Shown piece after piece: positions 1 to 64,000 of a stretch of 64,000 nucleotides of DNA (its first letter is position 1; the number at the start of each line of letters is the position of its first letter). The position numbers and the translations under genes are program-made. Below the pieces are notes generated by a model. The model made no database searches and was not told the origin of the DNA. It saw nothing but the letters and a program-made list of their open reading frames with translations. The stretch covers positions 2,982,501-3,046,500 of the forward strand of contig NC_007776.1 of NCBI RefSeq assembly GCF_000013225.1. The letters run 5' to 3'. The stretch is from Synechococcus sp. JA-2-3B'a(2-13) (GTDB lineage Bacteria > Cyanobacteriota > Cyanobacteriia > Thermostichales > Thermostichaceae).

Positions 1-845
1 TGGAACTTGCTCCAATCCTGACCGGCTTGTTCCGCCAAAGGCCCCATGACGTTGTTGATCCCGTCCTCCATCCCCTTGAGGCCGCAGATGTAGGTGTAGG
101 TGTTGGGCTGTTGCAGCATCTCCCACAGCTCGGCGCCGTACTCGGCCATGCGGTTTTGCACGTACATTTTCTTGCCATCGGGGGTTTGTTGCTCGCGGCT
201 GATGGCGTAATCGACGCGGAAGCGATCCCCGTACTGGGCTTTCCAGGCCTCCAGATCCCCGTGGTAGAGCAAGGTGGAGGTGGTGGGCACCCCAAAGAAC
301 AGCCAGATCTTGCCCTGATAGTTGGGATCCTCCTCAAACAGGTGCTTGATGAAAGCGCGAAAAGGGGCAATGCCGGTGCCGGTGGCGATCAAGATCAGGT
401 TGGCATTCTCATCTTCGGGCAGTAGGAAGGTTTTCCCCGATGGCCCCGTGATCATCACCTCGTCGCCTGCCTTCAAATCGGTGAGGAAGCCGGAGCAGAC
501 CCCCACCCCCGGCTGGCCTGTCTCTCTATCGACATATTCGGCCCGCTTCACGCTCAAAGAGACGGTGCGCCCCTCGCCATCATCGCCAAAGCGGGTGGAA
601 GCAATCGAGTAGAGGCGGGGCTTGTGGGGCTTGCCCTTGGCATCTTCGCCAGGAGGGATAATGCCAACGCTTTGCCCTTCTAGGTAGCGGTAGTTGGGAT
701 CCGGCAAGCTGAGCACAATGTGCTTAGTCAGTCCGGGTGCTCCTTCACCGACAATGGAGTAGGTCTCCACGCAGTGGCCGATCAACGGTGCGTTGGGACG
801 ATACAGATTGACGACAACCTCTCGCTTTTCTGCGCTGGCAACCAT
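1..845 (-). CDS. petH: Ferredoxin-NADP+ reductase, two-domain form (3' end outside window)
   Basis: FNR passes electrons from photosystem I-reduced ferredoxin to NADP+ using FAD, at the thylakoid surface. The reverse-strand reading shows the FAD-binding box RLYSIAST, then VCSGFL, the NADP-domain GTGIAPFR, WLFFGVPT, YAISREQ and YICGLKGME. The ATG at 845 is the only start before an in-frame stop at about 939, with AGGAG about 12 bases upstream. The protein begins MVASAEKREVVVNLYRPN, directly in front of the FAD domain, so the N-terminal CpcD-like phycobilisome-linker domain found in most cyanobacterial PetH proteins is absent. I saw no such domain in any frame upstream. The last residues, including the C-terminal Tyr, lie outside the window. 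Divergent from prk. Confidence 0.95.
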   Translation of the reverse strand, partial: MVASAEKREVVVNLYRPNAPLIGHCVETYSIVGEGAPGLTKHIVLSLPDPNYRYLEGQSVGIIPPGEDAKGKPHKPRLYSIASTRFGDDGEGRTVSLSVKRAEYVDRETGQPGVGVCSGFLTDLKAGDEVMITGPSGKTFLLPEDENANLILIATGTGIAPFRAFIKHLFEEDPNYQGKIWLFFGVPTTSTLLYHGDLEAWKAQYGDRFRVDYAISREQQTPDGKKMYVQNRMAEYGAELWEMLQQPNTYTYICGLKGMEDGINNVMGPLAEQAGQDWSKF

Positions 846-1196
846 ACCTGCGATCTGCTCCTGGCACTGGGAGGAAATGAGTTTACATATAGCAAAATAG
901 CAAACACCACAGCAGCCCGGCTGCTCAAATGGAACTTGTCAGAGGAGAAGCAGACGACCTTCGCCAGCCCCCCAGGCCGTCCTGAGAGCGGCAACCCCGG
1001 AAAAATAATCCCGGCCAAGCTCATCGGCCAAAAATATGGATTTTTTGTTAAATTGTTGCTTGTGGTGCCCACAGCTCTGGCCTGCCAGCGGCTTGTGATG
1101 TAACGGCTTTATTTGGTATCATGCAAGGCCGTAACAGTTGGTAACTTTCTAGAGCCTTTTTCTCAGTTTTGCCCTGCCCGTCCCCAAGGAGTTCCC
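846..1196. other. Divergent petH-prk intergenic region
   Basis: About 350 bases without a convincing gene; the open frames here have no recognisable protein character. It should hold the promoters of petH (leftward) and prk (rightward). The region around 1030-1060 is AT-rich compared with its surroundings. Confidence 0.6.
1093..1122 (+). promoter_or_regulatory. Candidate sigma70-type promoter for prk
   Basis: TTGTGA at 1093-1098 and TATCAT at 1117-1122 are separated by 18 bases, about 75 bases upstream of the prk start. Prediction from sequence only. Confidence 0.4.
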
Positions 1197-2204
1197 ATGG
1201 CAAGCAGTCCTGATCGTGTTGTGATGATTGGTGTCGCCGGAGATTCTGGCTGTGGCAAGTCCACCTTTTTACGCCGGCTGGGGGATCTATTTGGCCGGGA
1301 TCTGATTACCACCATCTGTCTGGATGACTATCACTCCTTGGATCGCTACCAGCGCAAAGAGAAGGGCATCACGGCGCTGGATCCCCGCGCCAACAACTTC
1401 GACCTGATGTACGAGCAGGCCAAGGCGCTCAAGAACGGCCAAAGCGTGATGAAGCCCATCTACAACCACGAGACGGGGATGATTGACCCGCCGGAGCTGG
1501 TGGAGCCCAACCGCATCATCGTCCTAGAGGGGCTGCATCCCATGTATGACGAGCGGGTGCGCGAGCTGCTGGACTTTAAGGTGTACTTGGATCTGGCGCC
1601 GGAGATCAAGATTGCTTGGAAGGTGAAGCGGGACATGGCCGAGCGGGGCCACACCTACGAAGATGTGTTGCGCTCAATCGAGGCTCGCCGCCCGGACTTT
1701 GAAGCCTATGTCGATGTGCAGAAGCAGTACGCCGATGCCGTCATTGAGGTTTTGCCTACCCAGTTGTTGCCGGAGCTGGATCCAGAGCACAAAGTACTGC
1801 GGGTGCGGCTGATCCAGCGGGAAGGGGTGAAGTACTTCGACCATGTCTATCTCTTTGACGAAGGCTCCACCATTGATTGGATCCCCTGCGGCAAAAAGCT
1901 GACTTGTTCCTATCCAGGGATCCGCCTCCACTATGGCCCTTCCACCTACTTCGAGCACCCGGTTTCGATTCTGGAGATCGACGGCACCTTCGACAAGCTG
2001 GAAGAGGTCATCTACATCGAGAACCACCTGAGCAACTTGTCCACCCGCTACTATGGCGAGCTGACGGAACTGTTGCGCAAGCACCCGGAATACCCGGGAT
2101 CCCGCAATGGCTCTGGTCTGATTCAGATCATCGTGGGCCTGAAGCTGCGCGCCCTCTACGAGCAAATTCGGGCAGAAGCCAAAGAGCTGGCGGTGGCTTC
2201 CTAG
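1197..2204 (+). CDS. prk: Phosphoribulokinase
   Basis: Phosphorylates ribulose 5-phosphate to ribulose 1,5-bisphosphate in the Calvin cycle. The 335-residue product has the P-loop GDSGCGKST near residues 16-23, the redox-regulatory cysteines at exactly 19 and 41 (ICLDDYH), the RANNFDLM substrate region, and a second Cys pair in IPCGKKLTC. These are the positions used for thioredoxin/CP12/GAPDH control in other cyanobacterial enzymes. The frame is open 28 codons further up (1113), but the start at 1197 is preceded by AAGGA at 1186-1190, gives the usual family length and places C19/C41 correctly. Confidence 0.96.
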   Translation: MASSPDRVVMIGVAGDSGCGKSTFLRRLGDLFGRDLITTICLDDYHSLDRYQRKEKGITALDPRANNFDLMYEQAKALKNGQSVMKPIYNHETGMIDPPELVEPNRIIVLEGLHPMYDERVRELLDFKVYLDLAPEIKIAWKVKRDMAERGHTYEDVLRSIEARRPDFEAYVDVQKQYADAVIEVLPTQLLPELDPEHKVLRVRLIQREGVKYFDHVYLFDEGSTIDWIPCGKKLTCSYPGIRLHYGPSTYFEHPVSILEIDGTFDKLEEVIYIENHLSNLSTRYYGELTELLRKHPEYPGSRNGSGLIQIIVGLKLRALYEQIRAEAKELAVAS

Positions 2205-2290
2205 TGTTTGCCCCGCTTAGGGGATCCCTTCGGTAAAGTGTTGGTGCAGGTCGGCTGACCCAGCATAGGTCGGCAGTAGGGCTTCGGTGT

Positions 2291-3022
2291 ATGCAGGGAT
2301 TCCAGTTGGAGATCTTTCCGGAGGGCCCCGTCTTAATCCAACGGGCCATCGAGATTTGGCAAGCTCGGTCAGCCGCTGCCATTCGCGAGCGGGGACGCTT
2401 TACGGTGGCCTTGGCGGGAGGGAGCACCCCCAAGAAGCTGTATGCTGCCCTGGCCCAAACCCCAGGGATCCCTTGGCAACAAACCTGGCTGTTCTGGGGG
2501 GATGAGCGCTATGTTCCCCCGGATCACCCTGAAAGCAACTACCGCATGGTACGAGAAACCCTGCTGCAGCAGATCGGGATCCCGGCAGCTCAAGTTTTCC
2601 CCATGCCTACCCAAGCGGGGGATCCCCTTCGCGATGCTGCCGAATACGAGGCCACCCTACGGCAGATTTTCGGTGCAGAGTGCCCTTCTCTCGACCTGGT
2701 ATGGCTGGGGGTGGGGGAAGACGGCCACACAGCTTCTCTATTTCCCGACACCGCCGCTCTGCAGGTGCAGCACCGCTGGGTGACGGTGGGGCAAAAAGGG
2801 CAGGAGCCGCGTCTAACCTTGACCTATCCTGTTCTGAACCAAGCAGCCCAGGTGGTGTTCCTGGTAACCGGAGCGAACAAAGCCCCCATCGTGAAAGAGG
2901 CGCTGACCACCGAGGCCCACCTACCCTGCCAGCGCGTAAACCCCAGAGGACGGCTGCTGTGGTTGCTGGATGCGGCGGCAGCAGCTCAACTGCCCCTGCC
3001 CTGTGTCCCGCTGCTCAGCTAA
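2291..3022 (+). CDS. pgl: 6-phosphogluconolactonase
   Basis: Hydrolyses 6-phosphogluconolactone in the oxidative pentose phosphate pathway. The 243 residues match the DevB/Pgl family: ALAGGSTPKKLY near the N-terminus, WGDERYVPPDHPESNYRM, and WLGVGEDGHTASLFP carrying the catalytic GxDGHTASLFP signature. It lies 86 bases after prk on the same strand. Another pentose-phosphate gene, opcA, lies at 34 kb. No strong ribosome-binding site is visible before the ATG. Confidence 0.93.
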   Translation: MQGFQLEIFPEGPVLIQRAIEIWQARSAAAIRERGRFTVALAGGSTPKKLYAALAQTPGIPWQQTWLFWGDERYVPPDHPESNYRMVRETLLQQIGIPAAQVFPMPTQAGDPLRDAAEYEATLRQIFGAECPSLDLVWLGVGEDGHTASLFPDTAALQVQHRWVTVGQKGQEPRLTLTYPVLNQAAQVVFLVTGANKAPIVKEALTTEAHLPCQRVNPRGRLLWLLDAAAAAQLPLPCVPLLS

Positions 3023-3134
3023 ACAACAGGCGGGCTAACTGCCGATGGGATAGGATCCCCAGGCCCACCGCCCCCAAAATCATCCCAGCCCATTCCAGTG
3101 GCCACAGGTTTGATAGCCCCAGCGGCCAACGCAC
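3015..3134 (-). CDS. Possible 39-residue membrane peptide (doubtful)
   Basis: A reverse-strand GTG-start frame of 39 codons overlaps the 3' end of pgl by 8 bases. It contains a hydrophobic stretch, WAGMILGAVGLGIL, followed by a basic tail (HRQLARLLFS), so a single membrane segment is possible. It lies in the same frame as the secreted-protein gene ending at 3174, after two stops, so it could also be a decayed 3' extension of that gene. No family recognised. Confidence 0.22.
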   Translation of the reverse strand: MRWPLGLSNLWPLEWAGMILGAVGLGILSHRQLARLLFS

Positions 3135-3173
3135 CAGGTTTCATGGGTCGAGAACCGGCGGGGCAGGGATCCC

Positions 3174-3683
3174 TCAGGGGGTACCGGGCAAATTCTTCAG
3201 TACTGGAATCACCAGCTCTTGGACGGGCAGCGCTACGGGCTGGGCGGAGTCACTGCTCAGGGAGCTGGATGGCGCAGAAGGGGAAGAGCTGGGGATCTCG
3301 CCCATGGGCCGCAGTTGCCAGCGGATGATCTGCTCGCCGCGGTAAAAGGTAACCAACAACTGATCCCCTTGCGATTGGATTTGCCAGGTGCCATCACCGC
3401 TGGTTACCGAAATATGGCCGCCGGAAAAGGGTGCATCCAAAGCCGGCCCCGATTGGCTCCAGATACGCCCGCCACCCGTTTCCAAGATCAATTGCACCGT
3501 CGCCCCCTGCCCCTGGCCGCTCAAAATTTGGCCGGTTCCGCTCCAAACTCGGGTTTCCGTCTGAGCCACGGCGGGTTGCCCAATCTGCAGAACCACGAGC
3601 AACAGCCCTGCCCAGCTCCAGTGACTTCGCAGCCCCCCTCTCCAATCGGGGAGGAAGGAAGAAGAGCGAGAGAAACAAGCCAT
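3174..3683 (-). CDS. Hypothetical exported protein
   Basis: 169 residues from the ATG at 3683. The N-terminus has a basic segment, a hydrophobic core (WAGLLLVVLQIG) and QPAVAQ/TET, a plausible signal-peptidase I site near residue 41. The mature part looks like a small beta-rich domain (TWQIQSQGDQLLVTFY, RWQLRPMGE) followed by a Ser/Pro-rich stretch of about 25 residues. The frame is open to 3950, but the upstream residues lack protein character and the signal peptide supports 3683. No family recognised; a periplasmic or outer-envelope location is inferred. It converges on pgl. Confidence 0.7.
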   Translation of the reverse strand: MACFSRSSSFLPDWRGGLRSHWSWAGLLLVVLQIGQPAVAQTETRVWSGTGQILSGQGQGATVQLILETGGGRIWSQSGPALDAPFSGGHISVTSGDGTWQIQSQGDQLLVTFYRGEQIIRWQLRPMGEIPSSSPSAPSSSLSSDSAQPVALPVQELVIPVLKNLPGTP

Positions 3684-3998
3684 TGCACTCACGTTGATAC
3701 CACGCGCCGCGATAGGTCTAAAACAGACGAAGAAAAAGGCGAAAAGGTGTCGCAGGAAGCAATCCCTTACACAGTTTTTTTCACAGCTCGCTGAAAGCCT
3801 TTGGGATCCCTCTGCGCTCTCTTGGCTCTGGGTTAAGCCTGCTGCTGGAATCCGCCCTCGGCTTGATCCCAATCTAGCAATCTCCATCCCCCCAGACAGG
3901 ATGTAACCTGAGACTCTGGCTGCGGGGATCCCCAGCAACTGTTTCGTCAATGCGCAGAGTCAAGACCCAGAGTGCCTCCGCCGCAATCGTAAGCCTCA
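3684..3998. other. Intergenic, no gene seen
   Basis: About 315 bases between the exported-protein gene and the TPR gene, both read leftward. It should contain the promoter of the exported-protein gene; I see no convincing small gene or RNA. Confidence 0.5.
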
Positions 3999-4823
3999 CT
4001 ACTTGAGAGAAAGGAAACGCTCCAGAGCTGCCACCATTGCCGGTGGCCAACGGCGGACGGTTTTCACCCATTCCAGGTCGGCGTAGCGGGGATCCAGTCC
4101 TTGCACAGCCACCCAGTGACTTTCAGCCTCTCCCTGGCGACCCTGCGCCCAAAGAATGGCGCTGAGAGCAGCCCGCATATCTGGAAACTTCGGGTACTTG
4201 CGCACCAGAGCCCGCATCAAGCGCAGGGCAGCTTCTGTTTCACCCACCTGGTAGAGGCTCAGAGCATAGTTGGCCTGAGCGAAGGCGTAGTCGGGAGCCA
4301 ATTCTGTGGCGCGGCGGTAGTCGGCCAAAGCCTGTTGCCATTGGCCCAGCCCTGCTTCCGCATTGCCGCGGTTGTTGTAGGCCGCCGCATCGTTGGGATC
4401 CAACTGCAACACTCGTTCGTAGTCTGCAATCGCCTCCTGCCACCGCCCCAGCCCCTCCAGAGCAGTTCCTCGATTTAGATAGGGATCCGGCGCCTCAGGG
4501 GCCAAACGAATGGCCTCAGCGTAATCCTCCAGAGCTGCCTGCAGTTGGTGCTGGCTGACACGGGCATTGCCCCGGTTGCTCCACAGGGCTGGATTATCAG
4601 GCTGGATCTGCAACAGTTGAGTCCACAGGGCTTCCGCCCGGGCAAAATCTCCCCTCTGAGTAGCCGCAAAGGCCTCCTCAAACAGTCGATCGATCTCGTG
4701 ATCTACCCTGTTGCTCGCTGCCGTTGCCACCACACCCGATCCAGGCCAGATAGGGATCCCTAGCCAAAACAGCAGCCCCAGCAGCAGCGCAGGGAGTAGG
4801 TTGGGTACACTGACGGACTTCAT
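3999..4823 (-). CDS. TPR-repeat protein with signal or anchor segment
   Basis: 274 residues from the ATG at 4823. A hydrophobic N-terminus (LLPALLLGLLFWLGIPIW) suggests export or membrane anchoring. It is followed by at least four tetratricopeptide repeats, roughly residues 55-200, with typical phrases such as ALWSNRGNARVSQHQLQAAL, DPYLNRGTALEGLGRW and AAYNNRGNAEAGLGQW. TPR domains bind partner proteins; the partner is unknown. Longer starts at 4868 or 4922 would run into the tRNA-Trp gene just upstream and are less likely. It sits downstream of rplS-trnW and could be cotranscribed with them. Confidence 0.85.
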   Translation of the reverse strand: MKSVSVPNLLPALLLGLLFWLGIPIWPGSGVVATAASNRVDHEIDRLFEEAFAATQRGDFARAEALWTQLLQIQPDNPALWSNRGNARVSQHQLQAALEDYAEAIRLAPEAPDPYLNRGTALEGLGRWQEAIADYERVLQLDPNDAAAYNNRGNAEAGLGQWQQALADYRRATELAPDYAFAQANYALSLYQVGETEAALRLMRALVRKYPKFPDMRAALSAILWAQGRQGEAESHWVAVQGLDPRYADLEWVKTVRRWPPAMVAALERFLSLK

Positions 4824-4892
4824 GGCTGCAAAAACCACCTTGGATGGGGTGTCCCCACCTGAAGCCATCGCCGCAGGGGGTCTGATGGTTAG

Positions 4893-4965
4893 CGCGCCCT
4901 GGAGGACTCGAACCCCCGACATCCGGTTTTGGAGACCGACGTTCTACCAACTGAACTAAGGACGC
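4893..4965 (-). tRNA. trnW: tRNA-Trp (CCA)
   Basis: 73 bases on the reverse strand fold as a tRNA. The acceptor arms GCGTCCT and AGGGCGC pair with one G-T wobble, the D-arm is GTTC-AGTTGGTA-GAAC, the anticodon loop CTCCAAA has anticodon CCA, and the T-arm loop is GTTCGAGTC. The discriminator is G and the 3' CCA is not encoded. It lies about 70 bases downstream of rplS, a linkage common in cyanobacteria. Confidence 0.95.
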
Positions 4966-5032
4966 ATTGGCCAAAGGTTACACCCGCTTACCCAGTGTAG
5001 CAGGTACACCTAATTTTCAGAGGAGCTGTTCC

Positions 5033-5410
5033 TCAACTATCTGGGCTCTCTGCCTTAGCCTTGATGCGAGTGGCTTTGCCCACCCGATCCCGCAAATAGA
5101 ACAGCTTGGCCCGACGCACTTTACCCCGCCGCAGCACCTGAATCGACTCGATGCGCGGGGAGTGAATGAGGAAAACCCGCTCCACGCCGATTCCCTGGAA
5201 AACCTTGCGCACCGTGATGGTGCGGTTAATGCCGGAGTGGCGCATGGCAATGACCGTGCCCTCAAAGGCTTGTACCCGCTCCTTGCCCCCCTCTTGAATG
5301 CGAACTCCCACCCGTACCTGATCCCCAACCCGAATCTCCGGCAGATCCGGCTTCATCTGGGCAGCTTCAATGGAGCGGATGATCTCCTCAGCGTTGATGC
5401 GAACGTTCAT
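5033..5410 (-). CDS. rplS: 50S ribosomal protein L19
   Basis: 125 residues of the L19 family, which sits at the interface of the two ribosomal subunits. Diagnostic segments are [41 protein letters not shown] and the C-terminal [20 protein letters not shown]. The ATG at 5410 follows GGGAAGG. It reads leftward into trnW. The gap to 5577 must contain divergent promoters for rplS and the adaptor gene. Confidence 0.97.
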
Positions 5411-5576
5411 GGCCTTCCCGCGCTACCGGCAGTTAACCATGGTAACAATCGTCGCTGTTTTTTGTACAGAGCTGGCCGACATAGAGCTCAAGAGGTGGGA
5501 GACTGTGTTTACGCTTCCCCCATTTTTCCAATAGGCTAGACAAAGATAAAGCTTTTGTTACAAACGGGAGACTTTT

Positions 5577-6950
5577 GTGATCCTGCACACCGATGAGCCC
5601 AAGACGGGATCCCTGTCTACTCCCAGGCCTGCAGATCAGCCTCTGCCCCAGAGCAAACCCCGCCCCAAGAGATTTCCCTTCGGTTGGATGCTCTTGGGCT
5701 TGCTGTTGGCCGGCCTAGGGGGCAGCGGTCTCCTGATCCAGCGTCAGCTGCAGCAGCAGAGGGCAGAACGGCTGGAAAGATTGACGGTACCGGTTCAAGT
5801 GGTGGATCTGACCCAACGCCTGCGGGTGAGCGGCCAGGTGCAGCCGCTCCGCCAGGTGAATGTCAGCCCTCGCGAGTCGGGTCGCCTGGCGGAACTGTTG
5901 GTGGATCAGGGAGATGAAGTGGTGGCAGGGCAGTTATTGGCCCGGATGGACTACGGCGATCTCGCCAGTGGCATTCGCCAAGCCCAAGCCCGCATTCAAG
6001 AGCTGCAAGCCCGTCTAGCGGAGCAACAGGCCGGAGAGCGCCCCCAGGTGATCGCGGCGGCCCAGGCCAGGGTGGATGCTGCCCGGTCGCAGGTGGACTT
6101 GGCTCAGAGGGAGTTAGAGCGCATCCAGGCCCTGGTGCAGGCGGGGGTGGTAGCCCGCAGCGAGCTGGATCAACGCTCGGCCCGCCTGGAACAAGCGCAA
6201 GCGGATTTGCGAGCTGCTCAACAGGAGTTGGAGCGATTGCAACTGGGGAGCCGCCCGGAAACCCTACAGCAAATTCAAGCCCAAATTGCCCAGGCACAAG
6301 CCGAGCTGGCCCAACGGCAATCCCGGTTGGCTGACACCGAAGTCCGCGCCCCCTTTTCCGGTGTGGTGGTGCAGCGCTTTGCCGAGGTGGGATCCTTTGT
6401 AGCTCCCACAACAGCAGCTTCCGATGCCACCGCAGCTTCTTCCAGTTCCATTTTGGCGCTGGCTCAGGGAATTGAGGTGCGGGCAGAAGTGCCAGAAGCC
6501 CAGATTGCCCAGGTGCGGGTGGGTCAGCCGGTGGAGATCCGCTCCCTGGCCTACCCCGACCGCCTGGTGCAGGGGCGGGTGAAGCGGATTGCACCCGCTA
6601 CGGTGGTGGTGCGAGAGGTAACCGTCTTTCGGGTCTTCGTTGAACCGGAGCCTGGGGCCGACTTTTTGCGCACCGGCATGACTGTTTCGGTGGATTTCAT
6701 TGGGGATCCCCAGCCTCAGGCTCTGACGGTGCCCTCAGTGGCTATCCTCCGGGAGGAAAGCCAGGAAGGCGTGCTCCTGCTGGATCCCCAAACCCGGCGA
6801 CCTGTCTATCGCCGCGTGGAAACGGGCATCACTCAGGGTGGAGTTACCCAGATCCTCTCCGGTCTGCAGGCAGGGGATCGGGTCTTTACTGCCCTGCCTC
6901 CTGGGGTGAACCTAGAGACTTTGATTAAAAGAGCGGAGCAACAGCCATGA
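5577..6950 (+). CDS. HlyD/MacA-type periplasmic adaptor subunit
   Basis: 457 residues, GTG start preceded by GGGAG with good spacing. An N-terminal membrane segment (WMLLGLLLAGLGGSGLLI, about residues 37-54) leads to a lipoyl half-motif (VSPRESGRLAELLVDQGDEVVAGQLLA). A long Gln/Ala/Arg-rich alpha-helical hairpin follows (about residues 130-240), then the second lipoyl half (DTEVRAPFSGVVVQRF) and a beta-barrel/membrane-proximal domain. Adaptors of this family connect an inner-membrane transporter to an outer-membrane channel. The stop overlaps the start of the permease gene by 4 bases, so the two are translationally coupled. Substrate unknown. Confidence 0.9.
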   Translation: MILHTDEPKTGSLSTPRPADQPLPQSKPRPKRFPFGWMLLGLLLAGLGGSGLLIQRQLQQQRAERLERLTVPVQVVDLTQRLRVSGQVQPLRQVNVSPRESGRLAELLVDQGDEVVAGQLLARMDYGDLASGIRQAQARIQELQARLAEQQAGERPQVIAAAQARVDAARSQVDLAQRELERIQALVQAGVVARSELDQRSARLEQAQADLRAAQQELERLQLGSRPETLQQIQAQIAQAQAELAQRQSRLADTEVRAPFSGVVVQRFAEVGSFVAPTTAASDATAASSSSILALAQGIEVRAEVPEAQIAQVRVGQPVEIRSLAYPDRLVQGRVKRIAPATVVVREVTVFRVFVEPEPGADFLRTGMTVSVDFIGDPQPQALTVPSVAILREESQEGVLLLDPQTRRPVYRRVETGITQGGVTQILSGLQAGDRVFTALPPGVNLETLIKRAEQQP

Positions 6951-8158
6951 GCCTGGCAACGGCGGCCAAAATGGCCTGGCAAATGGTGCGACGACATCGC
7001 CTGCGCACCGGGCTGAGCATGCTCGGGATCCTCATCGGCAATGCGGCGGTGGTGGCCATTGCCGGATTTGGCTATGCTGCCCAAGAGATGGCGGTGGATC
7101 AATTTCGCTCTCTGGGCACCAACTTGCTGATCGTCTTTTCGGCCAACTTGGGCCTGGTCGATGCCGGCAACATCCGCCCCCTCACTTTGGAGGATGTGCG
7201 AGCCATTGCTGCGGAAGTGCCTGCCGTGTCAGCAGCCGTCCCCAGCCTGGGCACCAATGTGCGCGCGGTGCGAGGTGGAGTGGATCGCCGCTACGAGGCC
7301 ACCGGCACTTGGCCGGAGTATTTGTCGGTGTTGAACTTAGAGATCGAGGCAGGCCGCTTCCTCTTGCCCTCGGATATCGAGGAACAGCGCCCGGTGGTGG
7401 TGCTGGGCAGCGATGCCGCCAGCCAGTTGTTCGGCCTGGATCCCGCCGCTGCCATTGGGGAGACCGTCCTGCTGAACAACTTGCCCTTCGAGGTAATCGG
7501 CACTTTGCGCTCGAAGCCGACGGTGTTTGGCAACAGCGATGCCGGAGTGTTTCTGCCGGTGGATGTGGTGGCCAATCAGTTGGTCGGGCGGCGTTCCCCC
7601 TACGGCACAGAGCTGACGGCGATTTTCGTCTCGGCCCGCTCTGAAGCCGATCTGCCTGCTGCCGAGTTCCAAATCCGCAACCTGCTGCGCCAGCGGCACC
7701 AATTGGTGGGAGAAGATGACTTCATCATCCGCAACCAGAAAGTGCTCCTGGATGGGTCGGCCAGGATTTTGAGCCTGTTGCGGGTGCTGCTGACGGGCAC
7801 GGCGGCCCTCTCCCTGCTGGTGGGAGGGGTGGGGATCATGAATGTGATGCTTATCTCAGTTGCGGAACGCACCCATGAAATCGGGCTGCGCAAGGCGATT
7901 GGGGCGGATAGCCGGCAGATTTTGCAGCAGTTTGCCGCCGAAGCGATTTTCATTGCCGTGACCGGGGGGGTGCTCGGGATCCTCCTCAGCAGCGGCCTGC
8001 TGGTGGCGGTGCAGGTGTTCACCCCCTTGGCCACCCAAGTCGATGGGGTGGCAGTGGGAGTGGCGTTCTCCCTGTCCACTGGGATTGGGCTAGTCTTTGG
8101 CATTTTCCCGGCCCGCAAAGCGGCGCAACTGGATCCCATTGAGGCCCTGCGGGCCTAG
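6947..8158 (+). CDS. MacB/FtsX-type ABC permease
   Basis: 403 residues. A first membrane segment (LSMLGILIGNAAVVAIAGFG) precedes a large extracytoplasmic MacB_PCD domain (about residues 45-270). Three further segments follow, with the conserved GGVGIMNVMLISVAERTHEIGLRKAIGA and the C-terminal ARKAAQLDPIEALR typical of FtsX-like permeases. With the adaptor it should form a mechanotransmitting MacAB/DevBC-like exporter. No ATPase gene lies next to the pair, so the nucleotide-binding subunit must be encoded elsewhere. The last 4 bases overlap the convergent ubiD gene. Confidence 0.9.
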   Translation: MSLATAAKMAWQMVRRHRLRTGLSMLGILIGNAAVVAIAGFGYAAQEMAVDQFRSLGTNLLIVFSANLGLVDAGNIRPLTLEDVRAIAAEVPAVSAAVPSLGTNVRAVRGGVDRRYEATGTWPEYLSVLNLEIEAGRFLLPSDIEEQRPVVVLGSDAASQLFGLDPAAAIGETVLLNNLPFEVIGTLRSKPTVFGNSDAGVFLPVDVVANQLVGRRSPYGTELTAIFVSARSEADLPAAEFQIRNLLRQRHQLVGEDDFIIRNQKVLLDGSARILSLLRVLLTGTAALSLLVGGVGIMNVMLISVAERTHEIGLRKAIGADSRQILQQFAAEAIFIAVTGGVLGILLSSGLLVAVQVFTPLATQVDGVAVGVAFSLSTGIGLVFGIFPARKAAQLDPIEALRA

Positions 8159-9663
8159 AGATCGTATCCAAACAGGCGGGGATCCGCCGGCTGCCAATTG
8201 AGATCCGCCAGGCCATATTCTGCCCAGCGGCGATCCACCAAGCGGGCCACCTCCGGATCTGGAGCAAGGGGCTCCCGCCAGGGAGCATCGGTTTCTGGGG
8301 GAATTTTGGTGGTGGCATCAATGCCCATCTTGCCCCCCAGACCCCGTTTTTCGGTGGCAAAGTCCAAGGTGTCAAAGGGGTTGTCCGCCAGAATAAACAC
8401 ATCCCGCTGCGGATCCACCCGCGAACACAGACACCAGAGCACCTGCCGTGGATCCCGCACATTGATATCCTTGTCCACCACGATCACAAACTTGGTGTAG
8501 CTAAATTGGGGCAGGGCGCTCCAAAAAGCCAAAGCCGCCCGCCGCGCCTGGCCAGGGTAGGCCTTGTCGATGGAGAGGATGGCTGCTTTGTAGCCCAGCG
8601 CCTCCATCGGCAAAAAGAAATCTACAATCTCCGGCACCTGCTGCCTGAGGATGGGGGTGTAGATGCGGTTCAGGGCCAGCGCCATCATGTCGTTTTCTTT
8701 GGGGGGCTTGCCGCTGAAGGTGGTGAGATAGATGGGATCCCGGCGGTGGGTCAGGCAGTGGAAGCGAATCAGAGGAGCCTGCTCGTTGCGGGGGCCGTAG
8801 TAGCCGATGTGATCTCCGGCAGGCCCATCGGGGGCCACTTCCCCAGGGGTGATGCTGCCTTCCAGAACGATCTCAGCATGGGCCGGCACCTGCAGATCCA
8901 CCGTTTTGCACTGGGCCAGGTGCAACCCTTCTCCGGCATAGAGACCGGCAAACAGCCACTCCGACAGATCCACCGGCAGGGGTGTGGCCGCCGCCAGAAT
9001 CACCACCGGATCCACCCCCACCGCCACCGCCACCTCCAACTTTTGGCCCAGGGCCGCCGCTTTGCGCAGATGCCGAGTCGCCCCCCGCACCGACAGCCAT
9101 TGCACCGTCATGGTGTTGCGGCTTTGCAACTGCAGGCGGTACACCCCCACGTTGGGGATCCCATTTTCCGGGTCTTTGGTGACCATCAGGCCCAAGGTCA
9201 GCACCCGTCCGGCATCGCCGGGATAGACCCGCAACAGGGGCAATTGGGTGAGATCCACTTCCTCTCCCCGCAGCACCACCTGCTGACAGGGAGGAAGCAG
9301 ATCCCGGCTGGGTTTAGCTTTGAGTACGCTAAACAGAGCTTGTCCCAACTCCACCGCCTGGGCAAAGGTTTTGGGGGGCCGTGGCTGGTAGAGCAAGGCC
9401 AATTTTTTCCCCAAGGTCTCCAGCTCCTGCGGCTGCTCCATCCCCATCGCCCAGCAGATGCGCTCCACCGTGCCCAAAACATTGATCAACAGCGGCATAC
9501 GGGATCCCTTCACCCGCTCAAACAGCAGCGCCGGCCCCCCGCAGGCCAAGAGGCGATCGGCGATCTCGGCAATTTCCAGATCCGGATCCACTTCCGCGGA
9601 AATGCGGCGGAGCTGGCCACGGGATTCCAGCAGAGCAACAAAACGACGCAGATCTCTGGGCAT
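8155..9663 (-). CDS. ubiD: UbiD-family decarboxylase
   Basis: 502 residues. The UbiD family uses prenylated FMN to decarboxylate aromatic acids; in cyanobacteria it is thought to act on 4-hydroxy-3-prenylbenzoate in plastoquinone synthesis. Typical segments are DLRRFVALLESRGQLRRI at the N-terminus, NVGVYRLQ, VAVGVDPVVILAAATPLP, the EIVLEGSITPGE block, GDHIGYYG, and KFVIVVDKDINVRDPRQVLW near the C-terminus. The acidic residues of the E-x-x-E region are present. The UbiX prenyltransferase is not in the window. It is followed upstream, 18 bases away, by a permease gene on the same strand. Confidence 0.92.
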   Translation of the reverse strand: MPRDLRRFVALLESRGQLRRISAEVDPDLEIAEIADRLLACGGPALLFERVKGSRMPLLINVLGTVERICWAMGMEQPQELETLGKKLALLYQPRPPKTFAQAVELGQALFSVLKAKPSRDLLPPCQQVVLRGEEVDLTQLPLLRVYPGDAGRVLTLGLMVTKDPENGIPNVGVYRLQLQSRNTMTVQWLSVRGATRHLRKAAALGQKLEVAVAVGVDPVVILAAATPLPVDLSEWLFAGLYAGEGLHLAQCKTVDLQVPAHAEIVLEGSITPGEVAPDGPAGDHIGYYGPRNEQAPLIRFHCLTHRRDPIYLTTFSGKPPKENDMMALALNRIYTPILRQQVPEIVDFFLPMEALGYKAAILSIDKAYPGQARRAALAFWSALPQFSYTKFVIVVDKDINVRDPRQVLWCLCSRVDPQRDVFILADNPFDTLDFATEKRGLGGKMGIDATTKIPPETDAPWREPLAPDPEVARLVDRRWAEYGLADLNWQPADPRLFGYDL

Positions 9664-9681
9664 GAAAGGGAACCTAAGGGC

Positions 9682-10578
9682 TTACTTGTCGCGATTGAGG
9701 GCTAACCCGCTCATGAAGGGCTTCTGCAGCGCAATAAACACCAGCAGCGGCGGGATACTGGCGATGATCGCTCCCAGCATCATGGGGCCATAGGAGGCCG
9801 AGCTATCCAGATTAAGCAGGGATTGCAGCCCCACCTGCACCACTTGTCGCTCTCGGCCTTGCACGATCAAGCGGGGCCACAGGTACATATTCCAAGCGTA
9901 AACGAAGTGAATCACCGCCTGCGCCCCGATGGCGTTCCAGCTCAAGGGGATCAGCACCTGGGTGAGAAATTGCAGCGGGTTGGCCCCGTCCAGTTGGGCC
10001 GCCTCCGCCAGCTCGCGGGGAATGTTGGAAAAATGCTGGCGAAACAAAAACGTGGCCGTGGCGCTGGCCAGAAAGGGCACGATTAAAGCGTAGTAGGTGG
10101 ATCCCCAGCCCAAGTTGGTGACCAACCGCAGCAGGGCAATGATCAAGATTTCTGTGGGCATCATCAGCGTGATCAGCACAAAGCCAAAGGCCAGCCCTTT
10201 GCCGGGAAAGCGGAAGTACACAAAGGCCAGCCCGGCTAGCAGCGACAAAACCGTCTTGCCCACGGTGATCGCCACCGCCACGATGGTGCTGTTGACCATG
10301 TAGTGGCCCAAGTGCCGCGCCACCATCACCTGATGCCAGTTGAAGGCAAAAGAGGAGCCAAAGGTCAATTGATAGCGGAACACCTCGGCATTGTTCTGGG
10401 TGCTCACGATCAGGGCATACAACACCGGAAATCCCAGAACCAAGCAGGCCAGCACCAGGCCCAAATGCACATACCAACGCTCCGGGATCCAGCGCCGCCA
10501 ACGCCAGGGAGAAGGCTCTACCCAAGTTGAATTGGGCTGGGCTACTTGAGATCGGGGATCCTGCAACAGTTGGGCCAT
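9682..10578 (-). CDS. Carbohydrate/glycerol-phosphate ABC permease, UgpE/MalG family
   Basis: 298 residues with about six membrane segments and the EAA loop (ELAEAAQLDGANPLQFLTQVLIPL region) that docks the ATPase. The family is the second permease of CUT1 sugar importers; the residues FNWHQVMVARHLGHYMVNS resemble UgpE of sn-glycerol-3-phosphate systems. No partner permease, binding protein or ATPase is adjacent, so it is an orphan here, as often in cyanobacteria. The substrate cannot be read from the sequence. Confidence 0.88.
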   Translation of the reverse strand: MAQLLQDPRSQVAQPNSTWVEPSPWRWRRWIPERWYVHLGLVLACLVLGFPVLYALIVSTQNNAEVFRYQLTFGSSFAFNWHQVMVARHLGHYMVNSTIVAVAITVGKTVLSLLAGLAFVYFRFPGKGLAFGFVLITLMMPTEILIIALLRLVTNLGWGSTYYALIVPFLASATATFLFRQHFSNIPRELAEAAQLDGANPLQFLTQVLIPLSWNAIGAQAVIHFVYAWNMYLWPRLIVQGRERQVVQVGLQSLLNLDSSASYGPMMLGAIIASIPPLLVFIALQKPFMSGLALNRDK

Positions 10579-10688
10579 GGCACCTCCAGACGGCGAACAC
10601 CGATGAGCAGATGGGCTTTTGAGTCGATCTTCGGCTTCTCTTGTGAGGATAATCTGCCAGAGTTAAGGGCAACCTAAGGAAGGCCGGT

Positions 10689-10712
10689 CGCCTTAGCGGT
10701 GCGGAGCACCTC
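10689..10712 (+). repeat. 24-bp dispersed hairpin repeat, copy 1
   Basis: Intergenic copy about 90 bases upstream of ybaB. Stem GGTGC/GCACC around the invariant GGA loop, preceded by CTTAGC. See copies at 33401, 33997, 34035, 34074, 40559, 40895, 40919 and 62936. Confidence 0.6.
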
Positions 10713-10798
10713 TGCCCAGACTTGCGAGTGCTTTCACCGGCGATGGGGAAACGGGTAGAGTAGAACAGCAGTATCTGGATAACCCAAGAGAGGATCCC

Positions 10799-11134
10799 AT
10801 GACTCGAGGCTTTGGCCCCTTCGGCAAAATCCAAGAAGCGCTCAAGAAAGCCCAAGAGGTGCGCGATGGCGCTCAAAGGCTGCAAAAAGAGCTGGAAGAG
10901 ATGGAGATCGTCGGCGAAGCCGGCAATGGGCTGGTGAAAGTGACGGTAAACGGCAACCAAGAACCCCTTAAGGTCTCTCTGGATCCCCAAGTGCTCCAGG
11001 AGTCGGTGGATGTGGTAGAAGACTTGCTCCTGACGGCGATGGTGAACGCCTACACCCAATCTGCTGAGACGATGCGCAAACGCATGGAAGAGCTGACCGG
11101 AAACATCAGTCTGCCGGGGTTGGGACTGGGTTGA
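10799..11134 (+). CDS. ybaB: YbaB/EbfC nucleoid-associated protein
   Basis: 111 residues. The YbaB/EbfC family forms small dimers that bind DNA. Seen here: an N-terminal helix rich in Lys/Gln (FGKIQEALKKAQEV), then GEAGNGLVKVTVNGNQEPLKVSLDP, and the final helix region LLLTAMVNAYTQSAE. It lies 35 bases upstream of recR on the same strand; the ybaB-recR pairing is widespread in bacteria and supports both calls. Confidence 0.93.
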   Translation: MTRGFGPFGKIQEALKKAQEVRDGAQRLQKELEEMEIVGEAGNGLVKVTVNGNQEPLKVSLDPQVLQESVDVVEDLLLTAMVNAYTQSAETMRKRMEELTGNISLPGLGLG

Positions 11135-11169
11135 GCCCCACTTGCTTAACCCCGCTTGCTTAACTCTGT

Positions 11170-11769
11170 ATGTACACTCGCCCCTTGGCTCGCCTCATCG
11201 AAGAGCTGCAACGGCTGCCCGGCATTGGCTCCAAAACCGCTCAGCGCCTAGCTCTCCACTTGATCAACCGGCCTGCCGGCGAGATCGAGGCCCTGGCCAA
11301 AGCCCTGCTGGAAGCCAAGCAAACCGTTCGGCACTGTTCCATCTGCTTCAACTGGTCGGCGGAGGATCCCTGTGAGATTTGCCGTTCGCCGCAGCGGGAT
11401 CCCTCGCTGTGGTGCGTGGTGGCCGATGTCAAAGATTTGATTGCGATGGAACGCACCCGCGAGTTCAAGGGGCTTTACCACGTTTTGGGTGGCCTCATCT
11501 CCCCCATGAACGGGATCGGGGTCGATCAACTGCACATCCGCGAGCTGGTGGCTCGGGTGGCACGGGAAAAACCGCAGGAGCTGATCTTTGCCATCAGCCC
11601 CAGCGTAGAGGGGGAAGTAACCATGCACGTGGTCAAGGATTACCTGAAGCCGGTTGCCCCCACCTTGCGCATGACCCGCCTGGCCTTCGGCCTGCCCATG
11701 GGATCCGAGCTGGAATATGCCGACGAGGTTACCCTGGCCCGTGCCTTGGAAGCGCGGCAGGAGTTGTGA
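11170..11769 (+). CDS. recR: Recombination protein RecR
   Basis: 199 residues. RecR works with RecO and RecF to load RecA on gapped DNA. It has the helix-hairpin-helix ([16 protein letters not shown], about residues 10-25), the C4 zinc finger CSICFNW...[10 protein letters not shown] (about 57-75), and the Toprim domain ([29 protein letters not shown]). Expected length. It converges on the secreted-protein gene that ends at 11783. Confidence 0.96.
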
Positions 11770-11782
11770 GCCGCTCAGCCCA

Positions 11783-12361
11783 TCAATCGCAGCCGGTTAC
11801 CCCCTCCGCGCAGTAGGTGCTCCACCAGGGGTTGAAGTTGGCAGGATCCTCCGGCAGAGTGCTGATGTTCAGAAGTTCCTGGAAGCTGCTGTTGCGGCCT
11901 CCGTAGCGCAGGTGCATGTGCACCGGATCCCCGTGGGGTGCCCGCAGAATCACATAGGTGAAGGTCTCGCAACTGGCGTCTGCTCCAGGCCGCAACTGAA
12001 ACAAATCCCAGATGGAACTTAAGGAGCGCTCAGGGTAGTAGAAGGGATCCGGCGCAGCCCCCCGATAGGCGTAGCGACAATTTTCCGCCAGGGGCTTTTT
12101 CCCCTCCAGATCGGCGTAGAAGGAGAAGAACTCCATCTTCTCAAACTTCACCCGCTTTGGATTGCGCGGATCGTTGGCCGATTGTTCCAGGGACGTATCC
12201 AGAGTGAAAACACCATCAATTCCCAGGTAGGGCACTTTATAAGCATTGGGGGACACAATCTGCAGCTCTAAGGCTGCCGCAGCCGCTCCAAAACCCAAGA
12301 GACTCAAGCTGCCGATCAGCCAGGCTAGGGCCGTTGAAGAACCAATTTGGCGAGAGAGCAT
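11783..12361 (-). CDS. Hypothetical secreted protein
   Basis: 192 residues. The first 30 look like a signal peptide (LAWLIGSLSLLGFGAAAAA before LELQIV). The mature part has YKVPYLGIDGVFTLD, several Phe/Tyr-rich segments and four Cys residues (NCRYAY, ASCETF, TYCAEG, TGCD) that could form two disulfides, consistent with a periplasmic or extracellular site. No family recognised. Confidence 0.72.
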   Translation of the reverse strand: MLSRQIGSSTALAWLIGSLSLLGFGAAAAALELQIVSPNAYKVPYLGIDGVFTLDTSLEQSANDPRNPKRVKFEKMEFFSFYADLEGKKPLAENCRYAYRGAAPDPFYYPERSLSSIWDLFQLRPGADASCETFTYVILRAPHGDPVHMHLRYGGRNSSFQELLNISTLPEDPANFNPWWSTYCAEGVTGCD

Positions 12362-12599
12362 AAAACTTTGTTGTGCCTGTGTTGTGCAGTAAACTGCAGA
12401 GCAGTTTAGGGGAAGCTTTGAGCTCGTACCATCCCACTGGGGGGCATCTGGCGAGAAATTCGCCGACTGCAGGTGCAGCTTTGAGGAACGGGATCCTAAG
12501 ACAAGGCGGTAGAATTGAGGTCAGGCTCACCGTAGAGGGGCCAGGTTGGCTGCCCAAGCCTGACTGTCTGGAAACTGTTTTGAAAGCGAGGAAAACCCC

Positions 12600-13148
12600 G
12601 TGGAGCTAGCTGAGATTGAGGAGTTGATGAACAAAGCTGTGCAAGCCACACAGCGCTCCTTTAATACGGTGCGCACCGGGCGGGCCAATTCCAGCCTGCT
12701 GGATCGCATTCAGGTGGAGTACTACGGCGTGCCCACTCCCCTCAAGGCCCTGGCCAGCCTCACCACGCCAGACTCCAGCACTCTCTTGATCCAGCCTTTT
12801 GATCCCTCGACCTTGGCGGCCATTGAGCGGGCCATTGTTGCCTCTGACCTAGGTCTAACCCCCAGCAACGACGGCAAGGTGGTGCGGCTCACCATTCCCC
12901 CCCTGACGGAAGAGCGCCGCAAAGAGCTGAGCAAACAGGTGGCCAAGCTAGCCGAAGAGGGGCGAGTCTCAATCCGCAACATCCGGCGGGATGGCATCGA
13001 CTCGGTGCGCAAGCGGGAGAAAAACGGCGAGCTGTCTGAAGATGAGTCCAAAAGCTTGCAGGATGACATCCAGAAGCTGACCGACCGCTATATCAAAAAG
13101 ATCGATGAGCTGCTGGCAGAAAAAGAAAAGGAGCTGACGACGCTGTAA
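12600..13148 (+). CDS. frr: Ribosome-recycling factor
   Basis: 182 residues, GTG start. With EF-G it splits post-termination ribosomes. Family features are [23 protein letters not shown] near residues 20-42, [52 protein letters not shown], and the C-terminal helix ending [16 protein letters not shown]. Usually pyrH precedes frr; here it does not. Confidence 0.96.
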
Positions 13149-13384
13149 AAGCTCCTTGTGGACATAACTCCCCACGCTACTGGCCTGCTTCTGCATAGCC
13201 GTAGGACGGGGTTATGACCCAATTTTTTGATAAAAACCCGGACACCCGTCCTGAAACTTAGCTTCGAGGTTTTCACTTGCCCCTCGGAGTTGAGCAGCCC
13301 TTCATTTCTTCTTGTCCGACTCCAACAAGAGGGATCCTGGCTTAGGCCAGGATGGAAGGGGGGAAAACGACAACTCTTGCCGCA

Positions 13385-16111
13385 ATGGATCTGATCCTGT
13401 GCCATCAATCGGCGGATTTCGACACCCTAGGGGCGGCGGTGGGAGCGGCGCGCCTGTATCCGGGTGCCCGCATTGCCTTGGCCGGGGGATCCCTGCCGGG
13501 GGTGCAGGAGTTTTTGGCCTTGTACCGAGATGAATTTCCCCTCATCGAGCTGCGCTCTGTGGATCCGGGACAGGTGCAGCGGTGGATTGTGGTGGACTGT
13601 CACGATCCGGATCGCTTGGGCAAAGCTGCCGCTTGGTTGAGCGTCCCCGGCACCCAAATCGAGATTTTCGACCATCACCTCAGGGATCCGGAAACCCCAC
13701 CGGATGGCTTTTGGCCGCAGCAGCAGGTGAACTGTCATATCGAGGCCGTGGGGGCCACCTGTACCTTGCTGGTGGAGCGGCTGCAGGCTGCTGGGATCCC
13801 TCTCAGCCCTTTTGAGCGGCTGGCGCTGGCTTTGGGCATTCACATGGATACGGGATCCCTGACCTTCCCGGAGACCACCGCCCGCGATGCTGCTGCCCTG
13901 AGCTGGCTGTTGGATCAGGGGGTGAACCTGGTCTTGTTGCGGCGCTTTTTGGGGGATGGCCTCACCCCAGAGATGCGCGAACTGCTCAGCCAGGGGCTGG
14001 CCCAGATGCAGGTGCAGCAGGTGGGAGAGTATCGCCTGGGAGAGTGGCTGCTGGAGCTGCCGGAGTTTGTGCCCGGCCTAGCCGGCCTGGTGATGCGGCT
14101 GATGGATCTGACGGGAGTGGATGTGCTGCTCTTGGTGGCGCGGCAGGGGGAGCGGCTCAGCCTGATCGGGCGGGCGCGGCAGGAGTTTGCCCAGTTGGGC
14201 AGGGTGATGGCCCTCTACGGCGGCGGTGGACACGATTGTGCTGCAGCAGCCACGTTAAAAGCCAGCCCAGAGCAGCCTTTGCCCAACCCGGCCCAAGTCA
14301 TGGCGGCCCTCAGGCAGGCTGTCCAAGAGCGGATCCCGCCCCCGGTGACGGCCAAAGATTTGATGTCGGCTCCGGTGCGCACCATCCGACCGGAGATCAC
14401 CATCGACGAGGCCCAGCGGGTGCTGCTGCGCTACGGCCATTCCGGCCTGGTGGTGGTGGACGCTCAAGGTCGCCTGGTGGGGGTGATCTCGCGGCGGGAT
14501 ATCGATATCGCCCTGCATCACGGGTTTGGCCATGCCCCCGTCAAGGGCTACATGACCACCGACGTGAAAACCCTCTCCCCCGACACCCCCTTGGCGGAGA
14601 TTCAGCGGTTGATGGTGCAGTGGGATATTGGCCGCCTGCCGGTTCTCCAGGATGGACAGTTGGTGGGCATTGTAACTCGCACCGATGTGTTGCGGCACCT
14701 ACACGAGTTGCCGGCCCTCTCACCGCAGTTGGCTTTGCCCACCCTTTCCTGCCCTTTGGATCTCGCCTTCGCGGCCCTGTCGGAGCGGCATCGACAGTTG
14801 CTGGAGCAGGCCGCCCACATCGCCGATGAGAAGGGCCTGAGGTTGTATCTGGTGGGGGGAACGGTGCGGGATCTGCTGCTGCACCGGTGGGGACGGCAGC
14901 CCTCACCCAACCTGGAGCGGCTGGATCTGGACTTGGTGGTGGATGGGCCCTACTCTCCGGCCCTGGATGGGATCGATCCCCCGGGCTGGGGCTTGATTTT
15001 GGGACAAGCGCTCAAACAGCACTTCCCAGAAGCGCGGCTGGAGATCCACGGCAAATTCCAAACGGCGGCCTTGATCTGGCCAGGCGGCTTTTGTGTGGAT
15101 ATCGCCAGCGCCCGCACGGAGTTTTATCCCTACCCGGCCTCTCCCCCCGAAGTGGCCATGGGATCCATTCAGCAAGACCTCTATCGGCGGGATTTTTCCA
15201 TCAACGCCTTGGCCTTGCGCCTCAACGGCCCCCAGCGAGGACAGGTGCTGGATTTTTTCGGCGGACAAGCGGATCTGCAACAGGGGATCATCCGGGCATT
15301 ACACCCCAACAGCTTCATCGAGGATCCCACCCGCATTTATCGGGCGGTGCGCTTTGCGGTGCGCTTGGGCTTCGCCCTGGACTCGACCACAGAAAAATGG
15401 ATCCGCGCTGCTGTGGCCAGTGGTCTGCACGATGCCGTCGGCGGGGATCGCCTCAAGCAGGAGCTGGCCTACATTCTCGGATCCCGCGATTGGCCCCAAG
15501 CCTTTGAGCAGCTGGCAGAATGGGGGGCTTTGCGCTGTATTCACCCCGACCTGGAGTGGGATCCCTCCCTGTGCCGGCGGTTGCAACGGGTGGGCCGCTG
15601 GGCCTATCACTTTCGCCGCCGCTATCCTGAGCTGGGATCCCAGGAGATCTGGCAACTGCGCCTAGAGGCTCTCCTCCTCACGCTGCCCCAAGCCCCCCAG
15701 GTGGCCAGCCAACTCCACCTTACCCAAGCAGGCATCGAACGCCTCAGCCATTCCTCCTATTACCAAACCCTGTTGGCCCAATTGGACCCCGGCACCCTCT
15801 CTCCGGCCCAGGTGGTGCAACTGCTGCAGGGGCTGCGGATCCCGGCGGTGATTTTGTTGGCTGGGATCGCCCCCAAGCCGGCCCGGCGGTTGATCTGGCG
15901 CTACTTGCAGGAGTGGTACTGGGTGAAGCCGCTCCTCAACGGCCACGATCTGCGTCGTCTGGGTTACAAGCCAGGTCGCCCCTTCCAAGCCATTTTGGAG
16001 CAACTGCGTTGCCTCACCCTGAACGGCGAACTCACCACCCCGGCAGAAGCTGAAGCCTGGCTACAAGAACACTTCCCCCTGCCGCAAGCTCAATACCGAG
16101 GAAGAAAGTAG
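13385..16111 (+). CDS. DHH phosphoesterase - CBS - poly(A)polymerase/CCA-transferase fusion
   Basis: 908 residues. Domains in order: a DHH phosphoesterase (ADFDTLGAA near residue 10, VDCHDPDRLG, FDHH near 95) with a GGGGHDCAAAAT DHHA1 signature near 280; two CBS motifs, about 320-440 (AKDLMSAPV..., VKGYMTTDV...); then a class II nucleotidyltransferase head with GGTVRDLLL and LDLDLVVDG near 490-520; and a PolyA_pol RNA-binding region (DFSINALALRL, DPTRIYRAVRFAVRLG). Cyanobacteria and Aquifex have this architecture for split CC- or A-adding tRNA enzymes; which nucleotide is added cannot be read here. The start at 13385 rather than 13352 matches the usual MDLILCHQ N-terminus. Confidence 0.9.
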   Translation: MDLILCHQSADFDTLGAAVGAARLYPGARIALAGGSLPGVQEFLALYRDEFPLIELRSVDPGQVQRWIVVDCHDPDRLGKAAAWLSVPGTQIEIFDHHLRDPETPPDGFWPQQQVNCHIEAVGATCTLLVERLQAAGIPLSPFERLALALGIHMDTGSLTFPETTARDAAALSWLLDQGVNLVLLRRFLGDGLTPEMRELLSQGLAQMQVQQVGEYRLGEWLLELPEFVPGLAGLVMRLMDLTGVDVLLLVARQGERLSLIGRARQEFAQLGRVMALYGGGGHDCAAAATLKASPEQPLPNPAQVMAALRQAVQERIPPPVTAKDLMSAPVRTIRPEITIDEAQRVLLRYGHSGLVVVDAQGRLVGVISRRDIDIALHHGFGHAPVKGYMTTDVKTLSPDTPLAEIQRLMVQWDIGRLPVLQDGQLVGIVTRTDVLRHLHELPALSPQLALPTLSCPLDLAFAALSERHRQLLEQAAHIADEKGLRLYLVGGTVRDLLLHRWGRQPSPNLERLDLDLVVDGPYSPALDGIDPPGWGLILGQALKQHFPEARLEIHGKFQTAALIWPGGFCVDIASARTEFYPYPASPPEVAMGSIQQDLYRRDFSINALALRLNGPQRGQVLDFFGGQADLQQGIIRALHPNSFIEDPTRIYRAVRFAVRLGFALDSTTEKWIRAAVASGLHDAVGGDRLKQELAYILGSRDWPQAFEQLAEWGALRCIHPDLEWDPSLCRRLQRVGRWAYHFRRRYPELGSQEIWQLRLEALLLTLPQAPQVASQLHLTQAGIERLSHSSYYQTLLAQLDPGTLSPAQVVQLLQGLRIPAVILLAGIAPKPARRLIWRYLQEWYWVKPLLNGHDLRRLGYKPGRPFQAILEQLRCLTLNGELTTPAEAEAWLQEHFPLPQAQYRGRK

Positions 16112-16120
16112 AAGGGCAAA

Positions 16121-16627
16121 TCAGTCGAAATAGAAGAGAGTGACCAACTTGTGTTGTTCCTCAGCATGCTTGCAGGCATCCAGCAGCGTGACGCTGTCGT
16201 GGAAGACAAAGCAGATCAACTGCTGGCACTTGCTGATGATCTCCAGGTTGCACAGGCGGCTGGCCTCCGCCAAGGGAAGATGGTCGTTTTCCGGATGCTC
16301 CACCAGATGCAGCACCTGCTCCAGGCTGGCCCGCGACTCTGCCGGCTGTCGCTCCAAACTCTGCGGCAAGATCACCGTCAAGGACTTCATGTCCGCCCGC
16401 ATCGCCCCCCGAATGACGGCCAAGTTGGTGCCAATGGCCCCAGAGGTGAGGATCTGATTGCCGGTAAGGGCCAGGGCATAACTGAGGGTCTCGATCAAAT
16501 ACTGATGGGTAATGGGCACATGACGGCTGCCCAGGATGGCCACTCGCTTCGGCCCAACTTGCTGAATGGCGGCCAACTCCTGCAAAAACGTATCAACGCT
16601 GGTGGGGACATCAATAGACTGGGTCAA
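16121..16627 (-). CDS. DprA-like Rossmann-fold protein (cyanobacterial family)
   Basis: 168 residues. A Rossmann-type fold is indicated by KRVAILGSRHVPITHQ, ILTSGAIGTNLAVIRGAMRAD and LTVILPQSLERQP, resembling the DNA-processing protein A family; the C-terminus ELISKCQQLICFVFHD...TLFYFD matches conserved cyanobacterial homologues as I recall them. No ATG exists in frame. The TTG at 16627 is chosen because GAGGGA lies 6 bases upstream and the length fits; a TTG at 16651 is the alternative. Function in cyanobacteria is unproven; a nucleotide- or DNA-binding role is inferred. Confidence 0.8.
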   Translation of the reverse strand: MTQSIDVPTSVDTFLQELAAIQQVGPKRVAILGSRHVPITHQYLIETLSYALALTGNQILTSGAIGTNLAVIRGAMRADMKSLTVILPQSLERQPAESRASLEQVLHLVEHPENDHLPLAEASRLCNLEIISKCQQLICFVFHDSVTLLDACKHAEEQHKLVTLFYFD

Positions 16628-16719
16628 CGGGATCCCTCGGCAAATTCTCAAGATCTGGGCTAGGCTATGCTATCTCAAATTTCCGCTTTGGGATCCGGCC
16701 AAGTTGAAGCTCTACGGCT

Positions 16720-17661
16720 TCAGCCCCAAACTTTTGGTGGAGTGCTCAGGCTGTCTGCAGCAAGCTGGGCTTGGCTTTGCGCAGAAGATCCCGCCTGAAT
16801 GTGGATGGTGTAGCTCATGCTGCTGTGAACGCCCTTGCCCAGCCAATGGCCGTAAATGGGAGCGGCATCTCTGGGGTAAGCGCTGGCCGCCAAAGCCACA
16901 TGACCATCGGCCACGGCCAACCCCTGGGTGGGATCAAAGCCCCGCCAACCGGCCCCTGGCAAGTACACCTCCGCCCAAGCGTGCAAATGACGGCGCACAG
17001 GCTCTGGGGGTTCTCCACCCCTGCTCTCCCCCGAAGGCTGCGAGGGGCTGACCTGGTAGCCACTGACAAAGCGCGCGGCCAAGCCTACCGTACGGCAGAC
17101 CTCCATGAACACCAGGGCCAAATCGCGGCAGGCTCCGGTTTTGCGATGCCAGGTCAAGCCGGCAGGCCAGGGATCCCCCTTTTCCCGCAAGATGTGGCGG
17201 CATTCTGAATAGATGCGCTGGTTCAGCGCCGGCAGAAAAGCCGTCGTTTCCCCCTGCACGTGATCCCATAGCTCCCAGGCCAAGGCCTGGATGCCGGGAT
17301 CCGCCTGAGCCGTCAGATAAGGCTGTAATTGGGCTGCCAGCGTGCTGGGATAGTCGATGGGGAGATGGGTGGCCCAATCGCAGAGCAGGTAGTCGAAGGG
17401 ATTCTGCCGCAGGGTGAGCACCGTGGCCTGAGTTTGAATGCGCAAATGCTCGGTGGGATCCCCAAACCAGAGCCGAACCGCCGCGTTGCCCTCCAGGTCC
17501 ACCAGCGCCGATTGGCCCACCGGCTGCGGATCCACCTGCAACTCAAAAGCCAGGAGAGTCTGGATCCCGTCGCAGCGCGGTCGCAATCGCACCGTGTGGG
17601 GCTCCAGTTGGACTGGACGACTGTAGCGATATTCGATGAGATGGCGGATCTGAATTTGCAC
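16720..17661 (-). CDS. Transglutaminase-like protein
   Basis: 313 residues, GTG start. The N-terminal beta domain (IRHLIEYRYSRPVQLEPHTVRLRPR) is typical of bacterial transglutaminase-like proteins. The papain-like core follows with the catalytic triad visible as Cys in KTGACRDLALVFMEV, His in RRHLHAWAEVYLPG and Asp in WRGFDPTQGL (about residues 180, 225 and 243). Such proteins may act as proteases or cross-linking enzymes; the substrate is unknown. No signal peptide, so probably cytoplasmic. Confidence 0.88.
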   Translation of the reverse strand: MQIQIRHLIEYRYSRPVQLEPHTVRLRPRCDGIQTLLAFELQVDPQPVGQSALVDLEGNAAVRLWFGDPTEHLRIQTQATVLTLRQNPFDYLLCDWATHLPIDYPSTLAAQLQPYLTAQADPGIQALAWELWDHVQGETTAFLPALNQRIYSECRHILREKGDPWPAGLTWHRKTGACRDLALVFMEVCRTVGLAARFVSGYQVSPSQPSGESRGGEPPEPVRRHLHAWAEVYLPGAGWRGFDPTQGLAVADGHVALAASAYPRDAAPIYGHWLGKGVHSSMSYTIHIQAGSSAQSQAQLAADSLSTPPKVWG

Positions 17662-18087
17662 AGGTTGGCCAAATGACGGGCAAGGAGTTTTATCACAGGC
17701 AGCCGAGCCTTGAGATCAGGTAACCCAAACTGCTCTCGAATCAAAGCCAGGAGGTAGCTGTATCCTCTGCCGGGGAGCTTTGAAACTTTATCTGAGTTTG
17801 AGATCTCCGAGAGCTCTGCCCTACCTCCCCAATCATCGAAACCTTCAGCTTAGAGCGAATATACTCCCCGGCCCGTACAGGAGCATAGCGAGGGGGGTTT
17901 GCTGCATTCTGGCATGTGGGCAGGCATTCAATCCAAGCCCCAGCCTGCTCAAGGAAAGAAACTGGAGACATAGCCGACATAGAGACAGGTGCTCAGAACA
18001 GCTCCTACCCTACAAAGAGAACTTGCCCCAAGACTGTGTGGGCGGATACCCCCTCAAAGCCAGCGCCAGCTCAACCCCATATCCAAA
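17662..18087. other. Intergenic, no gene recognised
   Basis: 426 bases between the transglutaminase and mazG genes, both leftward. Several open frames of 70-100 codons exist on both strands, none with recognisable protein features. The space is large for a promoter alone and could hold a decayed gene. Confidence 0.45.
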
Positions 18088-19170
18088 CTAGGGATATTCT
18101 TGCTTGGCCTGTTGCCAGAGGACTTCCAGCTCCTGGAAACTGCGTCCTTTCAGAAGGGAGCTTATGCCATCGCCGGGCAGGGATCCCGCTGGTTCCTGAG
18201 CCAGCTCTTCCATGCGCAAAAAACGGCGAGCAAAGCGCAGGTTGGTTTGGGTTAGAGCTTGGGCAGCATCCAAACCATACCAACGGCCCAAGTTGACCAG
18301 GGCAAAAAGCAGATCCCCCAGTTCGGCTTCCTGCCGAGTTGGATCGGGGGGATCCCTCTCCAATTCTCGACGCAGCTCGGCTTCTTCCTCGCGGATCTTG
18401 GCCCAGATCCCCTCCACCGTTGGCCACTCAAACCCTGCCCCCACCACTTTGCAGGAAATTTTCAGGGCAGCCATCAGGGGGGGCAAACCTTGGGCATAGT
18501 GTAGCAGTTTTTGGCCAAGGCTTTGATCCGGTCGCTCCCCTTGCTTGATCTGTTCCCAAGAGCGGTGCAACTCCGGAAGATCTGCCATCACAGCATCCCC
18601 AAACACATGGGGGTGACGGCGGATGAGCTTATCGGCAATTCCCGCAGCCACAGCTTCCAGATCAAAGTGGTTCTGCTCGGCAAAGATCTGAGACTGCAAC
18701 ACCACCTGCAACAACAAATCCCCCAGCTCTTCGGCAATTGCTGCCGGATCCCCGGCTCGAATGGCAGCTACCGTCTCATACGCTTCTTCAAGAATGTAGG
18801 GGGTAAGAGACTCTGGAGTTTGGGCCCGATCCCAAGGACACCCGTCGGGAGCGCGCAACCGAGCAACAATAGCCGCCAAACGACTCATGTGTGAGCTAGA
18901 GGCGGAACGCTCCAGATAAAGGTGGGCAAAATGGCCCGTCGCTTGAGGATCCCAGCTTTGCAGCGTCAATGGGCCGGCCACCACCTCCAAGTCTTCTGTT
19001 AGCAACGTAACAGACTGGACAGGAGAACAGATCTGTTGCAAAACACTGCGCAGCTTCGCCAGATCCTGGCCCCCACAGCTTTTCAGCAGCAGGGATCCCT
19101 GCTCAGCAGCGAACCACCGAGCCAGAGCCTGTTGCCAGTTGGGCTGAAGACTATCCAGCGTTTGCAGCAT
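18088..19170 (-). CDS. mazG: Nucleoside triphosphate pyrophosphohydrolase MazG
   Basis: 360 residues from the ATG at 19170. MazG hydrolyses (d)NTPs to monophosphates and pyrophosphate. Two MazG motifs are present: CPWDRAQTPESLTPYILEEAYETVAAI with EELGDLLLQVVLQS (about residues 110-160), and the C-terminal EEEAELRREL with EAELGDLLFALVNLGRW (about 265-310), carrying the E-E-x-x-E and E-x-x-D metal ligands. An N-terminal extension of about 90 residues (containing LLTEDLEVVAGPL) is found in other cyanobacterial MazG proteins. Its start overlaps the DUF2949 gene by 20 bases. Confidence 0.93.
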   Translation of the reverse strand: MLQTLDSLQPNWQQALARWFAAEQGSLLLKSCGGQDLAKLRSVLQQICSPVQSVTLLTEDLEVVAGPLTLQSWDPQATGHFAHLYLERSASSSHMSRLAAIVARLRAPDGCPWDRAQTPESLTPYILEEAYETVAAIRAGDPAAIAEELGDLLLQVVLQSQIFAEQNHFDLEAVAAGIADKLIRRHPHVFGDAVMADLPELHRSWEQIKQGERPDQSLGQKLLHYAQGLPPLMAALKISCKVVGAGFEWPTVEGIWAKIREEEAELRRELERDPPDPTRQEAELGDLLFALVNLGRWYGLDAAQALTQTNLRFARRFLRMEELAQEPAGSLPGDGISSLLKGRSFQELEVLWQQAKQEYP

Positions 19171-19372
19171 GATCAAAAGGGTAGGCGCGGCCCAAATCCA
19201 AAAGGCGGCTGAGCTGCTCCAGATCGATGAAACTCAACTCCAAAAGGATCATCAGCAACGGCCCTTGCTGGCGATGCTGCAGCTTCTTGGCCAGGCTCAG
19301 TTGAGAACGGTCGATAATGCCCGTTTCCAATAGATATTCCTCAAGGGCTGGGGGGGGAATGGGATCTAGCAT
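19151..19372 (-). CDS. DUF2949-type small protein
   Basis: 73 residues from the ATG at 19372. The pattern LEEYLLETGIIDRSQLSLA, then QQGPLLMILLELSFIDLEQLSRLLD, matches the cyanobacterial DUF2949 family, in which a GPLPMVLW-like core precedes a LEQLD helix. Function unknown. The longer frame reaching 19585 has no protein character. The 20-base overlap with mazG implies translational coupling. Confidence 0.8.
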   Translation of the reverse strand: MLDPIPPPALEEYLLETGIIDRSQLSLAKKLQHRQQGPLLMILLELSFIDLEQLSRLLDLGRAYPFDHAANAG

Positions 19373-19882
19373 GGTCGTTTCGCAGCGCTGAAGTAAGGAC
19401 GAGTATGAAAACTGAGAAGATAGCAAACCAATGTAACTATTCTTAACACTTCTACAGAATTTCGGCAAAGATCTGGCTGGTGCGTAGGCCGAAGGCGAGC
19501 TTGCTAAGCCCTGCGCCCACAGCTCCAGGACAAGAGAACCCCTAAATTGCCTCGGCAAATGAGGTTTCCGTATCCAAGGACACAAAAAATGGGTACCAAG
19601 AGTTCATGGTATGGTAGCAAATTGGCGATCAGTTGGCAGCACCCCGAAAGGCCGACTGCTTTTTCTTTGTGGGAAAAACCAACTCACCTTGCAAGATGTT
19701 ACCTTTTTATCTCGTTGAGTCCTCGTGCTTGATAAAAATCTTACAACAATTCTTCGGGGATCCAATCTGTTCGGCTCCTCTGGGATCTGCCCTAATGCTG
19801 TCATCCTGCTCGGGTTCGGTTTTGGGCATACATCGTCCTACGTTCAGCTAAGCTAGAGACACTTGCCACATGGACTCCCGTT
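19373..19882. other. Divergent intergenic region between DUF2949-mazG and sipA
   Basis: 510 bases with several AT-rich patches (about 19430-19450 and 19680-19760). It must contain divergent promoters. No convincing gene; a small RNA cannot be excluded given the length. Confidence 0.5.
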
Positions 19883-20119
19883 ATGTCTGAAGCCCAGGGT
19901 TTACTGCCAGTGGGGGCAACGGTTCAAGTGGTGGAGATGCCTCCTTACCTAAAAACGGCTGACCCAATGCCGATGTTGCGCCCGGCCCATTTGATCCGCT
20001 TGCACGAACAAGGGGTGATCCTGCAGCGGCGGCTGTTGGGCACCTACAGTGTGCAGTTTGCCAATGGCATCTTTCTCATAGACGGAAAATATCTCGCGCC
20101 GGTGGGATCCCTGTCCTGA
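19883..20119 (+). CDS. sipA: SipA, regulator of the NblS/Hik33 kinase (DUF3148)
   Basis: 78 residues. The family pattern V-V-x-x-PPYLKTADPMPMLRPAHLI, then GVILQRRLLGTYSVQFANGIFLIDGKYL, is that of the small SH3-like SipA proteins. In Synechococcus elongatus SipA binds the ATP domain of the sensor kinase NblS, which controls high-light and nutrient-stress genes. The kinase gene is not in the window. It stands alone, followed by a tnpB fossil on the other strand. Confidence 0.85.
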   Translation: MSEAQGLLPVGATVQVVEMPPYLKTADPMPMLRPAHLIRLHEQGVILQRRLLGTYSVQFANGIFLIDGKYLAPVGSLS

Positions 20120-20164
20120 CACGCCCATCTCTCCTCCGAGCCAGCTGGATGGGTTTGCCGACCT

Positions 20165-20450
20165 TTAGAACCTTTGGGAGCTGGCAGCTTTCTGCAGAAG
20201 CGAGCCTTCAACTGGCCGGCGGACTTTCGCGATAGCCTGAACCGCGGCTAGCCGCTTCTGACGCTTCAGCGAGCTCAGTTGCTTATTCCCGTCAGCGGTG
20301 TCGAAGTAGCTGACAGACCTGCCCAGCTTTTGGTAGCTGGTTTTGCGATCTGCCACCGCCGCGCTGTAGAGGGCTCAGCACATCCGCCCCCAGTGGTGCA
20401 AGAGTTTTTCTTGCTGGCGACTGGGATAAAGCTGGGCCGCGGCAGCGTTG
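20165..20450 (-). pseudogene. TnpB N-terminal fossil (IS605 family)
   Basis: The reverse strand reads QLYPSRQQEKLLHHWGRMC, a stop, then ALYSAAVADRKTSYQKLG, SVSYFDT and KQLSSLKRQK before ending at 20165. This is the N-terminal pattern of TnpB proteins (RLYPTxxQ, then ALYNxAL, then a KxLxxLKxxx segment). Only about 90 codons remain, with one internal TGA near 20375 and no RuvC domain. It fills most of the 465-base space between sipA and the DUF4079 gene. Its residues are unlike the two intact TnpB proteins in the window, so it comes from a third element type. Confidence 0.6.
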
Positions 20451-20584
20451 CGTAGCCACAAAGTGAGGCAGGGGGTTACCCTGCCATAGGGTGCCAGTCC
20501 GCTGCGCTGAGACTGGAGACTGCCGCGCATCAGGTTAACTCATGTTAATTTGGGGGCGTCTTCCTCTTCCATCCTGCGATCTCT

Positions 20585-21079
20585 ATGAGCATTCAACTTC
20601 CTCGCTGGCTAGAACTGGCCTTGCCTTTCTTTCATCCTGTGCTGATGATTTTGGCGTTTGCGCTGGCCCTGTATGCCCTTTACCTGGGTCTGCAAGCGCG
20701 ACGGGTGCGCACTGCCTCGGCAGAAGAACGCAAGGAGCTGATCAAAGGGAAGTTTGGTCAGCGGCATTTCCTCGCCGGATCCCTGTTCTTGGTGTTGATG
20801 GTGTTCGGGGCGCTGGGCGGCATGGGGGTTACCTACCTGAACAATGGCAAGCTGTTTGTTGGGCCTCACCTGCTGGCTGGGTTGGGCATTGTGGCCTTGG
20901 TGGCCAGCTCTGCGGCTCTAGCACCGCTGATGAAAGACGGGCAAAAGGTCTGGGCGCGTAATGTGCATGTCCTATTAAACGTGGTGATCCTGGCGATCTT
21001 GGGTTGGCAGGCGGTGACCGGCTTTCAGATTGTGCAGCGCATCGTCGACCAAATGCTGACCACACCCCAGGTGGCTTAA
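20585..21079 (+). CDS. DUF4079 membrane protein
   Basis: 164 residues with four hydrophobic segments (about 12-36, 58-78, 85-105 and 125-146), with the conserved LPFFHPVLM, FGQRHFLAGSLFLVLMVFGALGGM and GPHLLAGLG phrases. Histidines in the first and second helices are typical of this cyanobacterial/plastid family and could bind haem, but the function is unproven. It lies 221 bases upstream of lipA on the same strand. Confidence 0.85.
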   Translation: MSIQLPRWLELALPFFHPVLMILAFALALYALYLGLQARRVRTASAEERKELIKGKFGQRHFLAGSLFLVLMVFGALGGMGVTYLNNGKLFVGPHLLAGLGIVALVASSAALAPLMKDGQKVWARNVHVLLNVVILAILGWQAVTGFQIVQRIVDQMLTTPQVA

Positions 21080-21300
21080 TCTCCCCGAAAGACCCATGCA
21101 ACCCTGAACAGGGCTGAGCTTTGGGAGGACTTTGTCCCGCTGGTGCGAGCCGAGAAGTCCGTCGACCCAAAGACTTCGGCCTCCCCTTTTCGGAACCCAG
21201 AGCTTCATCATGTCAGAATGGCAGAGCAGGCGCTGCATCCTTCGGCTGTAGAGGGGCGCAGTCTTGTTGCCGATACCCAGTTAACGCAACGGTTCTCCCT

Positions 21301-22155
21301 ATGTCGGTTAGCCCTCTTCCCAGTTGGGTCAAGCGTTCCATCGGCAAAGCCAGCGAGACTTCAGCGGTGCAGCAGGTGATCAAGCAGCGGGGCCTGCACA
21401 CCATTTGCGAAGAGGGGCGCTGCCCAAACCGAGCCGAGTGCTACAGCCAAAAAACCGCTACATTTCTGTTGATGGGAGGGATCTGTACCCGCGCCTGCTC
21501 TTTTTGCCAGGTGGCCAGTGGACGGCCCGCACCGTTGGATCCCACAGAGCCGGAGAAAGTGGCCGAGGCGGTTGAGCTGCTGGGGCTCAGCTATGTGGTA
21601 CTCACCTCGGTGGCCCGCGACGATCTGCCCGACCAGGGATCCGGTCGCTTTGTGGAGGTCATGGAGGCAATTCGGCGGCGCTGCCCCGGCACCCAGATCG
21701 AGGTGCTCACCCCCGACTTTCGCGGGGATCGCGAGTGCATTGCCCGTGTGGTGGCTGCCCAGCCTGTCTGCTACAACCACAACATCGAAACGGTGCGACG
21801 CCTCTCCCAGGCAGTACGGCGCAGCTCCGGCTATGACCTGTCCTTGCGGGTTTTGCGAACGGTCAAGGAGCTGAATCCTGGATTACCCACCAAGTCTGGG
21901 CTGATGCTGGGGCATGGGGAGACCCGCGCAGAAGTGCTGGAAACTTTCCGGGATCTGCTGGCGGTGGGATGCGATCGTCTGACTCTGGGGCAATACCTGC
22001 AGCCTTCCTTGGCCCATCGCCCTGTGGAACGCTACTGGACTCCGGAGGAGTTTGCCGAGCTGGGCCAGATAGCCCGCCAGATGGGGTTTCGCCAGGTGCG
22101 CTCAGGGCCATTGGTGCGCAGCTCCTACCACGCTGCCGAAATGGTTGAGAACTAG
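21301..22155 (+). CDS. lipA: Lipoyl synthase
   Basis: 284 residues. This radical-SAM enzyme inserts two sulfurs into octanoyl groups of lipoyl domains. It has the auxiliary cluster motif [12 protein letters not shown] (about residues 36-47), the radical-SAM CTRACSFC (about 62-69), [29 protein letters not shown] and the C-terminal RSSYHA. The frame is open from 21121, but the ATG at 21301 gives the family length and the usual LPSWVKR start. The last 4 bases overlap the convergent GTPase gene. Confidence 0.95.
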
Positions 22156-23375
22156 GCCAGGGAGCTTGGCAGAGAGGCTGTGCAGTCTGTCATAGCCAAC
22201 CTTTCCCGTCCGATCAAGGCACGAAGGCCCGCTTCCAGGCCGAACGCTCGGGCTGCAAACCGGCTGAGCACCTGTGGCGCCAGGGATCCCAGGCGATACA
22301 GGCTGACCCCCGCCACCAGACCCGGCAAGAGGCCGTTGCCCCAGCCTCCCCACAGCCAGGAACTTACTCCTTCTGCTAGCAGCAGCAAAGCCCCATTGAG
22401 CAGCAGCGGTCGCCACAGCCCCTTCCACAAGACCCTCCGGGGCAGGTGCAGCCGGATCTCCAAGCCCAGCAGCCAAAGACCATCCAGCAGCGGGGCCAAC
22501 AGCAAATCCAACCCCAGCGGAGCTAAGCCCACCCCCATCCCCTTGCCAAGGGCGAAAATCCTGCCCCATTGCTCCACAAAGGGGGCATGGTGCTGCCACT
22601 GTTTTTCCAGAATCTGGGCCTGAACCCGGTCCAGCCGCTTCAACACATTCAAAGCCAGGAGGGATCCCGCCTCGGTTTGCAAAATCTGCAGAATTCGCCC
22701 CCGCAAGGCTTCAATTTGGGGTGCAGGCCGTTCCCATTCCAAAGTAATGCGGCCATCCGGCCAGTGGGTGCGGACTTTCAGAGGTTTTGGGCAAGCGGCC
22801 ACGGTCAAAATCTCTTGCGGCGATACCCAGCCTAGGTGGCGGCTGATCTGGGCACAAATGGCCTGCAACTCCGCTTCGGAGTAGAGATCGCATTTGTTCA
22901 ACACCAGCAGGATGGGTTTGTGCAGGGTGCGCAGCTCCGAGAGAGCTTGGTATTCCAACTGGGTCAGGTCGGTGGCGATGACAAACACGATCAAATCCGC
23001 CGAGCGGGCCACATCCCAGGCCAACTGTTCGCGGGCTTCTCCTTCCACTTCGTTCAAACCCGGAGTATCCACCAGCCTCACCCGCCAAGGGATCCCCGGC
23101 CCCGGCTGCCACAGCAGGGATTGGGGCTGCTGAGTGACCCCATTGAGGGGGCCCACCTTCAATCGCTCCTCGCCGGTTAGGGCGTTCAGGACGGCCGACT
23201 TGCCACGGTTGACCAGCCCAAACACCGCAATGGAAAACAGCCGCGCGGTGAGGCGCTTGCGCAAAGTGGATAGAGCCCTGAACTCCGGTTGTAAATCCCG
23301 ACGGCTGGCCAGAGATTGCCAATGATCCCAGCACCTTTGCAAAACGGTTTCGGCTTGGGTCAAGGGAGTGGTCAT
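22152..23375 (-). CDS. Era-like GTPase with C-terminal membrane region
   Basis: 407 residues from the ATG at 23375 (an alternative start is 23402). G1 is [12 protein letters not shown], an Asn-Arg variant of GxxxxGKS; G3 is [12 protein letters not shown]4 is LNKCDLY. The GTPase core spans about residues 45-200. The C-terminal half has hydrophobic stretches ([29 protein letters not shown]), suggesting membrane association. Similar GTPases with a DUF697-like tail are common in cyanobacteria; role unknown. Confidence 0.85.
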
Positions 23376-23509
23376 AGACAGGGGCAATGGACTAACCCTC
23401 ACTCTAGAGGGAATTGCCCCTCAGGGCTAGCCGTTTCTCCCCCCCAGCGTGGGGAATCCAAACCCCACAAAATAGGGCATGATCACCCTAGGGTTCCGCC
23501 GAATCTCCT

Positions 23510-23659
23510 ATGCTGTACCGCCTTCCCCAATCTCTGAAATGGCTTCGTGTGGGTGGATCCCATCGTTCTAAGCAAGAGCGCCAGATCGTGCGCAGCCTGC
23601 TGGCCTTTGCTGGGGCGCTGCTGGTTATGGATGTTGTGCTTCTGAGCGCCCTTCGCTAG
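23510..23659 (+). CDS. Possible 49-residue single-span membrane protein
   Basis: ATG frame of 49 codons ending in TAG. The N-terminal half is basic (KWLRVGGSHRSKQERQ) and the C-terminal half is hydrophobic (LLAFAGALLVMDVVLLSAL), giving one predicted membrane helix with positive-inside topology. It is divergent from the GTPase gene. No family recognised; the composition favours a real gene, but a chance frame is possible. Confidence 0.42.
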   Translation: MLYRLPQSLKWLRVGGSHRSKQERQIVRSLLAFAGALLVMDVVLLSALR

Positions 23660-23792
23660 TCCAACTTGGCAAGCCCATCGTTAGGTGATTCCGAACAAGT
23701 CTAAGTCTGAGGCATTCCTCTAGCACTGCTACAGGCAAGCACTCCCAGCCCCTTGCCCATTATGAGGAGAGGGGATCCCAGAATTGGCAAAC

Positions 23793-23877
23793 AGTTGCAC
23801 TGCAACTCGAAATAACCCCAACCCGATCAGAGGGTGGGAAGGGTTTTCCAAGTTACCAAGTTGCCTGTCAGGCAACT
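23793..23877. promoter_or_regulatory. Two related inverted repeats upstream of cphA2
   Basis: 23793-23807 has AGTTGCA and TGCAACT around one C; 23859-23877 has AGTTGCCTG and CAGGCAACT around one T. Both share the AGTTGC...GCAACT arms. They lie 160-240 bases upstream of the cyanophycin synthetase gene and may be operator sites or a hairpin pair. The remaining bases from 23660 to 24035 show no gene. Confidence 0.35.
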
Positions 23878-24035
23878 GTTAATTGACCAGCAAAAGGCTA
23901 GCTGGGATCCCTTGTGCTGCGAGGGCAAGCCGCCGGGGATGGGGGCCGGATCGGGAATAATGGAAGCGGCCCAAGCCGGGGGAGTTGGGTTTTCTCCGAG
24001 CTGAGGTCGTTGTCTTCCTTCTCTTGAGGCCGGCT

Positions 24036-25985
24036 ATGGTTTTGCAGGAGGCGGCGGGCGTGCCCCGCATCAACGCGCGCGAGTCGGATGTTTTCGACAT
24101 TTTCAACCTGAAGCATTATCTCGGCCCTAACCCCTATCTCAGTACAGCCGCTTTCACCTTCGACTTTGCCCTTACCCAGTGCCCACAGCCACTGCCCATC
24201 GATGTCTACCTGTCCAAGGTCTGCTTCTACTTTCCCCAGTTGCAGGAGGGATCTTATCCTTCCTACGCCCACTTGTTTGCCCGGCTGGTGACGGAGGTGA
24301 ACCGGTTGCAGATGGATCTCCACTTGCAGCGGTGGAGCTGTCATCCGTTTTCAGAGTATGTGCGCATCGCGGTGCAGACCTTACATGGCCGTACCACTCG
24401 TGCTGCGGTCTATTTTGCTTGGGATTGGCTGGAAGCCATCACCCAAGGACAGCCCTTCGATTTTGAAGGGGAGATGCGCCGCCTGCAGCAATTGTTTCGC
24501 GACTCGGTGTACGGCGGGCCGACGGTCTATGCCCTCTTGCGGGCTGCTCACGAACGCGGGATCCCTACCTACTACCTATGGGATGAAGGGGTGATGCAGT
24601 ATGGCTATGGTCGCAACCAGGTGCGAGGGGTGGCCACCACCTTTCACTGCGACAGCCATCTCGACTCTGACTTCACCACCCGCAAAGACGATTGCAAAGC
24701 CTTTCTGGCGGCGCAAGGGTTCCCCGTGCCCCAGGGAGAGGTGGTCGCCTCTTTGGCAGAAGCTTTGCAGCAAGCGCAAGAAATCGGCTATCCGGTGGTG
24801 CTCAAGCCGGTGGCCGGCCACAAGGGGATAGGGGTAACAGCAGGCATTCAAACCCCAGAAGAACTGGCCTTTGCCTACGAGGTAGCCGTGGCAGCCCTTC
24901 CCCCTGAGGAGCCCATCCGACTGATCCTGGAAAAGCATCTGCAGGGCACCGATTTTCGCCTGTTGTGTGTGGGAGGCCGCTTTGTGGCGGCCACGGAACG
25001 ACGCCCCGCCTCGGTGACGGGAGATGGCCGAAGCACCATCGGGCAGCTCATCGAGCAGGCCAACCGGGATCCCGCCCGTTGGGATACCCCCACTTCTCCC
25101 CTAGGGCCGATCCAATGGGATGAGACAATGGAGCGCTTTCTGGCGGAGCAGGGCTTGACAGTGGACAGTGTGCTGGAACCGGGGCGGACGGTCTATCTGC
25201 GCAAGGTATCCAATCTCTCGGCGGGAGGAGTGAGCCGCGATGTCACGGCCACCGTCCATCCCGACAACGTGGTTTTGGCCCAAACCATTGCCCAGCAGTT
25301 CTCGCTGGTGTGCTTGGGCATCGATGTCATTGCCCCCAGCCTGGAGCGCTCCTGGAAGGAGGGATCCCTGGGGATCATCGAGATCAATGCTGCGCCAGGT
25401 GTGCTCATGCACCAAAAACCTGCCATTGGCGCGGGAGTGGATGTGCCGGGGGCAATCCTCGACCATCTGTTTCCCAAGACGGCCCGCATCCCGATTTTGA
25501 CCTTCAACCGCCTTACCCTGGCGGAGGCGCACACCTTGGTGGAGCATATTTTGTCCCACCGCCCCAACGCATGTGTGGGATCCGTCTGTCGGGAGGGCGT
25601 GCTGCTGAACCACAGCTCTAGACCCCTGCAGGGCAGCCTCTTTCGCCAGGTGAAAACCCTGCTGCGCCATCCCCAACTGGATCTGCTTTTGGCGGAAGCC
25701 GACGAAGAGACCCTGGAGCGGGAGGGCTTGGCCTACGAAGGCAGCGATCTGGTGGTGCTGCGGGATCCCTCCGATCAAGAGCTGCAAACCCTGAAACGGG
25801 ATCTCAACCCCGGCGGCGCCCTCTTCCTGCAGCGGGGATCCACCCTAACTTTGACGGTGGCGGGCCAGGCGGAGCGATTTGAATTGCCGGGGACAGACCT
25901 TCAGATGGGGATCCTGCTGCGCTCCATGACCCTGCGGATCATCTGCAGAACCATTAGCCAGATGCTGAAGAACTGGTCTGGCTGA
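24036..25985 (+). CDS. cphA2: Cyanophycin synthetase, CphA2 type
   Basis: 649 residues, against about 870-900 for CphA1. The N domain (residues 1-180) and an ATP-grasp domain (FHCDSHLDSDFTTRKDDCK, YPVVLKPVAGHKGIGVT, IRLILEKHLQGTDFRLL, LGIIEINAAPGVLMH) match cyanophycin synthetase. The C-terminal Mur-ligase-like domain is short, and the P-loop TGTNGKTTT expected after the ATP-grasp domain is replaced by LTFNRLTLAEAHT. That is the layout of CphA2, which polymerises beta-aspartyl-arginine dipeptides recovered from cyanophycin and is known mainly from N2-fixing cyanobacteria. The start follows GAGG by 7 bases. No cphA1 or cphB lies nearby. Confidence 0.85.
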   Translation: MVLQEAAGVPRINARESDVFDIFNLKHYLGPNPYLSTAAFTFDFALTQCPQPLPIDVYLSKVCFYFPQLQEGSYPSYAHLFARLVTEVNRLQMDLHLQRWSCHPFSEYVRIAVQTLHGRTTRAAVYFAWDWLEAITQGQPFDFEGEMRRLQQLFRDSVYGGPTVYALLRAAHERGIPTYYLWDEGVMQYGYGRNQVRGVATTFHCDSHLDSDFTTRKDDCKAFLAAQGFPVPQGEVVASLAEALQQAQEIGYPVVLKPVAGHKGIGVTAGIQTPEELAFAYEVAVAALPPEEPIRLILEKHLQGTDFRLLCVGGRFVAATERRPASVTGDGRSTIGQLIEQANRDPARWDTPTSPLGPIQWDETMERFLAEQGLTVDSVLEPGRTVYLRKVSNLSAGGVSRDVTATVHPDNVVLAQTIAQQFSLVCLGIDVIAPSLERSWKEGSLGIIEINAAPGVLMHQKPAIGAGVDVPGAILDHLFPKTARIPILTFNRLTLAEAHTLVEHILSHRPNACVGSVCREGVLLNHSSRPLQGSLFRQVKTLLRHPQLDLLLAEADEETLEREGLAYEGSDLVVLRDPSDQELQTLKRDLNPGGALFLQRGSTLTLTVAGQAERFELPGTDLQMGILLRSMTLRIICRTISQMLKNWSG

Positions 25986-26092
25986 GGGGTTTTGGATTTT
26001 CTTCAGATTCTTGTAAAAGGGTAGGCAAAACAAGGGATCCCTGCTGGGGAAAAAGGCCGGCCAGCCAGTCAGCTAGAAATCGCAGGAGCCCC

Positions 26093-26116
26093 GCACTGTA
26101 CCCGTAGGGTCAGTGC
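26093..26116 (+). repeat. Left-end hairpin of tnpB element 1
   Basis: Outer stem GCACTG/CAGTGC, bulged T at 26099, inner stem ACCC/GGGT, loop GTA. Confidence 0.7.
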
Positions 26117-26152
26117 CGGGAGGAATGCGCTTTGATGAAGTACAATGAACTT

Positions 26153-27370
26153 ATGAGCCAAGTCCTGACCGTCTCCTGTAAGCTCAAGGCGTCCCCGTCG
26201 CAAGCCGCCAAATTGGACGCGACGATGGATGCCTTTGTACAGGCATTGAACTGGGTCAACCAAAACACACCAGAAAAAGTAGTCAACGCAGTCAAACTCC
26301 AATCCCTTTGCTACTACGAGATTCGAGCCCGGTTTGGCTTGTCCAGTAACTTGGCAAGGACTACGTCCCGCTTACGCGACCAACAGGTGTGCAGACGGGT
26401 AGCGGGTTCCCGCAAAGTGGCTAAGCAGAAAAAGCGTCCCGTCAAGGAGTTTAAGAGCGGCTTTGTTACCTACGACGCTCGCATCTTTTCGTTCCGTCAA
26501 AAAGACTGGACGGTGTCGCTCACCACGGTTGAAGGGAGAGAACGCTTTGAGCTAGCCATTGGCAACTACCAGCGTGGGATGCTGGCTGGTTCCAACCCCA
26601 AATCGGCCACCCTAGTCCAGCGGAAGGACGGCTCCTACTACATCCAGATTTGCGTAGAGAAAAAACCACCCAAGCAACAAGATACCGACAAGGTGATCGG
26701 GGTGGATTTGGGAAGGATAGATATCGCTCATACCTCAGAGGGGAAGAACTGGAATGGACAGCAGTTGAACAGAGTCCGAGACCACTACTCCCGGTTGAGG
26801 GCGGTACTCCAACGCAAAGCCAGTAAGGGCACACGCAGTTCGCGGCGCAGATGCAGAGAACTGTTGCAACGGCTGTCTGGCAAGGAGAGACGCTTTCAAG
26901 TGTGGGTCAATCATCGCATCTCCAAAGCTATTGTCTCTAGGGCAAAAGCTACCAACAGCGCTATCGCTCTGGAAGACCTGACAGGGATCCGGGAAAGGGT
27001 CAATCAACAGCCACGCAGCAAAACCGAAAGGCGCAGAACCAACAGTTGGGCGTTCTACCAACTACGTCAATTTCTGGAGTACAAGGCGAGGGTTGCAGGG
27101 GTTTCTCTGATTCTTGTGCCGCCCGCCTACACGTCGCAGACCTGCCACCGGTGTTTGCACATTCATCCCGACCCTGCGCAATCCTACCGCAGTGGTAAGT
27201 CGTTCAAGTGTGGGCACTGTGGATGGGAAGGGGATGCGGACTTGAATGGTGCAAACGTAATTGCGCTCTTGGGGGCTGCCGTAAACCAGCCTGGAGGTCC
27301 GGGCTTGTTTTGTTCTCTGGTAGAGCAGAGCAGGCTCAGGGCTACTGAAAGCCCGCTCCGTACCGCTTAG
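26153..27370 (+). CDS. tnpB: TnpB RNA-guided nuclease, element 1
   Basis: 405 residues from the ATG at 26153 (MSQVLTVSCKL). The RuvC-like triad is complete: Asp185 in GVDLGRIDIA, Glu274 in ALEDLTGIR, Asp363 in GDADLNGANVIA. The zinc ribbon CHRC...CGHC is intact. TnpB proteins cut DNA guided by an omega-RNA made from the 3' end of the gene and the right end of the element. The frame can also start at TTG 26132 or ATG 26135, but the chosen start fits the family N-terminus. The stop codon lies inside the right-end hairpin, so gene and omega-RNA overlap as expected. Confidence 0.9.
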   Translation: MSQVLTVSCKLKASPSQAAKLDATMDAFVQALNWVNQNTPEKVVNAVKLQSLCYYEIRARFGLSSNLARTTSRLRDQQVCRRVAGSRKVAKQKKRPVKEFKSGFVTYDARIFSFRQKDWTVSLTTVEGRERFELAIGNYQRGMLAGSNPKSATLVQRKDGSYYIQICVEKKPPKQQDTDKVIGVDLGRIDIAHTSEGKNWNGQQLNRVRDHYSRLRAVLQRKASKGTRSSRRRCRELLQRLSGKERRFQVWVNHRISKAIVSRAKATNSAIALEDLTGIRERVNQQPRSKTERRRTNSWAFYQLRQFLEYKARVAGVSLILVPPAYTSQTCHRCLHIHPDPAQSYRSGKSFKCGHCGWEGDADLNGANVIALLGAAVNQPGGPGLFCSLVEQSRLRATESPLRTA

Positions 27371-27380
27371 CGGTCGGAGC
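27355..27380 (+). repeat. Right-end hairpin of tnpB element 1
   Basis: Outer stem GCTCCG/CGGAGC, bulged T at 27361, inner stem ACCGC/GCGGT, loop TTA. It contains the tnpB stop codon and would form the 3' part of the omega-RNA scaffold. Confidence 0.7.
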
Positions 27381-27473
27381 CGGGTAGTTTACCTCTACAC
27401 CCCTCGGAAAGAAGCGCTATCATAGAAGTCCGTCGAATAAACTCCCTTCGTAAAACCTCGCGAGGCAGATCGG

Positions 27474-27605
27474 ATGGATTGGGTAGAAAAGGTGCTGGAA
27501 AAGATCCGGGAATGGGTGGAACGTGTGATCGACACCCTGCTGGGGAACCCCCAGCCTCAACCTGCTCCCATTCCGGTAGAAGATGGATCCCATCGTCGTC
27601 GTTAA
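27474..27605 (+). CDS. 43-residue conserved-looking small protein upstream of aroQ
   Basis: ATG frame of 43 codons with an amphipathic helix ([20 protein letters not shown]), a Pro/Gln-rich linker ([12 protein letters not shown]) and a basic end (HRRR). It overlaps the aroQ start by 23 bases in another frame, suggesting coupled translation. I recall similar short proteins ahead of aroQ in other cyanobacteria but cannot check this. Function unknown. Confidence 0.6.
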
Positions 27606-28080
27606 TCCGACTGCCATTGCCCCCGGCGGCGAGCCTCTCAGCCTCTTGGTACTGCATGGCCCCAACCTCAACCTGCTGGGGGTGCGAGAGGTGGGCATCT
27701 ACGGCTCAGTATCCCTAGAGCAGATCGATCAGGCTCTGCATCGGCAGGCAGAAATGCTAGGGGCGAAGCTGGAGATTCTCCAGTCCAACCATGAGGGGGT
27801 GCTCATCGATGCCATTCACCGTGCCCGCCAGCAGCATGTCGGCATTCTGATCAACCCTGGGGCCTATACCCACACCAGCATTGCTCTCCGAGATGCCATT
27901 GCAGCCGTAGGATTGCCCACTGTGGAAGTCCACCTAAGCAACATCCATCGCCGCGAGCCCTTCCGCCAGCACTCCTACATCGCCGCCGTAGCGGTTGGGC
28001 AAATCAGTGGTTTTGGGGCGCAAAGCTACCTGTTGGGGCTACAGGCTCTGGTGCAACACCTGCGCCTGCAATCTGTGTAG
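27583..28080 (+). CDS. aroQ: 3-dehydroquinate dehydratase, type II
   Basis: 165 residues. Catalyses the third step of the shikimate pathway. The type II signatures are [16 protein letters not shown] with the catalytic Tyr in [32 protein letters not shown], and [20 protein letters not shown]. It carries about 18 extra N-terminal residues before the core, where the reading frame overlaps the small upstream gene. It converges on the hydrolase gene. Confidence 0.95.
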
Positions 28081-28086
28081 GTGCCC

Positions 28087-29097
28087 TCAGCTCTCCAGGA
28101 ACTCCTGCACGGCTGTGCGAATAAAAGCTTCATCCTCGGGGTTTTGATGAGGATTACCGGCCCGGTGCCCCCAAATGGAGGGGATGATCTTGTAAACCGC
28201 GTTCGGGATCCATTCTGCCTCAGCCCGACAATCTTCTGGGGTGAAATACAAATCCGTCTGGGCGGGCATCACCAATGTTTGGGCCTGAATTGCCCTCAAA
28301 GCAGCCCGATAATCTCCCCGGTGAATGGGGTTGTCGCTGATATCGCAGCGGATCCAAGTTTCGATCATCGATAGCAGATTCTGGGGATCCCGGCGGCGGT
28401 AATTGGCCTCCCAGCCTCGCTCTAGATAATCTTCGAGAGAGGCATACCCCAAGGATTCATAGCATTTTTGGTTGAAAAAAGGTTGGGAAACAGCCCAACT
28501 GGCGTAGATGTGGGCAAAAGCTCGCAGACCCCGCTCTGGGACACCCGTAAATCGACGACCGTTCCAGGCGGGATCGGCAGTTAGGGCTGAGCGCAAACTC
28601 TCCAGAAAAACCCGATTGTGAACTGTGGTCTTGGCGGTGCCACAGAGGGCTACGATCCGTTCCACCCGCTCAGGAAACAGGGATCCCCAGTGATAGGCTT
28701 GCTGAGCCCCCATCGACCAGCCGTAGATCAGGCGGATGCGTTCGATCCCAAAGTGTTGGCGAATCAGGCTCTCCTGCAGGCGCACATTGTCCCAGTGGCT
28801 AAACCAGAAGCCATCTTCCCGCAAGCCACAGGCTGGATCGTTGCTGGGGGAAGTGGAAAGGCCATTGCCCAGCATATTGGGAATGAGGATAAACCACCGC
28901 TGCGGGTTGAGGATGCCGTCGGGACGGATCAGCCACTCCAGGTCGGGATGCTGAGCCCCATAGGAGGTGGGGTAGAGGATCAGGTTGTCTTTTCGGGGGG
29001 AAAGAGTCCCGTAGGTGGCGTAGGCGAGCGTGATTTGGGGCAGTTGGATCCCGCACTGTAGCTGAAAATCGTTCAGGCTCCAGGTGTAGTGAGTCAT
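28087..29097 (-). CDS. MetX-like alpha/beta hydrolase
   Basis: 336 residues related to homoserine O-acetyltransferase. Present are LAYATYGTLSPRKDN, the oxyanion region, the nucleophile elbow GWSMGAQQAYHW (Ser about residue 130), and late Asp/His residues (TDLYFTPEDC and IWGHRAGNP) for the triad. Cyanobacterial members are often annotated as generic hydrolases, so acyltransferase activity on homoserine is not certain. The start overlaps the desaturase stop by 4 bases, forming a two-gene operon. Confidence 0.82.
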   Translation of the reverse strand: MTHYTWSLNDFQLQCGIQLPQITLAYATYGTLSPRKDNLILYPTSYGAQHPDLEWLIRPDGILNPQRWFILIPNMLGNGLSTSPSNDPACGLREDGFWFSHWDNVRLQESLIRQHFGIERIRLIYGWSMGAQQAYHWGSLFPERVERIVALCGTAKTTVHNRVFLESLRSALTADPAWNGRRFTGVPERGLRAFAHIYASWAVSQPFFNQKCYESLGYASLEDYLERGWEANYRRRDPQNLLSMIETWIRCDISDNPIHRGDYRAALRAIQAQTLVMPAQTDLYFTPEDCRAEAEWIPNAVYKIIPSIWGHRAGNPHQNPEDEAFIRTAVQEFLES

Positions 29098-30020
29098 GCC
29101 TGAAATTGTTCAATCACCTGACGATGAACCCGCACATACCCCTGCCCTAGATGAGCCAGATGGGGCTTGAGGTATTGATGGGCATCGGCCAAAGCATGAA
29201 ATGGAATGGAGGGGTAAAGGTGATGCTCAGCATGGTAAGGCATATTCCACATCAAAAAGCGGATTGGCCAAAGGGTAAGGGTGGTACGGGTATTGGAGAA
29301 GGGATCCTCGGTTTGGCTACAGCCTGTGTGCTCTGCCAGCAAAATGAAGCGCAAGATCGGCTGCCCTACCGCCAAAGGCAACAGCCACAGCCACACTATC
29401 CAGGGATCCCCCAGCAGAAGGGAGAGCAAGCTCCCAAGGCCGTAGATCCCTAGCTGCAACCGCACCGAACGAATGACCTCTTGGCGGGCCGATTCAGGAA
29501 TGTAGGGATAGCCTTGCAACTGGCCGCTGGCTATGCGGATGTAGGTCTTCACCTTGCCGATCCACCAAGTCAAGCCGCTCAGCTCGAGCAAATACTCCGG
29601 CCAGCTCTGGGGTTTGGGATCCTCCAGCTCCGGATCCTTGCCCGGAATCTGGGTATAGCGGTGGTGCCATTTGTGGTATCGGCGATAAAAAGTGCTGTTG
29701 TAAAATGAGAGCAAGCCCGCCACCCAGGCCACCCCGTCATTCAGTTTTGGGCTGGCAAAAGCGGTGCGGTGTACACATTCGTGCAAAGCAGCAAACATCG
29801 TCGCCAAACTGGCCCCGTAAACCACCAGCGCCGGCAGGGCAATCCAGCCATTGACACCTTTCTGGGTCACCCACAGGCTGCCACTCACCGCCATCACCGC
29901 CAAATGTCCCAAAAGCTGCCGGAGCCCGGCTGAATTGGAGCGGACATTCAGTTGTCTGAGGCGCTCGCTCGGGATCAACCGTTGCGGATCCGGCAAAATC
30001 GGTGTTGTCTCGACAGCCAT
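29094..30020 (-). CDS. Membrane fatty-acid desaturase family protein
   Basis: 308 residues with several membrane spans and the three histidine boxes of the di-iron desaturase/hydroxylase family: HECVH, HKWHH and HAEHH, plus a further H in LLAEHTG. Length and box spacing fit a fatty-acid desaturase. The closely related carotenoid oxygenases (CrtR/CrtW) are the alternative, since family members cannot be separated by boxes alone. First gene of the operon with the MetX-like hydrolase. Confidence 0.82.
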   Translation of the reverse strand: MAVETTPILPDPQRLIPSERLRQLNVRSNSAGLRQLLGHLAVMAVSGSLWVTQKGVNGWIALPALVVYGASLATMFAALHECVHRTAFASPKLNDGVAWVAGLLSFYNSTFYRRYHKWHHRYTQIPGKDPELEDPKPQSWPEYLLELSGLTWWIGKVKTYIRIASGQLQGYPYIPESARQEVIRSVRLQLGIYGLGSLLSLLLGDPWIVWLWLLPLAVGQPILRFILLAEHTGCSQTEDPFSNTRTTLTLWPIRFLMWNMPYHAEHHLYPSIPFHALADAHQYLKPHLAHLGQGYVRVHRQVIEQFQA

Positions 30021-30125
30021 GGCCTGTTCTTGTGAGCTACGAGAATGGATAGAAGTTATCCAATATCAAACCGAGGCCAGACCTTTCCGCCTGTGTCCAA
30101 GACAACAAAACCCTGGACCAAACTC

Positions 30126-30662
30126 CTAACCATGACTGCGGGGATCCGGCTGACTGGGGAGGGCGCGCCTGCCCCGCTCCAGCTCAGACACCGGCCCGAT
30201 GTTGGTCAACTGCAGGGGCTGTCCAGTTGCCAGAGCCAACACATTGGCCCGCAGAATCGACGGCGGCTGTTCGCCAATCGCCGATCCCAGCACTTCTCCC
30301 TGCCGATCCAAAAACAGAAAATGAGGGATGCCGTTCACCCGGTAGCGGCTCAGCTCCGGCAGCCACTTGGGATTATCCACATTGAGCATGACAAAGTTGA
30401 CTTGATCGGCAAATTCCTGTTTCAGGCTGGCCAGGAGGGGTGCCATGGCACGACAGGTGCTGCACCAATCGGCATAAAACTCCACCAAAGAAGGTTTGCC
30501 ATTGGCCTGAGCTTGCTCCCAAGGTATGGCCTCTTGGGCTAGAGCCTCTAGGTTGCTGCCCGCCTGACGACCCTGGCTGGCCAAAAACAAACCCACCGCT
30601 AAGAGCACAGCTGCCGCGGCAACCAGCCCGTTGCGCAACCGTTTTGCCCAGTCTTCCTTCAT
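30126..30662 (-). CDS. txlA: Membrane-anchored thioredoxin-like protein (TxlA/HCF164 type)
   Basis: 178 residues. One N-terminal membrane segment (GLVAAAAVLLAVGLFLAS) is followed by a thioredoxin fold with active site WCSTCRAM, cis-proline in NGIPHFLFLD and the LNVDNPKW loop. The plant homologue HCF164 and cyanobacterial TxlA carry reducing power across the thylakoid membrane for cytochrome b6f assembly and redox control. Divergent from pheT. Confidence 0.87.
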   Translation of the reverse strand: MKEDWAKRLRNGLVAAAAVLLAVGLFLASQGRQAGSNLEALAQEAIPWEQAQANGKPSLVEFYADWCSTCRAMAPLLASLKQEFADQVNFVMLNVDNPKWLPELSRYRVNGIPHFLFLDRQGEVLGSAIGEQPPSILRANVLALATGQPLQLTNIGPVSELERGRRALPSQPDPRSHG

Positions 30663-30853
30663 CTTTCCTCACCTTGCCATCCGCTGGATCTGACCTTAGC
30701 CGTCGCCTTCACCGTTTTAGCATCCCACCCTGTCCCACCGGTTCCGGCCAGAACTGGGTCTATGCCATCCCACGATCTTGGGCCGGGATCCCGGCTGGAG
30801 AAGAGGGCCAGGTGAGCGATAATGGGTGCGGCGTTTGCACCGATGGCTCAGCG

Positions 30854-33331
30854 ATGCGCATCTCCTTGAAGTGGCTGCGAGAACTGGTGGATTTCCAACT
30901 TTCACCCGAAGAACTGGGGGAGGCCCTCACCCTGGCGGGGTTTGAAGTGGAAGAGATCGAAGACCGCCGCACCTGGGCAGATGGGGTGGTTTTGGGCAGG
31001 ATCCTGGCTGCCGAGCCTCACCCCAACGCCGACAAGCTGCAGGTTTGCCAGGTGGATTTGGGATCCGATCGGCCTGCCACCATTGTCTGTGGAGCTGCCA
31101 ACGCCCGCCCTGGGATCCTGGTAGCAGTGGCTACACCCGGCACCCATTTGCCCGCCCTCTCCCTCACCATTGCCAAAGCCGACAAGCGGGGGGTGATCTC
31201 GGAGGGCATGATCTGCTCTCTGGCCGAGCTGGGGCTGGAGAAATCTTCCGAAGGGATCCACGAATTCCCGCCCGACTTGGATCTGGAGGCCCATCCGCTT
31301 GGCTCTGATGTGCGTCCTCTTTTGGGCTTGGACGATGTGGTGCTGGATCTCACTTCCACCGCCAACCGGGCCGATGCCCTGAGCATGGTGGGGATCGCCC
31401 GCGAAGTGGCTGCCCTCACCCGCAACCCGCTGCGCCTGCCCCCCGTCCAGCCTCTTCAGGCCAAGCCCATCCCCAACTTTCAGTTGCGCATTGCCGACGC
31501 CAAAGCCTGCCCCGCCTACAGTGGCGTGTTGATCGAAGGGGTGAAAGTCGGCCCTTCCCCCGACTGGCTAAAACACCGACTGGCCGCCGCCGGCATGCGC
31601 TCCATCAACAACGTAGTGGATATTACCAATCTGATCCTGCTGGAATGGGGCCAGCCTTTGCACGCCTTCGACTGGGATCGCCTGCTCCAGGTCATGGGCA
31701 AGAAAAAACCCACCATCGAGGTGCGCTTGGCCCAGCCGGGAGAAACCTTAAAGACCTTGGACGGCCAAACCCGCACCTTGCAAGCCGACAGTCATCTCAT
31801 TGTGGCCGGCAGCCAACCGGTAGCTCTGGCCGGGGTCATGGGAGGGGAAGAAACCGAGGTCGGCTCGACCACCACCCGCATTTTCTTGGAAGCAGCCCTA
31901 TTCGATCCAGCGGTGACGCGGCGCTCGGCCCGGTCTCAAGGTCTGCGCACCGAGGCTTCCACCCGCTATGAGCGAGGGGTTAACTTTGCCACCCTCGATC
32001 AGGCCCGGGATCGGGCGGTGCAGTTGATCCTGGAACTGGCAGGGGGAGCAGTGGCCGGCCTCACCACCTTTGACCAGCGGCCCCCCCTGGAACGCACCCT
32101 GAAATTGCGGCTGTCGCGGCTGATCGATGTGTTGGGGGACGAGGTGCAGGCGGCGGATGTGGAGGAGATCCTATCTGCCTTGGGCTTTCAGCTCTCCCGT
32201 TGCGAAGGGGCCAATTCCCAGAGTGCCCTCTCCCCCGCTACCGAGACGGCAACCGTGGCCAGCTGCGTTTGGCAGGTCGTCGTTCCCCCCTATCGCCTGC
32301 GGGACATTGAGCGGGAGATCGACCTCATCGAGGAGTTTGCCCGTCTCTACGGCTATGACCGCTTCTCGGAAACCCTACCCACCGAGCCGCAGGTGGGATC
32401 CCTTTCGGCGCGGGAAACGTTCACCCGCCAGATCCGAGAAGTGCTGCGCGGCATTGGCCTGACAGAGGTATATCACATCTCCCTCTGCCCAGCGGAGGAG
32501 GATGGATCCCTGGTGAGGATTGCCAATCCACTTTCGCCTGAATATTCAGCCGTGCGCAATGCGCTACTTCCCGGCCTGGTGGAGGCCTTCCGCTTCAACT
32601 GGGATCAAGGCAACGGCCCGCTCCAAGCCTTTGAAATTGGCCGTGTTTTTGCCCATGCCCTTCCCCCCAACCCCCACCCTTACCGGGAAGCTGAGCATAT
32701 CGGCGGTATCTTGGGCGGGGATCCCAATCCCCACGATTGGCAGCACCGCAACCGACCCATGGACTGGTTCGAGGCCAAGGGGCTGCTGGTCTCCGCTCTG
32801 GAGCGGCTGGGATTTGGCCCGGAGTTTCGTCTGGATCCCCCTGAAGAGCAATCGTCCCTGCTTCACCCCGGTCGCCAGGCCAGTTTGTGGATTGAGGGAT
32901 CCCGCATCGGTTTGTTCGGGCAACTGCACCCCCGCCTCTGTCAGGAAAAGGGGCTGCCAGATCAGGTCTATGGGTTTGAGCTGCAGTTGGATCCCTTGCT
33001 GGAAAGCCTGGAGAGACGGGGCATTGTGCAATTTGTCCCCTTTTCGCCCTTTCCTGCTGCCGATCGGGATATCGCCTTCTTTGCGCCACTCGACCTTGCC
33101 GTTGGTGAGATCGAGAAGGTTATCCGTCGAGCGGGCGGAGAACTTCTCCAATCGGTGCAGCTTTTCGACGAGTACCGGGGCCAAGGAGTACCTGCAGGGC
33201 AGCGCAGCCTTGCCTTCCGCCTAGTGTACCGCGCTCCCGATCGCACCCTCACGGATGCGGAGGTAGAAGCTCTGCAAAACCAGGTGAGGGCGCAGTTGGC
33301 AACACAATTTCCGGTGACCTTGCGCAGCTAG
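30854..33331 (+). CDS. pheT: Phenylalanine-tRNA ligase beta subunit
   Basis: 825 residues from the ATG at 30854. Domains in order: B1 (MRISLKWLRELVDF), tRNA-binding OB-fold (EPHPNADKLQVCQVDLG, near 45-150), B3/B4 (RSINNVVDITNLILLEWGQPLHAFD; TRYERGVNFA), B5, the catalytic-like core (FARLYGYDRFSETLP; NPLSPEYSAVRNALLPGLVEAFRFN), and the C-terminal ferredoxin-fold anticodon-binding domain (FPAADRDIAFFAP...TDAEVEALQNQVRAQL). The frame is open to 30440, but the upstream part is out of family. pheS is not in the window. Confidence 0.96.
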   Translation: MRISLKWLRELVDFQLSPEELGEALTLAGFEVEEIEDRRTWADGVVLGRILAAEPHPNADKLQVCQVDLGSDRPATIVCGAANARPGILVAVATPGTHLPALSLTIAKADKRGVISEGMICSLAELGLEKSSEGIHEFPPDLDLEAHPLGSDVRPLLGLDDVVLDLTSTANRADALSMVGIAREVAALTRNPLRLPPVQPLQAKPIPNFQLRIADAKACPAYSGVLIEGVKVGPSPDWLKHRLAAAGMRSINNVVDITNLILLEWGQPLHAFDWDRLLQVMGKKKPTIEVRLAQPGETLKTLDGQTRTLQADSHLIVAGSQPVALAGVMGGEETEVGSTTTRIFLEAALFDPAVTRRSARSQGLRTEASTRYERGVNFATLDQARDRAVQLILELAGGAVAGLTTFDQRPPLERTLKLRLSRLIDVLGDEVQAADVEEILSALGFQLSRCEGANSQSALSPATETATVASCVWQVVVPPYRLRDIEREIDLIEEFARLYGYDRFSETLPTEPQVGSLSARETFTRQIREVLRGIGLTEVYHISLCPAEEDGSLVRIANPLSPEYSAVRNALLPGLVEAFRFNWDQGNGPLQAFEIGRVFAHALPPNPHPYREAEHIGGILGGDPNPHDWQHRNRPMDWFEAKGLLVSALERLGFGPEFRLDPPEEQSSLLHPGRQASLWIEGSRIGLFGQLHPRLCQEKGLPDQVYGFELQLDPLLESLERRGIVQFVPFSPFPAADRDIAFFAPLDLAVGEIEKVIRRAGGELLQSVQLFDEYRGQGVPAGQRSLAFRLVYRAPDRTLTDAEVEALQNQVRAQLATQFPVTLRS

Positions 33332-33400
33332 CCGACCCCTCTGTAGCTACTATAACATCCTCCCGGCGCTCGTCCTGTGGACAGGGCGCGGGCTACCCTT

Positions 33401-33424
33401 CCCGTCAGCAGGACGGAGTCCTTA
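33401..33424 (+). repeat. 24-bp dispersed hairpin repeat, copy 2
   Basis: Stem AGGAC/GTCCT around loop GGA, preceded by GTCAGC. It lies just inside the right end of the leftward IS remnant. Confidence 0.6.
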
Positions 33425-33826
33425 CCTCGCAGTTGGGCATTCCTGCCCCACGCCACTTGCCTGGGTCTACAACCCCCGACAAAACGACTGGACAGGTGGT
33501 TCCCCTTCCCCAGCCTCCCTGGCTACTGCCAGCTTGCAAAACAAGTCTAATCCACAGGGAACGGTGCATCGGCAGGCAGGATGGACTCCTGCACCCAGGA
33601 ACCCCTGTCCACCGGACAAGAGCAAGAGGCATCTGGATCAATCCGGTACTTGTAGGTTACCGCCAGCATAAGTAGGTTTTACTACAGATTTCGCTCAACA
33701 GATTTCGCTCAGAGGTATGGCGGGGATCCCTGTATCCCGGTGCTTACCCTGCGGGTAGAGTGCAGGACTGATTGCCCCTGCACCCCGTTAGCTACACCGC
33801 CGGGAAGCCCCGCCCTCTATTAGGGG

Positions 33827-33857
33827 CTAGTGACTAGTGACTAGTGGCTAGCCACTA
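33827..33857. repeat. CTAGTGA heptamer array with palindrome
   Basis: Two CTAGTGA units and one CTAGTGG follow each other directly, then CTAGCCA. The 16 bases 33842-33857 form a perfect palindrome (TAGTGGCT/AGCCACTA). Short tandem heptamers are known in other cyanobacteria. Confidence 0.7.
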
Positions 33858-33996
33858 TCCAGGGTGAGAGTCGGGATGAAAGGCGGGGACATGATGTTTT
33901 GTCCTTGACTGGTGCCATAAACATAAAAAGTAGCGGGGTTTTATACACTGCCGCTATAAACATCAAGTACAGGGTGGTGGGGCATCCCGTCCTTTT

Positions 33997-34020
33997 CGCG
34001 CTAGCAGCGCGGAGCGCTAA
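33997..34020 (+). repeat. 24-bp dispersed hairpin repeat, copy 3
   Basis: Stem AGCGC/GCGCT around loop GGA, preceded by CGCGCTAGC. Inside the tnpB remnant. Confidence 0.6.
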
Positions 34021-34034
34021 CCGGAGTCACTGTT

Positions 34035-34058
34035 CGCGTCAGCGGGACGGAGTCCTTG
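34035..34058 (+). repeat. 24-bp dispersed hairpin repeat, copy 4
   Basis: Stem GGGAC/GTCCT (one G-T wobble) around loop GGA, preceded by CGCGTCAGC. 14 bases after copy 3. Confidence 0.65.
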
Positions 34059-34073
34059 AAGCCCGCACTCTCT

Positions 34074-34097
34074 CGCTTTAGCGGCGCGGAGCGCTTT
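34074..34097 (+). repeat. 24-bp dispersed hairpin repeat, copy 5
   Basis: Stem GGCGC/GCGCT (one wobble) around loop GGA, preceded by CGCTTTAGC. It sits in the loop of the IS right-end hairpin formed by 34062-34070 and 34108-34116. Confidence 0.65.
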
Positions 34098-34144
34098 GCA
34101 TCAGTATGAGTGCGGGAGTATGTCACTTAAACCAGAAGCAGATC

Positions 34145-35284
34145 TCAGCTTTTGCCCAGCTTCAGCATCTGATCCACCACCCCTAGGGTTTCTTCGTAGA
34201 GGTAGTCGGGGCCAAGCCGCTGCAACTCGGCAGCCAGCAGGGTGTCGAGGGAATCCTGCTCCAGGGGAGCCACCTGGCGAACCACACATCTCTGAGCACC
34301 CCCCATGGCTTCCATGCGCATACACCCTGTGATTTCGGAGCACAGCACAGTACAGGCGTCGGCTTCTTGGTTGCTGGAGGTGAGGCGCAGCCCGATGAGA
34401 TCCCCCGGCTGGCTGATTTCCGAGGCCAAGGGCACAGCCGCCAGTTCTGCCATCACCTCGCCGCCCCTTTGGGTTTGCAAGCGGATACGGTCGATCTGGT
34501 AATCGTGCTCCTGAGCCTGAACCCGCTCTGTGGGAGTCCATCCCAGGCGACCGGCCAGCCAGCCCAGGAAAAGGAACGCCTGGCAGGGATTGCCGGCTTT
34601 GTAGTCGAGGTTCACGCGATCTACGAGGTAGAGGGACTCCCGCCGGTCGGGAGGGTCAAAGGCTTGGGCGGTGAGTTCCTGCCAAGGCAGCAGCCGCCGC
34701 CAGTTGAGATCCCCACAGTGGCGCCCCTCACCCACCAAGAGGTGGATTTCCTGCAGATCTTCTTCTGGATTGACAAAGCCCCGTGAATCGACGATGACCC
34801 GGTTGCTCAGAGCCACCAATTTTTGAAACAGCAAGCTGTTCAAATCCAGATCCCCTTGCCACCACAAAAAGGTGGGCAAGTTGGGGATCAGCAGCGAGGC
34901 AACGGTGCTGCAGGCCCGCACAAAGGCCGATTCGGGCGCTTTCAGGGTGATGTATTCGCAACAGACCAACGAGCTGCGCTGCTCGCGGGTCACCGGACAG
35001 TAGGCGGCCACCTGGGCCTCGATGGCATCGTCTGGGGATCCCTCTCGTTTGGCGCGCAGGTCAATGACGCGACAGGGGTTTTGGGTGGCGATGGCCTCGA
35101 CGGTGGGAGAAGGTAGCAACAGCGCATCGTCCAGAGATTCGTACACCACCAGGGTAAAGGTGGCAGCGCGGGCGGCAACGCTCTCTCCTTTGGAAGACCA
35201 GATCTTGTTCAGCTCCTGCTCAATATCTTCGATGGAGACATCTTTCGGGGTTTGTAGGGGCAGGACGGCAGCAGATTGATCCAT
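34145..35284 (-). CDS. opcA: Glucose-6-phosphate dehydrogenase assembly protein OpcA
   Basis: 379 residues. OpcA activates G6PDH and mediates its thioredoxin control in cyanobacteria, feeding the oxidative pentose phosphate pathway. Family regions seen are VSIEDIEQELNKIW at the N-terminus, LVVYE, NLPTFLWWQGDLD, VIVDSRGF, DLNWRRLLPWQELTAQAFD and VNLDYKAGNPCQAFLFLGWLAGRLGW, with C-terminal Cys residues (VLCSEITGCMRM). In many cyanobacteria opcA follows zwf; zwf is absent here. Its 3' end adjoins the IS remnants. Confidence 0.94.
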   Translation of the reverse strand: MDQSAAVLPLQTPKDVSIEDIEQELNKIWSSKGESVAARAATFTLVVYESLDDALLLPSPTVEAIATQNPCRVIDLRAKREGSPDDAIEAQVAAYCPVTREQRSSLVCCEYITLKAPESAFVRACSTVASLLIPNLPTFLWWQGDLDLNSLLFQKLVALSNRVIVDSRGFVNPEEDLQEIHLLVGEGRHCGDLNWRRLLPWQELTAQAFDPPDRRESLYLVDRVNLDYKAGNPCQAFLFLGWLAGRLGWTPTERVQAQEHDYQIDRIRLQTQRGGEVMAELAAVPLASEISQPGDLIGLRLTSSNQEADACTVLCSEITGCMRMEAMGGAQRCVVRQVAPLEQDSLDTLLAAELQRLGPDYLYEETLGVVDQMLKLGKS

Positions 35285-35414
35285 AGTCTCCTCCTGGAGT
35301 GGACTCTTGCTCGATTCTAGGCAGGCGGGCCGGCTGGCTGGGAAGGGCTTAAGGCCAGGTACAGATTGGCCAACTCAAGCCTGCGCTCCACACCCAATCC
35401 AGGAAATCAGAGGA

Positions 35415-37013
35415 TCAAGCGGGCTGGGGCTGGATGCTCAGCTCCAGGGGGCGGGCGGGATCCCCTGTCAACAGGACTCCGCGGCCATTGGCGTGTAGGT
35501 GCCGCACAATCCAGTACAGGGTTTCTATGCGCTCCGGGCAGCCCAGTTTCTCTGCCAGTTGGGGCAAAGTCAGGGATCCCTGCTGCTCCTGCACCGTCTC
35601 TAGCAATCGCCGTTGCAGCTCCAAGACAGCGCTGGCGGCTTTCTTGCCTGCTTCCACCCCCGGTTGATGGTAAGCGTTGATCTGGATTAGGGAGGCGTAG
35701 AGGCCCACGGCTCGTTCGTAGAGGGCAATCAAGGCCCCCACCGAGCGGGCATCTACCCGTGGCAGCGTCACGGTAATGGAGTCGCGACCGTTTTCGTAGA
35801 GAGCCTGGCGGGTGCCCTGCAGCAGGCCGTTCAGGTAGTCGCCACTGGTCACCTGCGGCTCCACGAAGGGGGAAGGGATCCCAGGCTCCCGATCCTGAAG
35901 CACCTCGATGAAGGTGACAAAGAAGTTGTTCAAGCCATCCCGCAACTGCTGGACGTAGGCATGTTGGTCGGTGGTGCCCTTGTTGCCGTAAACGGCGATG
36001 CCCTGCTCCACACGGTTGCCGTTTAGATCATGGGATTTGCCCAGGGATTCCATCACCAACTGTTGTAAGTAACGGCTAAACAGCAGCAGGCGATCCTTGT
36101 AGGGCAAAACCACCATGTCCTTGCGCCCTTGCCCTTGACCGACGATGTACCAGGCCATGGCCAGCAGAGCGGCGGGATTGCGCTCCAGGTGGGGCAGGCG
36201 GGTGGCCTCATCCATGGTGGCTGCCCCGGCCAGCAAAGCCCGGATATCAATGCCCTGCAACGCTGCCGGCAACAGGCCCACCGGGGACGTTTCGGAGGTG
36301 CGCCCCCCCACCCAGTCGAAGATGGGGAAGACCTCCAACCACCCCTCCTGCCGCGCCTGCTGCTCCAATTGGCTGCCGGGGCCGGTGATGGCCACCGCAT
36401 GGGCAGAAAAAGGGATCCCGGCTTTTTGGTAGGCCAGCTTCACCTCCACCAAGCCATTGCGGGGCTCTGGGGTGCCGCCGGATTTGGAGGTGGTGATCAC
36501 CAGGGTTTGCCCCAGTTGGTCTGCCAGCCGCCCCAGCACCCGGTCAAACCCGTCGGGATCCGTGTTGTCGATGAAGTGGATGTTCAGGGGGGGGTGCAGC
36601 GGAGCCAGGGCCTCCGCCACAAATTGCGGCCCCAGAGCTGAGCCGCCAATGCCGATGCAGAGCAGCTCGGTGAACCGTCCCCCCCCGCTGGCCGGGATGG
36701 TTCCGCGATGGATCTTTTCGGCAAAGGTTTCCACTCGCTCAATGGAATCCTGAATGGCCTGCCGGATTTCAGGGGTGGGAGCCAGCTCGGGCGCCCGCAG
36801 CCAATAGTGGCCCACCTGGCGGCCTTCGTCGGGGTTGGCAATGGCTCCTGCCTCCAAAGCCTGCATATCGGCAAAAGCCTGGGCAAAGCGAGGCCGTAGC
36901 GCTTCCACCTGAGGGGGAGTGAAACGGATGCGGCTGATATCGACGAAAATCTCCAGGCCGGGATGGTAGTAAAGCCAATCGCAGTAGCGCTGCCAGAGTT
37001 GGAGGCTGTCCAT
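35415..37013 (-). CDS. pgi: Glucose-6-phosphate isomerase
   Basis: 532 residues from the ATG at 37013. Interconverts glucose 6-phosphate and fructose 6-phosphate. Signature regions are [66 protein letters not shown], the catalytic Glu in [11 protein letters not shown], and [18 protein letters not shown]. The C-terminus has about 60 residues forming a probable winged-helix-like extension ([24 protein letters not shown]). It follows folK by 46 bases on the same strand. Confidence 0.95.
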
Positions 37014-37059
37014 GGGATCCCTTTTGCCGAAATCCCTAACCAGCTTACCAAACTCTTTC

Positions 37060-37566
37060 TTACTCCCAGCCGAGGGTTGTGCGCTCCAGCCAGGACTGAT
37101 CCAAACTGATGAGTGCCTCTTTGACCCCCACACCGGTCTCAGGGTGACGCCAGTCGGGAGCGATCTCCCCCAAGGGAGCTAAGACAAAAGCACGTTCCAT
37201 CATGCGGGGGTGGGGCAACGTCAGCTCAGGGCTGTTCAGGATGCGGCTGCCCATGGCCAGCAGATCCAAATCCAGGGTTCTGGCCTCCCAGCGGATGCGC
37301 CGCACCCGTCCTGCCTCCTGCTCGATGGCCAGCAGCGCCCCGAGCAACTCCAGGGGAGACCGGTAGGGGGGAAAGGGATCCAACGCCACCACTGCGTTAA
37401 GGTAGTCAGGCTGTCCGGGTGGCCCCCCTTGGGCTGGGCTGCGGTAGAGACTGGAACGGGCCGCCACCTCTCCCAACCGGCGCAACTTCTGCACAGCCAA
37501 GCGCAACTGCTGCAGCGGATCCCCCAGGTTGCTTCCCAGGGCAACATAGGCCAGGTCACGATTCAT
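37060..37566 (-). CDS. folK: HPPK, 6-hydroxymethyl-7,8-dihydropterin pyrophosphokinase
   Basis: 168 residues from the ATG at 37566. Transfers pyrophosphate from ATP to the pterin in folate synthesis. It has [12 protein letters not shown] at the N-terminus, [23 protein letters not shown] with the metal-binding D-x-D, and [23 protein letters not shown]. The start overlaps the folB stop by 4 bases, which fixes both. Confidence 0.95.
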
Positions 37567-37946
37567 GAGGCTTCCGCCCTGCTTACGGCTCGCCGGCGGT
37601 CGACCTCGACGTAAACATCCTCGAACAGCCCCGGCAGGGGAGCATGGGGCTTGTGAACCCGCACGGTCAGGGCCTCCAGTTGGGGATAGCTCTGCCACAG
37701 CCGCTCTGCGATCTGATCCGCCAAGGTCTCGATCAAGCGGCGGCGTTGGCCGGTCACCTCCTGCCGCACCCTCTCGTACACCTGGGCGTAGTCCACCGTG
37801 CGCGAGAGGTCATCTTGGATCTCGGCTAGGGAAAGCCGCATCTCCACGTCCACCACAAAACGCCCACCCAAAACCGCTTCCTCCGGGCAGTGGCCGTGAT
37901 AGGCATGAAAGACGAGGCCCTGCAGCACCAGCCTACCCTGCGTCAT
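37563..37946 (-). CDS. folB: Dihydroneopterin aldolase
   Basis: 127 residues from the ATG at 37946. Converts dihydroneopterin to 6-hydroxymethyl-dihydropterin and glycolaldehyde. Family features are LQGLVFHAYHGHCPEEAVLGGRF, the TVDYAQVYERV segment, RLIETLADQIAERLW with the catalytic Glu, and a Lys in VRVHKPHAPLPG. Overlaps folP by 14 bases upstream and folK by 4 bases downstream. Confidence 0.94.
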   Translation of the reverse strand: MTQGRLVLQGLVFHAYHGHCPEEAVLGGRFVVDVEMRLSLAEIQDDLSRTVDYAQVYERVRQEVTGQRRRLIETLADQIAERLWQSYPQLEALTVRVHKPHAPLPGLFEDVYVEVDRRRAVSRAEAS

Positions 37947-38835
37947 GGTGCAGAGCTTCCCAAGTGGCAAGGGCGGAAACATGAGCCGGCACGTTGTGAA
38001 CCCGTACCAGGGCAGCCCCCCGGCTGGCTGCAAACAGGTGCACGGCCACGCTGGCGCTGTCTCGCTCGCTGGGCACGGCAATGCCGGAAAGCTTGCCCAC
38101 AAAACTTTTGCGGGATGCCCCCACCAAAACTGGGTAGCCGTAGGCCACCAGCCGCGGTAGGGCTTTGAGCAGGGTTACATTCTGCTCAGCAGTTTTGGCA
38201 AAGCCCAAGCCCGGATCCAAAACAACGCTGGGCACGCCCGCTGCCAGGGCCCGCTCCGCCTGTTCCCTGAGAAAACCGAAAACCTCCCCCTCCAGGTCAG
38301 CATAGTCGGTCTGCTGCTGCATGGTGCGCGGTTCTCCCCGCATGTGCATGATCACCGCCGGCACCCCCTTTTCGGCACAGACCTGTATCATTTGGGGATC
38401 CCGCAGCCCGCTGACATCGTTGATGATGTGCGCCCCGGCAGCCAAAGCCGCAGCCGCCACCTCCGTTCTGCGCGTATCGACGCTGATGGGGATCCCGGAT
38501 CCTTCCAGGGCCCGGATCACGGGCAAGACTCGGTCGCATTCCACCTCCACCGATACCGGCTCCGCTCCCGGACGGGTGGACTCGCCGCCAATATCCACGA
38601 TCAAGGCCCCTGCCGCTGCCATGGCTTTGGCTGCCTGCACGGCTGCTTCTGGGGATCCCCACAGGCCGCCATCGCTAAAGCTGTCGGGTGTTACGTTGAG
38701 CACCCCCATCACCGCAACCCCGCGCCACGAGAGGCGATAGCCTTCCGCCGCCTTTTCGGCCCTGGGCAGGGGACGCCGAGAGGTCAAGCTGGTAACACTT
38801 CTAACCTTCAGAAGATGATCCTGCGCAAAGAGCAT
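37933..38835 (-). CDS. folP: Dihydropteroate synthase
   Basis: 300 residues. Joins p-aminobenzoate to the pterin pyrophosphate. The two family signatures are clear: VMGVLNVTPDSFSDGG near residue 45 and IVDIGGESTRPGAEPV near 80. Also seen are ISVDTRR, HIINDVSGLRD, VIMHMRGEP, LDPGLGFAKT and GASRKSFVG. The N-terminal 30 residues before the core are variable, so the true start may be slightly later. First of folP-folB-folK. Confidence 0.95.
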   Translation of the reverse strand: MLFAQDHLLKVRSVTSLTSRRPLPRAEKAAEGYRLSWRGVAVMGVLNVTPDSFSDGGLWGSPEAAVQAAKAMAAAGALIVDIGGESTRPGAEPVSVEVECDRVLPVIRALEGSGIPISVDTRRTEVAAAALAAGAHIINDVSGLRDPQMIQVCAEKGVPAVIMHMRGEPRTMQQQTDYADLEGEVFGFLREQAERALAAGVPSVVLDPGLGFAKTAEQNVTLLKALPRLVAYGYPVLVGASRKSFVGKLSGIAVPSERDSASVAVHLFAASRGAALVRVHNVPAHVSALATWEALHHDAG

Positions 38836-39025
38836 GCTGGTTTGTGCTGCTGGGGCAAGGAAAGAGTCTCCCGCAGCTCAGGATACTATGGCCCAAGCCC
38901 CACGCATGGCTGAAATCCAGTGAAATGCTTCGGCGTCTCCGGCTTGCAGAATGCAACCTGGGGAAGAGCCTCCGCCAACTCAGACGCTGGGGTTGACCTG
39001 AGTCGGCAGAGGAACTCATCCCACT

Positions 39026-39130
39026 CTAGAACATGATGTCGTCTTCGGAACGACCCCAGATGCACCAAATGATAGAGGCAAAGATCGCCATGTAAACCCA
39101 GGCCATCGGGCCGTATTGCAGCAGATCCAT
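39026..39130 (-). CDS. 34-residue single-span membrane protein, PetN-like
   Basis: ATG at 39130 preceded by AGGGA with 7-base spacing, and a good promoter further up at 39166-39194. The peptide begins MDLLQYG, has a hydrophobic segment (AWVYMAIFASIIWCIW) and then WGRSEDD. The MD-x-L...G start and the WGR after the membrane helix resemble PetN (29 residues), the small subunit VIII of cytochrome b6f. The identity is tentative because the helix sequence differs and the tail is longer. It stands alone between folP and ychF. Confidence 0.6.
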   Translation of the reverse strand: MDLLQYGPMAWVYMAIFASIIWCIWGRSEDDIMF

Positions 39131-39165
39131 CAATACATCCCTAAAACATTTGTTTATCTAGTCCA

Positions 39166-39194
39166 ATTATTGTGATGTTTCGTTACAGCGTCAA
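39166..39194 (-). promoter_or_regulatory. Promoter for the 34-residue membrane protein
   Basis: Reading leftward: TTGACG (39194-39189) and AATAAT (39171-39166) are separated by 17 bases, in an AT-rich stretch 36 bases before the start codon. Confidence 0.6.
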
Positions 39195-39351
39195 CCGTTT
39201 TCTTAGGAAAAGGCCCCCTCTCAGACCCAGCCGGAGCTGCGCTGGGATCCCTTGTCCAGGGCGGGTTAAGTCTTTTTGCCTAAAGACAGGGAGCAAGTCT
39301 TCAGTTTCTGAGAAAACCCAGCTTGCCTGAGAGATGCAGGAGGATAGGGAA

Positions 39352-40443
39352 CTAGACATTGAAGCGGAAGTGCATCACGTCCCCTTCCTGGACGACGTAG
39401 TCTTTGCCTTCGCTGCGCAGCAGGCCCTTTTCTTTGGCGGCATTCAGGGATCCCGCCGCCACCAGATCGGCATAGGCCACCGTCTCGGCCCGGATGAAGC
39501 CCCGCTCAAAATCGGAGTGGATCACCCCGGCTGCCTGAGGGGCTGTGGCGCCGACTGGAATCGTCCAAGCGCGGGTTTCTTTGGGGCCAGAGGTAAAGTA
39601 GGTGCGCAAGCCCAACAGCTCGTAGGTGGCTCGGATGAGAGATTTCAGCCCGCCCTCTTTTACCCCTAACGAATCCAGATAGGCCTGTCGCTCGTCGGGG
39701 GGCAGCTCCACCAGTTCCGCCTCCACCTGGGCTGAGACCACCACCACACCTGCCCCTTCCGCCTCGGCAAATTGCCGCACCTGCTCCACCCAGGCATTGC
39801 CGCTGGCCAGATCCGTTTCCGCCACATTGGCGGCGTAGATGACTTTTTTGCGGGTGAGCAGCCCCAACCCTTTGATCAACTGCTCTTCTTCTGGGCTGAG
39901 GGGTACCAGGCGAGCCGGCTTGCCCTCGTCCAAGGCAGCCTGTAATTGTTCCAGAGCCTGCAACTCCAGTTGGGCGGTTTTGTCGGACTTTGCCTGCTTG
40001 CGCACCCGCTCTATGCGCCGCTCGATCTGGGCCAAATCCGCCAAGGCTAGCTCCAAGTTGATCACCCCGATATCCCGCAAGGGATCCACCGAACCCGCCA
40101 CATGCACAATGTTCTCGTCTTGGAAGCAGCGCACCACGTGCACCACGGCGTCCACCTGGCGAATGTGGGAGAGAAACTGGTTGCCCAGACCCTCCCCCTT
40201 GCTGGCTCCAGCCACCAGCCCGGCAATATCCACAAACTCGATTTGGCTGGGGATGATCTCGGCAGAACCGCTGATCTTGGCCAGCACCTGCAAGCGCTCG
40301 TCGGGCACCGCCACCCGCCCCACATTCGGCTCAATGGTGCAGAAGGGAAAGTTGGCCGCCTCGGCTTTGGCATTTTCACAGAGGGCGTTGAACAAGGTAG
40401 ATTTGCCTACGTTGGGCAGGCCGACAATTCCAGCTCTCAACAT
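39352..40443 (-). CDS. ychF: Redox-responsive ATPase/GTPase YchF
   Basis: 363 residues. YchF is an Obg-family P-loop NTPase bound to ribosomes that hydrolyses ATP in preference to GTP. Seen here: GLPNVGKSTLFNAL near residue 8, NFPFCTIEPNVG, VDIAGLVAGASKGEGLGNQFLSHIR, the coiled-coil arm (about 130-200), NVAE in place of NKxD, and the C-terminal TGS domain (YFTSGPKETRAWTIP; GVIHSDFERGFIRAETV; GKDYVVQEGDVMHFRFNV). Confidence 0.96.
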   Translation of the reverse strand: MLRAGIVGLPNVGKSTLFNALCENAKAEAANFPFCTIEPNVGRVAVPDERLQVLAKISGSAEIIPSQIEFVDIAGLVAGASKGEGLGNQFLSHIRQVDAVVHVVRCFQDENIVHVAGSVDPLRDIGVINLELALADLAQIERRIERVRKQAKSDKTAQLELQALEQLQAALDEGKPARLVPLSPEEEQLIKGLGLLTRKKVIYAANVAETDLASGNAWVEQVRQFAEAEGAGVVVVSAQVEAELVELPPDERQAYLDSLGVKEGGLKSLIRATYELLGLRTYFTSGPKETRAWTIPVGATAPQAAGVIHSDFERGFIRAETVAYADLVAAGSLNAAKEKGLLRSEGKDYVVQEGDVMHFRFNV

Positions 40444-40506
40444 CCAGATCTTGGGGAAAAAGCCAAAAACCAGGGTAACGGGATCCCTTGCCCAGCGGAA
40501 AGATCC

Positions 40507-40654
40507 CTACTCTGACGTTAGCATTTGCCGCCCCTTTCCCAACCGGTGGATCCGCTCCCAAGCGCTCCGCGCCGCCAACGCCACCACCTTCGGCTCCTCT
40601 CCCAAGAGAACTGTATTTTTTGTCAGCTGCACAGTGTTGGGCAGCTGAGGTCTT
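40507..40654 (-). pseudogene. Possible gene fragment cut by tnpB element 2
   Basis: Beyond the right end of the element the reverse strand stays open for about 48 codons (QLTKNTVLLGEEPKVVALAAR, then SAWERIHRLGKG) to a stop at 40507. It has no start of its own outside the element. On the far side, at 42205, an ATG with GAGGTGAG upstream begins 10 bases after the response-regulator gene and breaks off near the element. Together they may be one interrupted gene; this is inference. Confidence 0.25.
40559..40582 (-). repeat. 24-bp dispersed hairpin repeat, copy 6 (diverged)
   Basis: Reverse-strand stem GGCGC/GCGCT around loop GGA; the 5' part (GGCGTTGGC) differs from the consensus. It lies within the possible gene fragment. 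Confidence 0.45.
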
Positions 40655-40662
40655 TTGACATC

Positions 40663-40684
40663 CTCCCCGGCCTGAAGGCTGGAG
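40663..40684 (-). repeat. Right-end hairpin of tnpB element 2
   Basis: Arms CTCC/GGAG with inner GCC/GGC and loop TTCA on the reverse strand. The omega-RNA scaffold should end just past it, at GATGTCAA (about 40655); the bases following, leftward, would be the guide. Confidence 0.65.
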
Positions 40685-40696
40685 ATTCCTACCACG

Positions 40697-42034
40697 CTAC
40701 GCATGGATGGCTCCTTGCGCAGTCGTCTCGGCGGGTTCCTGCTTCCGACCGCCCGTGCAGTTCGATCCACAGGCCATCCGGGCTGACACGGGTGGTTCAC
40801 CCACCCGCATCCCGACCGCAGCGTCGGCCGTGTCCTGCCCTTCGTCTCGCAACAGCTGTATCCCGCGAGCAAGGATGTTGATGGCACCGACCAGAAAGGC
40901 CTCCGGCCCGCTGCCGCGAAAGGCCTCCGGCCCGCTGCCGCGATCGGCGTTATTCTCATAGCCGCACGCCACGCACTCGAACCAGGCTTGGGTCTGGCGG
41001 TTGTCTGATGAAACATGGCCGCAACATGGACAGGTGCGGCTCGGGTTCTGCGGCGGCACGACAATGAGCCTGCCACCTTTCCAGGCCAGCTTGTACTCCA
41101 GCATGCAGCGGAACTCATACCACCCCTGGTCGAGAATGGCTTTGTTTAACGCTGACTTGGCGCGGACGTTCTTCCCAGGAGCATCTGCTGTCCCTGCCGC
41201 CAACTTGGACATATTCCGCACCCGCAAGTCCTCGATGCACACGATTGCCTGGCTTTTGCAAATCGCGGTCGAGACCTTGTGCAGGAAGTCGCGGCGGGCG
41301 TTGGCCATCTGAGAATGAATACGCTGGAGGCGGGCTTTTGCCTTCTTCCAGTTGTTGCTGAACTTGACTTTGCGGGAGAGCGCTTGCTGGGCCTTGCGCA
41401 AGCGCGCCTCGTGCCGCTTGAAGCTGTTGAGGGGCGCGTAGAACGTGCCGTCCGAGAGGGTAGCCAAGCGGGCAATGCCCATGTCCATGCCCACTGCGCC
41501 CCCCTGCGGAATAGGCCAATTAACCTCCCGCTCGGTCTGAATCGACACGAACCACTTGCCAGCGTGCTTGGATACGGTGACGCTCTTGACCTTGCCCACC
41601 ACGTCGCGGCTGTTGCGATAACGCAGCCAGCCAAGTTTGGGCAGAAAGATGCGGCTGTTGGCCTGGTCCAGCTGGATTTGCTTGGGGTCGGGATAACGGA
41701 AACTGTCCGACCGGCCTTTTTTCTTGAACTTCGGGAAGCCGGCGCGCTGGGCGAAGAAGTGGCTGTAGGCTCGCTCCAAATCCTGGAGCGCCTGTTGCAG
41801 CGGATGCACCGGCGCATCCGCCAGCCACGCCGTATCTGCGCTGTGGCGCCACGCGGTGAGCAGCTGGCACAGGCCCGCATAGCCTAGCTTTTTCTGACCT
41901 TGCTCGTGACGCTCCTTCTGCAACGCCAGTGCTTTGTTGTAGACGAACCGGCAGGAGCCAGCAAAGCGGCGCATCTGCCGTTCCTGCTGGCCGTTGGGCA
42001 GCAATTCGTACTTGAAGGCTTGAAGTCGTTGCAC
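40697..42034 (-). CDS. tnpB: TnpB RNA-guided nuclease, element 2, with repeat-disrupted RuvC-III motif
   Basis: 445 residues, GTG start. N-terminal FKYELLPNGQQERQM and VYNKAL are typical TnpB. The RuvC triad residues are Asp184 (GMDMGIARLA), Glu268 (CIEDLRV) and Asp364 (NNAD), with the zinc ribbon CPCC...CVACG. Directly after Asp364 the family motif ADLVGAINIL is split by 16 residues made of two identical RGSGPEAF units. These are encoded by two tandem 24-bp repeats at 40895-40942. The insertion keeps the frame but probably harms the active site. The C-terminal 60 residues beyond the motif overlap the omega-RNA region. Confidence 0.88.
   Translation of the reverse strand: MQRLQAFKYELLPNGQQERQMRRFAGSCRFVYNKALALQKERHEQGQKKLGYAGLCQLLTAWRHSADTAWLADAPVHPLQQALQDLERAYSHFFAQRAGFPKFKKKGRSDSFRYPDPKQIQLDQANSRIFLPKLGWLRYRNSRDVVGKVKSVTVSKHAGKWFVSIQTEREVNWPIPQGGAVGMDMGIARLATLSDGTFYAPLNSFKRHEARLRKAQQALSRKVKFSNNWKKAKARLQRIHSQMANARRDFLHKVSTAICKSQAIVCIEDLRVRNMSKLAAGTADAPGKNVRAKSALNKAILDQGWYEFRCMLEYKLAWKGGRLIVVPPQNPSRTCPCCGHVSSDNRQTQAWFECVACGYENNADRGSGPEAFRGSGPEAFLVGAINILARGIQLLRDEGQDTADAAVGMRVGEPPVSARMACGSNCTGGRKQEPAETTAQGAIHA
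40895..40942 (-). repeat. 24-bp dispersed hairpin repeat, copies 7 and 8 in perfect tandem
   Basis: Two identical units, 40895-40918 and 40919-40942. On the reverse strand each has stem GGGCC/GGCCT (one wobble) around loop GGA, preceded by CGCGGCAGC. In frame inside tnpB. Confidence 0.75.
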
Positions 42035-42136
42035 CGCTCAATCGTATTCTTGACCTATGCGTGATGACAACGATATTCACATGGCCGGCACTGCGTTTTT
42101 AAAGGGCGTCGGCTACGGTCGGCGCTATCCTTCCCT

Positions 42137-42153
42137 GCCCTGAAGGACGGGGC
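42137..42153 (-). repeat. Left-end hairpin of tnpB element 2
   Basis: Arms GCCC/GGGC on the reverse strand, enclosing CCTTCA as in the right-end hairpin. Confidence 0.55.
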
Positions 42154-42214
42154 TTGCCGCGCCTTTTGGTCAGGGGATCGCCTCAAAGCAGCTTGCAATA
42201 GCCATAACTCACCT

Positions 42215-43336
42215 CTAACCAAAGCTGATCCGGAGCAGGGAGAAATCATCCTCAAAGTCCGTCCGCCCCTGAAAGGATTGGGCCTGATGGATCACCTGAT
42301 CCAAACTATTGCCAGCGCCCTTGCTCAGCAGGGCTATCAAATTGTCCAGCCCCCAGATTTCTCTCTGGGGGTTTATGACTTCGTAAACTCCATCACTGAA
42401 CAGGTAGAGATGGCTGTTCTCGGGGATCCGCACCTGATCCCTTTGAAAAGTGAGGTCGGGCAAAATGCCAATGGGCAAGTTGGCAGTCTTCAGCAGGAGC
42501 GAATCCTGACCCTGGATGAGCAGGGCAGGTGGGTGGCCGGCACTGGCAAAAGAGAGCAGACGGGATCCCGGCTGGTAAACCCCGTACCAAAGGGTGAAGT
42601 ACATCTCATGGTGGGATCCCATTTGAAAAGAGTGGTTGAGGGCGCGCAAGACCGCGTCCGGCTGGCGGGGATCGGCATCGGCCAAGCCTTGAGTGCGCAA
42701 CTGGTTCATCACCGACACCGACAACAGAGCGGATCCCACCCCATGCCCCGACACATCCAGCAGATAGATGGCCAGGTGTTCCTCATCCAGCCAATGATAG
42801 TTAAACGAATCTCCCCCCAATTCCTGGGAGGGCAAAAAGCGCCACTCGAGGGTCACTTTGCAGTCGGGAAAATAGGCCGGCTCCGGCAGGAGAGAACGCA
42901 CATAGCTGGCCGCCTCGGCCAATTCTGCCCGTAACCTGGCCGTTTGCTGCTGCAGGTCATAGCTGAGCTGGTGCAAGCGTAATCCGGCTCGCACACGTGC
43001 CCGCAACTCATTGGGGTCGATGGGCTTGCTTAGAAACTCATCTGCTCCGGCATCCAGGCCCTGGATGCGGTCTTCCACCTCAGTGCGGGCGGTGAGCAAA
43101 ATAAAAAACGTCGTGGAAAACTTGGGATCGGCTTTGATGCGTCGGCAAACCTCCAGCCCATCCATGTCCGGCATCATCCAGTCACAGATGATCAGCCCCG
43201 GCACCAGCAGGTGGGCTTGCTCCAGCCCCTCGGAACCGTTGCTGGCCATCTCCACGGTGTAGCCCTGTCGTTCCAGGGATCGCTTCAACACCAGCCGAAT
43301 CGTCGGATCGTCGTCGACAATCAAAATGGTCGTCAT
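42215..43336 (-). CDS. Response regulator with PP2C (RsbU/SpoIIE) phosphatase output
   Basis: 373 residues. The receiver domain (residues 1-120) has IVDDDPTIR, the phospho-acceptor Asp in IICDWMMPDMDG, LLTARTE and the Lys in FLSKPIDPNEL. A helical linker rich in Gln/Ala leads to a PP2C-type Ser phosphatase (LGGDSFNYHWLDEEHLAIYLLDVSGHGVGSAL; FASAGHPPALL; FSDGVYEV). Such proteins dephosphorylate anti-sigma-factor antagonists in partner-switching pathways. No kinase or anti-sigma gene is near. The tnpB element lies just downstream and may have split the next gene. Confidence 0.92.
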   Translation of the reverse strand: MTTILIVDDDPTIRLVLKRSLERQGYTVEMASNGSEGLEQAHLLVPGLIICDWMMPDMDGLEVCRRIKADPKFSTTFFILLTARTEVEDRIQGLDAGADEFLSKPIDPNELRARVRAGLRLHQLSYDLQQQTARLRAELAEAASYVRSLLPEPAYFPDCKVTLEWRFLPSQELGGDSFNYHWLDEEHLAIYLLDVSGHGVGSALLSVSVMNQLRTQGLADADPRQPDAVLRALNHSFQMGSHHEMYFTLWYGVYQPGSRLLSFASAGHPPALLIQGQDSLLLKTANLPIGILPDLTFQRDQVRIPENSHLYLFSDGVYEVINPQREIWGLDNLIALLSKGAGNSLDQVIHQAQSFQGRTDFEDDFSLLRISFG

Positions 43337-43722
43337 GACCGCTGCACCCCAATCCTGAAGTCAAAACGCATTCAAACCCAACTCCAGCCCGATATCCCAT
43401 ACCGATAGGCAGATCTTTCATCCTAGCTTAGGGGTTGCAGCAGGAAAACCGGCTCGGCAAGCAGTCCACGACAAAGGGGTGAAGCCTCAGCAGCCTCATC
43501 CATCGGAGCTGAAGGTACGTATCGATTTGTGGATCCTCAAAACCGTGGTTGCACGCTACCCAAAAGCTAACCGTTTCCAGATACTGGTGGCGGGAGACAA
43601 TTCGAGGCAGATTCTGGGCAGATTCTTCTTGAGAGACTTTCATTGGATACAGAGATACAGATCACACTCATCCATCCTTCGCCGACTTAGAGTGAACGTT
43701 AAGATTCAATAGCCTTTACCGC
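43337..43722. other. Divergent intergenic region, no gene seen
   Basis: 386 bases between the response-regulator gene (leftward) and the 603-residue gene (rightward). It should hold both promoters. The open frames here lack protein character. Confidence 0.5.
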
Positions 43723-45534
43723 ATGAGCACATCTCCCCCATCCTTATCCCCTTCCGCCGTTCAGGATTCGCGGGCGAGCTTGCCTCCGGGACCTAGCGAA
43801 GCTCACAGGGGAGAAATCCGGCTGGAGGACTTGGATGAGAAGCAATTGTTGGCCTCCCTATCGTCGGTGGTGTTAAACCCGGCAGCTTGGAGTTGCTTCA
43901 GCGTCAGTGAAACCAGCCGCCTGCTACGCCCCCTGCAAATCTGCCCTGACTTGACGGGAACTCTTGTTCTCTCCCCAGGGGCCACTGCCGAAGTGGTCTA
44001 TAAGTTCCTGCTGAGCGATGGTCGGATCGGAACCATGAAGGGGCTGATCTCCATCGAAGACTTCCGCAGCGAGCGGCTGCGCTCTGTTTACGATCAGCTT
44101 CACATCGAAAAGATTATACCGGCCTTCACCGAGTCGGTTGTGGTGCAGATTATCGATCATTTAAAACCGATTTTTGCCCGTGACTTGGATGAGCTGCTTT
44201 GGCAAGAAAGTTTTTACTTTACCCCTCAAGATCTGCGCCAGCAGGAGTTCTTGTTGCGCGGCCTACGGCCCGAGGCGATCCCACGCAGCTTTCGGCCTCA
44301 CCTGCAAAGGGTCTACACCCAGATTATGAAGGTGTGTCGCAGCTTGCCCAACATCGCCTTCCAACTGTGTCTGCGAGCCTACCTGGAGTACAACGAGGTC
44401 AAGAACAGGCATCTGCTGGCGCTTCTGCTCAGCAAGTATTTTTACACGCTCTACCGCATCGGTGGGTTGGACGGTTGGGAAAGTGGGGATCCGGTGGAGC
44501 TGGGATCCCTGCGCTCCTCCAATCGGCAGGCTCGACTCCAGGCTCTTGCTCGCCTTCTAACCCTGGACAACGACAGCGACGCTCCCCTGGTGGGCATTGG
44601 GGGCAGCGGGCTGGGGGGCAGCTATTTCAGCGGGGAACGGGAGCCTACTGGTGTTGAGATGGTGAGCTCGGAGGAGATTGAAAAGCTGCGGCAAGATGTG
44701 GAGGTGGCCCGCGGCCAGATCGCCGAGGCCCAGCAATTGGTGGCCCAATATCAGGAGGAGAAAAAACAGGAACTGCTCAACCGCCTTCAGGATCCGGGAA
44801 AGTTTCTTCTCTTCAGCATTCATCAGTTTTTTGACACCCTCTTCGGATCCCTGCCCGGAGAGGTGAAAAGCGAGTACGGGGCAGTTTGGGTGCCGCGCAC
44901 CTCCTACTTGGATGAGAAGGAGCGAGACAAGCTGACAGAGCATTTGCGCCACATCACCAGCGAAGCTTATTTGGTCAGCGTTCCCTTTGCCGAGGCCACC
45001 CTCATCGGCTATTGGCGAGTTTTGGCGGATTCCTTCTACAACCAATGGGTTTTGAATCAGTATAAGCAATTGCAGAGCTATGGGGTGGATTTGGAGCAAC
45101 AGGGCATCCAGATTCTGGAACGAGAACGATTTCTGGATGAGGTTCAGTTGCGCTTTGCCGCCCGCCACCGAGAAATCGTCACCCAAAATGTGGAGAAGAT
45201 CACCCAAATTGTGGTGGATAGCCTGGCCAAGCGGGTGGCCCTCAACACCGGCCAGCAAAGTTTTCAGGCTATGCGGGCCAAGTTGACCACCGTTTTGGAT
45301 ATGGACATTTCCCGCAAAGACGTGGGGGAAGTCAAGCGGCTGATCGACTACTTTACGGATGTGTTTTTGGGCAAGCGGGAGGAGCTGCGCTCCCCCTATC
45401 CGGTGGGCACGATTTTGCAAGTCAAGGCGGCCATTGAGGCTCGCCCCCCCGATAGCCGCACCCGCATTGGTCTGGAAATTTTGGGTCAGCTCTACCGCGA
45501 GTACGTTCCCCTGCTGGGATCCGCACCGAAATAG
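43723..45534 (+). CDS. Uncharacterised 603-residue protein
   Basis: I do not recognise a family. The first 30 residues are Ser/Pro-rich. Residues 30-270 form a mostly helical region (TSRLLRPLQICPDLTG; VQIIDHLKPIFARDLDELLW; YLEYNEVKNRHLLALLLSKYFYTLYRI). A Gly/Ser patch (GGSGLGGSYFSG) is followed by a predicted coiled coil (about 318-352, EEIEKLRQDVEVARGQIAEA). A conserved-looking C-terminal half (FGSLPGEVKSEYGAVWVPRTSYLDEKERDKL; VGEVKRLIDYFTDVFLGKREEL) then follows. No signal peptide or membrane span, so probably cytoplasmic. Confidence 0.82.
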   Translation: MSTSPPSLSPSAVQDSRASLPPGPSEAHRGEIRLEDLDEKQLLASLSSVVLNPAAWSCFSVSETSRLLRPLQICPDLTGTLVLSPGATAEVVYKFLLSDGRIGTMKGLISIEDFRSERLRSVYDQLHIEKIIPAFTESVVVQIIDHLKPIFARDLDELLWQESFYFTPQDLRQQEFLLRGLRPEAIPRSFRPHLQRVYTQIMKVCRSLPNIAFQLCLRAYLEYNEVKNRHLLALLLSKYFYTLYRIGGLDGWESGDPVELGSLRSSNRQARLQALARLLTLDNDSDAPLVGIGGSGLGGSYFSGEREPTGVEMVSSEEIEKLRQDVEVARGQIAEAQQLVAQYQEEKKQELLNRLQDPGKFLLFSIHQFFDTLFGSLPGEVKSEYGAVWVPRTSYLDEKERDKLTEHLRHITSEAYLVSVPFAEATLIGYWRVLADSFYNQWVLNQYKQLQSYGVDLEQQGIQILERERFLDEVQLRFAARHREIVTQNVEKITQIVVDSLAKRVALNTGQQSFQAMRAKLTTVLDMDISRKDVGEVKRLIDYFTDVFLGKREELRSPYPVGTILQVKAAIEARPPDSRTRIGLEILGQLYREYVPLLGSAPK

Positions 45535-45627
45535 GAACGGGGGCATAGCGGGGGATCCCGTAGGCCGACAGGTTTTGGGCACAATGGGGACTGGCGCGCT
45601 GTCTAGGGTTGGAGACGGAGATTCCCC

Positions 45628-46668
45628 ATGCGCTACCGCCAGCTTGGCCACAGCCCTTTGCAAGTTTCCGAGATCTGCCTGGGCACCATGACCTTTGGGC
45701 AGCAGAATACTTTGTCTGAGGCTTTCGAACAGCTCGACTACGCGGTGGAGCACGGGATCAACTTCATCGATACCGCCGAGATGTACCCGGTGCCGGCGCG
45801 GGCGGAAACCCAGGGATCCACCGAGCGCTACATCGGCGAGTGGCTACAACACCAACCGCGGCATCGCCTGATCCTGGCCACCAAGATCACCGGCCCTGGT
45901 CGGCCCTGGCATTGGATTCGCGGCGGATCCCTGTCCATCACCCGCGACAACCTCAAGCAGGCGGTGGCCGATAGCCTCAAACGCCTGAAGACCGACTACA
46001 TCGACCTCTACCAGATCCACTGGCCGGATCGCTACGTGCCCCTGTTTGGGGGCGTTGCCTACGATCCCAGCCAGGAGCGGCCCACCGTTCCCATTGCCGA
46101 GCAGTTGCAGGCTCTGGCGGAATTGGTGCAAGAGGGTCTCATTCGCTACATCGGCCTGAGCAACGAAACCCCTTGGGGGGTGAGCAAGTTCTGCCAGGTG
46201 GCCGAGCAACTGGGGTTGCCCAAGGTGGTCTCGATTCAGAATGCCTACAGCCTCATCAACCGCACGTTTGAAATGGGCCTGGCGGAAGTCTGCCGCCACG
46301 AGCAGGTGGGCTTGCTGGCCTACAGCCCGCTCGGATTTGGGCTGCTGACGGGCAAATATCTGGGGGGGGTGAAGCCGCCGGGATCCCGTTTGGCCTTGTT
46401 TGAAGGCTTTGGCCAGCGGTACCGCAAGCCCAATGTGGAAGAAGCGGTGGCTGCCTATGTGCAAATTGCCCGCCGGCACGGTCTGACACCGGCCCAGTTG
46501 GCTTTGGCCTTTGTGCGCAGCCGCTGGTTTGTCACCAGCACCATCATTGGGGCCACCAGCCTGACCCAACTCAAAGAGAACCTCAGTTGCCTGGATGTGG
46601 AGCTGTCCCCGCAGATCCTGGCGGAGATCGAAGCGGTTCACCAGCGCTACCCCAATCCTGCCCCCTGA
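45628..46668 (+). CDS. NADP(H)-dependent aldo-keto reductase (Tas-like)
   Basis: 346 residues. The aldo-keto reductase catalytic tetrad is visible: Asp in FIDTAEMYPV, Tyr in the same segment, Lys in LATKITGPG and His in YQIHWPDRY. The C-terminal NADP-binding part has IIGATSLTQLKENL. The insert with GSTERYIGEWL and the length resemble Tas of E. coli. Substrate unknown. It stands alone, about 90 bases after the 603-residue gene. Confidence 0.9.
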   Translation: MRYRQLGHSPLQVSEICLGTMTFGQQNTLSEAFEQLDYAVEHGINFIDTAEMYPVPARAETQGSTERYIGEWLQHQPRHRLILATKITGPGRPWHWIRGGSLSITRDNLKQAVADSLKRLKTDYIDLYQIHWPDRYVPLFGGVAYDPSQERPTVPIAEQLQALAELVQEGLIRYIGLSNETPWGVSKFCQVAEQLGLPKVVSIQNAYSLINRTFEMGLAEVCRHEQVGLLAYSPLGFGLLTGKYLGGVKPPGSRLALFEGFGQRYRKPNVEEAVAAYVQIARRHGLTPAQLALAFVRSRWFVTSTIIGATSLTQLKENLSCLDVELSPQILAEIEAVHQRYPNPAP

Positions 46669-46842
46669 AAGGTTGGCGAAACCGGTGGCCAGACAGAACT
46701 TTTCAGAAGGTTTCCTCGTCTGGGTGTGCGGTTTGGATCATCCTCTCCTACACTTCTGTCCGGCCAACTTCCAGGGCCCCTCCCAACCGAGAGTGGGGAT
46801 CCAAGACTGTAAATCCCGTACCCAGAACCTGAGGTGTGAACG

Positions 46843-48582
46843 ATGCGTGAGCTTTCCCTTTGGCAGGGCTGGAAAACTGCGGCTTTGGTGATCAGTTGCA
46901 GCAGCTTGGCCTGGCTTGGGGATCCCGCTTGGGCCCAACTTTCTGATATCAGCACCTATTGGGGTGCCCAGTACATTGCCGGGTTGAATGAACGGCAGAT
47001 CATCGGCGGCTTCCCGGATGGCACCTTTCGTCCCAATGAATCCATCACCCGTGCCCAATTTGCCGTTATTGTCACCAAGGCTTTTGGCCTAGATACCAAC
47101 GTTCCTGTGCGCTCCTTTGCCGATCCCATTCCCAGTTGGGCGGCTCCCTCCATCGGCGCGGCGGCAGCGGCAGGGTTTGTTTCCGGCTTTCCGGACGGCA
47201 CCTTTCGCCCCAACGATGTGCTCACCCGTGCGCAGGCCATCACTGTCCTGACCCGTGCCGCCACCAACGGTAGGCTCATCGAAGATGCCGGCCAAATTGA
47301 CGCGATCCTATCCGCGTTCGGCGATGCCAATTTGGTTCCCAACTTTGCCCGCGCCCCCATCGCGACAGCGGTTCAGAAAGGGCTGTTGGTGCTCTACCCC
47401 AACCCCACTCAATTGAATGCCCAGGCGGTGGCCACGCGGGGGGAAGTGGCTGCTCTTACCTACCAAGCGCTGGCCAAGGTGGGTCGAGTACCCAATTTGG
47501 ATCCGCCGGTGGGGGCTGCCATTCCCGGCCCTGGGATCCGCACCGAGCTCCTTGCCCAGGTCACCCCTACGCCCGAACCCCTGACCACGCCAGACATTCC
47601 CATTGAGCCTCTGGTAGAAACGCTGCCCGCCGCCCCAGAAGTGAGAACCTTCTTTGCCCGCGAAGAGCTGGGATCCGTAAACCCAGGGGATACCGTTACC
47701 GTGTTTTTGCTGGGATCCCCAGGGGCGCAGGGATCGTTTTCCATCCCCGGCATTGCCTACAACCTGCCACTGCAGGAAACCCGCCCAGGGCAATACGAGG
47801 GCAGCTACACCTTCCGCAGCCAAGACCGGGCCTCAGAAGCGCCTGTTTTTGCCCGCTTGGAGCGGGATGGACTGGTAACCCTGGTGCAGCTGCCGGATAA
47901 GACCATCACCATCGGGCGGGTTACCGACACCACCTTCCCCACCATCAGCGAACTGGCCCCTCCCAACGGATCCCTAACCGACAACTCTCGCCCCTCCATC
48001 TCAGCCCGTTTCCAAGATGACCAAGGAATTGACCTGAATAGCTTTACCTTGCTGGTGAACAACGCGGATGTCACCGCCCAAGCCCAGCTCACCCGCACCG
48101 GCTTCGCCTACACCCCAGCCGAGCCGCTGCCCACCGATCGACCGACCTTGATCGCCGTCCAAATTGCCGATACCAGCGGCAACACCACCATCCAGCAGTG
48201 GTCTTTCCAGGTGCAGGCCGCCCAGCCCACTCCCACACCAACTCCAACACCCGCACCAACCCCAACCCCAACACCGACAGCAACACCCACTCCCACGCTG
48301 ACTTCAACACCAACCCCGACACCTACGCCCGCCCCAACACTCACCCCCACGCCACCCACACCGACCCCCACGCCGGAAGCTACACCCACTCCCACTCCCC
48401 AGCCTAGCGGGGAGCCTTCACCTTCACCTTCTCCAGAAGGACGGTCTCCTGCAGAACCCAAGCCGGAGTCCAGCCCCGAGGCTCAGGAGAGTGAGGCTAC
48501 AGAGTCTCCTAAGCCAGAATCCCCAGCCCCCCAGCCAGGGGATCCCGGCGGACCGACTCCTTCTCCTTCCCCCAGCCCCTAG
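46843..48582 (+). CDS. SLH-domain surface protein with Thr-Pro repeat tail
   Basis: 579 residues. A signal peptide ([21 protein letters not shown]) is followed by three S-layer-homology units, about residues 40-215, with the typical [20 protein letters not shown] and [19 protein letters not shown]. These bind cell-wall-linked polymers. Residues 240-460 look like Ig-like beta domains ([28 protein letters not shown]). From about 462 the chain is a low-complexity Thr-Pro repeat, then Pro/Ser/Glu-rich, likely an extended, possibly glycosylated stalk. Outer-envelope location inferred. Confidence 0.9.
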
Positions 48583-48716
48583 GGAAAACTCGATCCAGAC
48601 CCCGAACAGGCTCAATAGTGTTTTAAGAGCTTCCGATCCCTTAATACCTACTAAATCTAGTGGGCACAAGCGGGGCAGGATGTTAAGCTACTGCCAGTTG
48701 TGACCGGATGGGATCC

Positions 48717-49643
48717 ATGAGCTCAACCTTGCAGCCGTTCCTGCATTTGTTGCAGAGGAGTTCCTTTTGGGGGGTGTTGATAGCCGGTGCCGTTACCCCG
48801 GTTGCCGCTCAGCAGTTCGAGTTCACCCCTCAGTCGGTACCCCCCAGGGGGGATCCCGTCCCTACCCTGCCCTTGCTGAGCCCTCCGCCCTCCCCCAGCT
48901 CTGCCGCCCCACCGGCCCTACCGCCTGTACCTCAGGTGCCGCAAATGCCGCTGGATCCCACAGCTCCGGCCTTGGACCCGATCCCGGTGGTGCCCGTTCA
49001 AGCGGCCCCAGGTGGACAACTCCCCCAAGGCGAGGCCTATTCCTATCAACGTCGGCCCGACCTCAGCCCAGGTGGGGATCTCCCTGGAGCCACGCGGGGC
49101 GAGCTGCCTGCCGGCACCCGTATTCTCCTCACGGTCTACCGCCCCATCACTTTCCAGCCCTACCAGGCCATTAACGGCCACCTGGAAGTCTCCGAGCCGG
49201 TGGTGGATCGCTTTGGCCAGGTGGTGATCCCGGCAGGGAGTGTAGTGTGGGGCACTTTTGAGCCGGTTTACCGAGAACTGAAGTTGTCTGGCCGGGAGGC
49301 GGAGAGCGCCGATCCCCAAGAGCGGGTCGTCGGCAGCCGCTTTGTGGCCAACCGCCTCACCATTGGGTCTTCCACCTACTTGGTGAGAGGCCAATCTGCG
49401 CCGCTACCAGTCGGGTTGGATCGCAACGCCGACGTCGGCACAACTGTAGCCCGCGGGGCAGGCTATGGGGCAGCAGGTGGGTTGGCCTTGGGGATCCTCA
49501 CGGGGGGATGGGGCTTTTTGCCGATCTTGGCCGGCAGCTTGGCCGGCGCTGCGGCAGGCAGTACCAATATTGACCGGGTGGTGACGCTGCAGCCCAATAC
49601 GCTGGTGGAGCTGGAGCTGACCGATAGCCTGATCATCCAATGA
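48717..49643 (+). CDS. Hypothetical exported Pro-rich protein
   Basis: 308 residues from the ATG at 48717; another ATG lies at 48708. The N-terminus is a signal peptide (SSFWGVLIAGAVTPVAAQ). Residues 25-105 are Pro-rich. The C-terminal part has a beta domain (LPAGTRILLTVYRPITFQPYQ; VVIPAGSVVWGTFEPVYR) and a Gly-rich hydrophobic segment (GAAGGLALGILTGGWGFLPILAGSLAGAAAG) that may enter a membrane. The beta part slightly recalls TrbI/VirB10-like domains, but I would not assign it. It follows the SLH gene by 134 bases and may be co-expressed. Confidence 0.78.
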   Translation: MSSTLQPFLHLLQRSSFWGVLIAGAVTPVAAQQFEFTPQSVPPRGDPVPTLPLLSPPPSPSSAAPPALPPVPQVPQMPLDPTAPALDPIPVVPVQAAPGGQLPQGEAYSYQRRPDLSPGGDLPGATRGELPAGTRILLTVYRPITFQPYQAINGHLEVSEPVVDRFGQVVIPAGSVVWGTFEPVYRELKLSGREAESADPQERVVGSRFVANRLTIGSSTYLVRGQSAPLPVGLDRNADVGTTVARGAGYGAAGGLALGILTGGWGFLPILAGSLAGAAAGSTNIDRVVTLQPNTLVELELTDSLIIQ

Positions 49644-49730
49644 ACTGGCCAACCCTCTTTTGCCCTGTGGCTGGCTGAAGTGACTCGGGGCAGCTCGGTA
49701 GAGTAGAAGAGAGCCCCCTCCATTGCTTCC

Positions 49731-50951
49731 ATGGCCTTCTGGATCTACGTTGTGCCCCCGCTGGCCGGGCTGGTGATCGGCTATTTCACCAACGACATTG
49801 CCATCAAAATGCTGTTCCGGCCCTACCGCCCCTATCGGGTTTTCGGCTGGCGCATCCCCTTTACCCCCGGTTTGATCCCGCAGAACCAACCCCGTCTGGC
49901 CAAGCAGATCGCCAAGACCATCATGGGATCCCTGCTCACGCCGGAGGAACTGCACAATCTGGCCCGTAAGCTGCTGCAAACCGAGCGCATGCAAGCTGGG
50001 ATCCGCTGGCTGCTGGGGGTAGCTCTGGATCGGCTGCAAAACCCTGAGCAGCAGCAGCAAACCGCCCAGGTGTTGGCGCGCATTTTGGCCGATCTGTTTA
50101 ACGAGTCGTTGCCCCGCCTGGTGAAGGTGCTGGCCCGTCAAGAAACCTTTTTGGAAGGGCCCATTAACCAACTGTTCGACCAAGTGTTGCTGGAGCTGCG
50201 CCTCAGCAGCGAGCAGGCTAAGCAGCTCTCGGAGTGGATCCTGAAGCAGGCGCTGCCCCCAAAGGTATTGCGGCAGAACTTGGTGGACTTTCTCACCGAT
50301 CGCAACATCGAATCCCTTGACGAGGAGTTTCGTGAACGAGCGACCGGCTCCTACTGGGTGGTGGCCAACTTGTTCGGCCTGAAAAATGCCCTGTTGCGCC
50401 TGCGCACCTATTGTCTAGAAGAGCCGGAAGGGGCAGAAGCCATCTTGGAAGATCTGCTCAAAGACATCAACGCCTCCCGCCGCCTGACCGAGATCCTGCA
50501 GAACCTCTCGCTGCAAAACCTGCCGGTTTCCGCCGTGCGTCAGTTGCGCCGTGCCCTCCGCGACGGGATCCAAGATTACCTGCGCAGCCAAGGGCCAGAG
50601 GTTATCAAAGGGCTGGGGGAGACCATCGATTGGGAAAAAGTGGCCAGCCTGGTGTTGGGACGCCTGCGCAACTCCAAGGCGTTGATCACCTCCATCGATC
50701 AGATCAGCGCCGACCTGGCTTTGGTCTTGGAGCGCTACCTAGAACGGGATCTCGAATCCCTGATGATGCAGGTGATCCCGGTGTTGAACCTGGATCAGGT
50801 CATTGCCGATAAAGTCAACGCCACCTCCCCTGCCGACCTGGAGCAGGCCATCCAGCAGATCGTGCGCCAAGAACTCCAGGCCATCGTCAACTTAGGCGGC
50901 CTCCTCGGCTTTTTGGTGGGCTGTGTACAGGTGCTGTTCTTGCTGGGCTGA
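49731..50951 (+). CDS. DUF445 family membrane protein
   Basis: 406 residues. An N-terminal membrane helix (VVPPLAGLVIGYFTNDIAIKMLFRP) has the hallmark GYxTNxIAIKMLF motif, then PFTPGLIPQNQPRLAKQIA. A long amphipathic helical region follows, and the chain ends with a C-terminal membrane helix (LGGLLGFLVGCVQVLFLLG). This is the YheB/DUF445 arrangement: two membrane anchors with a large soluble helical middle. Function unknown. Confidence 0.9.
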   Translation: MAFWIYVVPPLAGLVIGYFTNDIAIKMLFRPYRPYRVFGWRIPFTPGLIPQNQPRLAKQIAKTIMGSLLTPEELHNLARKLLQTERMQAGIRWLLGVALDRLQNPEQQQQTAQVLARILADLFNESLPRLVKVLARQETFLEGPINQLFDQVLLELRLSSEQAKQLSEWILKQALPPKVLRQNLVDFLTDRNIESLDEEFRERATGSYWVVANLFGLKNALLRLRTYCLEEPEGAEAILEDLLKDINASRRLTEILQNLSLQNLPVSAVRQLRRALRDGIQDYLRSQGPEVIKGLGETIDWEKVASLVLGRLRNSKALITSIDQISADLALVLERYLERDLESLMMQVIPVLNLDQVIADKVNATSPADLEQAIQQIVRQELQAIVNLGGLLGFLVGCVQVLFLLG

Positions 50952-50985
50952 CGAGTTTGGGTTGGGCTTTGACTTTGGCTATGAT

Positions 50986-52653
50986 ATGAGAATGCGATTA
51001 ACAATTCTCCACACTTCGGATCTCCATGCCAATCTACATCCCTGGAACTACTTCACCGGGATCCCTGCGGAGCACGGTCTAGCCAAGCTGGCCACCCTTA
51101 TTAAGCGCGTGCGAGCTGCCAGTGAGGATCCCGTCTTACTCATCGACAGCGGCGATACCATTCAGGGATCCCCCTTGGGCACCTACTATGCGCAAGTGGA
51201 GCGCGTCTCCCCTCACCCCTTGGCTCATGCTCTCAACGCCTTGGGCTACGACGCCTTTACCCCTGGCAACCACGACTTTAACTTTGGGCTGCAAGTTCTC
51301 CAGGATTTTATCGGCGATCTCCGCTGTCCGGTGCTCTGCGCCAACATCCTCCGCCAGAATGGGGATCCCCTCTTCCAGCCCTACCTGATCCGGGAATTGG
51401 CCGGGGTTCGCGTTGGCTTGCTAGGGCTGACCACCCCCCGCATCGACACCTGGGAGCGACCCGACTACATTGCGGGGCTGCGCTTTGCCCCCTTGTTGGA
51501 GACCGCCCGACACTACCTATCGCTGCTGCGACCTCAGGTGGATGTTTTGATCTTGATCCTGCACAGCGGCCCCAACCAATTGCCCCCCCTGCGCACCCCT
51601 GAGCATTGGCACAACCCGGATCGCTCCGGCTGGTGCAGCAACAAAAGCCTGGCAGGGGAAAACGAACTGTTGGCCCTGGCCGAACTGGACGGCATTGACG
51701 TCATCCTCTCCGGCCATACCCACCAGACCATCGCCGGTCTGGGGGGATCCCAAGCTCTGGTAGTTCAGCCCGGCTATTGGGGCAGCCACCTCTCCCAGGT
51801 ATCCCTGGAGCTGGAGCGCCAGGGCAGCCGCTGGCAAATTCTCGGGAAAAGCGCACAGCTCCTCTCCGCCGAAGGGATCCCTCCCGATCCCGAACTCTTG
51901 GCCTTGACAGAGCCCTATCATCAAGCCACCCTGCGCTACATCCGTCAGCCCATTGGCCAAGCCCGTTCTGCCTATAGCGGCGGTCTGGCAGCCCGTCTGG
52001 GGGCCAACCCTCTGGCAGAGCTGCTCCATCAGGCCCAATTGCAAGCAGTGCGGGAGGCAGGATTCCCCGCAGAGCTCTCCCTGGTCAACATCTGCAGCAG
52101 CGCCGGCCTGTCAGCAGGCCCCATCTCCCTGCAAGATGCCTACAGCCTCACCGTCTACGACAACACCCTCTGCGTTTTGGAGATCACTGGAGATATTCTG
52201 CGGCGCGCCCTAGAACAGACTGCCGGCTATTTTCGCCAGTTGGATCCCAATCACCTTCCCGCCGATCCTGCTGCCGTCGTGGCCCCCGAAGCCCGCGGCT
52301 ACACCTTCGACCTCTACCACGGCATCGACTACTGCTTCGATCTCACCCGCCCCGTAGGAAAGCGCCTGGTGACCTTACAATTCCGCGGACAGCCGGTGGA
52401 ACCAGCACAGACCTTTCGCCTGGCCATTAACCACTACCGAGCCGGCGGCGGCGGCGGTTACAGCATGTTCCAAGAAGCCCAAACCCTGTGGATCTCAGCC
52501 GATAGCATCCGCGACTTTCTGGTCTACTATATTCACACCCACTCCCCCATTCAACCCATCTACAGCCCCAACTGGCGCCTAATCCCCGACTTGGCCAAGA
52601 TCTACTTCCCCGATTGCCTGGGCCGGCCACGGGAACATCTGCTGGTCGGCTAG
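50986..52653 (+). CDS. 5'-nucleotidase/UshA-type metallophosphatase
   Basis: 555 residues from the ATG at 50986 (or ATG 50992); no signal peptide, so probably cytoplasmic. The N-terminal calcineurin-like domain has all metal-binding blocks: ILHTSDLHANL, IDSGDTIQGSP, PGNHDFNFG and ILSGHTHQT. The C-terminal 5'-nucleotidase domain (about 340-520) has LVNICSSAGLSAGPISLQDAYSLTVYDNTL and YRAGGGGGYSMF. It would hydrolyse nucleotides or related sugar nucleotides. 34 bases after the DUF445 gene. Confidence 0.9.
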   Translation: MRMRLTILHTSDLHANLHPWNYFTGIPAEHGLAKLATLIKRVRAASEDPVLLIDSGDTIQGSPLGTYYAQVERVSPHPLAHALNALGYDAFTPGNHDFNFGLQVLQDFIGDLRCPVLCANILRQNGDPLFQPYLIRELAGVRVGLLGLTTPRIDTWERPDYIAGLRFAPLLETARHYLSLLRPQVDVLILILHSGPNQLPPLRTPEHWHNPDRSGWCSNKSLAGENELLALAELDGIDVILSGHTHQTIAGLGGSQALVVQPGYWGSHLSQVSLELERQGSRWQILGKSAQLLSAEGIPPDPELLALTEPYHQATLRYIRQPIGQARSAYSGGLAARLGANPLAELLHQAQLQAVREAGFPAELSLVNICSSAGLSAGPISLQDAYSLTVYDNTLCVLEITGDILRRALEQTAGYFRQLDPNHLPADPAAVVAPEARGYTFDLYHGIDYCFDLTRPVGKRLVTLQFRGQPVEPAQTFRLAINHYRAGGGGGYSMFQEAQTLWISADSIRDFLVYYIHTHSPIQPIYSPNWRLIPDLAKIYFPDCLGRPREHLLVG

Positions 52654-52809
52654 GAAAGAAAAGATATTGACTTCAACTGGCTGAAAGAGAACCCGGTAGA
52701 ATACGATCAACACAGAGCCTGGTTTGGCTGAGTGCAGCGGCGGTTTTGAAACTGCCAAACTGGGGATATCCGAGTCACTGCTCATTGCTAACACTTGCCG
52801 ACATCGCCC

Positions 52810-53547
52810 ATGACTGCCGAAGAGAAGCAACCGATGGCCCCAGAAGATACCTATCCTGAACTACAGGAAGAAGAGATCGACGTAGAGGCAGAGCTGGAGA
52901 AGCTGATTTTGGAAGATAGCGAAGCAGAAGCCGGTACCTCCTCCGGAGAAACCGCAGCTGAGCCTTCTCCAGATCCCGGTGAAGCTCTCAAGCAGCTCCA
53001 GCACGAGTTGGAAGTTGTCCGCCAGCAACTCAAAGAGAAAGAAGACGCCTACCTGCGCCTCTACGCCGATTTTGAAAACTACCGGCGGCGTACCCAGCGG
53101 GAAAAAGAAGAGTTCAGCCAAAAAGAACGGCAGAAATTTGTGCTGGAGATCTTGCCTGTTGTGGACAGCTTTGAGCGGGCTCAGCAGCAGCTGAAGCTGG
53201 AAACCGACCGCGAGCGGGAGTTGCACAACAGCTACCAGAGCGTCTACCGCCTGCTGGTGGAATGCCTGAAGAAGATGGGCGTCTCCCGCATGAAATCGGT
53301 GGGCCAGCCCTTCGACCCCAACCTGCACGAAGCCATAGCCCGTCAGCCCAGCCCAGACTATCCTGAAGATGTGGTAGCCGTCGAATATCAGCCGGGTTAC
53401 AAGTTGGGGGACTTGGTGATCCGTCATGCCATGGTAGCCGTCTCGGCGGGCAGCCCCAGCTCTGAACCATCCCCCCCAGCCCAAGCCACCATCGAAGCTG
53501 GTCCGGAAAACACGCCCGCCTCTCCCCAAAACCCCCAACCTTCCTAG
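52810..53547 (+). CDS. grpE: Nucleotide exchange factor GrpE
   Basis: 245 residues from the ATG at 52810. It releases ADP from DnaK. A long acidic N-terminus (YPELQEEEIDVEAELEKLI) precedes the coiled coil (LQHELEVVRQQLKEKEDAYLRLYADFENYRRR) and the beta-wing domain (FDPNLHEAIARQP; GDLVIRHAMVAVS). About 35 Ser/Pro-rich residues extend the C-terminus. First gene of grpE-dnaK-dnaJ. I see no CIRCE inverted repeat upstream. Confidence 0.95.
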   Translation: MTAEEKQPMAPEDTYPELQEEEIDVEAELEKLILEDSEAEAGTSSGETAAEPSPDPGEALKQLQHELEVVRQQLKEKEDAYLRLYADFENYRRRTQREKEEFSQKERQKFVLEILPVVDSFERAQQQLKLETDRERELHNSYQSVYRLLVECLKKMGVSRMKSVGQPFDPNLHEAIARQPSPDYPEDVVAVEYQPGYKLGDLVIRHAMVAVSAGSPSSEPSPPAQATIEAGPENTPASPQNPQPS

Positions 53548-53726
53548 CCGAACTTGCTCACTTGAACCTTGACAAACAGAGCCAGAGCAGTCTCAGAAAC
53601 GCTACAGTAAAGCTACGGAGACGAAAGCAACGTCTGAAGGTTTCTGCGGGATTCTGGGCAGAATGCTTTTAAGATCCGTGGAATCGCGTTCTTGGGTTGA
53701 GACTTGGCGCACGGGAAGAGGGGGCT

Positions 53727-55535
53727 ATGGGTAAAGTCATCGGGATTGACCTGGGAACCACCAACAGTTGCGTGGCGGTTTTGGAAGGTGGTCAGCCCGT
53801 TGTGATCACCAACGCCGAGGGAGGGCGCACCACCCCCAGCATTGTCGGCTTCGCCAAGAACAACACCCGCTTGGTGGGCCAACTGGCCAAGCGCCAGGCG
53901 GTTACCAATGCTGAAAACACCATCTTCAGCATCAAACGCTTCATTGGCCGCACCTTTGCCGAGACCGAAGATGAGCGGAGGCGGGTTCCCTACAAGGTCA
54001 TCCCCGGTCGAGACAACATGGTGGAAGTGGTGGTGCAAGATCGCGCCTACACTCCGCAGGAGATCTCCGCCATGATCCTGCAAAAGCTGAAGGCCGATGC
54101 GGAGGCCTATCTGGGGGAGCCGGTGACCCAAGCCGTGATCACCGTTCCCGCCTATTTTACCGATGCCCAGCGGCAGGCCACCAAAGATGCGGGCACCATT
54201 GCCGGCCTGGAGGTGCTGCGCATCATCAACGAGCCGACAGCAGCCGCCCTGGCCTATGGCCTAGACAAACAAGATCAAGACCTACGCATTCTGGTTTTCG
54301 ATTTGGGTGGCGGCACCTTCGATGTCTCGGTGCTGCAACTGGGCAGCGGCGTGTTTGAGGTGCAAGCGACTGCCGGCAACAACCACCTGGGGGGGGATGA
54401 TTTCGACCAAAGAATTGTCGATTGGCTCATCCGTCAGTTTTTGGAGACGGAAGGGATCGACCTCTCGCGGGATCGCATGGCCCTGCAGCGGATGCGGGAG
54501 GCTGCTGAGAAGGCCAAAATTGAGCTGTCCAGCACCCAGGTTACACTCATTAACCTGCCTTTTATCACCGCCGACGATTCGGGGCCCAAGCACCTGGAAG
54601 TGGAGCTGACCCGCGGCAAGTTTGAGGAGTTGGTGCGGGATCTGGTGGAGGCCACCGTGGAGCCTACAGAACAGGCGCTGCGGGATGCTGACCTCTCCCC
54701 TGCAGACATCGACCGCGTGCTGCTGGTGGGCGGCTCTACTCGTATTCCCGCTGTCCAGGAGAAAATTCGGCAAATCTTCAAAAAAAACCCAGATCGCTCC
54801 GTCAACCCGGACGAGGCGGTGGCCCTTGGCGCTGCCATCCAGGCAGGCGTGGTGGGTGGAGAAGTGAAAGATCTACTGCTGCTGGACGTGATCCCTCTCT
54901 CGATTGGGGTGGAAACGCTGGGGGGAGTCTTCACCCGCATCATCGAGCGCAACACCACCATTCCCACCAGTAAAACCCAGATTTTCTCCACTGCCACCGA
55001 TGGCCAGAGTGTGGTGGAGATTCACGTCCTGCAGGGAGAGCGGGCCATGGCCAAAGACAACAAAACCTTGGGCCGCTTTCAGCTGACCGGGATCCCGCCG
55101 GCTCCCCGTGGGGTGCCCCAGATCGAGGTTTCTTTTGACATCGATGCCAACGGGATCTTGAAAGTCTCGGCTCGGGAAAAGGGGACAGGAATCGAGCAGA
55201 GCGTCAAGATCACCAACAACGGTGGCTTGAGCAGCAGCGAGATCGAGCGAATGCGTCGGGAAGCGGAGGCCTATGCCGAAGAAGATCAGCGCCGGCGGCA
55301 GTTGGTGGAAGCCCGCAACCAGTCAGATAGCCTGCTCTACAACTACGACAAAACCCTGCAGGAGCATGGCAATCGCCTCAGCGAAGCTCGAATCCAGCGG
55401 GGGGCTCAAGTGGCGGGCACATTGAGGGCATTGCTGGCAAATGATAACGTAGACTTAGCAACTTTACGGAACGCAATGGAAGAGCTGCGGGCTGTCCTGC
55501 TGGAGATGGGTAGCGAGATCTATGGAGCTCGCTGA
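53727..55535 (+). CDS. dnaK: Chaperone DnaK (DnaK2-type locus), short C-terminus
   Basis: 602 residues from the ATG at 53727. The ATPase domain has [60 protein letters not shown] and [14 protein letters not shown]. The linker [19 protein letters not shown] and the substrate-binding beta domain follow. The helical lid is present but the chain ends at EIYGAR, without the disordered acidic tail that brings typical DnaK to about 635 residues. The grpE-dnaK-dnaJ order matches the major dnaK2 locus of cyanobacteria. Confidence 0.95.
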
Positions 55536-55665
55536 GGATTCTAGGCAACTGCTTGCTCTCCCCCAGCTCCGGTGCCTTGTAGGTCTGCTTCGGTTGTGCT
55601 GCCTGACAAGTTGCATCTCAAGTGTGTCTGATGTTTTGATCTTTAACCTCTTCTGAAGCGCTTCT

Positions 55666-56850
55666 ATGGCTCGCGACTACTATGAAATCTTGGGGGTTAG
55701 CCGCGATAGCTCCAAAGAGGAGATCAAGCGCGCCTATCGACGGTTGGCTCGTAAGTACCACCCGGATGTCAACAAGGAGCCAGGCGCCGAGGAGCGCTTC
55801 AAGGAGATCAACCGTGCCTATGAGGTGCTCTCTGATAATGAGCTGAAAGCCCGCTACGATCGCTTTGGAGAAGCGGGTTTGAGTGGAGCTGCTGCGGCAG
55901 CAAGTGGATTCCAGGATTTTGCGGGGATGGGTGGCTTTGCCGACATTTTCGAGAGCTTTTTCACCAACTTTGCAGGGGCAGGAGCCAGCTATGCCCGCAG
56001 TCGCCAGGGGCCGGTACGGGGCGATGATCTGCGCTTTGACCTAAAACTGGAGTTTCTGGAAGCCATCTTCGGCGGCGAAAAGCAAATTCGCATCAGCCAC
56101 CTGGAGGTCTGCAATGTCTGTGGGGGCAGCGGGGCCAAGCCCGGTACGGAGGTGAAAACTTGCCCCACCTGCGGAGGCAGCGGTCAGGTGCGACGGGCAA
56201 CCCGCACGCCGTTTGGCAACTTCACTCAGGTCTCGGTTTGTCCCACCTGTGGTGGCAGCGGTCAGGTGTTGGAGGAGCCCTGCTACAACTGCAACGGCGA
56301 GGGCTTGGCCCAAACCACGAAGAAACTGCGCATTAACATCCCAGCCGGCGTGGATAGTGGCACCCGTTTGCGGGTTTCCGGGGAAGGCGATGCCGGTCGA
56401 CGCGGTGGCCCGCCCGGGGATCTCTACGTCTACCTATTCGTGGAACCGGATCCCGACTTCCAGCGAGATGGCCTGACCATTCTCTCGGAGGTGCGGGTGA
56501 GCTATTTGCAGGCCATCTTGGGGGCCAAGGTCTCTGTGCCCACCGTGGACTCGAAAGCCGGCCTGGAGGAGGAGGTGGAGCTGACCATCCCAGCCGGATC
56601 CCAGCCGGGTACAGTGCTGACCCTGGAGGGCAAGGGGGTACCTCGCATTGGCAACCCGATGTCTCGGGGCGACCACCAAATCACCTTGGTGGTGGAGATC
56701 CCCACCCGCATCAGCTCAGAAGAGCGGGAATTGCTCATGCGCCTGGCTGAGCTGCACGGAGAACGCATCAACAAGCGGGATGGTTTCTTGGGCGGGTTGT
56801 TGCGGGGGCTGGCCCAGATGCCTGGCAACCGGGAGCGTGAGGAAGAATGA
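55666..56850 (+). CDS. dnaJ: Chaperone DnaJ (type I Hsp40)
   Basis: 394 residues. J domain with the HPD tripeptide ([11 protein letters not shown], about residues 31-36), a Gly/Phe/Ala linker, and four zinc-finger repeats, about 145-215 ([32 protein letters not shown]), then two C-terminal substrate-binding domains. It stimulates the ATPase of DnaK and delivers substrates. The stop overlaps the tusA-like start by 4 bases (ATGA). Confidence 0.96.
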
Positions 56851-57116
56851 CTGCAGAGGCTGTTTCGTCGGAAGAGGTCAAGTTTATCCTTGACCAGCGC
56901 GGGATCCCTTGCCCACTTAACTACGTGCGGGCGAAGCTGCGCCTGGAGCGCATGGCTCCTGGAGAACTGCTGGAGCTATGGCTGGATGCGGGAGAACCCC
57001 TGGAGCAGGTGCCCAACAGTCTAGCCATGGCCGGGCATCGGATTGAGGGACAGGCGGCTGCCCCCGAAGGCCATCACATTCTCTGGGTGCGTCGCGGCAC
57101 GCCTGAGTCGGCATGA
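56847..57116 (+). CDS. TusA/SirA-like sulfur-carrier family protein
   Basis: 89 residues. The diagnostic [21 protein letters not shown] contains the CPxN active-site Cys of the TusA family, followed by the usual [18 protein letters not shown]. TusA proteins carry persulfide for tRNA thiolation and related pathways. The 4-base overlaps on both sides (dnaJ and rsgA) show tight translational coupling, and this order recurs in cyanobacteria as I recall it. Confidence 0.9.
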
Positions 57117-58141
57117 GCCCGGTGAAACCGGAAGGAAAAGATTGTACCGGCTGGGTGCGCGCAGCGCAGGCCAACTTTTATCGCGTGCGGATCGATCCGA
57201 GTTTGGCCGCCCTTTTTCCCGAGATCCCGGCTCAGTTTCCGGCTCAAAAGCCCACCCCGGCGGAGATTCTCTGTACCAGCCGGGCCAAGCTGAAAAAAAC
57301 GGGCCAGCAGGTGATGGTGGGGGACTGGGTGGAGGTGCGCTTGCCGCCTGCTGCCGCCGACCTCTGGCCGGAGCGGGGGGTGATCGAGGCGATCCTGCCG
57401 CGGCGCACTCAGCTGCCTCGACCCGCTATTGCCAACGCAACCCAAGTTCTGGTGGTGGTGGCCCTGGCCGAGCCCGACCCTGAGCCCAACGCCCTCAGTC
57501 GTCTGCTGGTGCAAGCCGAGGCCAGCCAACTGCGGGTTCAGGTGGTGTTGAACAAATGCGACTGCGTGGATCCAGAAGTGGCGACAACTTGGGTGGAGCG
57601 TCTGCAGAGGTGGGGATATGAGCCTCTGTTGGTCAGTGCCCACACCCAAGCTGGGATCCCCCAGTTGCAACAGTGCTGTCGAGATCAGATCTCGGTGGTG
57701 ATGGGCCCTTCCGGGGTGGGCAAATCCAGCTTGCTCAATCGGCTGCTGCCGGACGTTCGGCTGGCCACTCAGGCCGTCTCCAGACGTTTGGGCCATGGTC
57801 GGCACACCACCCGCCATGTGGAGCTGTTTCCTTTGCCGGAAGGCGGTTGGATCGCCGATTCGCCGGGATTCAATGCTGGCGAAGGGATCCCGCCGGTGCA
57901 TCCTTTGCAGTTGATACGGTGCTTCCCCGAAGTAAGGGATCGCTTGGGCGCCTGTCAGTTTCGCGATTGCCTGCACCATCGAGAGCCGGGCTGTGGGCTC
58001 CGAGATCTGGATTGGGAACGACGGACTTTTTACTTGCAGCTTTTGCAAGAAGTCCAGCAGGTGCAAAAGGCATCGGTGGGCCTTATCCAGCCTGGCCAAG
58101 ATCCCAGTCTCGCCAGAATTGCGCGAAAGACCCCAATCTGA
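57113..58141 (+). CDS. rsgA: Ribosome small-subunit GTPase RsgA
   Basis: 342 residues. RsgA is a circularly permuted GTPase that helps 30S maturation. It has an OB-fold N-terminus, G4 VLNKCD (about residue 144) before G1 GPSGVGKSSLLN (about 202) and G3 DSPGF (about 249), then the zinc site CQFRDCLHHREPGC. The order G4-G1-G3 confirms the permuted fold. Last gene of the dnaJ-tusA-rsgA run. Confidence 0.95.
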   Translation: MSPVKPEGKDCTGWVRAAQANFYRVRIDPSLAALFPEIPAQFPAQKPTPAEILCTSRAKLKKTGQQVMVGDWVEVRLPPAAADLWPERGVIEAILPRRTQLPRPAIANATQVLVVVALAEPDPEPNALSRLLVQAEASQLRVQVVLNKCDCVDPEVATTWVERLQRWGYEPLLVSAHTQAGIPQLQQCCRDQISVVMGPSGVGKSSLLNRLLPDVRLATQAVSRRLGHGRHTTRHVELFPLPEGGWIADSPGFNAGEGIPPVHPLQLIRCFPEVRDRLGACQFRDCLHHREPGCGLRDLDWERRTFYLQLLQEVQQVQKASVGLIQPGQDPSLARIARKTPI

Positions 58142-58213
58142 GGACTATAGTCATTCCAAACTAGATTGAGACACTCCTCAAGCATTCCGTGCAGCTTCTG
58201 CGACCACTCCCAG

Positions 58214-58236
58214 CCCCTCTTCCTTTGGGAGAGGGG
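58214..58236. repeat. Strong hairpin after rsgA
   Basis: CCCCTCT at 58214-58220 pairs with AGAGGGG at 58230-58236, with inner CC/GG and a TTT loop. No T-run follows, so it is a weak candidate for a terminator. Similar CCCTCT palindromes are common dispersed repeats in cyanobacteria. Confidence 0.5.
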
Positions 58237-58301
58237 AGTTAGGAACCAATACACAAATGTTTCATTCCTGTCTAAAATGACTATAAAACGACCGTAGAAT
58301 G

Positions 58302-58883
58302 TCAGGTGGACCAGATCTTGCGGATGGGCAAGGTGAAGCCCGGCAGCACGTCCTCTCCCGATAAGGTTTCCGGATCTTCGACCAATTCCGGCGCTTGCCC
58401 TTGTCGGTAGATCATCACCCGCTTGGCCTTGGGATCCAGCAGCCACCCCAGCCGGCAGCCGTTGTCCATGTATTCTTGCATCTTGGCCTGAGTTTGAATC
58501 CAAGAGTCGGTGGGCGAGAGGATCTCCACCACAAAATCGGGGCACAGGGGCAAAAATCCTTGGCGGGTTTCCGGATCCAAAGCTTCCCACTTTTCAATCG
58601 GGATCCAGGCCAAATCAGGGGAGCGGTCGCTGCCTGAAGGCAAGGAAAATCCGGTGGAAGAATCAAAGCTTTTCCCTCGGCCCGATTGCCGATTCCAAAC
58701 ATAAACTTCCCCGGCAATTTCAAAGTTAAGATTGCCCGTTTCCCCACCGGTTGGAGACATGATGACCAATTCTCCTTGGGCAGTACGCTCCAGCTTCAGC
58801 TCAGGATTGGCGGCACAAAGCCGGATAAAATCTGCTCGGCTGAGGGTTATCAGGGGAGATAGATTCAGAGTCAGAGCAGCCAT
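58302..58883 (-). CDS. Uma2-family (DUF820) putative nuclease, copy A
   Basis: 193 residues. Uma2 proteins have a PD-(D/E)xK nuclease-like fold and are greatly expanded in cyanobacteria; activity is unproven. Seen here: LSRADFIRLCAANPELKLERT, LVIMSPTGGETG, PDLAWIPIEKWEAL and the core CPDFVVEILSPTDS with Asp and Glu, then a Lys region (QTQAKMQEYMDNGCRLGWLLDP). It shares 178 of 193 residues with copy B at 59065; nine of the 15 differences fall in residues 51-62. Confidence 0.88.
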   Translation of the reverse strand: MAALTLNLSPLITLSRADFIRLCAANPELKLERTAQGELVIMSPTGGETGNLNFEIAGEVYVWNRQSGRGKSFDSSTGFSLPSGSDRSPDLAWIPIEKWEALDPETRQGFLPLCPDFVVEILSPTDSWIQTQAKMQEYMDNGCRLGWLLDPKAKRVMIYRQGQAPELVEDPETLSGEDVLPGFTLPIRKIWST

Positions 58884-59064
58884 GGTAGTGTGACTCCGCC
58901 TGTTTTTGGCCTATCGCTCAACATTTTTACTGCAGCTGTTTCCAAGGTTGGGAGAGTTCTGCAATTCCGATCCCTGTCATGCAAGAGATCCATCTGAGTT
59001 AGCTGGGTTAAGGGTGTGGAAAAAATCTGTATCAGGGATCGTAAATCCGTGAAAGCTACTCATA

Positions 59065-59646
59065 TCAAGCCGACCAGATCTTGCGAATGGGCAAGGTGAA
59101 GCCCGGCAGCACGTCCTCTCCTGATAGGGTTTCCGGATCTTCGACCAATTCCGGCGCTTGCCCTTGTCGGTAGATCATCACCCGCTTAGCCTTGGGATCC
59201 AGCAGCCACCCCAGCCGGCAGCCGTTGTCCATGTATTCTTGCATCTTGGCCTGAGTTTGGATCCAAGAATCGGTGGGCGAGAGGATCTCCACCACAAAAT
59301 CGGGGCACAAGGGCAAAAATCCTTGACGGACTGAGGGATCCAAAGCTTCCCACTTTTCAATCGGGATCCAGGCCAAATCAGGGGAGCGGTCGCTGCCTGA
59401 AGGCAAGGAAAATCCGGTGGAAGAATCAAAGCTTTTCCCTCGGCCCGATTGCCGATTCCAAAGGGTTAAGTCTGTGGTGATTTCGGCATTCCAGTGGCCG
59501 GTTTCCCCGCCGGTTGGAGACATGATAACCAATTCTCCTTGAGCGGTACGCTCCAGCTTCAAGTCAGGATTGGCGGCACAAAGCCGAATAAAATCTGCTC
59601 GGCTCAGGGTTGTCAGGGGGGATAGATTCAGAGTCAGAGCAACCAT
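59065..59646 (-). CDS. Uma2-family (DUF820) putative nuclease, copy B
   Basis: 193 residues, tandem paralogue of copy A, 181 bases upstream of it on the same strand. The same catalytic-like residues are present (PDLAWIP, CPDFVVEILSPTDS). Residues 51-62 read HWNAEITTDLTL instead of NLNFEIAGEVYV, while flanking segments are identical, suggesting a replaced tract. The nucleotide sequence outside that tract is also nearly identical, so the duplication is recent or kept alike by gene conversion. Confidence 0.88.
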   Translation of the reverse strand: MVALTLNLSPLTTLSRADFIRLCAANPDLKLERTAQGELVIMSPTGGETGHWNAEITTDLTLWNRQSGRGKSFDSSTGFSLPSGSDRSPDLAWIPIEKWEALDPSVRQGFLPLCPDFVVEILSPTDSWIQTQAKMQEYMDNGCRLGWLLDPKAKRVMIYRQGQAPELVEDPETLSGEDVLPGFTLPIRKIWSA

Positions 59647-59734
59647 GGCAGGCGTTTGGACACTCCTAAACCATTCTTAGAATGAGCCTAATGGGACCTC
59701 AGGATTTGCCCTCTGCTCTTAACCAAGCCACATC

Positions 59735-62700
59735 TTAACTGGGGTGAGGGGCGGGTTTGGTCAGGCCGATCACCTGAGTGTATGCACCGCGGGCCTGGGT
59801 TACACCAATGGTGTGCTCAGCTTTTTCGATCATGGGGCGGCGTAAACTGACCACCAAAAACTGCGCCTGACGAGATTGCTGCCAGATCATATTGGCCAAT
59901 TTTTCCACATTGGCCCCGTCCAAAAACATATCTACTTCATCAAAGGCGTAAAAGCTGGAAGGGCGGAATCGCTGCAGAGCAAAAATAAAGCTGAGGGCTG
60001 TCAAGGATTTTTCTCCTCCCGACATGGCGCTGAGACGGCGCACCGGCTTGCCTTTGGGGTGGGCCACCAAGGTTAGACCGCCTGCGAAGGGATCCTCTGG
60101 GTTTTCCAATTCCAAATGGCCATCCCCATCGGAAAGTTGGGCAAAGATGGTCTGAAAATGGCCGTTGACGGCATGAAAGGCATCCAAGAAGGCTTGCCGA
60201 CGCAGGGTGGAAAAGTTCTCGATGCGCAGCAACAACTCGGTGCGCTCTTGGTGCAGGGTTTCCAGTTTGGCGCTGAGATCCCGCAGGCGAGCTTGGGTCT
60301 GTTCGTATTCGGCAATGGCCAGCATGTTTACCGGCTCCAGGGATCGCAATTGCTCTTCGATTTTGCGTTTTTGCCGTTGCAGCTCGTCTAGGGTCAGGGT
60401 GGCGGGCAAGTTGGGCAGCGGATCCGGCAGCTCTTGGGCCACCGCTTGCAGTTGGGTTTGCAGTTGGGCCAGCAGGGCCTCTTTTTCCTGTTGTTGGGTG
60501 AGGGCGTTGTAGCGTTCCCACTCCAGGCGTTGGATTTGCTGTTGTTGGGCCCGCAGTTGAAATTCCTGCCGATCTCGCTCTTGGCGCAGGTGGGAAAGTC
60601 GGGCCTCGATCTGGCTCATCTGTTGCCGTTGCTCGGCAAGGTGTTGCTGGATTTGGCCAAGGGTGGCTTGGGCTTGGACGATTTGCTCCTGCAGATAGGC
60701 TTGGCGCTGTTTGCTCTCCTGCAGGCGCTCCTGGTGGTGCTGGATTTGGGCCTGTTTCAGGTGTTGTTGGCCGGAGTTCTCCTGCTGTTGCCGCTCCAGT
60801 TGGGTCAGTTGCTGCTGCAGCTCTGCCAAGCGACTTTCCTGCTGCTGCACCGTCTGCTGCAGTTGCTGCCAATGTTGGTTCACCGGGGATCCCTCCAGTT
60901 GGCTGAGCTTGAGGGTGAGATCGGCCAGGCGCTGTTGCAAGGGATCCCAACGCAGTTGAATCTGCTGGAGCCGCTGCTGGATCTGGTGGCTTTCGCTTTG
61001 CCTTTGCGCCAGGGATCCCTGCAGGTGTTGCAGGCGGGCCTGTTGCTTTTGGCAGTCGGCTTGGTGCCGCTCCAGATATTGCTGGGCTTGCAGGGCGTCT
61101 TGGCGAGCCAGGAGCAGGGCTTGGGCCAGTTGTTTTTCGCGGGCTTGGGCTGCTTGTAGGCGCAGGGTGAGGGCGGCCAGCAGTTCCTCCAGCTCGGCCA
61201 AGCGGGAGCGCAAGGCGGCCTCCTCGGAAGGTTCGCCGACAGAAAAATGGATCCCAGCTCGCTGGGGGGCGCTGCCGCCGGTCATGGCGCCCGAAGTTTC
61301 CAACAGCTCCCCTTCCAGAGTAACCATGCGGTGCTTGCCGATGTGGGGCTGGGCCAGCTCTAGGCTTTGGAAAACCAGGGTGGAGCCGAACACAAAGCCG
61401 AAAACATCCCGGTAGCGCTCTTCAAAACGCACCAAACGAATGGCGTAGTCGATCAGGCCGTCCAATTTCAGGGGGCTGGGGGGGCGGGTGGGCTGGAGCT
61501 TATTCAAGGGCAAAAAGGTGGCGCGTCCGGCTTTTTCCCGTTTCAAAAAGTTGACAGCGCTCACGGCCACGGTGTCATCCTCCACCACCACAAAGTGCAG
61601 CCGGTTGCCTGCTGCAACCTCCAGGGCCAGTTGATACTGGGGATCCACCTGCCCCAACTGGGCCACCAACCCCAAAACCCCCGGCAGACGGGCACTCAGG
61701 ATGGCTTGGGTCGCCCGGGATCCCTGGGATTCTTGCAACACTTGGCGGCGGGTTTCCCATTTGTCCAGTTGCCGCTGCTTGGCGTGCAGCTCGACGGTGA
61801 GGCGTTCGTGGGTGGCGCGATCCAACTCCAGGCTGGCCTGCAGTTGCGCCAGCTCTTGGGCCAAAGTTTGAACCTGAGCTTCCGACTGTCGGCAAGTGTG
61901 TTCCAGCTCGGCGGTGAGGGCCAGGTGGGATCCCAGCCACGCCTCGATCTGGGCAATCTCCGCCTGGATCTCTTGGCTTTGCCGTTCCAGTTGCCGTTGT
62001 CGCTCTTGCAGGCGAATTTGCTCCTGTTGGAGAGGCTCCTGTTCGGCGCGAAGTTCCTCAATGTGGCGGGTGAGGTAGCGCTGCTGTTTCACCCAGGCAT
62101 CAGCGGATTGGGCTAGGGCGCGCAGCTGTTCGCGGCTCTGTTCCAAGCTAATTTGGGCTTTCTGAACCTGGGCCTGCAGGGATCCCTGGGCTTGGGCCAG
62201 TTGCTCTTGTTGGCTGTGCAGGTGTTCCAGCTCCGCCTGCAGATGCTGCTGTTGGGCTTGGCACTCCTGATGTAGGCGCTGCGCTTGCTGGATCTCCTCC
62301 TGCCAGGCTGCGATCTGTCGGCTGACCTGTTGCCGCTGTGCTTCGGCGGCGGCGATTTGGGCTTGCAGGTGCAGGTATTCCTCCTCTCCAAGAGCATGGA
62401 TGCGGCTTTGCAACTCGCCCAGGGCGGCTTCGGCCTGTTGCAAATGATCGTTCAAGGTCTGCACCTGAGCAGTGGCCTGCTCCTGAGTTTCCAGAAACCG
62501 CTGAATGGCCGCCTGGGTTTCTTCCACTTGGACTTGCAAATGCCGCCAAAGCAACACCTGTTGCTGCTGCCCCAGCGTTTGCAGCTGCAGCCGCAGTTGC
62601 TGATGGTGTTGAGCCTTTTCGCTCTCTTTGAGCAGCCGTTCTCCCTGGGCTTGCCATTCCTGTTCGATGAGCCGAAAACGCTCAATTTGTTCCCGCACCG

Positions 62701-63301
62701 CCTCCAGCTTGCTGTTGGCCTGGGCGATCTTGCGGTCGAAGGTGGCCACCCCCGCCAATTCGTCGATGATCTGCCGCCGTTCCTTGGGGTGCATGGAAAT
62801 GATACTGGTGACATCCCCTTGTAAAACAACGTTGTAGCCGTTGGGGTAGATGTGCATCGCCTCCAGTTGTTCGTGCAGCTCGCTCAGGGTACAGGGCACA
62901 TCGTTGATATAAAAGGTGCTGGTGTAGGGGAGAGAAAAGGACTCCGTCCCACTATCGCGGGCGAGCTCCTCAGCCTTTCCGGGCCTGACCCGCAGCCGGC
63001 GACTGACTTTCCATTCCCTGGGCTGGCCATCTTCTCCTGGCCCCAGCTCAAAGGTGACGGAAACGTGGGTTTCCACCTGCCGATTGCCGTTGAGGCTGCC
63101 GGAATGCACCAGATCCAAAAGCCTCTCTGCCCGCATCCCCCGCGAGGACGATAAACCCAGCGCGAACAGGATCCCATCCAGGATGTTAGACTTACCGGAG
63201 CCATTGGGGCCGGAAATGACCGTAAAGCCCGGCAGCAGGGGCAACGAGGTGGTGCTGCCAAACGACTTAAATCGGGTCAGCTCAATCCGCTTGATGTACA
63301 T
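59735..63301 (-). CDS. smc: Chromosome segregation protein SMC
   Basis: 1188 residues from the ATG at 63301 ([15 protein letters not shown]). Head domain with Walker A [9 protein letters not shown] near residue 32. Two very Gln-rich coiled-coil arms (about 165-500 and 690-1000) flank the hinge ([36 protein letters not shown], about 540). The C-terminal head has signature [16 protein letters not shown] and Walker B [12 protein letters not shown]. SMC with ScpA/ScpB compacts and separates chromosomes; scpAB are not here. Residues about 115-122 (RDSGTESF) are encoded by a copy of the 24-bp hairpin repeat, probably an in-frame insertion. Confidence 0.96.
   Translation of the reverse strand: [1188 protein letters not shown]
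62936..62959 (-). repeat. 24-bp dispersed hairpin repeat, copy 9, in frame inside smc
   Basis: Reverse-strand stem GGGAC/GTCCT (one wobble) around loop GGA, preceded by CGCGATAGT. Codons read RDSGTESF, the counterpart of RGSGPEAF in tnpB element 2. Confidence 0.65.
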
Positions 63302-63384
63302 CACACCCCACATCTAGCGTGGCCACCAGCATATGATGGCAACAGGCTAGCATGGGTAGCAAAAACCTGTGCAGCTCAAGTTTC

Positions 63385-63786
63385 TTAGGACGGCTTGGCA
63401 TCTGAGTCTGCACCTGTTGAGTCTACATCTGTGCTGACGAGCAGGTCGGCCTTTTGGAGAAGACGATGCACCTCCGCCCTCAGCTCCGGCCAGCGGTAGG
63501 TCAGTAAGTTTGCCTTGGAGATAAACAGCAGCCGGTATCCGGGTTTCAGGTTTGGGCACAGGGGGCGCAAGATTTCTCGCAACTGGCGGCGCAGCCGATT
63601 CCGCTTTACGGCAGATTTGCTCACCTTTCTGCCGATCACCAGCCCCACTTGGCTAGGGATCCCTTCGCACCCTGCGGGCATCGGCTGAAACAGCAGGGTC
63701 AAGCCTGCACCGGAACGACGTTGGCCCCCCTGGTAGAGCGCCTGAAAAGCTCGTCGATCCCGCAATCGATGAGGAGCCGGCAACAT
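63385..63786 (-). CDS. rnpA: Ribonuclease P protein component
   Basis: 133 residues from the ATG at 63786 (MLPAPHRLRDRRAFQALY). The protein helps RNase P RNA trim tRNA 5' ends. It has VGLVIGRKVSKSAVKRNRLRRQLREILR, the RNR-like family signature, then KPGYRLLFISK. The frame is open to 63852, but the upstream part has no family match. Follows rpmH on the same strand, the usual bacterial order. Confidence 0.95.
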   Translation of the reverse strand: MLPAPHRLRDRRAFQALYQGGQRRSGAGLTLLFQPMPAGCEGIPSQVGLVIGRKVSKSAVKRNRLRRQLREILRPLCPNLKPGYRLLFISKANLLTYRWPELRAEVHRLLQKADLLVSTDVDSTGADSDAKPS

Positions 63787-63879
63787 TGGGCACCGAGGAG
63801 AGTCTGCCCCAGAAGTCAGCGAGTTTTGGGCTGCAACGCTCCAAAAAACCAAGACAAATCAAATCTCTGACCAAAGGGC

Positions 63880-64000
63880 TTAGGAAACCGCCAGGCGATA
63901 ACGCCCCTTGGCCCGCCGTCGCCGCAAGACCTGACGCCCAGTTGCCGTTCGCATTCTGGCCCGAAACCCAGAAACCCGAATGCGTCTGCGATTGGTGCCA
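63880..64000 (-). CDS. rpmH: 50S ribosomal protein L34 (5' end outside window)
   Basis: The reverse strand reads [16 protein letters not shown], then [16 protein letters not shown] and RYRLAVS to a stop at 63880: the core and C-terminus of L34. The start codon and about the first seven residues lie outside the window. Upstream of rnpA, as in most bacteria. Confidence 0.95.

Follow-up and report, generated by a model that had tools for sequence, protein, structure and literature searches.

Insertion sequences of the IS200/IS605 type, moved by Y1 HuH transposases, carry hairpins that are recognised as single-stranded DNA and insert 3′ of a short target without duplicating it. A different class—the mobile small dispersed repeats (SDRs) of Nostoc punctiforme and its relatives—was reportedly described by Elhai et al. 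in 2008, and how repeats too short to code for a protein multiply within a bacterial genome has been an open question since that description. One of them, SDR5, inserts precisely between nucleotides 3 and 4 of the HIP1 sequence (GCG|ATCGC) (PMC4390886). REPs and REPINs, which are associated with RAYT, are short dispersed hairpins, often arranged as doublets, that are thought to be moved in trans as folded single-stranded DNA (PMC3116915, PMC3733652, PMC6006769); a GTAG/GTGG or CGTC tag defines the REPs (PMC6006769). Rickettsia palindromic elements (RPEs; Ogata et al. 2000) are palindromic selfish DNA that is found in frame in many unrelated genes (PMC10969869).

The window analysed here—the whole stretch of 64,000 nucleotides—comprises positions 2982501–3046500 of a single 3,046,682-bp chromosome. 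A first-pass annotation made from the letters alone had noticed a repeat read in frame within the SMC head domain. The codons, position, and minus strand of this reading are confirmed: 62936–62959 (−) is CGCGATAGTGGGACGGAGTCCTTT, which lies in the smc frame with the codons CGC-GAT-AGT-GGG-ACG-GAG-TCC-TTT and translates as RDSGTESF, and NCBIfam TIGR02169 names the ORF SMC_prok_A (1195 bits, cut-off 729). While the codon-aligned coordinates are thus present as given, the register of the repeat family is shifted by one base. The features of this site are as follows.

59735–63313 (−): smc host gene, SMC_prok_A, 1192 aa (ORF and NCBIfam TIGR02169)
62937–62960 (−): 24-nt unit CCGCGATAGTGGGACGGAGTCCTT (consensus TCGCGTYAGCGGGACGGAGTCCTT), coding RDSGTESF; exact 24-nt gap in the SMC gene of the congener G001
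62950–62959 (−): mini-hairpin 1 of the SMC copy, CGC-GATA-GTG, with a GNNA loop and a G-T pair (from the consensus DNA fold)
62939–62949 (−): mini-hairpin 2 of the SMC copy, GGAC-GGA-GTCC, with a GNA loop and a C-G closing pair (from the DNA fold and stem covariation in 108 distinct units)
62961–62964 (−): left target bases of the SMC copy, now TCGC, ancestrally CCGA as in the family target C-Y-R-A (G001 empty site AGGATCCCGA|TTCCCTG)

Hairpin 1 of the SMC copy has decayed from CGC-GNNA-GCG and is lost in the DNA fold of this copy. Just downstream of smc lie two direct repeats, 58299–58888 and 59062–59651 (300 nt at 94%, 155 nt at 92%), whose constant 763-bp offset marks a recent tandem duplication.

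The repeat belongs to a large family. The genome holds 203 copies of its 12-base core GGGACGGAGTCC and 4 of the reversed control, which amounts to an excess of about 50-fold; within the window, AGTGGGACGGAGTCC with up to three mismatches is found eight times against 2.1 expected. For the detailed study, 1.26 Mb of the own genome (G000), 1.2 Mb of G001, and 0.36 Mb of G004 were used—G001 to G005 being members of the same genus and G004 (L031, the M44_DOE_062 MAG) the closest relative. The stretches of the own genome were chosen around known copies, and its 230 units in 1.26 Mb (0 in a 1.2-Mb second-order Markov control), like all densities and in-gene fractions given here, describe these copies and not a random sample of the genome. 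The consensus from aligned copies has the layout T-[CGC GNNA GCG]-[NNNC GNA GNNN]-TT, i.e., two adjacent mini-hairpins within 24 nt. The DNA fold of consensus and subfamilies is.(((....)))((((...)))).., with a GNNA and a GNA loop. Such GNA/GNNA loops with G-C closing pairs form extraordinarily stable DNA mini-hairpins (PMC4686876).

Hairpin 1 is almost invariant, so that its pairing is deduced from conservation alone, covariation being uninformative. The second stem, on the other hand, varies on a constant scaffold, and its subfamilies are compensated: GGAC/GTCC, GTGC/GCAC, GGCC/GGCC, TTGC/GCAA, TCGC/GCGA, GCGC/GCGC, and others. In 108 distinct units, picked without requiring complementarity of this stem, 97.5% of the cells pair (82.4% when shuffled) and 113 double-sided changes are counted against 38 in the shuffles. 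Stem variants also occur near GGAC units (GTGC-GGA-GCAC and TCGC-GTA-GCGA, at 9462–9600 of the sampled stretch L135 and 16322 of L127), which may mean that more than one subfamily is moving at a time. Tandem units also occur, with 29 unit pairs spaced exactly 24 nt apart. Five identical tandem units at 15584–15703 (−) of stretch L166 resemble an expansion rather than separate insertions.

Further units are present within the window.

26356–26379 (−): full unit, GGAC-GTA-GTCC; the G001 empty site is clean, CTGTTG A GCC
34034–34057 (+): full consensus unit, clustered with decayed units at 33400–33423, 33996–34019, and 34073–34096
40697–42034 (−): TnpB-like ORF, 445 aa
40896–40943 (−): two tandem units, GGCC-GGA-GGCC, in the TnpB-like ORF, coding RGSGPEAF twice

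The four-unit cluster 33400–34096 (+), one unit of which is perfect and three decayed, lies in the gap past a 963-aa ORF ending at 33331. In the TnpB-like ORF, the two RGSGPEAF copies directly follow NNAD in the C-terminal nuclease motif region. It had been proposed that the SMC and TnpB segments share one design, and this agrees with their common scaffold; the TnpB stem differs, and the difference is compensated (GGCC/GGCC versus GGAC/GTCC).

For smc, codon alignment around the insert resolves three states:

own genome: AAG GCT GAG GAG CTC GCC CGC GAT AGT GGG ACG GAG TCC TTT TCT CTC CCC TAC
G004: AAG GCT GAG GAT CCC ACT CGC GAT AGC GGG ACG GAT TCT CTC CCC TAC
G001: AAG GGA GAG GAT CCC GAT TCC CTG CCC TAC

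In this alignment, only the own genome and G004 carry the insert, and since these two were assembled independently, it is not an assembly error. The DNA of G001 lacks exactly 24 nt relative to the own gene, leaving the empty site GAT-CCC-GA|T-TCC, and the SMC proteins of G001, G002, G003, and G005 (SPGKGEDPDSLPYTS and similar) are exactly eight residues shorter at this position—the clean gap that the first-pass annotation had suggested looking for. The insert is absent from G002, G003, G005, and every outgroup examined; the same residues with other codons in distant cyanobacteria, which would have spoken against an insertion, were not encountered in roughly 50 SMC genes. When the family unit TCGCGATAGCGGGACGGAGTCCTT is placed after GATCCCGA of a G001-type site, the own protein results, a few substitutions apart. 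Read from these alignments, a single 24-nt insertion at CCGA|T (GATCCCGA|TTCCC) is evidently younger than the split from G001 but older than that from G004, and has decayed since. The G004 insert is otherwise the same as the own one, with a later loss of 6 nt (GTCCTT), and to judge by this loss the insert is decaying in place.

Hence, it is nearly certain that RDSGTESF is an in-frame insertion of a mobile 24-nt repeat. The explanation as a whole—a fossilised copy of a tiny mobile element common in this genus of hot-spring cyanobacteria—we consider correct with a probability of roughly 85%. Ordinary length variation of a fast-evolving SMC loop with a chance likeness to the repeat might be proposed instead, as cyanobacterial SMC proteins differ greatly in the length of the loop that precedes RRLRV. 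Yet the site holds the exact family sequence, the gap is exactly 24 nt and lies at the family target, and a sister genome carries matching codons. The probability of this reading is therefore close to nil, and the 50-fold core excess together with the exact 24-nt gaps removes chance and plain loop variation as candidates. The link from RRLRV to YTSTY had been taken to be almost direct in other cyanobacteria. It indeed measures 4–5 residues in most of them, but already 10–11 in the genus; here it measures about 20, eight of which are the repeat.

Mobility of the repeat is supported by filled and empty pairs at many loci. For 89 own copies, both flanks were located in the sampled G001, and an exact 24-nt absence is by far the largest class (31 copies; 48 nt in 7). 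In the reverse direction, eight of 27 G001 copies that are absent from the own genome show 24 nt, and a comparison with G004, at flank identities of 92–96%, again yields a 24-nt difference. From such comparisons, 51 filled/empty junctions were assembled by omitting the unit and matching the flanks ungapped, a few of them from related multi-copy contexts and so not all independent. The empty target has C at −4 in 32/51, Y at −3 in 42/51, R at −2 in 48/51, and A at −1 in 43/51. By eye count, R stands at −2 in all of the 25 junctions whose flanks are at least 85% identical, and Y at −3 and A at −1 in 22 each. Beyond the unit, the logo holds information only at −4 to −1, plus a scarcity of C right after the unit. 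The −1 base is often replaced in the filled state (T 27, G 12, A 10, C 2; n = 51), and target duplication was not seen in the filled/empty comparisons.

These pairs also bear on whether the units are mere passengers of ordinary insertion sequences (ISs) and MITEs. One IS-like context holds about 14 copies, and two others hold about 7 and 6; most copies, however, have unique flanks, and the filled/empty difference is 24 nt alone. As the IS contexts have empty versions, the unit was inserted into the IS. We regard the passenger reading as very improbable, and as the only explanation it is ruled out by single-copy gene sites and the empty IS contexts. The context CATTCTGTTTGTTTCCA[unit]AAACAGAATGG recurs in the sampled stretches L117 (3784), L131, L139, L141, L151, L156, L161, L163, L164, L165, and L169; the unit lies there within an older hairpin, of which G001 has near-identical empty copies.

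Many copies reside within genes. Gene calls from a simple codon-usage script split 160 deduplicated units from the chosen stretches approximately into 81 in genes, 69 intergenic, and 10 at edges. A copy in a gene adds eight residues, 24 being a multiple of three and most frames being free of stops; one antisense frame of the consensus contains a stop. A single coding-strand frame, reading R-x-S-G-T-E-S, accounts for 42 of the 81 in-gene units including the SMC copy, compared with 28.5% expected from the frames of CYGA sites (p = 1e-5) and 24% from those of CYGW. The hosts include metH (residue 612, between the pterin-binding and B12-binding domains), dapB (residue 214), RNase E (residue 583, past the catalytic domain), trpB, and a gene of the HisN/inositol-phosphatase family. 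This is the pattern expected of selfish insertions that are filtered by selection and kept at tolerant places.

For SMC itself, a surface loop had been suggested as the tolerant place. In a predicted model (mean pLDDT 73.8), the inserted residues 115–122 lie in the connector between strands 94–105 and 126–132 of the head domain, where confidence falls to about 56, and they align to a gap in solved SMC heads. The placement in an inter-strand connector thus stands, resting on a moderate-confidence model and this gap: with moderate confidence, RDSGTESF would add eight amino acids to a loop between two head-domain strands. Most likely, the SMC copy is a neutral passenger; a benefit to SMC is not indicated.

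Exact cores number 203 in the own genome, 177 in G004, 47 in G001, and 45, 43, and 13 in the remaining congeners, as against about 0–3 outside the genus. Counts of the scaffold CGCG-N(0-2)-AGCG-NNN-CGNAG across 194 genomes of the class show it to be abundant only in the genus (31–357) and in one other family (f32), which we infer to be the Nostocaceae (19–150 in most sampled members, none in one genome); all other genomes are at control level. In the units of this family, the first loop contains a single N (CGC-GTA-GCG-TCTC-GTA-GAGA), and the examined copies starting TTCGCG are all preceded by YR. The SDR5 site GCG|A is itself YR|A, and fits the rule of the 24-nt unit, which also admits other sites. 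HIP1 (GCGATCGC) is rare in the hosts studied here, with 29 and 26 occurrences per 1.2 Mb of G000 and G001, where GGGATCCC reaches 1668 and 1394. The presence of GGGATCCC in place of HIP1 is published for Synechococcus JA-3-3Ab and JA-2-3B (PMC4390886). In search of a vehicle, the exact sequence TCGCGNNAGCGGGACGGAGTCC was not found in the viral contigs of IMG/VR, and no plasmid relatives of the SMC stretch were found.

Since 24 nt offer no coding capacity, whatever moves the unit must act in trans. For its movement, we tentatively favour a structure-recognised single-stranded DNA intermediate, since the conserved parts are exactly the DNA-stabilising loops and the target is one-sided without duplication. 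The unit—predicted to be non-autonomous—would be recognised by the shape of its folded single strand, with the two ultra-stable mini-hairpins taking the role of the end hairpins of IS200/IS605-type elements, and would enter beside YR|A where replication leaves the DNA single-stranded. A plain IS608-type insertion does not predict a changed −1 base, which hence counts against this route. Also against it, the number of Y1/RAYT genes does not correlate with copy number: Y1 genes occur in all six congeners; G000 has 1 intact Y1 and 203 cores, G001 has 19 and 47, and G036 has 13 Y1 and no elements. The own intact Y1 protein (HUH motif DHVH) was considered as a member of the special cyanobacterial subclass 1.2 (PMC6006769) and rejected, its motif YIESQ being of the ordinary IS200/IS605 type. 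A further point against the route is that no replication-strand bias was found by GC skew (88 to 72; weak skew, 1.26 Mb). That a putative dedicated enzyme common to the thermophilic genus and the Nostocaceae inserts a shape-recognised GNA/GNNA element at YR|A is possible, albeit rather unlikely on present data. If true, these units would rank with the smallest mobile DNAs that depend on structure, and would keep supplying core proteins with 8-residue insertions.

An RNA intermediate was reportedly proposed in 2008 for the cyanobacterial small dispersed repeats. Hairpins would fold in a transcript, which would be reverse transcribed and inserted at nicks beside YR|A. The compensated stems fit RNA too, nested and tandem copies with 24-nt spacing occur, and 54 of the 81 in-gene copies are on the coding strand—an excess that is, however, small (51–54% expected) and accounted for by the stops that one antisense frame contains. 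Moreover, the GNA triloop closed by C-G is the sequence that stabilises DNA mini-hairpins (PMC4686876), and we hold the RNA route to be improbable.

We are equally doubtful of movement without any dedicated enzyme, i.e., by template switching or hairpin-mediated repair synthesis at YR|A homologies, with tandems arising by slippage. The very small size of the unit, the often changed junction base, and the tandem arrays of identical units would suit such a process; a net gain of sharply 24 nt without length spread and a defined left target would not. Abundance is furthermore limited to two separate lineages, which suggests a lineage-specific factor.

Matched filled and empty sites reveal the ends, the target rule, and the two-hairpin shape, which makes it possible to test how such repeats move. 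Small repeats put 8-residue segments in frame into SMC, methionine synthase, and dihydrodipicolinate reductase. Protein insertions of this origin have received little study, and they can mislead annotation and structure work.

In the literature searched, which covered few subscription papers, no account of the 24-nt repeat in these thermophiles was found. Compared with the known systems, the unit may resemble IS200/IS605 elements in its target—fixed C-Y-R-A on the left, a net gain of 24 nt, no duplication—but it measures 24 nt in all, has no transposase gene, and its −1 base is often replaced. Unlike REPs and REPINs, it is not extragenic, has shorter stems, and lies in coding frames; its logo shows no GTAG or CGTC tag, and the one intact Y1 protein of the own genome belongs to the IS200/IS605 type. 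Like RPEs, it is inserted in frame in several unrelated genes and has a conserved peptide frame (42/81). RPEs, however, are about 150 bp long (100–150 bp with a long inverted repeat as a class), whereas the unit is 24 nt or eight residues, with two mini-hairpins of 3- and 4-bp stems and without a long inverted repeat. To SDRs, the likeness is in length (about 24 nt), dispersal, precise insertion, compensated stems, and tandem copies; the unit, whose 24 nt lie within the span of about 21–27 nt expected of SDRs, is precisely present or absent at orthologous sites, and its hairpin bears compensatory changes (113 double-sided cells, 38 when shuffled). The genus and the second family both have the scaffold CGCG-N-AGCG-NNNC-GNA-G in abundance. 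The unit differs from SDRs in its host—an early-branching unicellular thermophile in which HIP1 is nearly absent—in targeting C-Y-R-A and not the HIP1 3/4 position of SDR5, in two N instead of one in the first loop, and in lying about half in genes with a preferred frame. By analogy, the family thus seems to work like an SDR-type repeat that, in the manner of Rickettsia palindromic elements, settles in reading frames.
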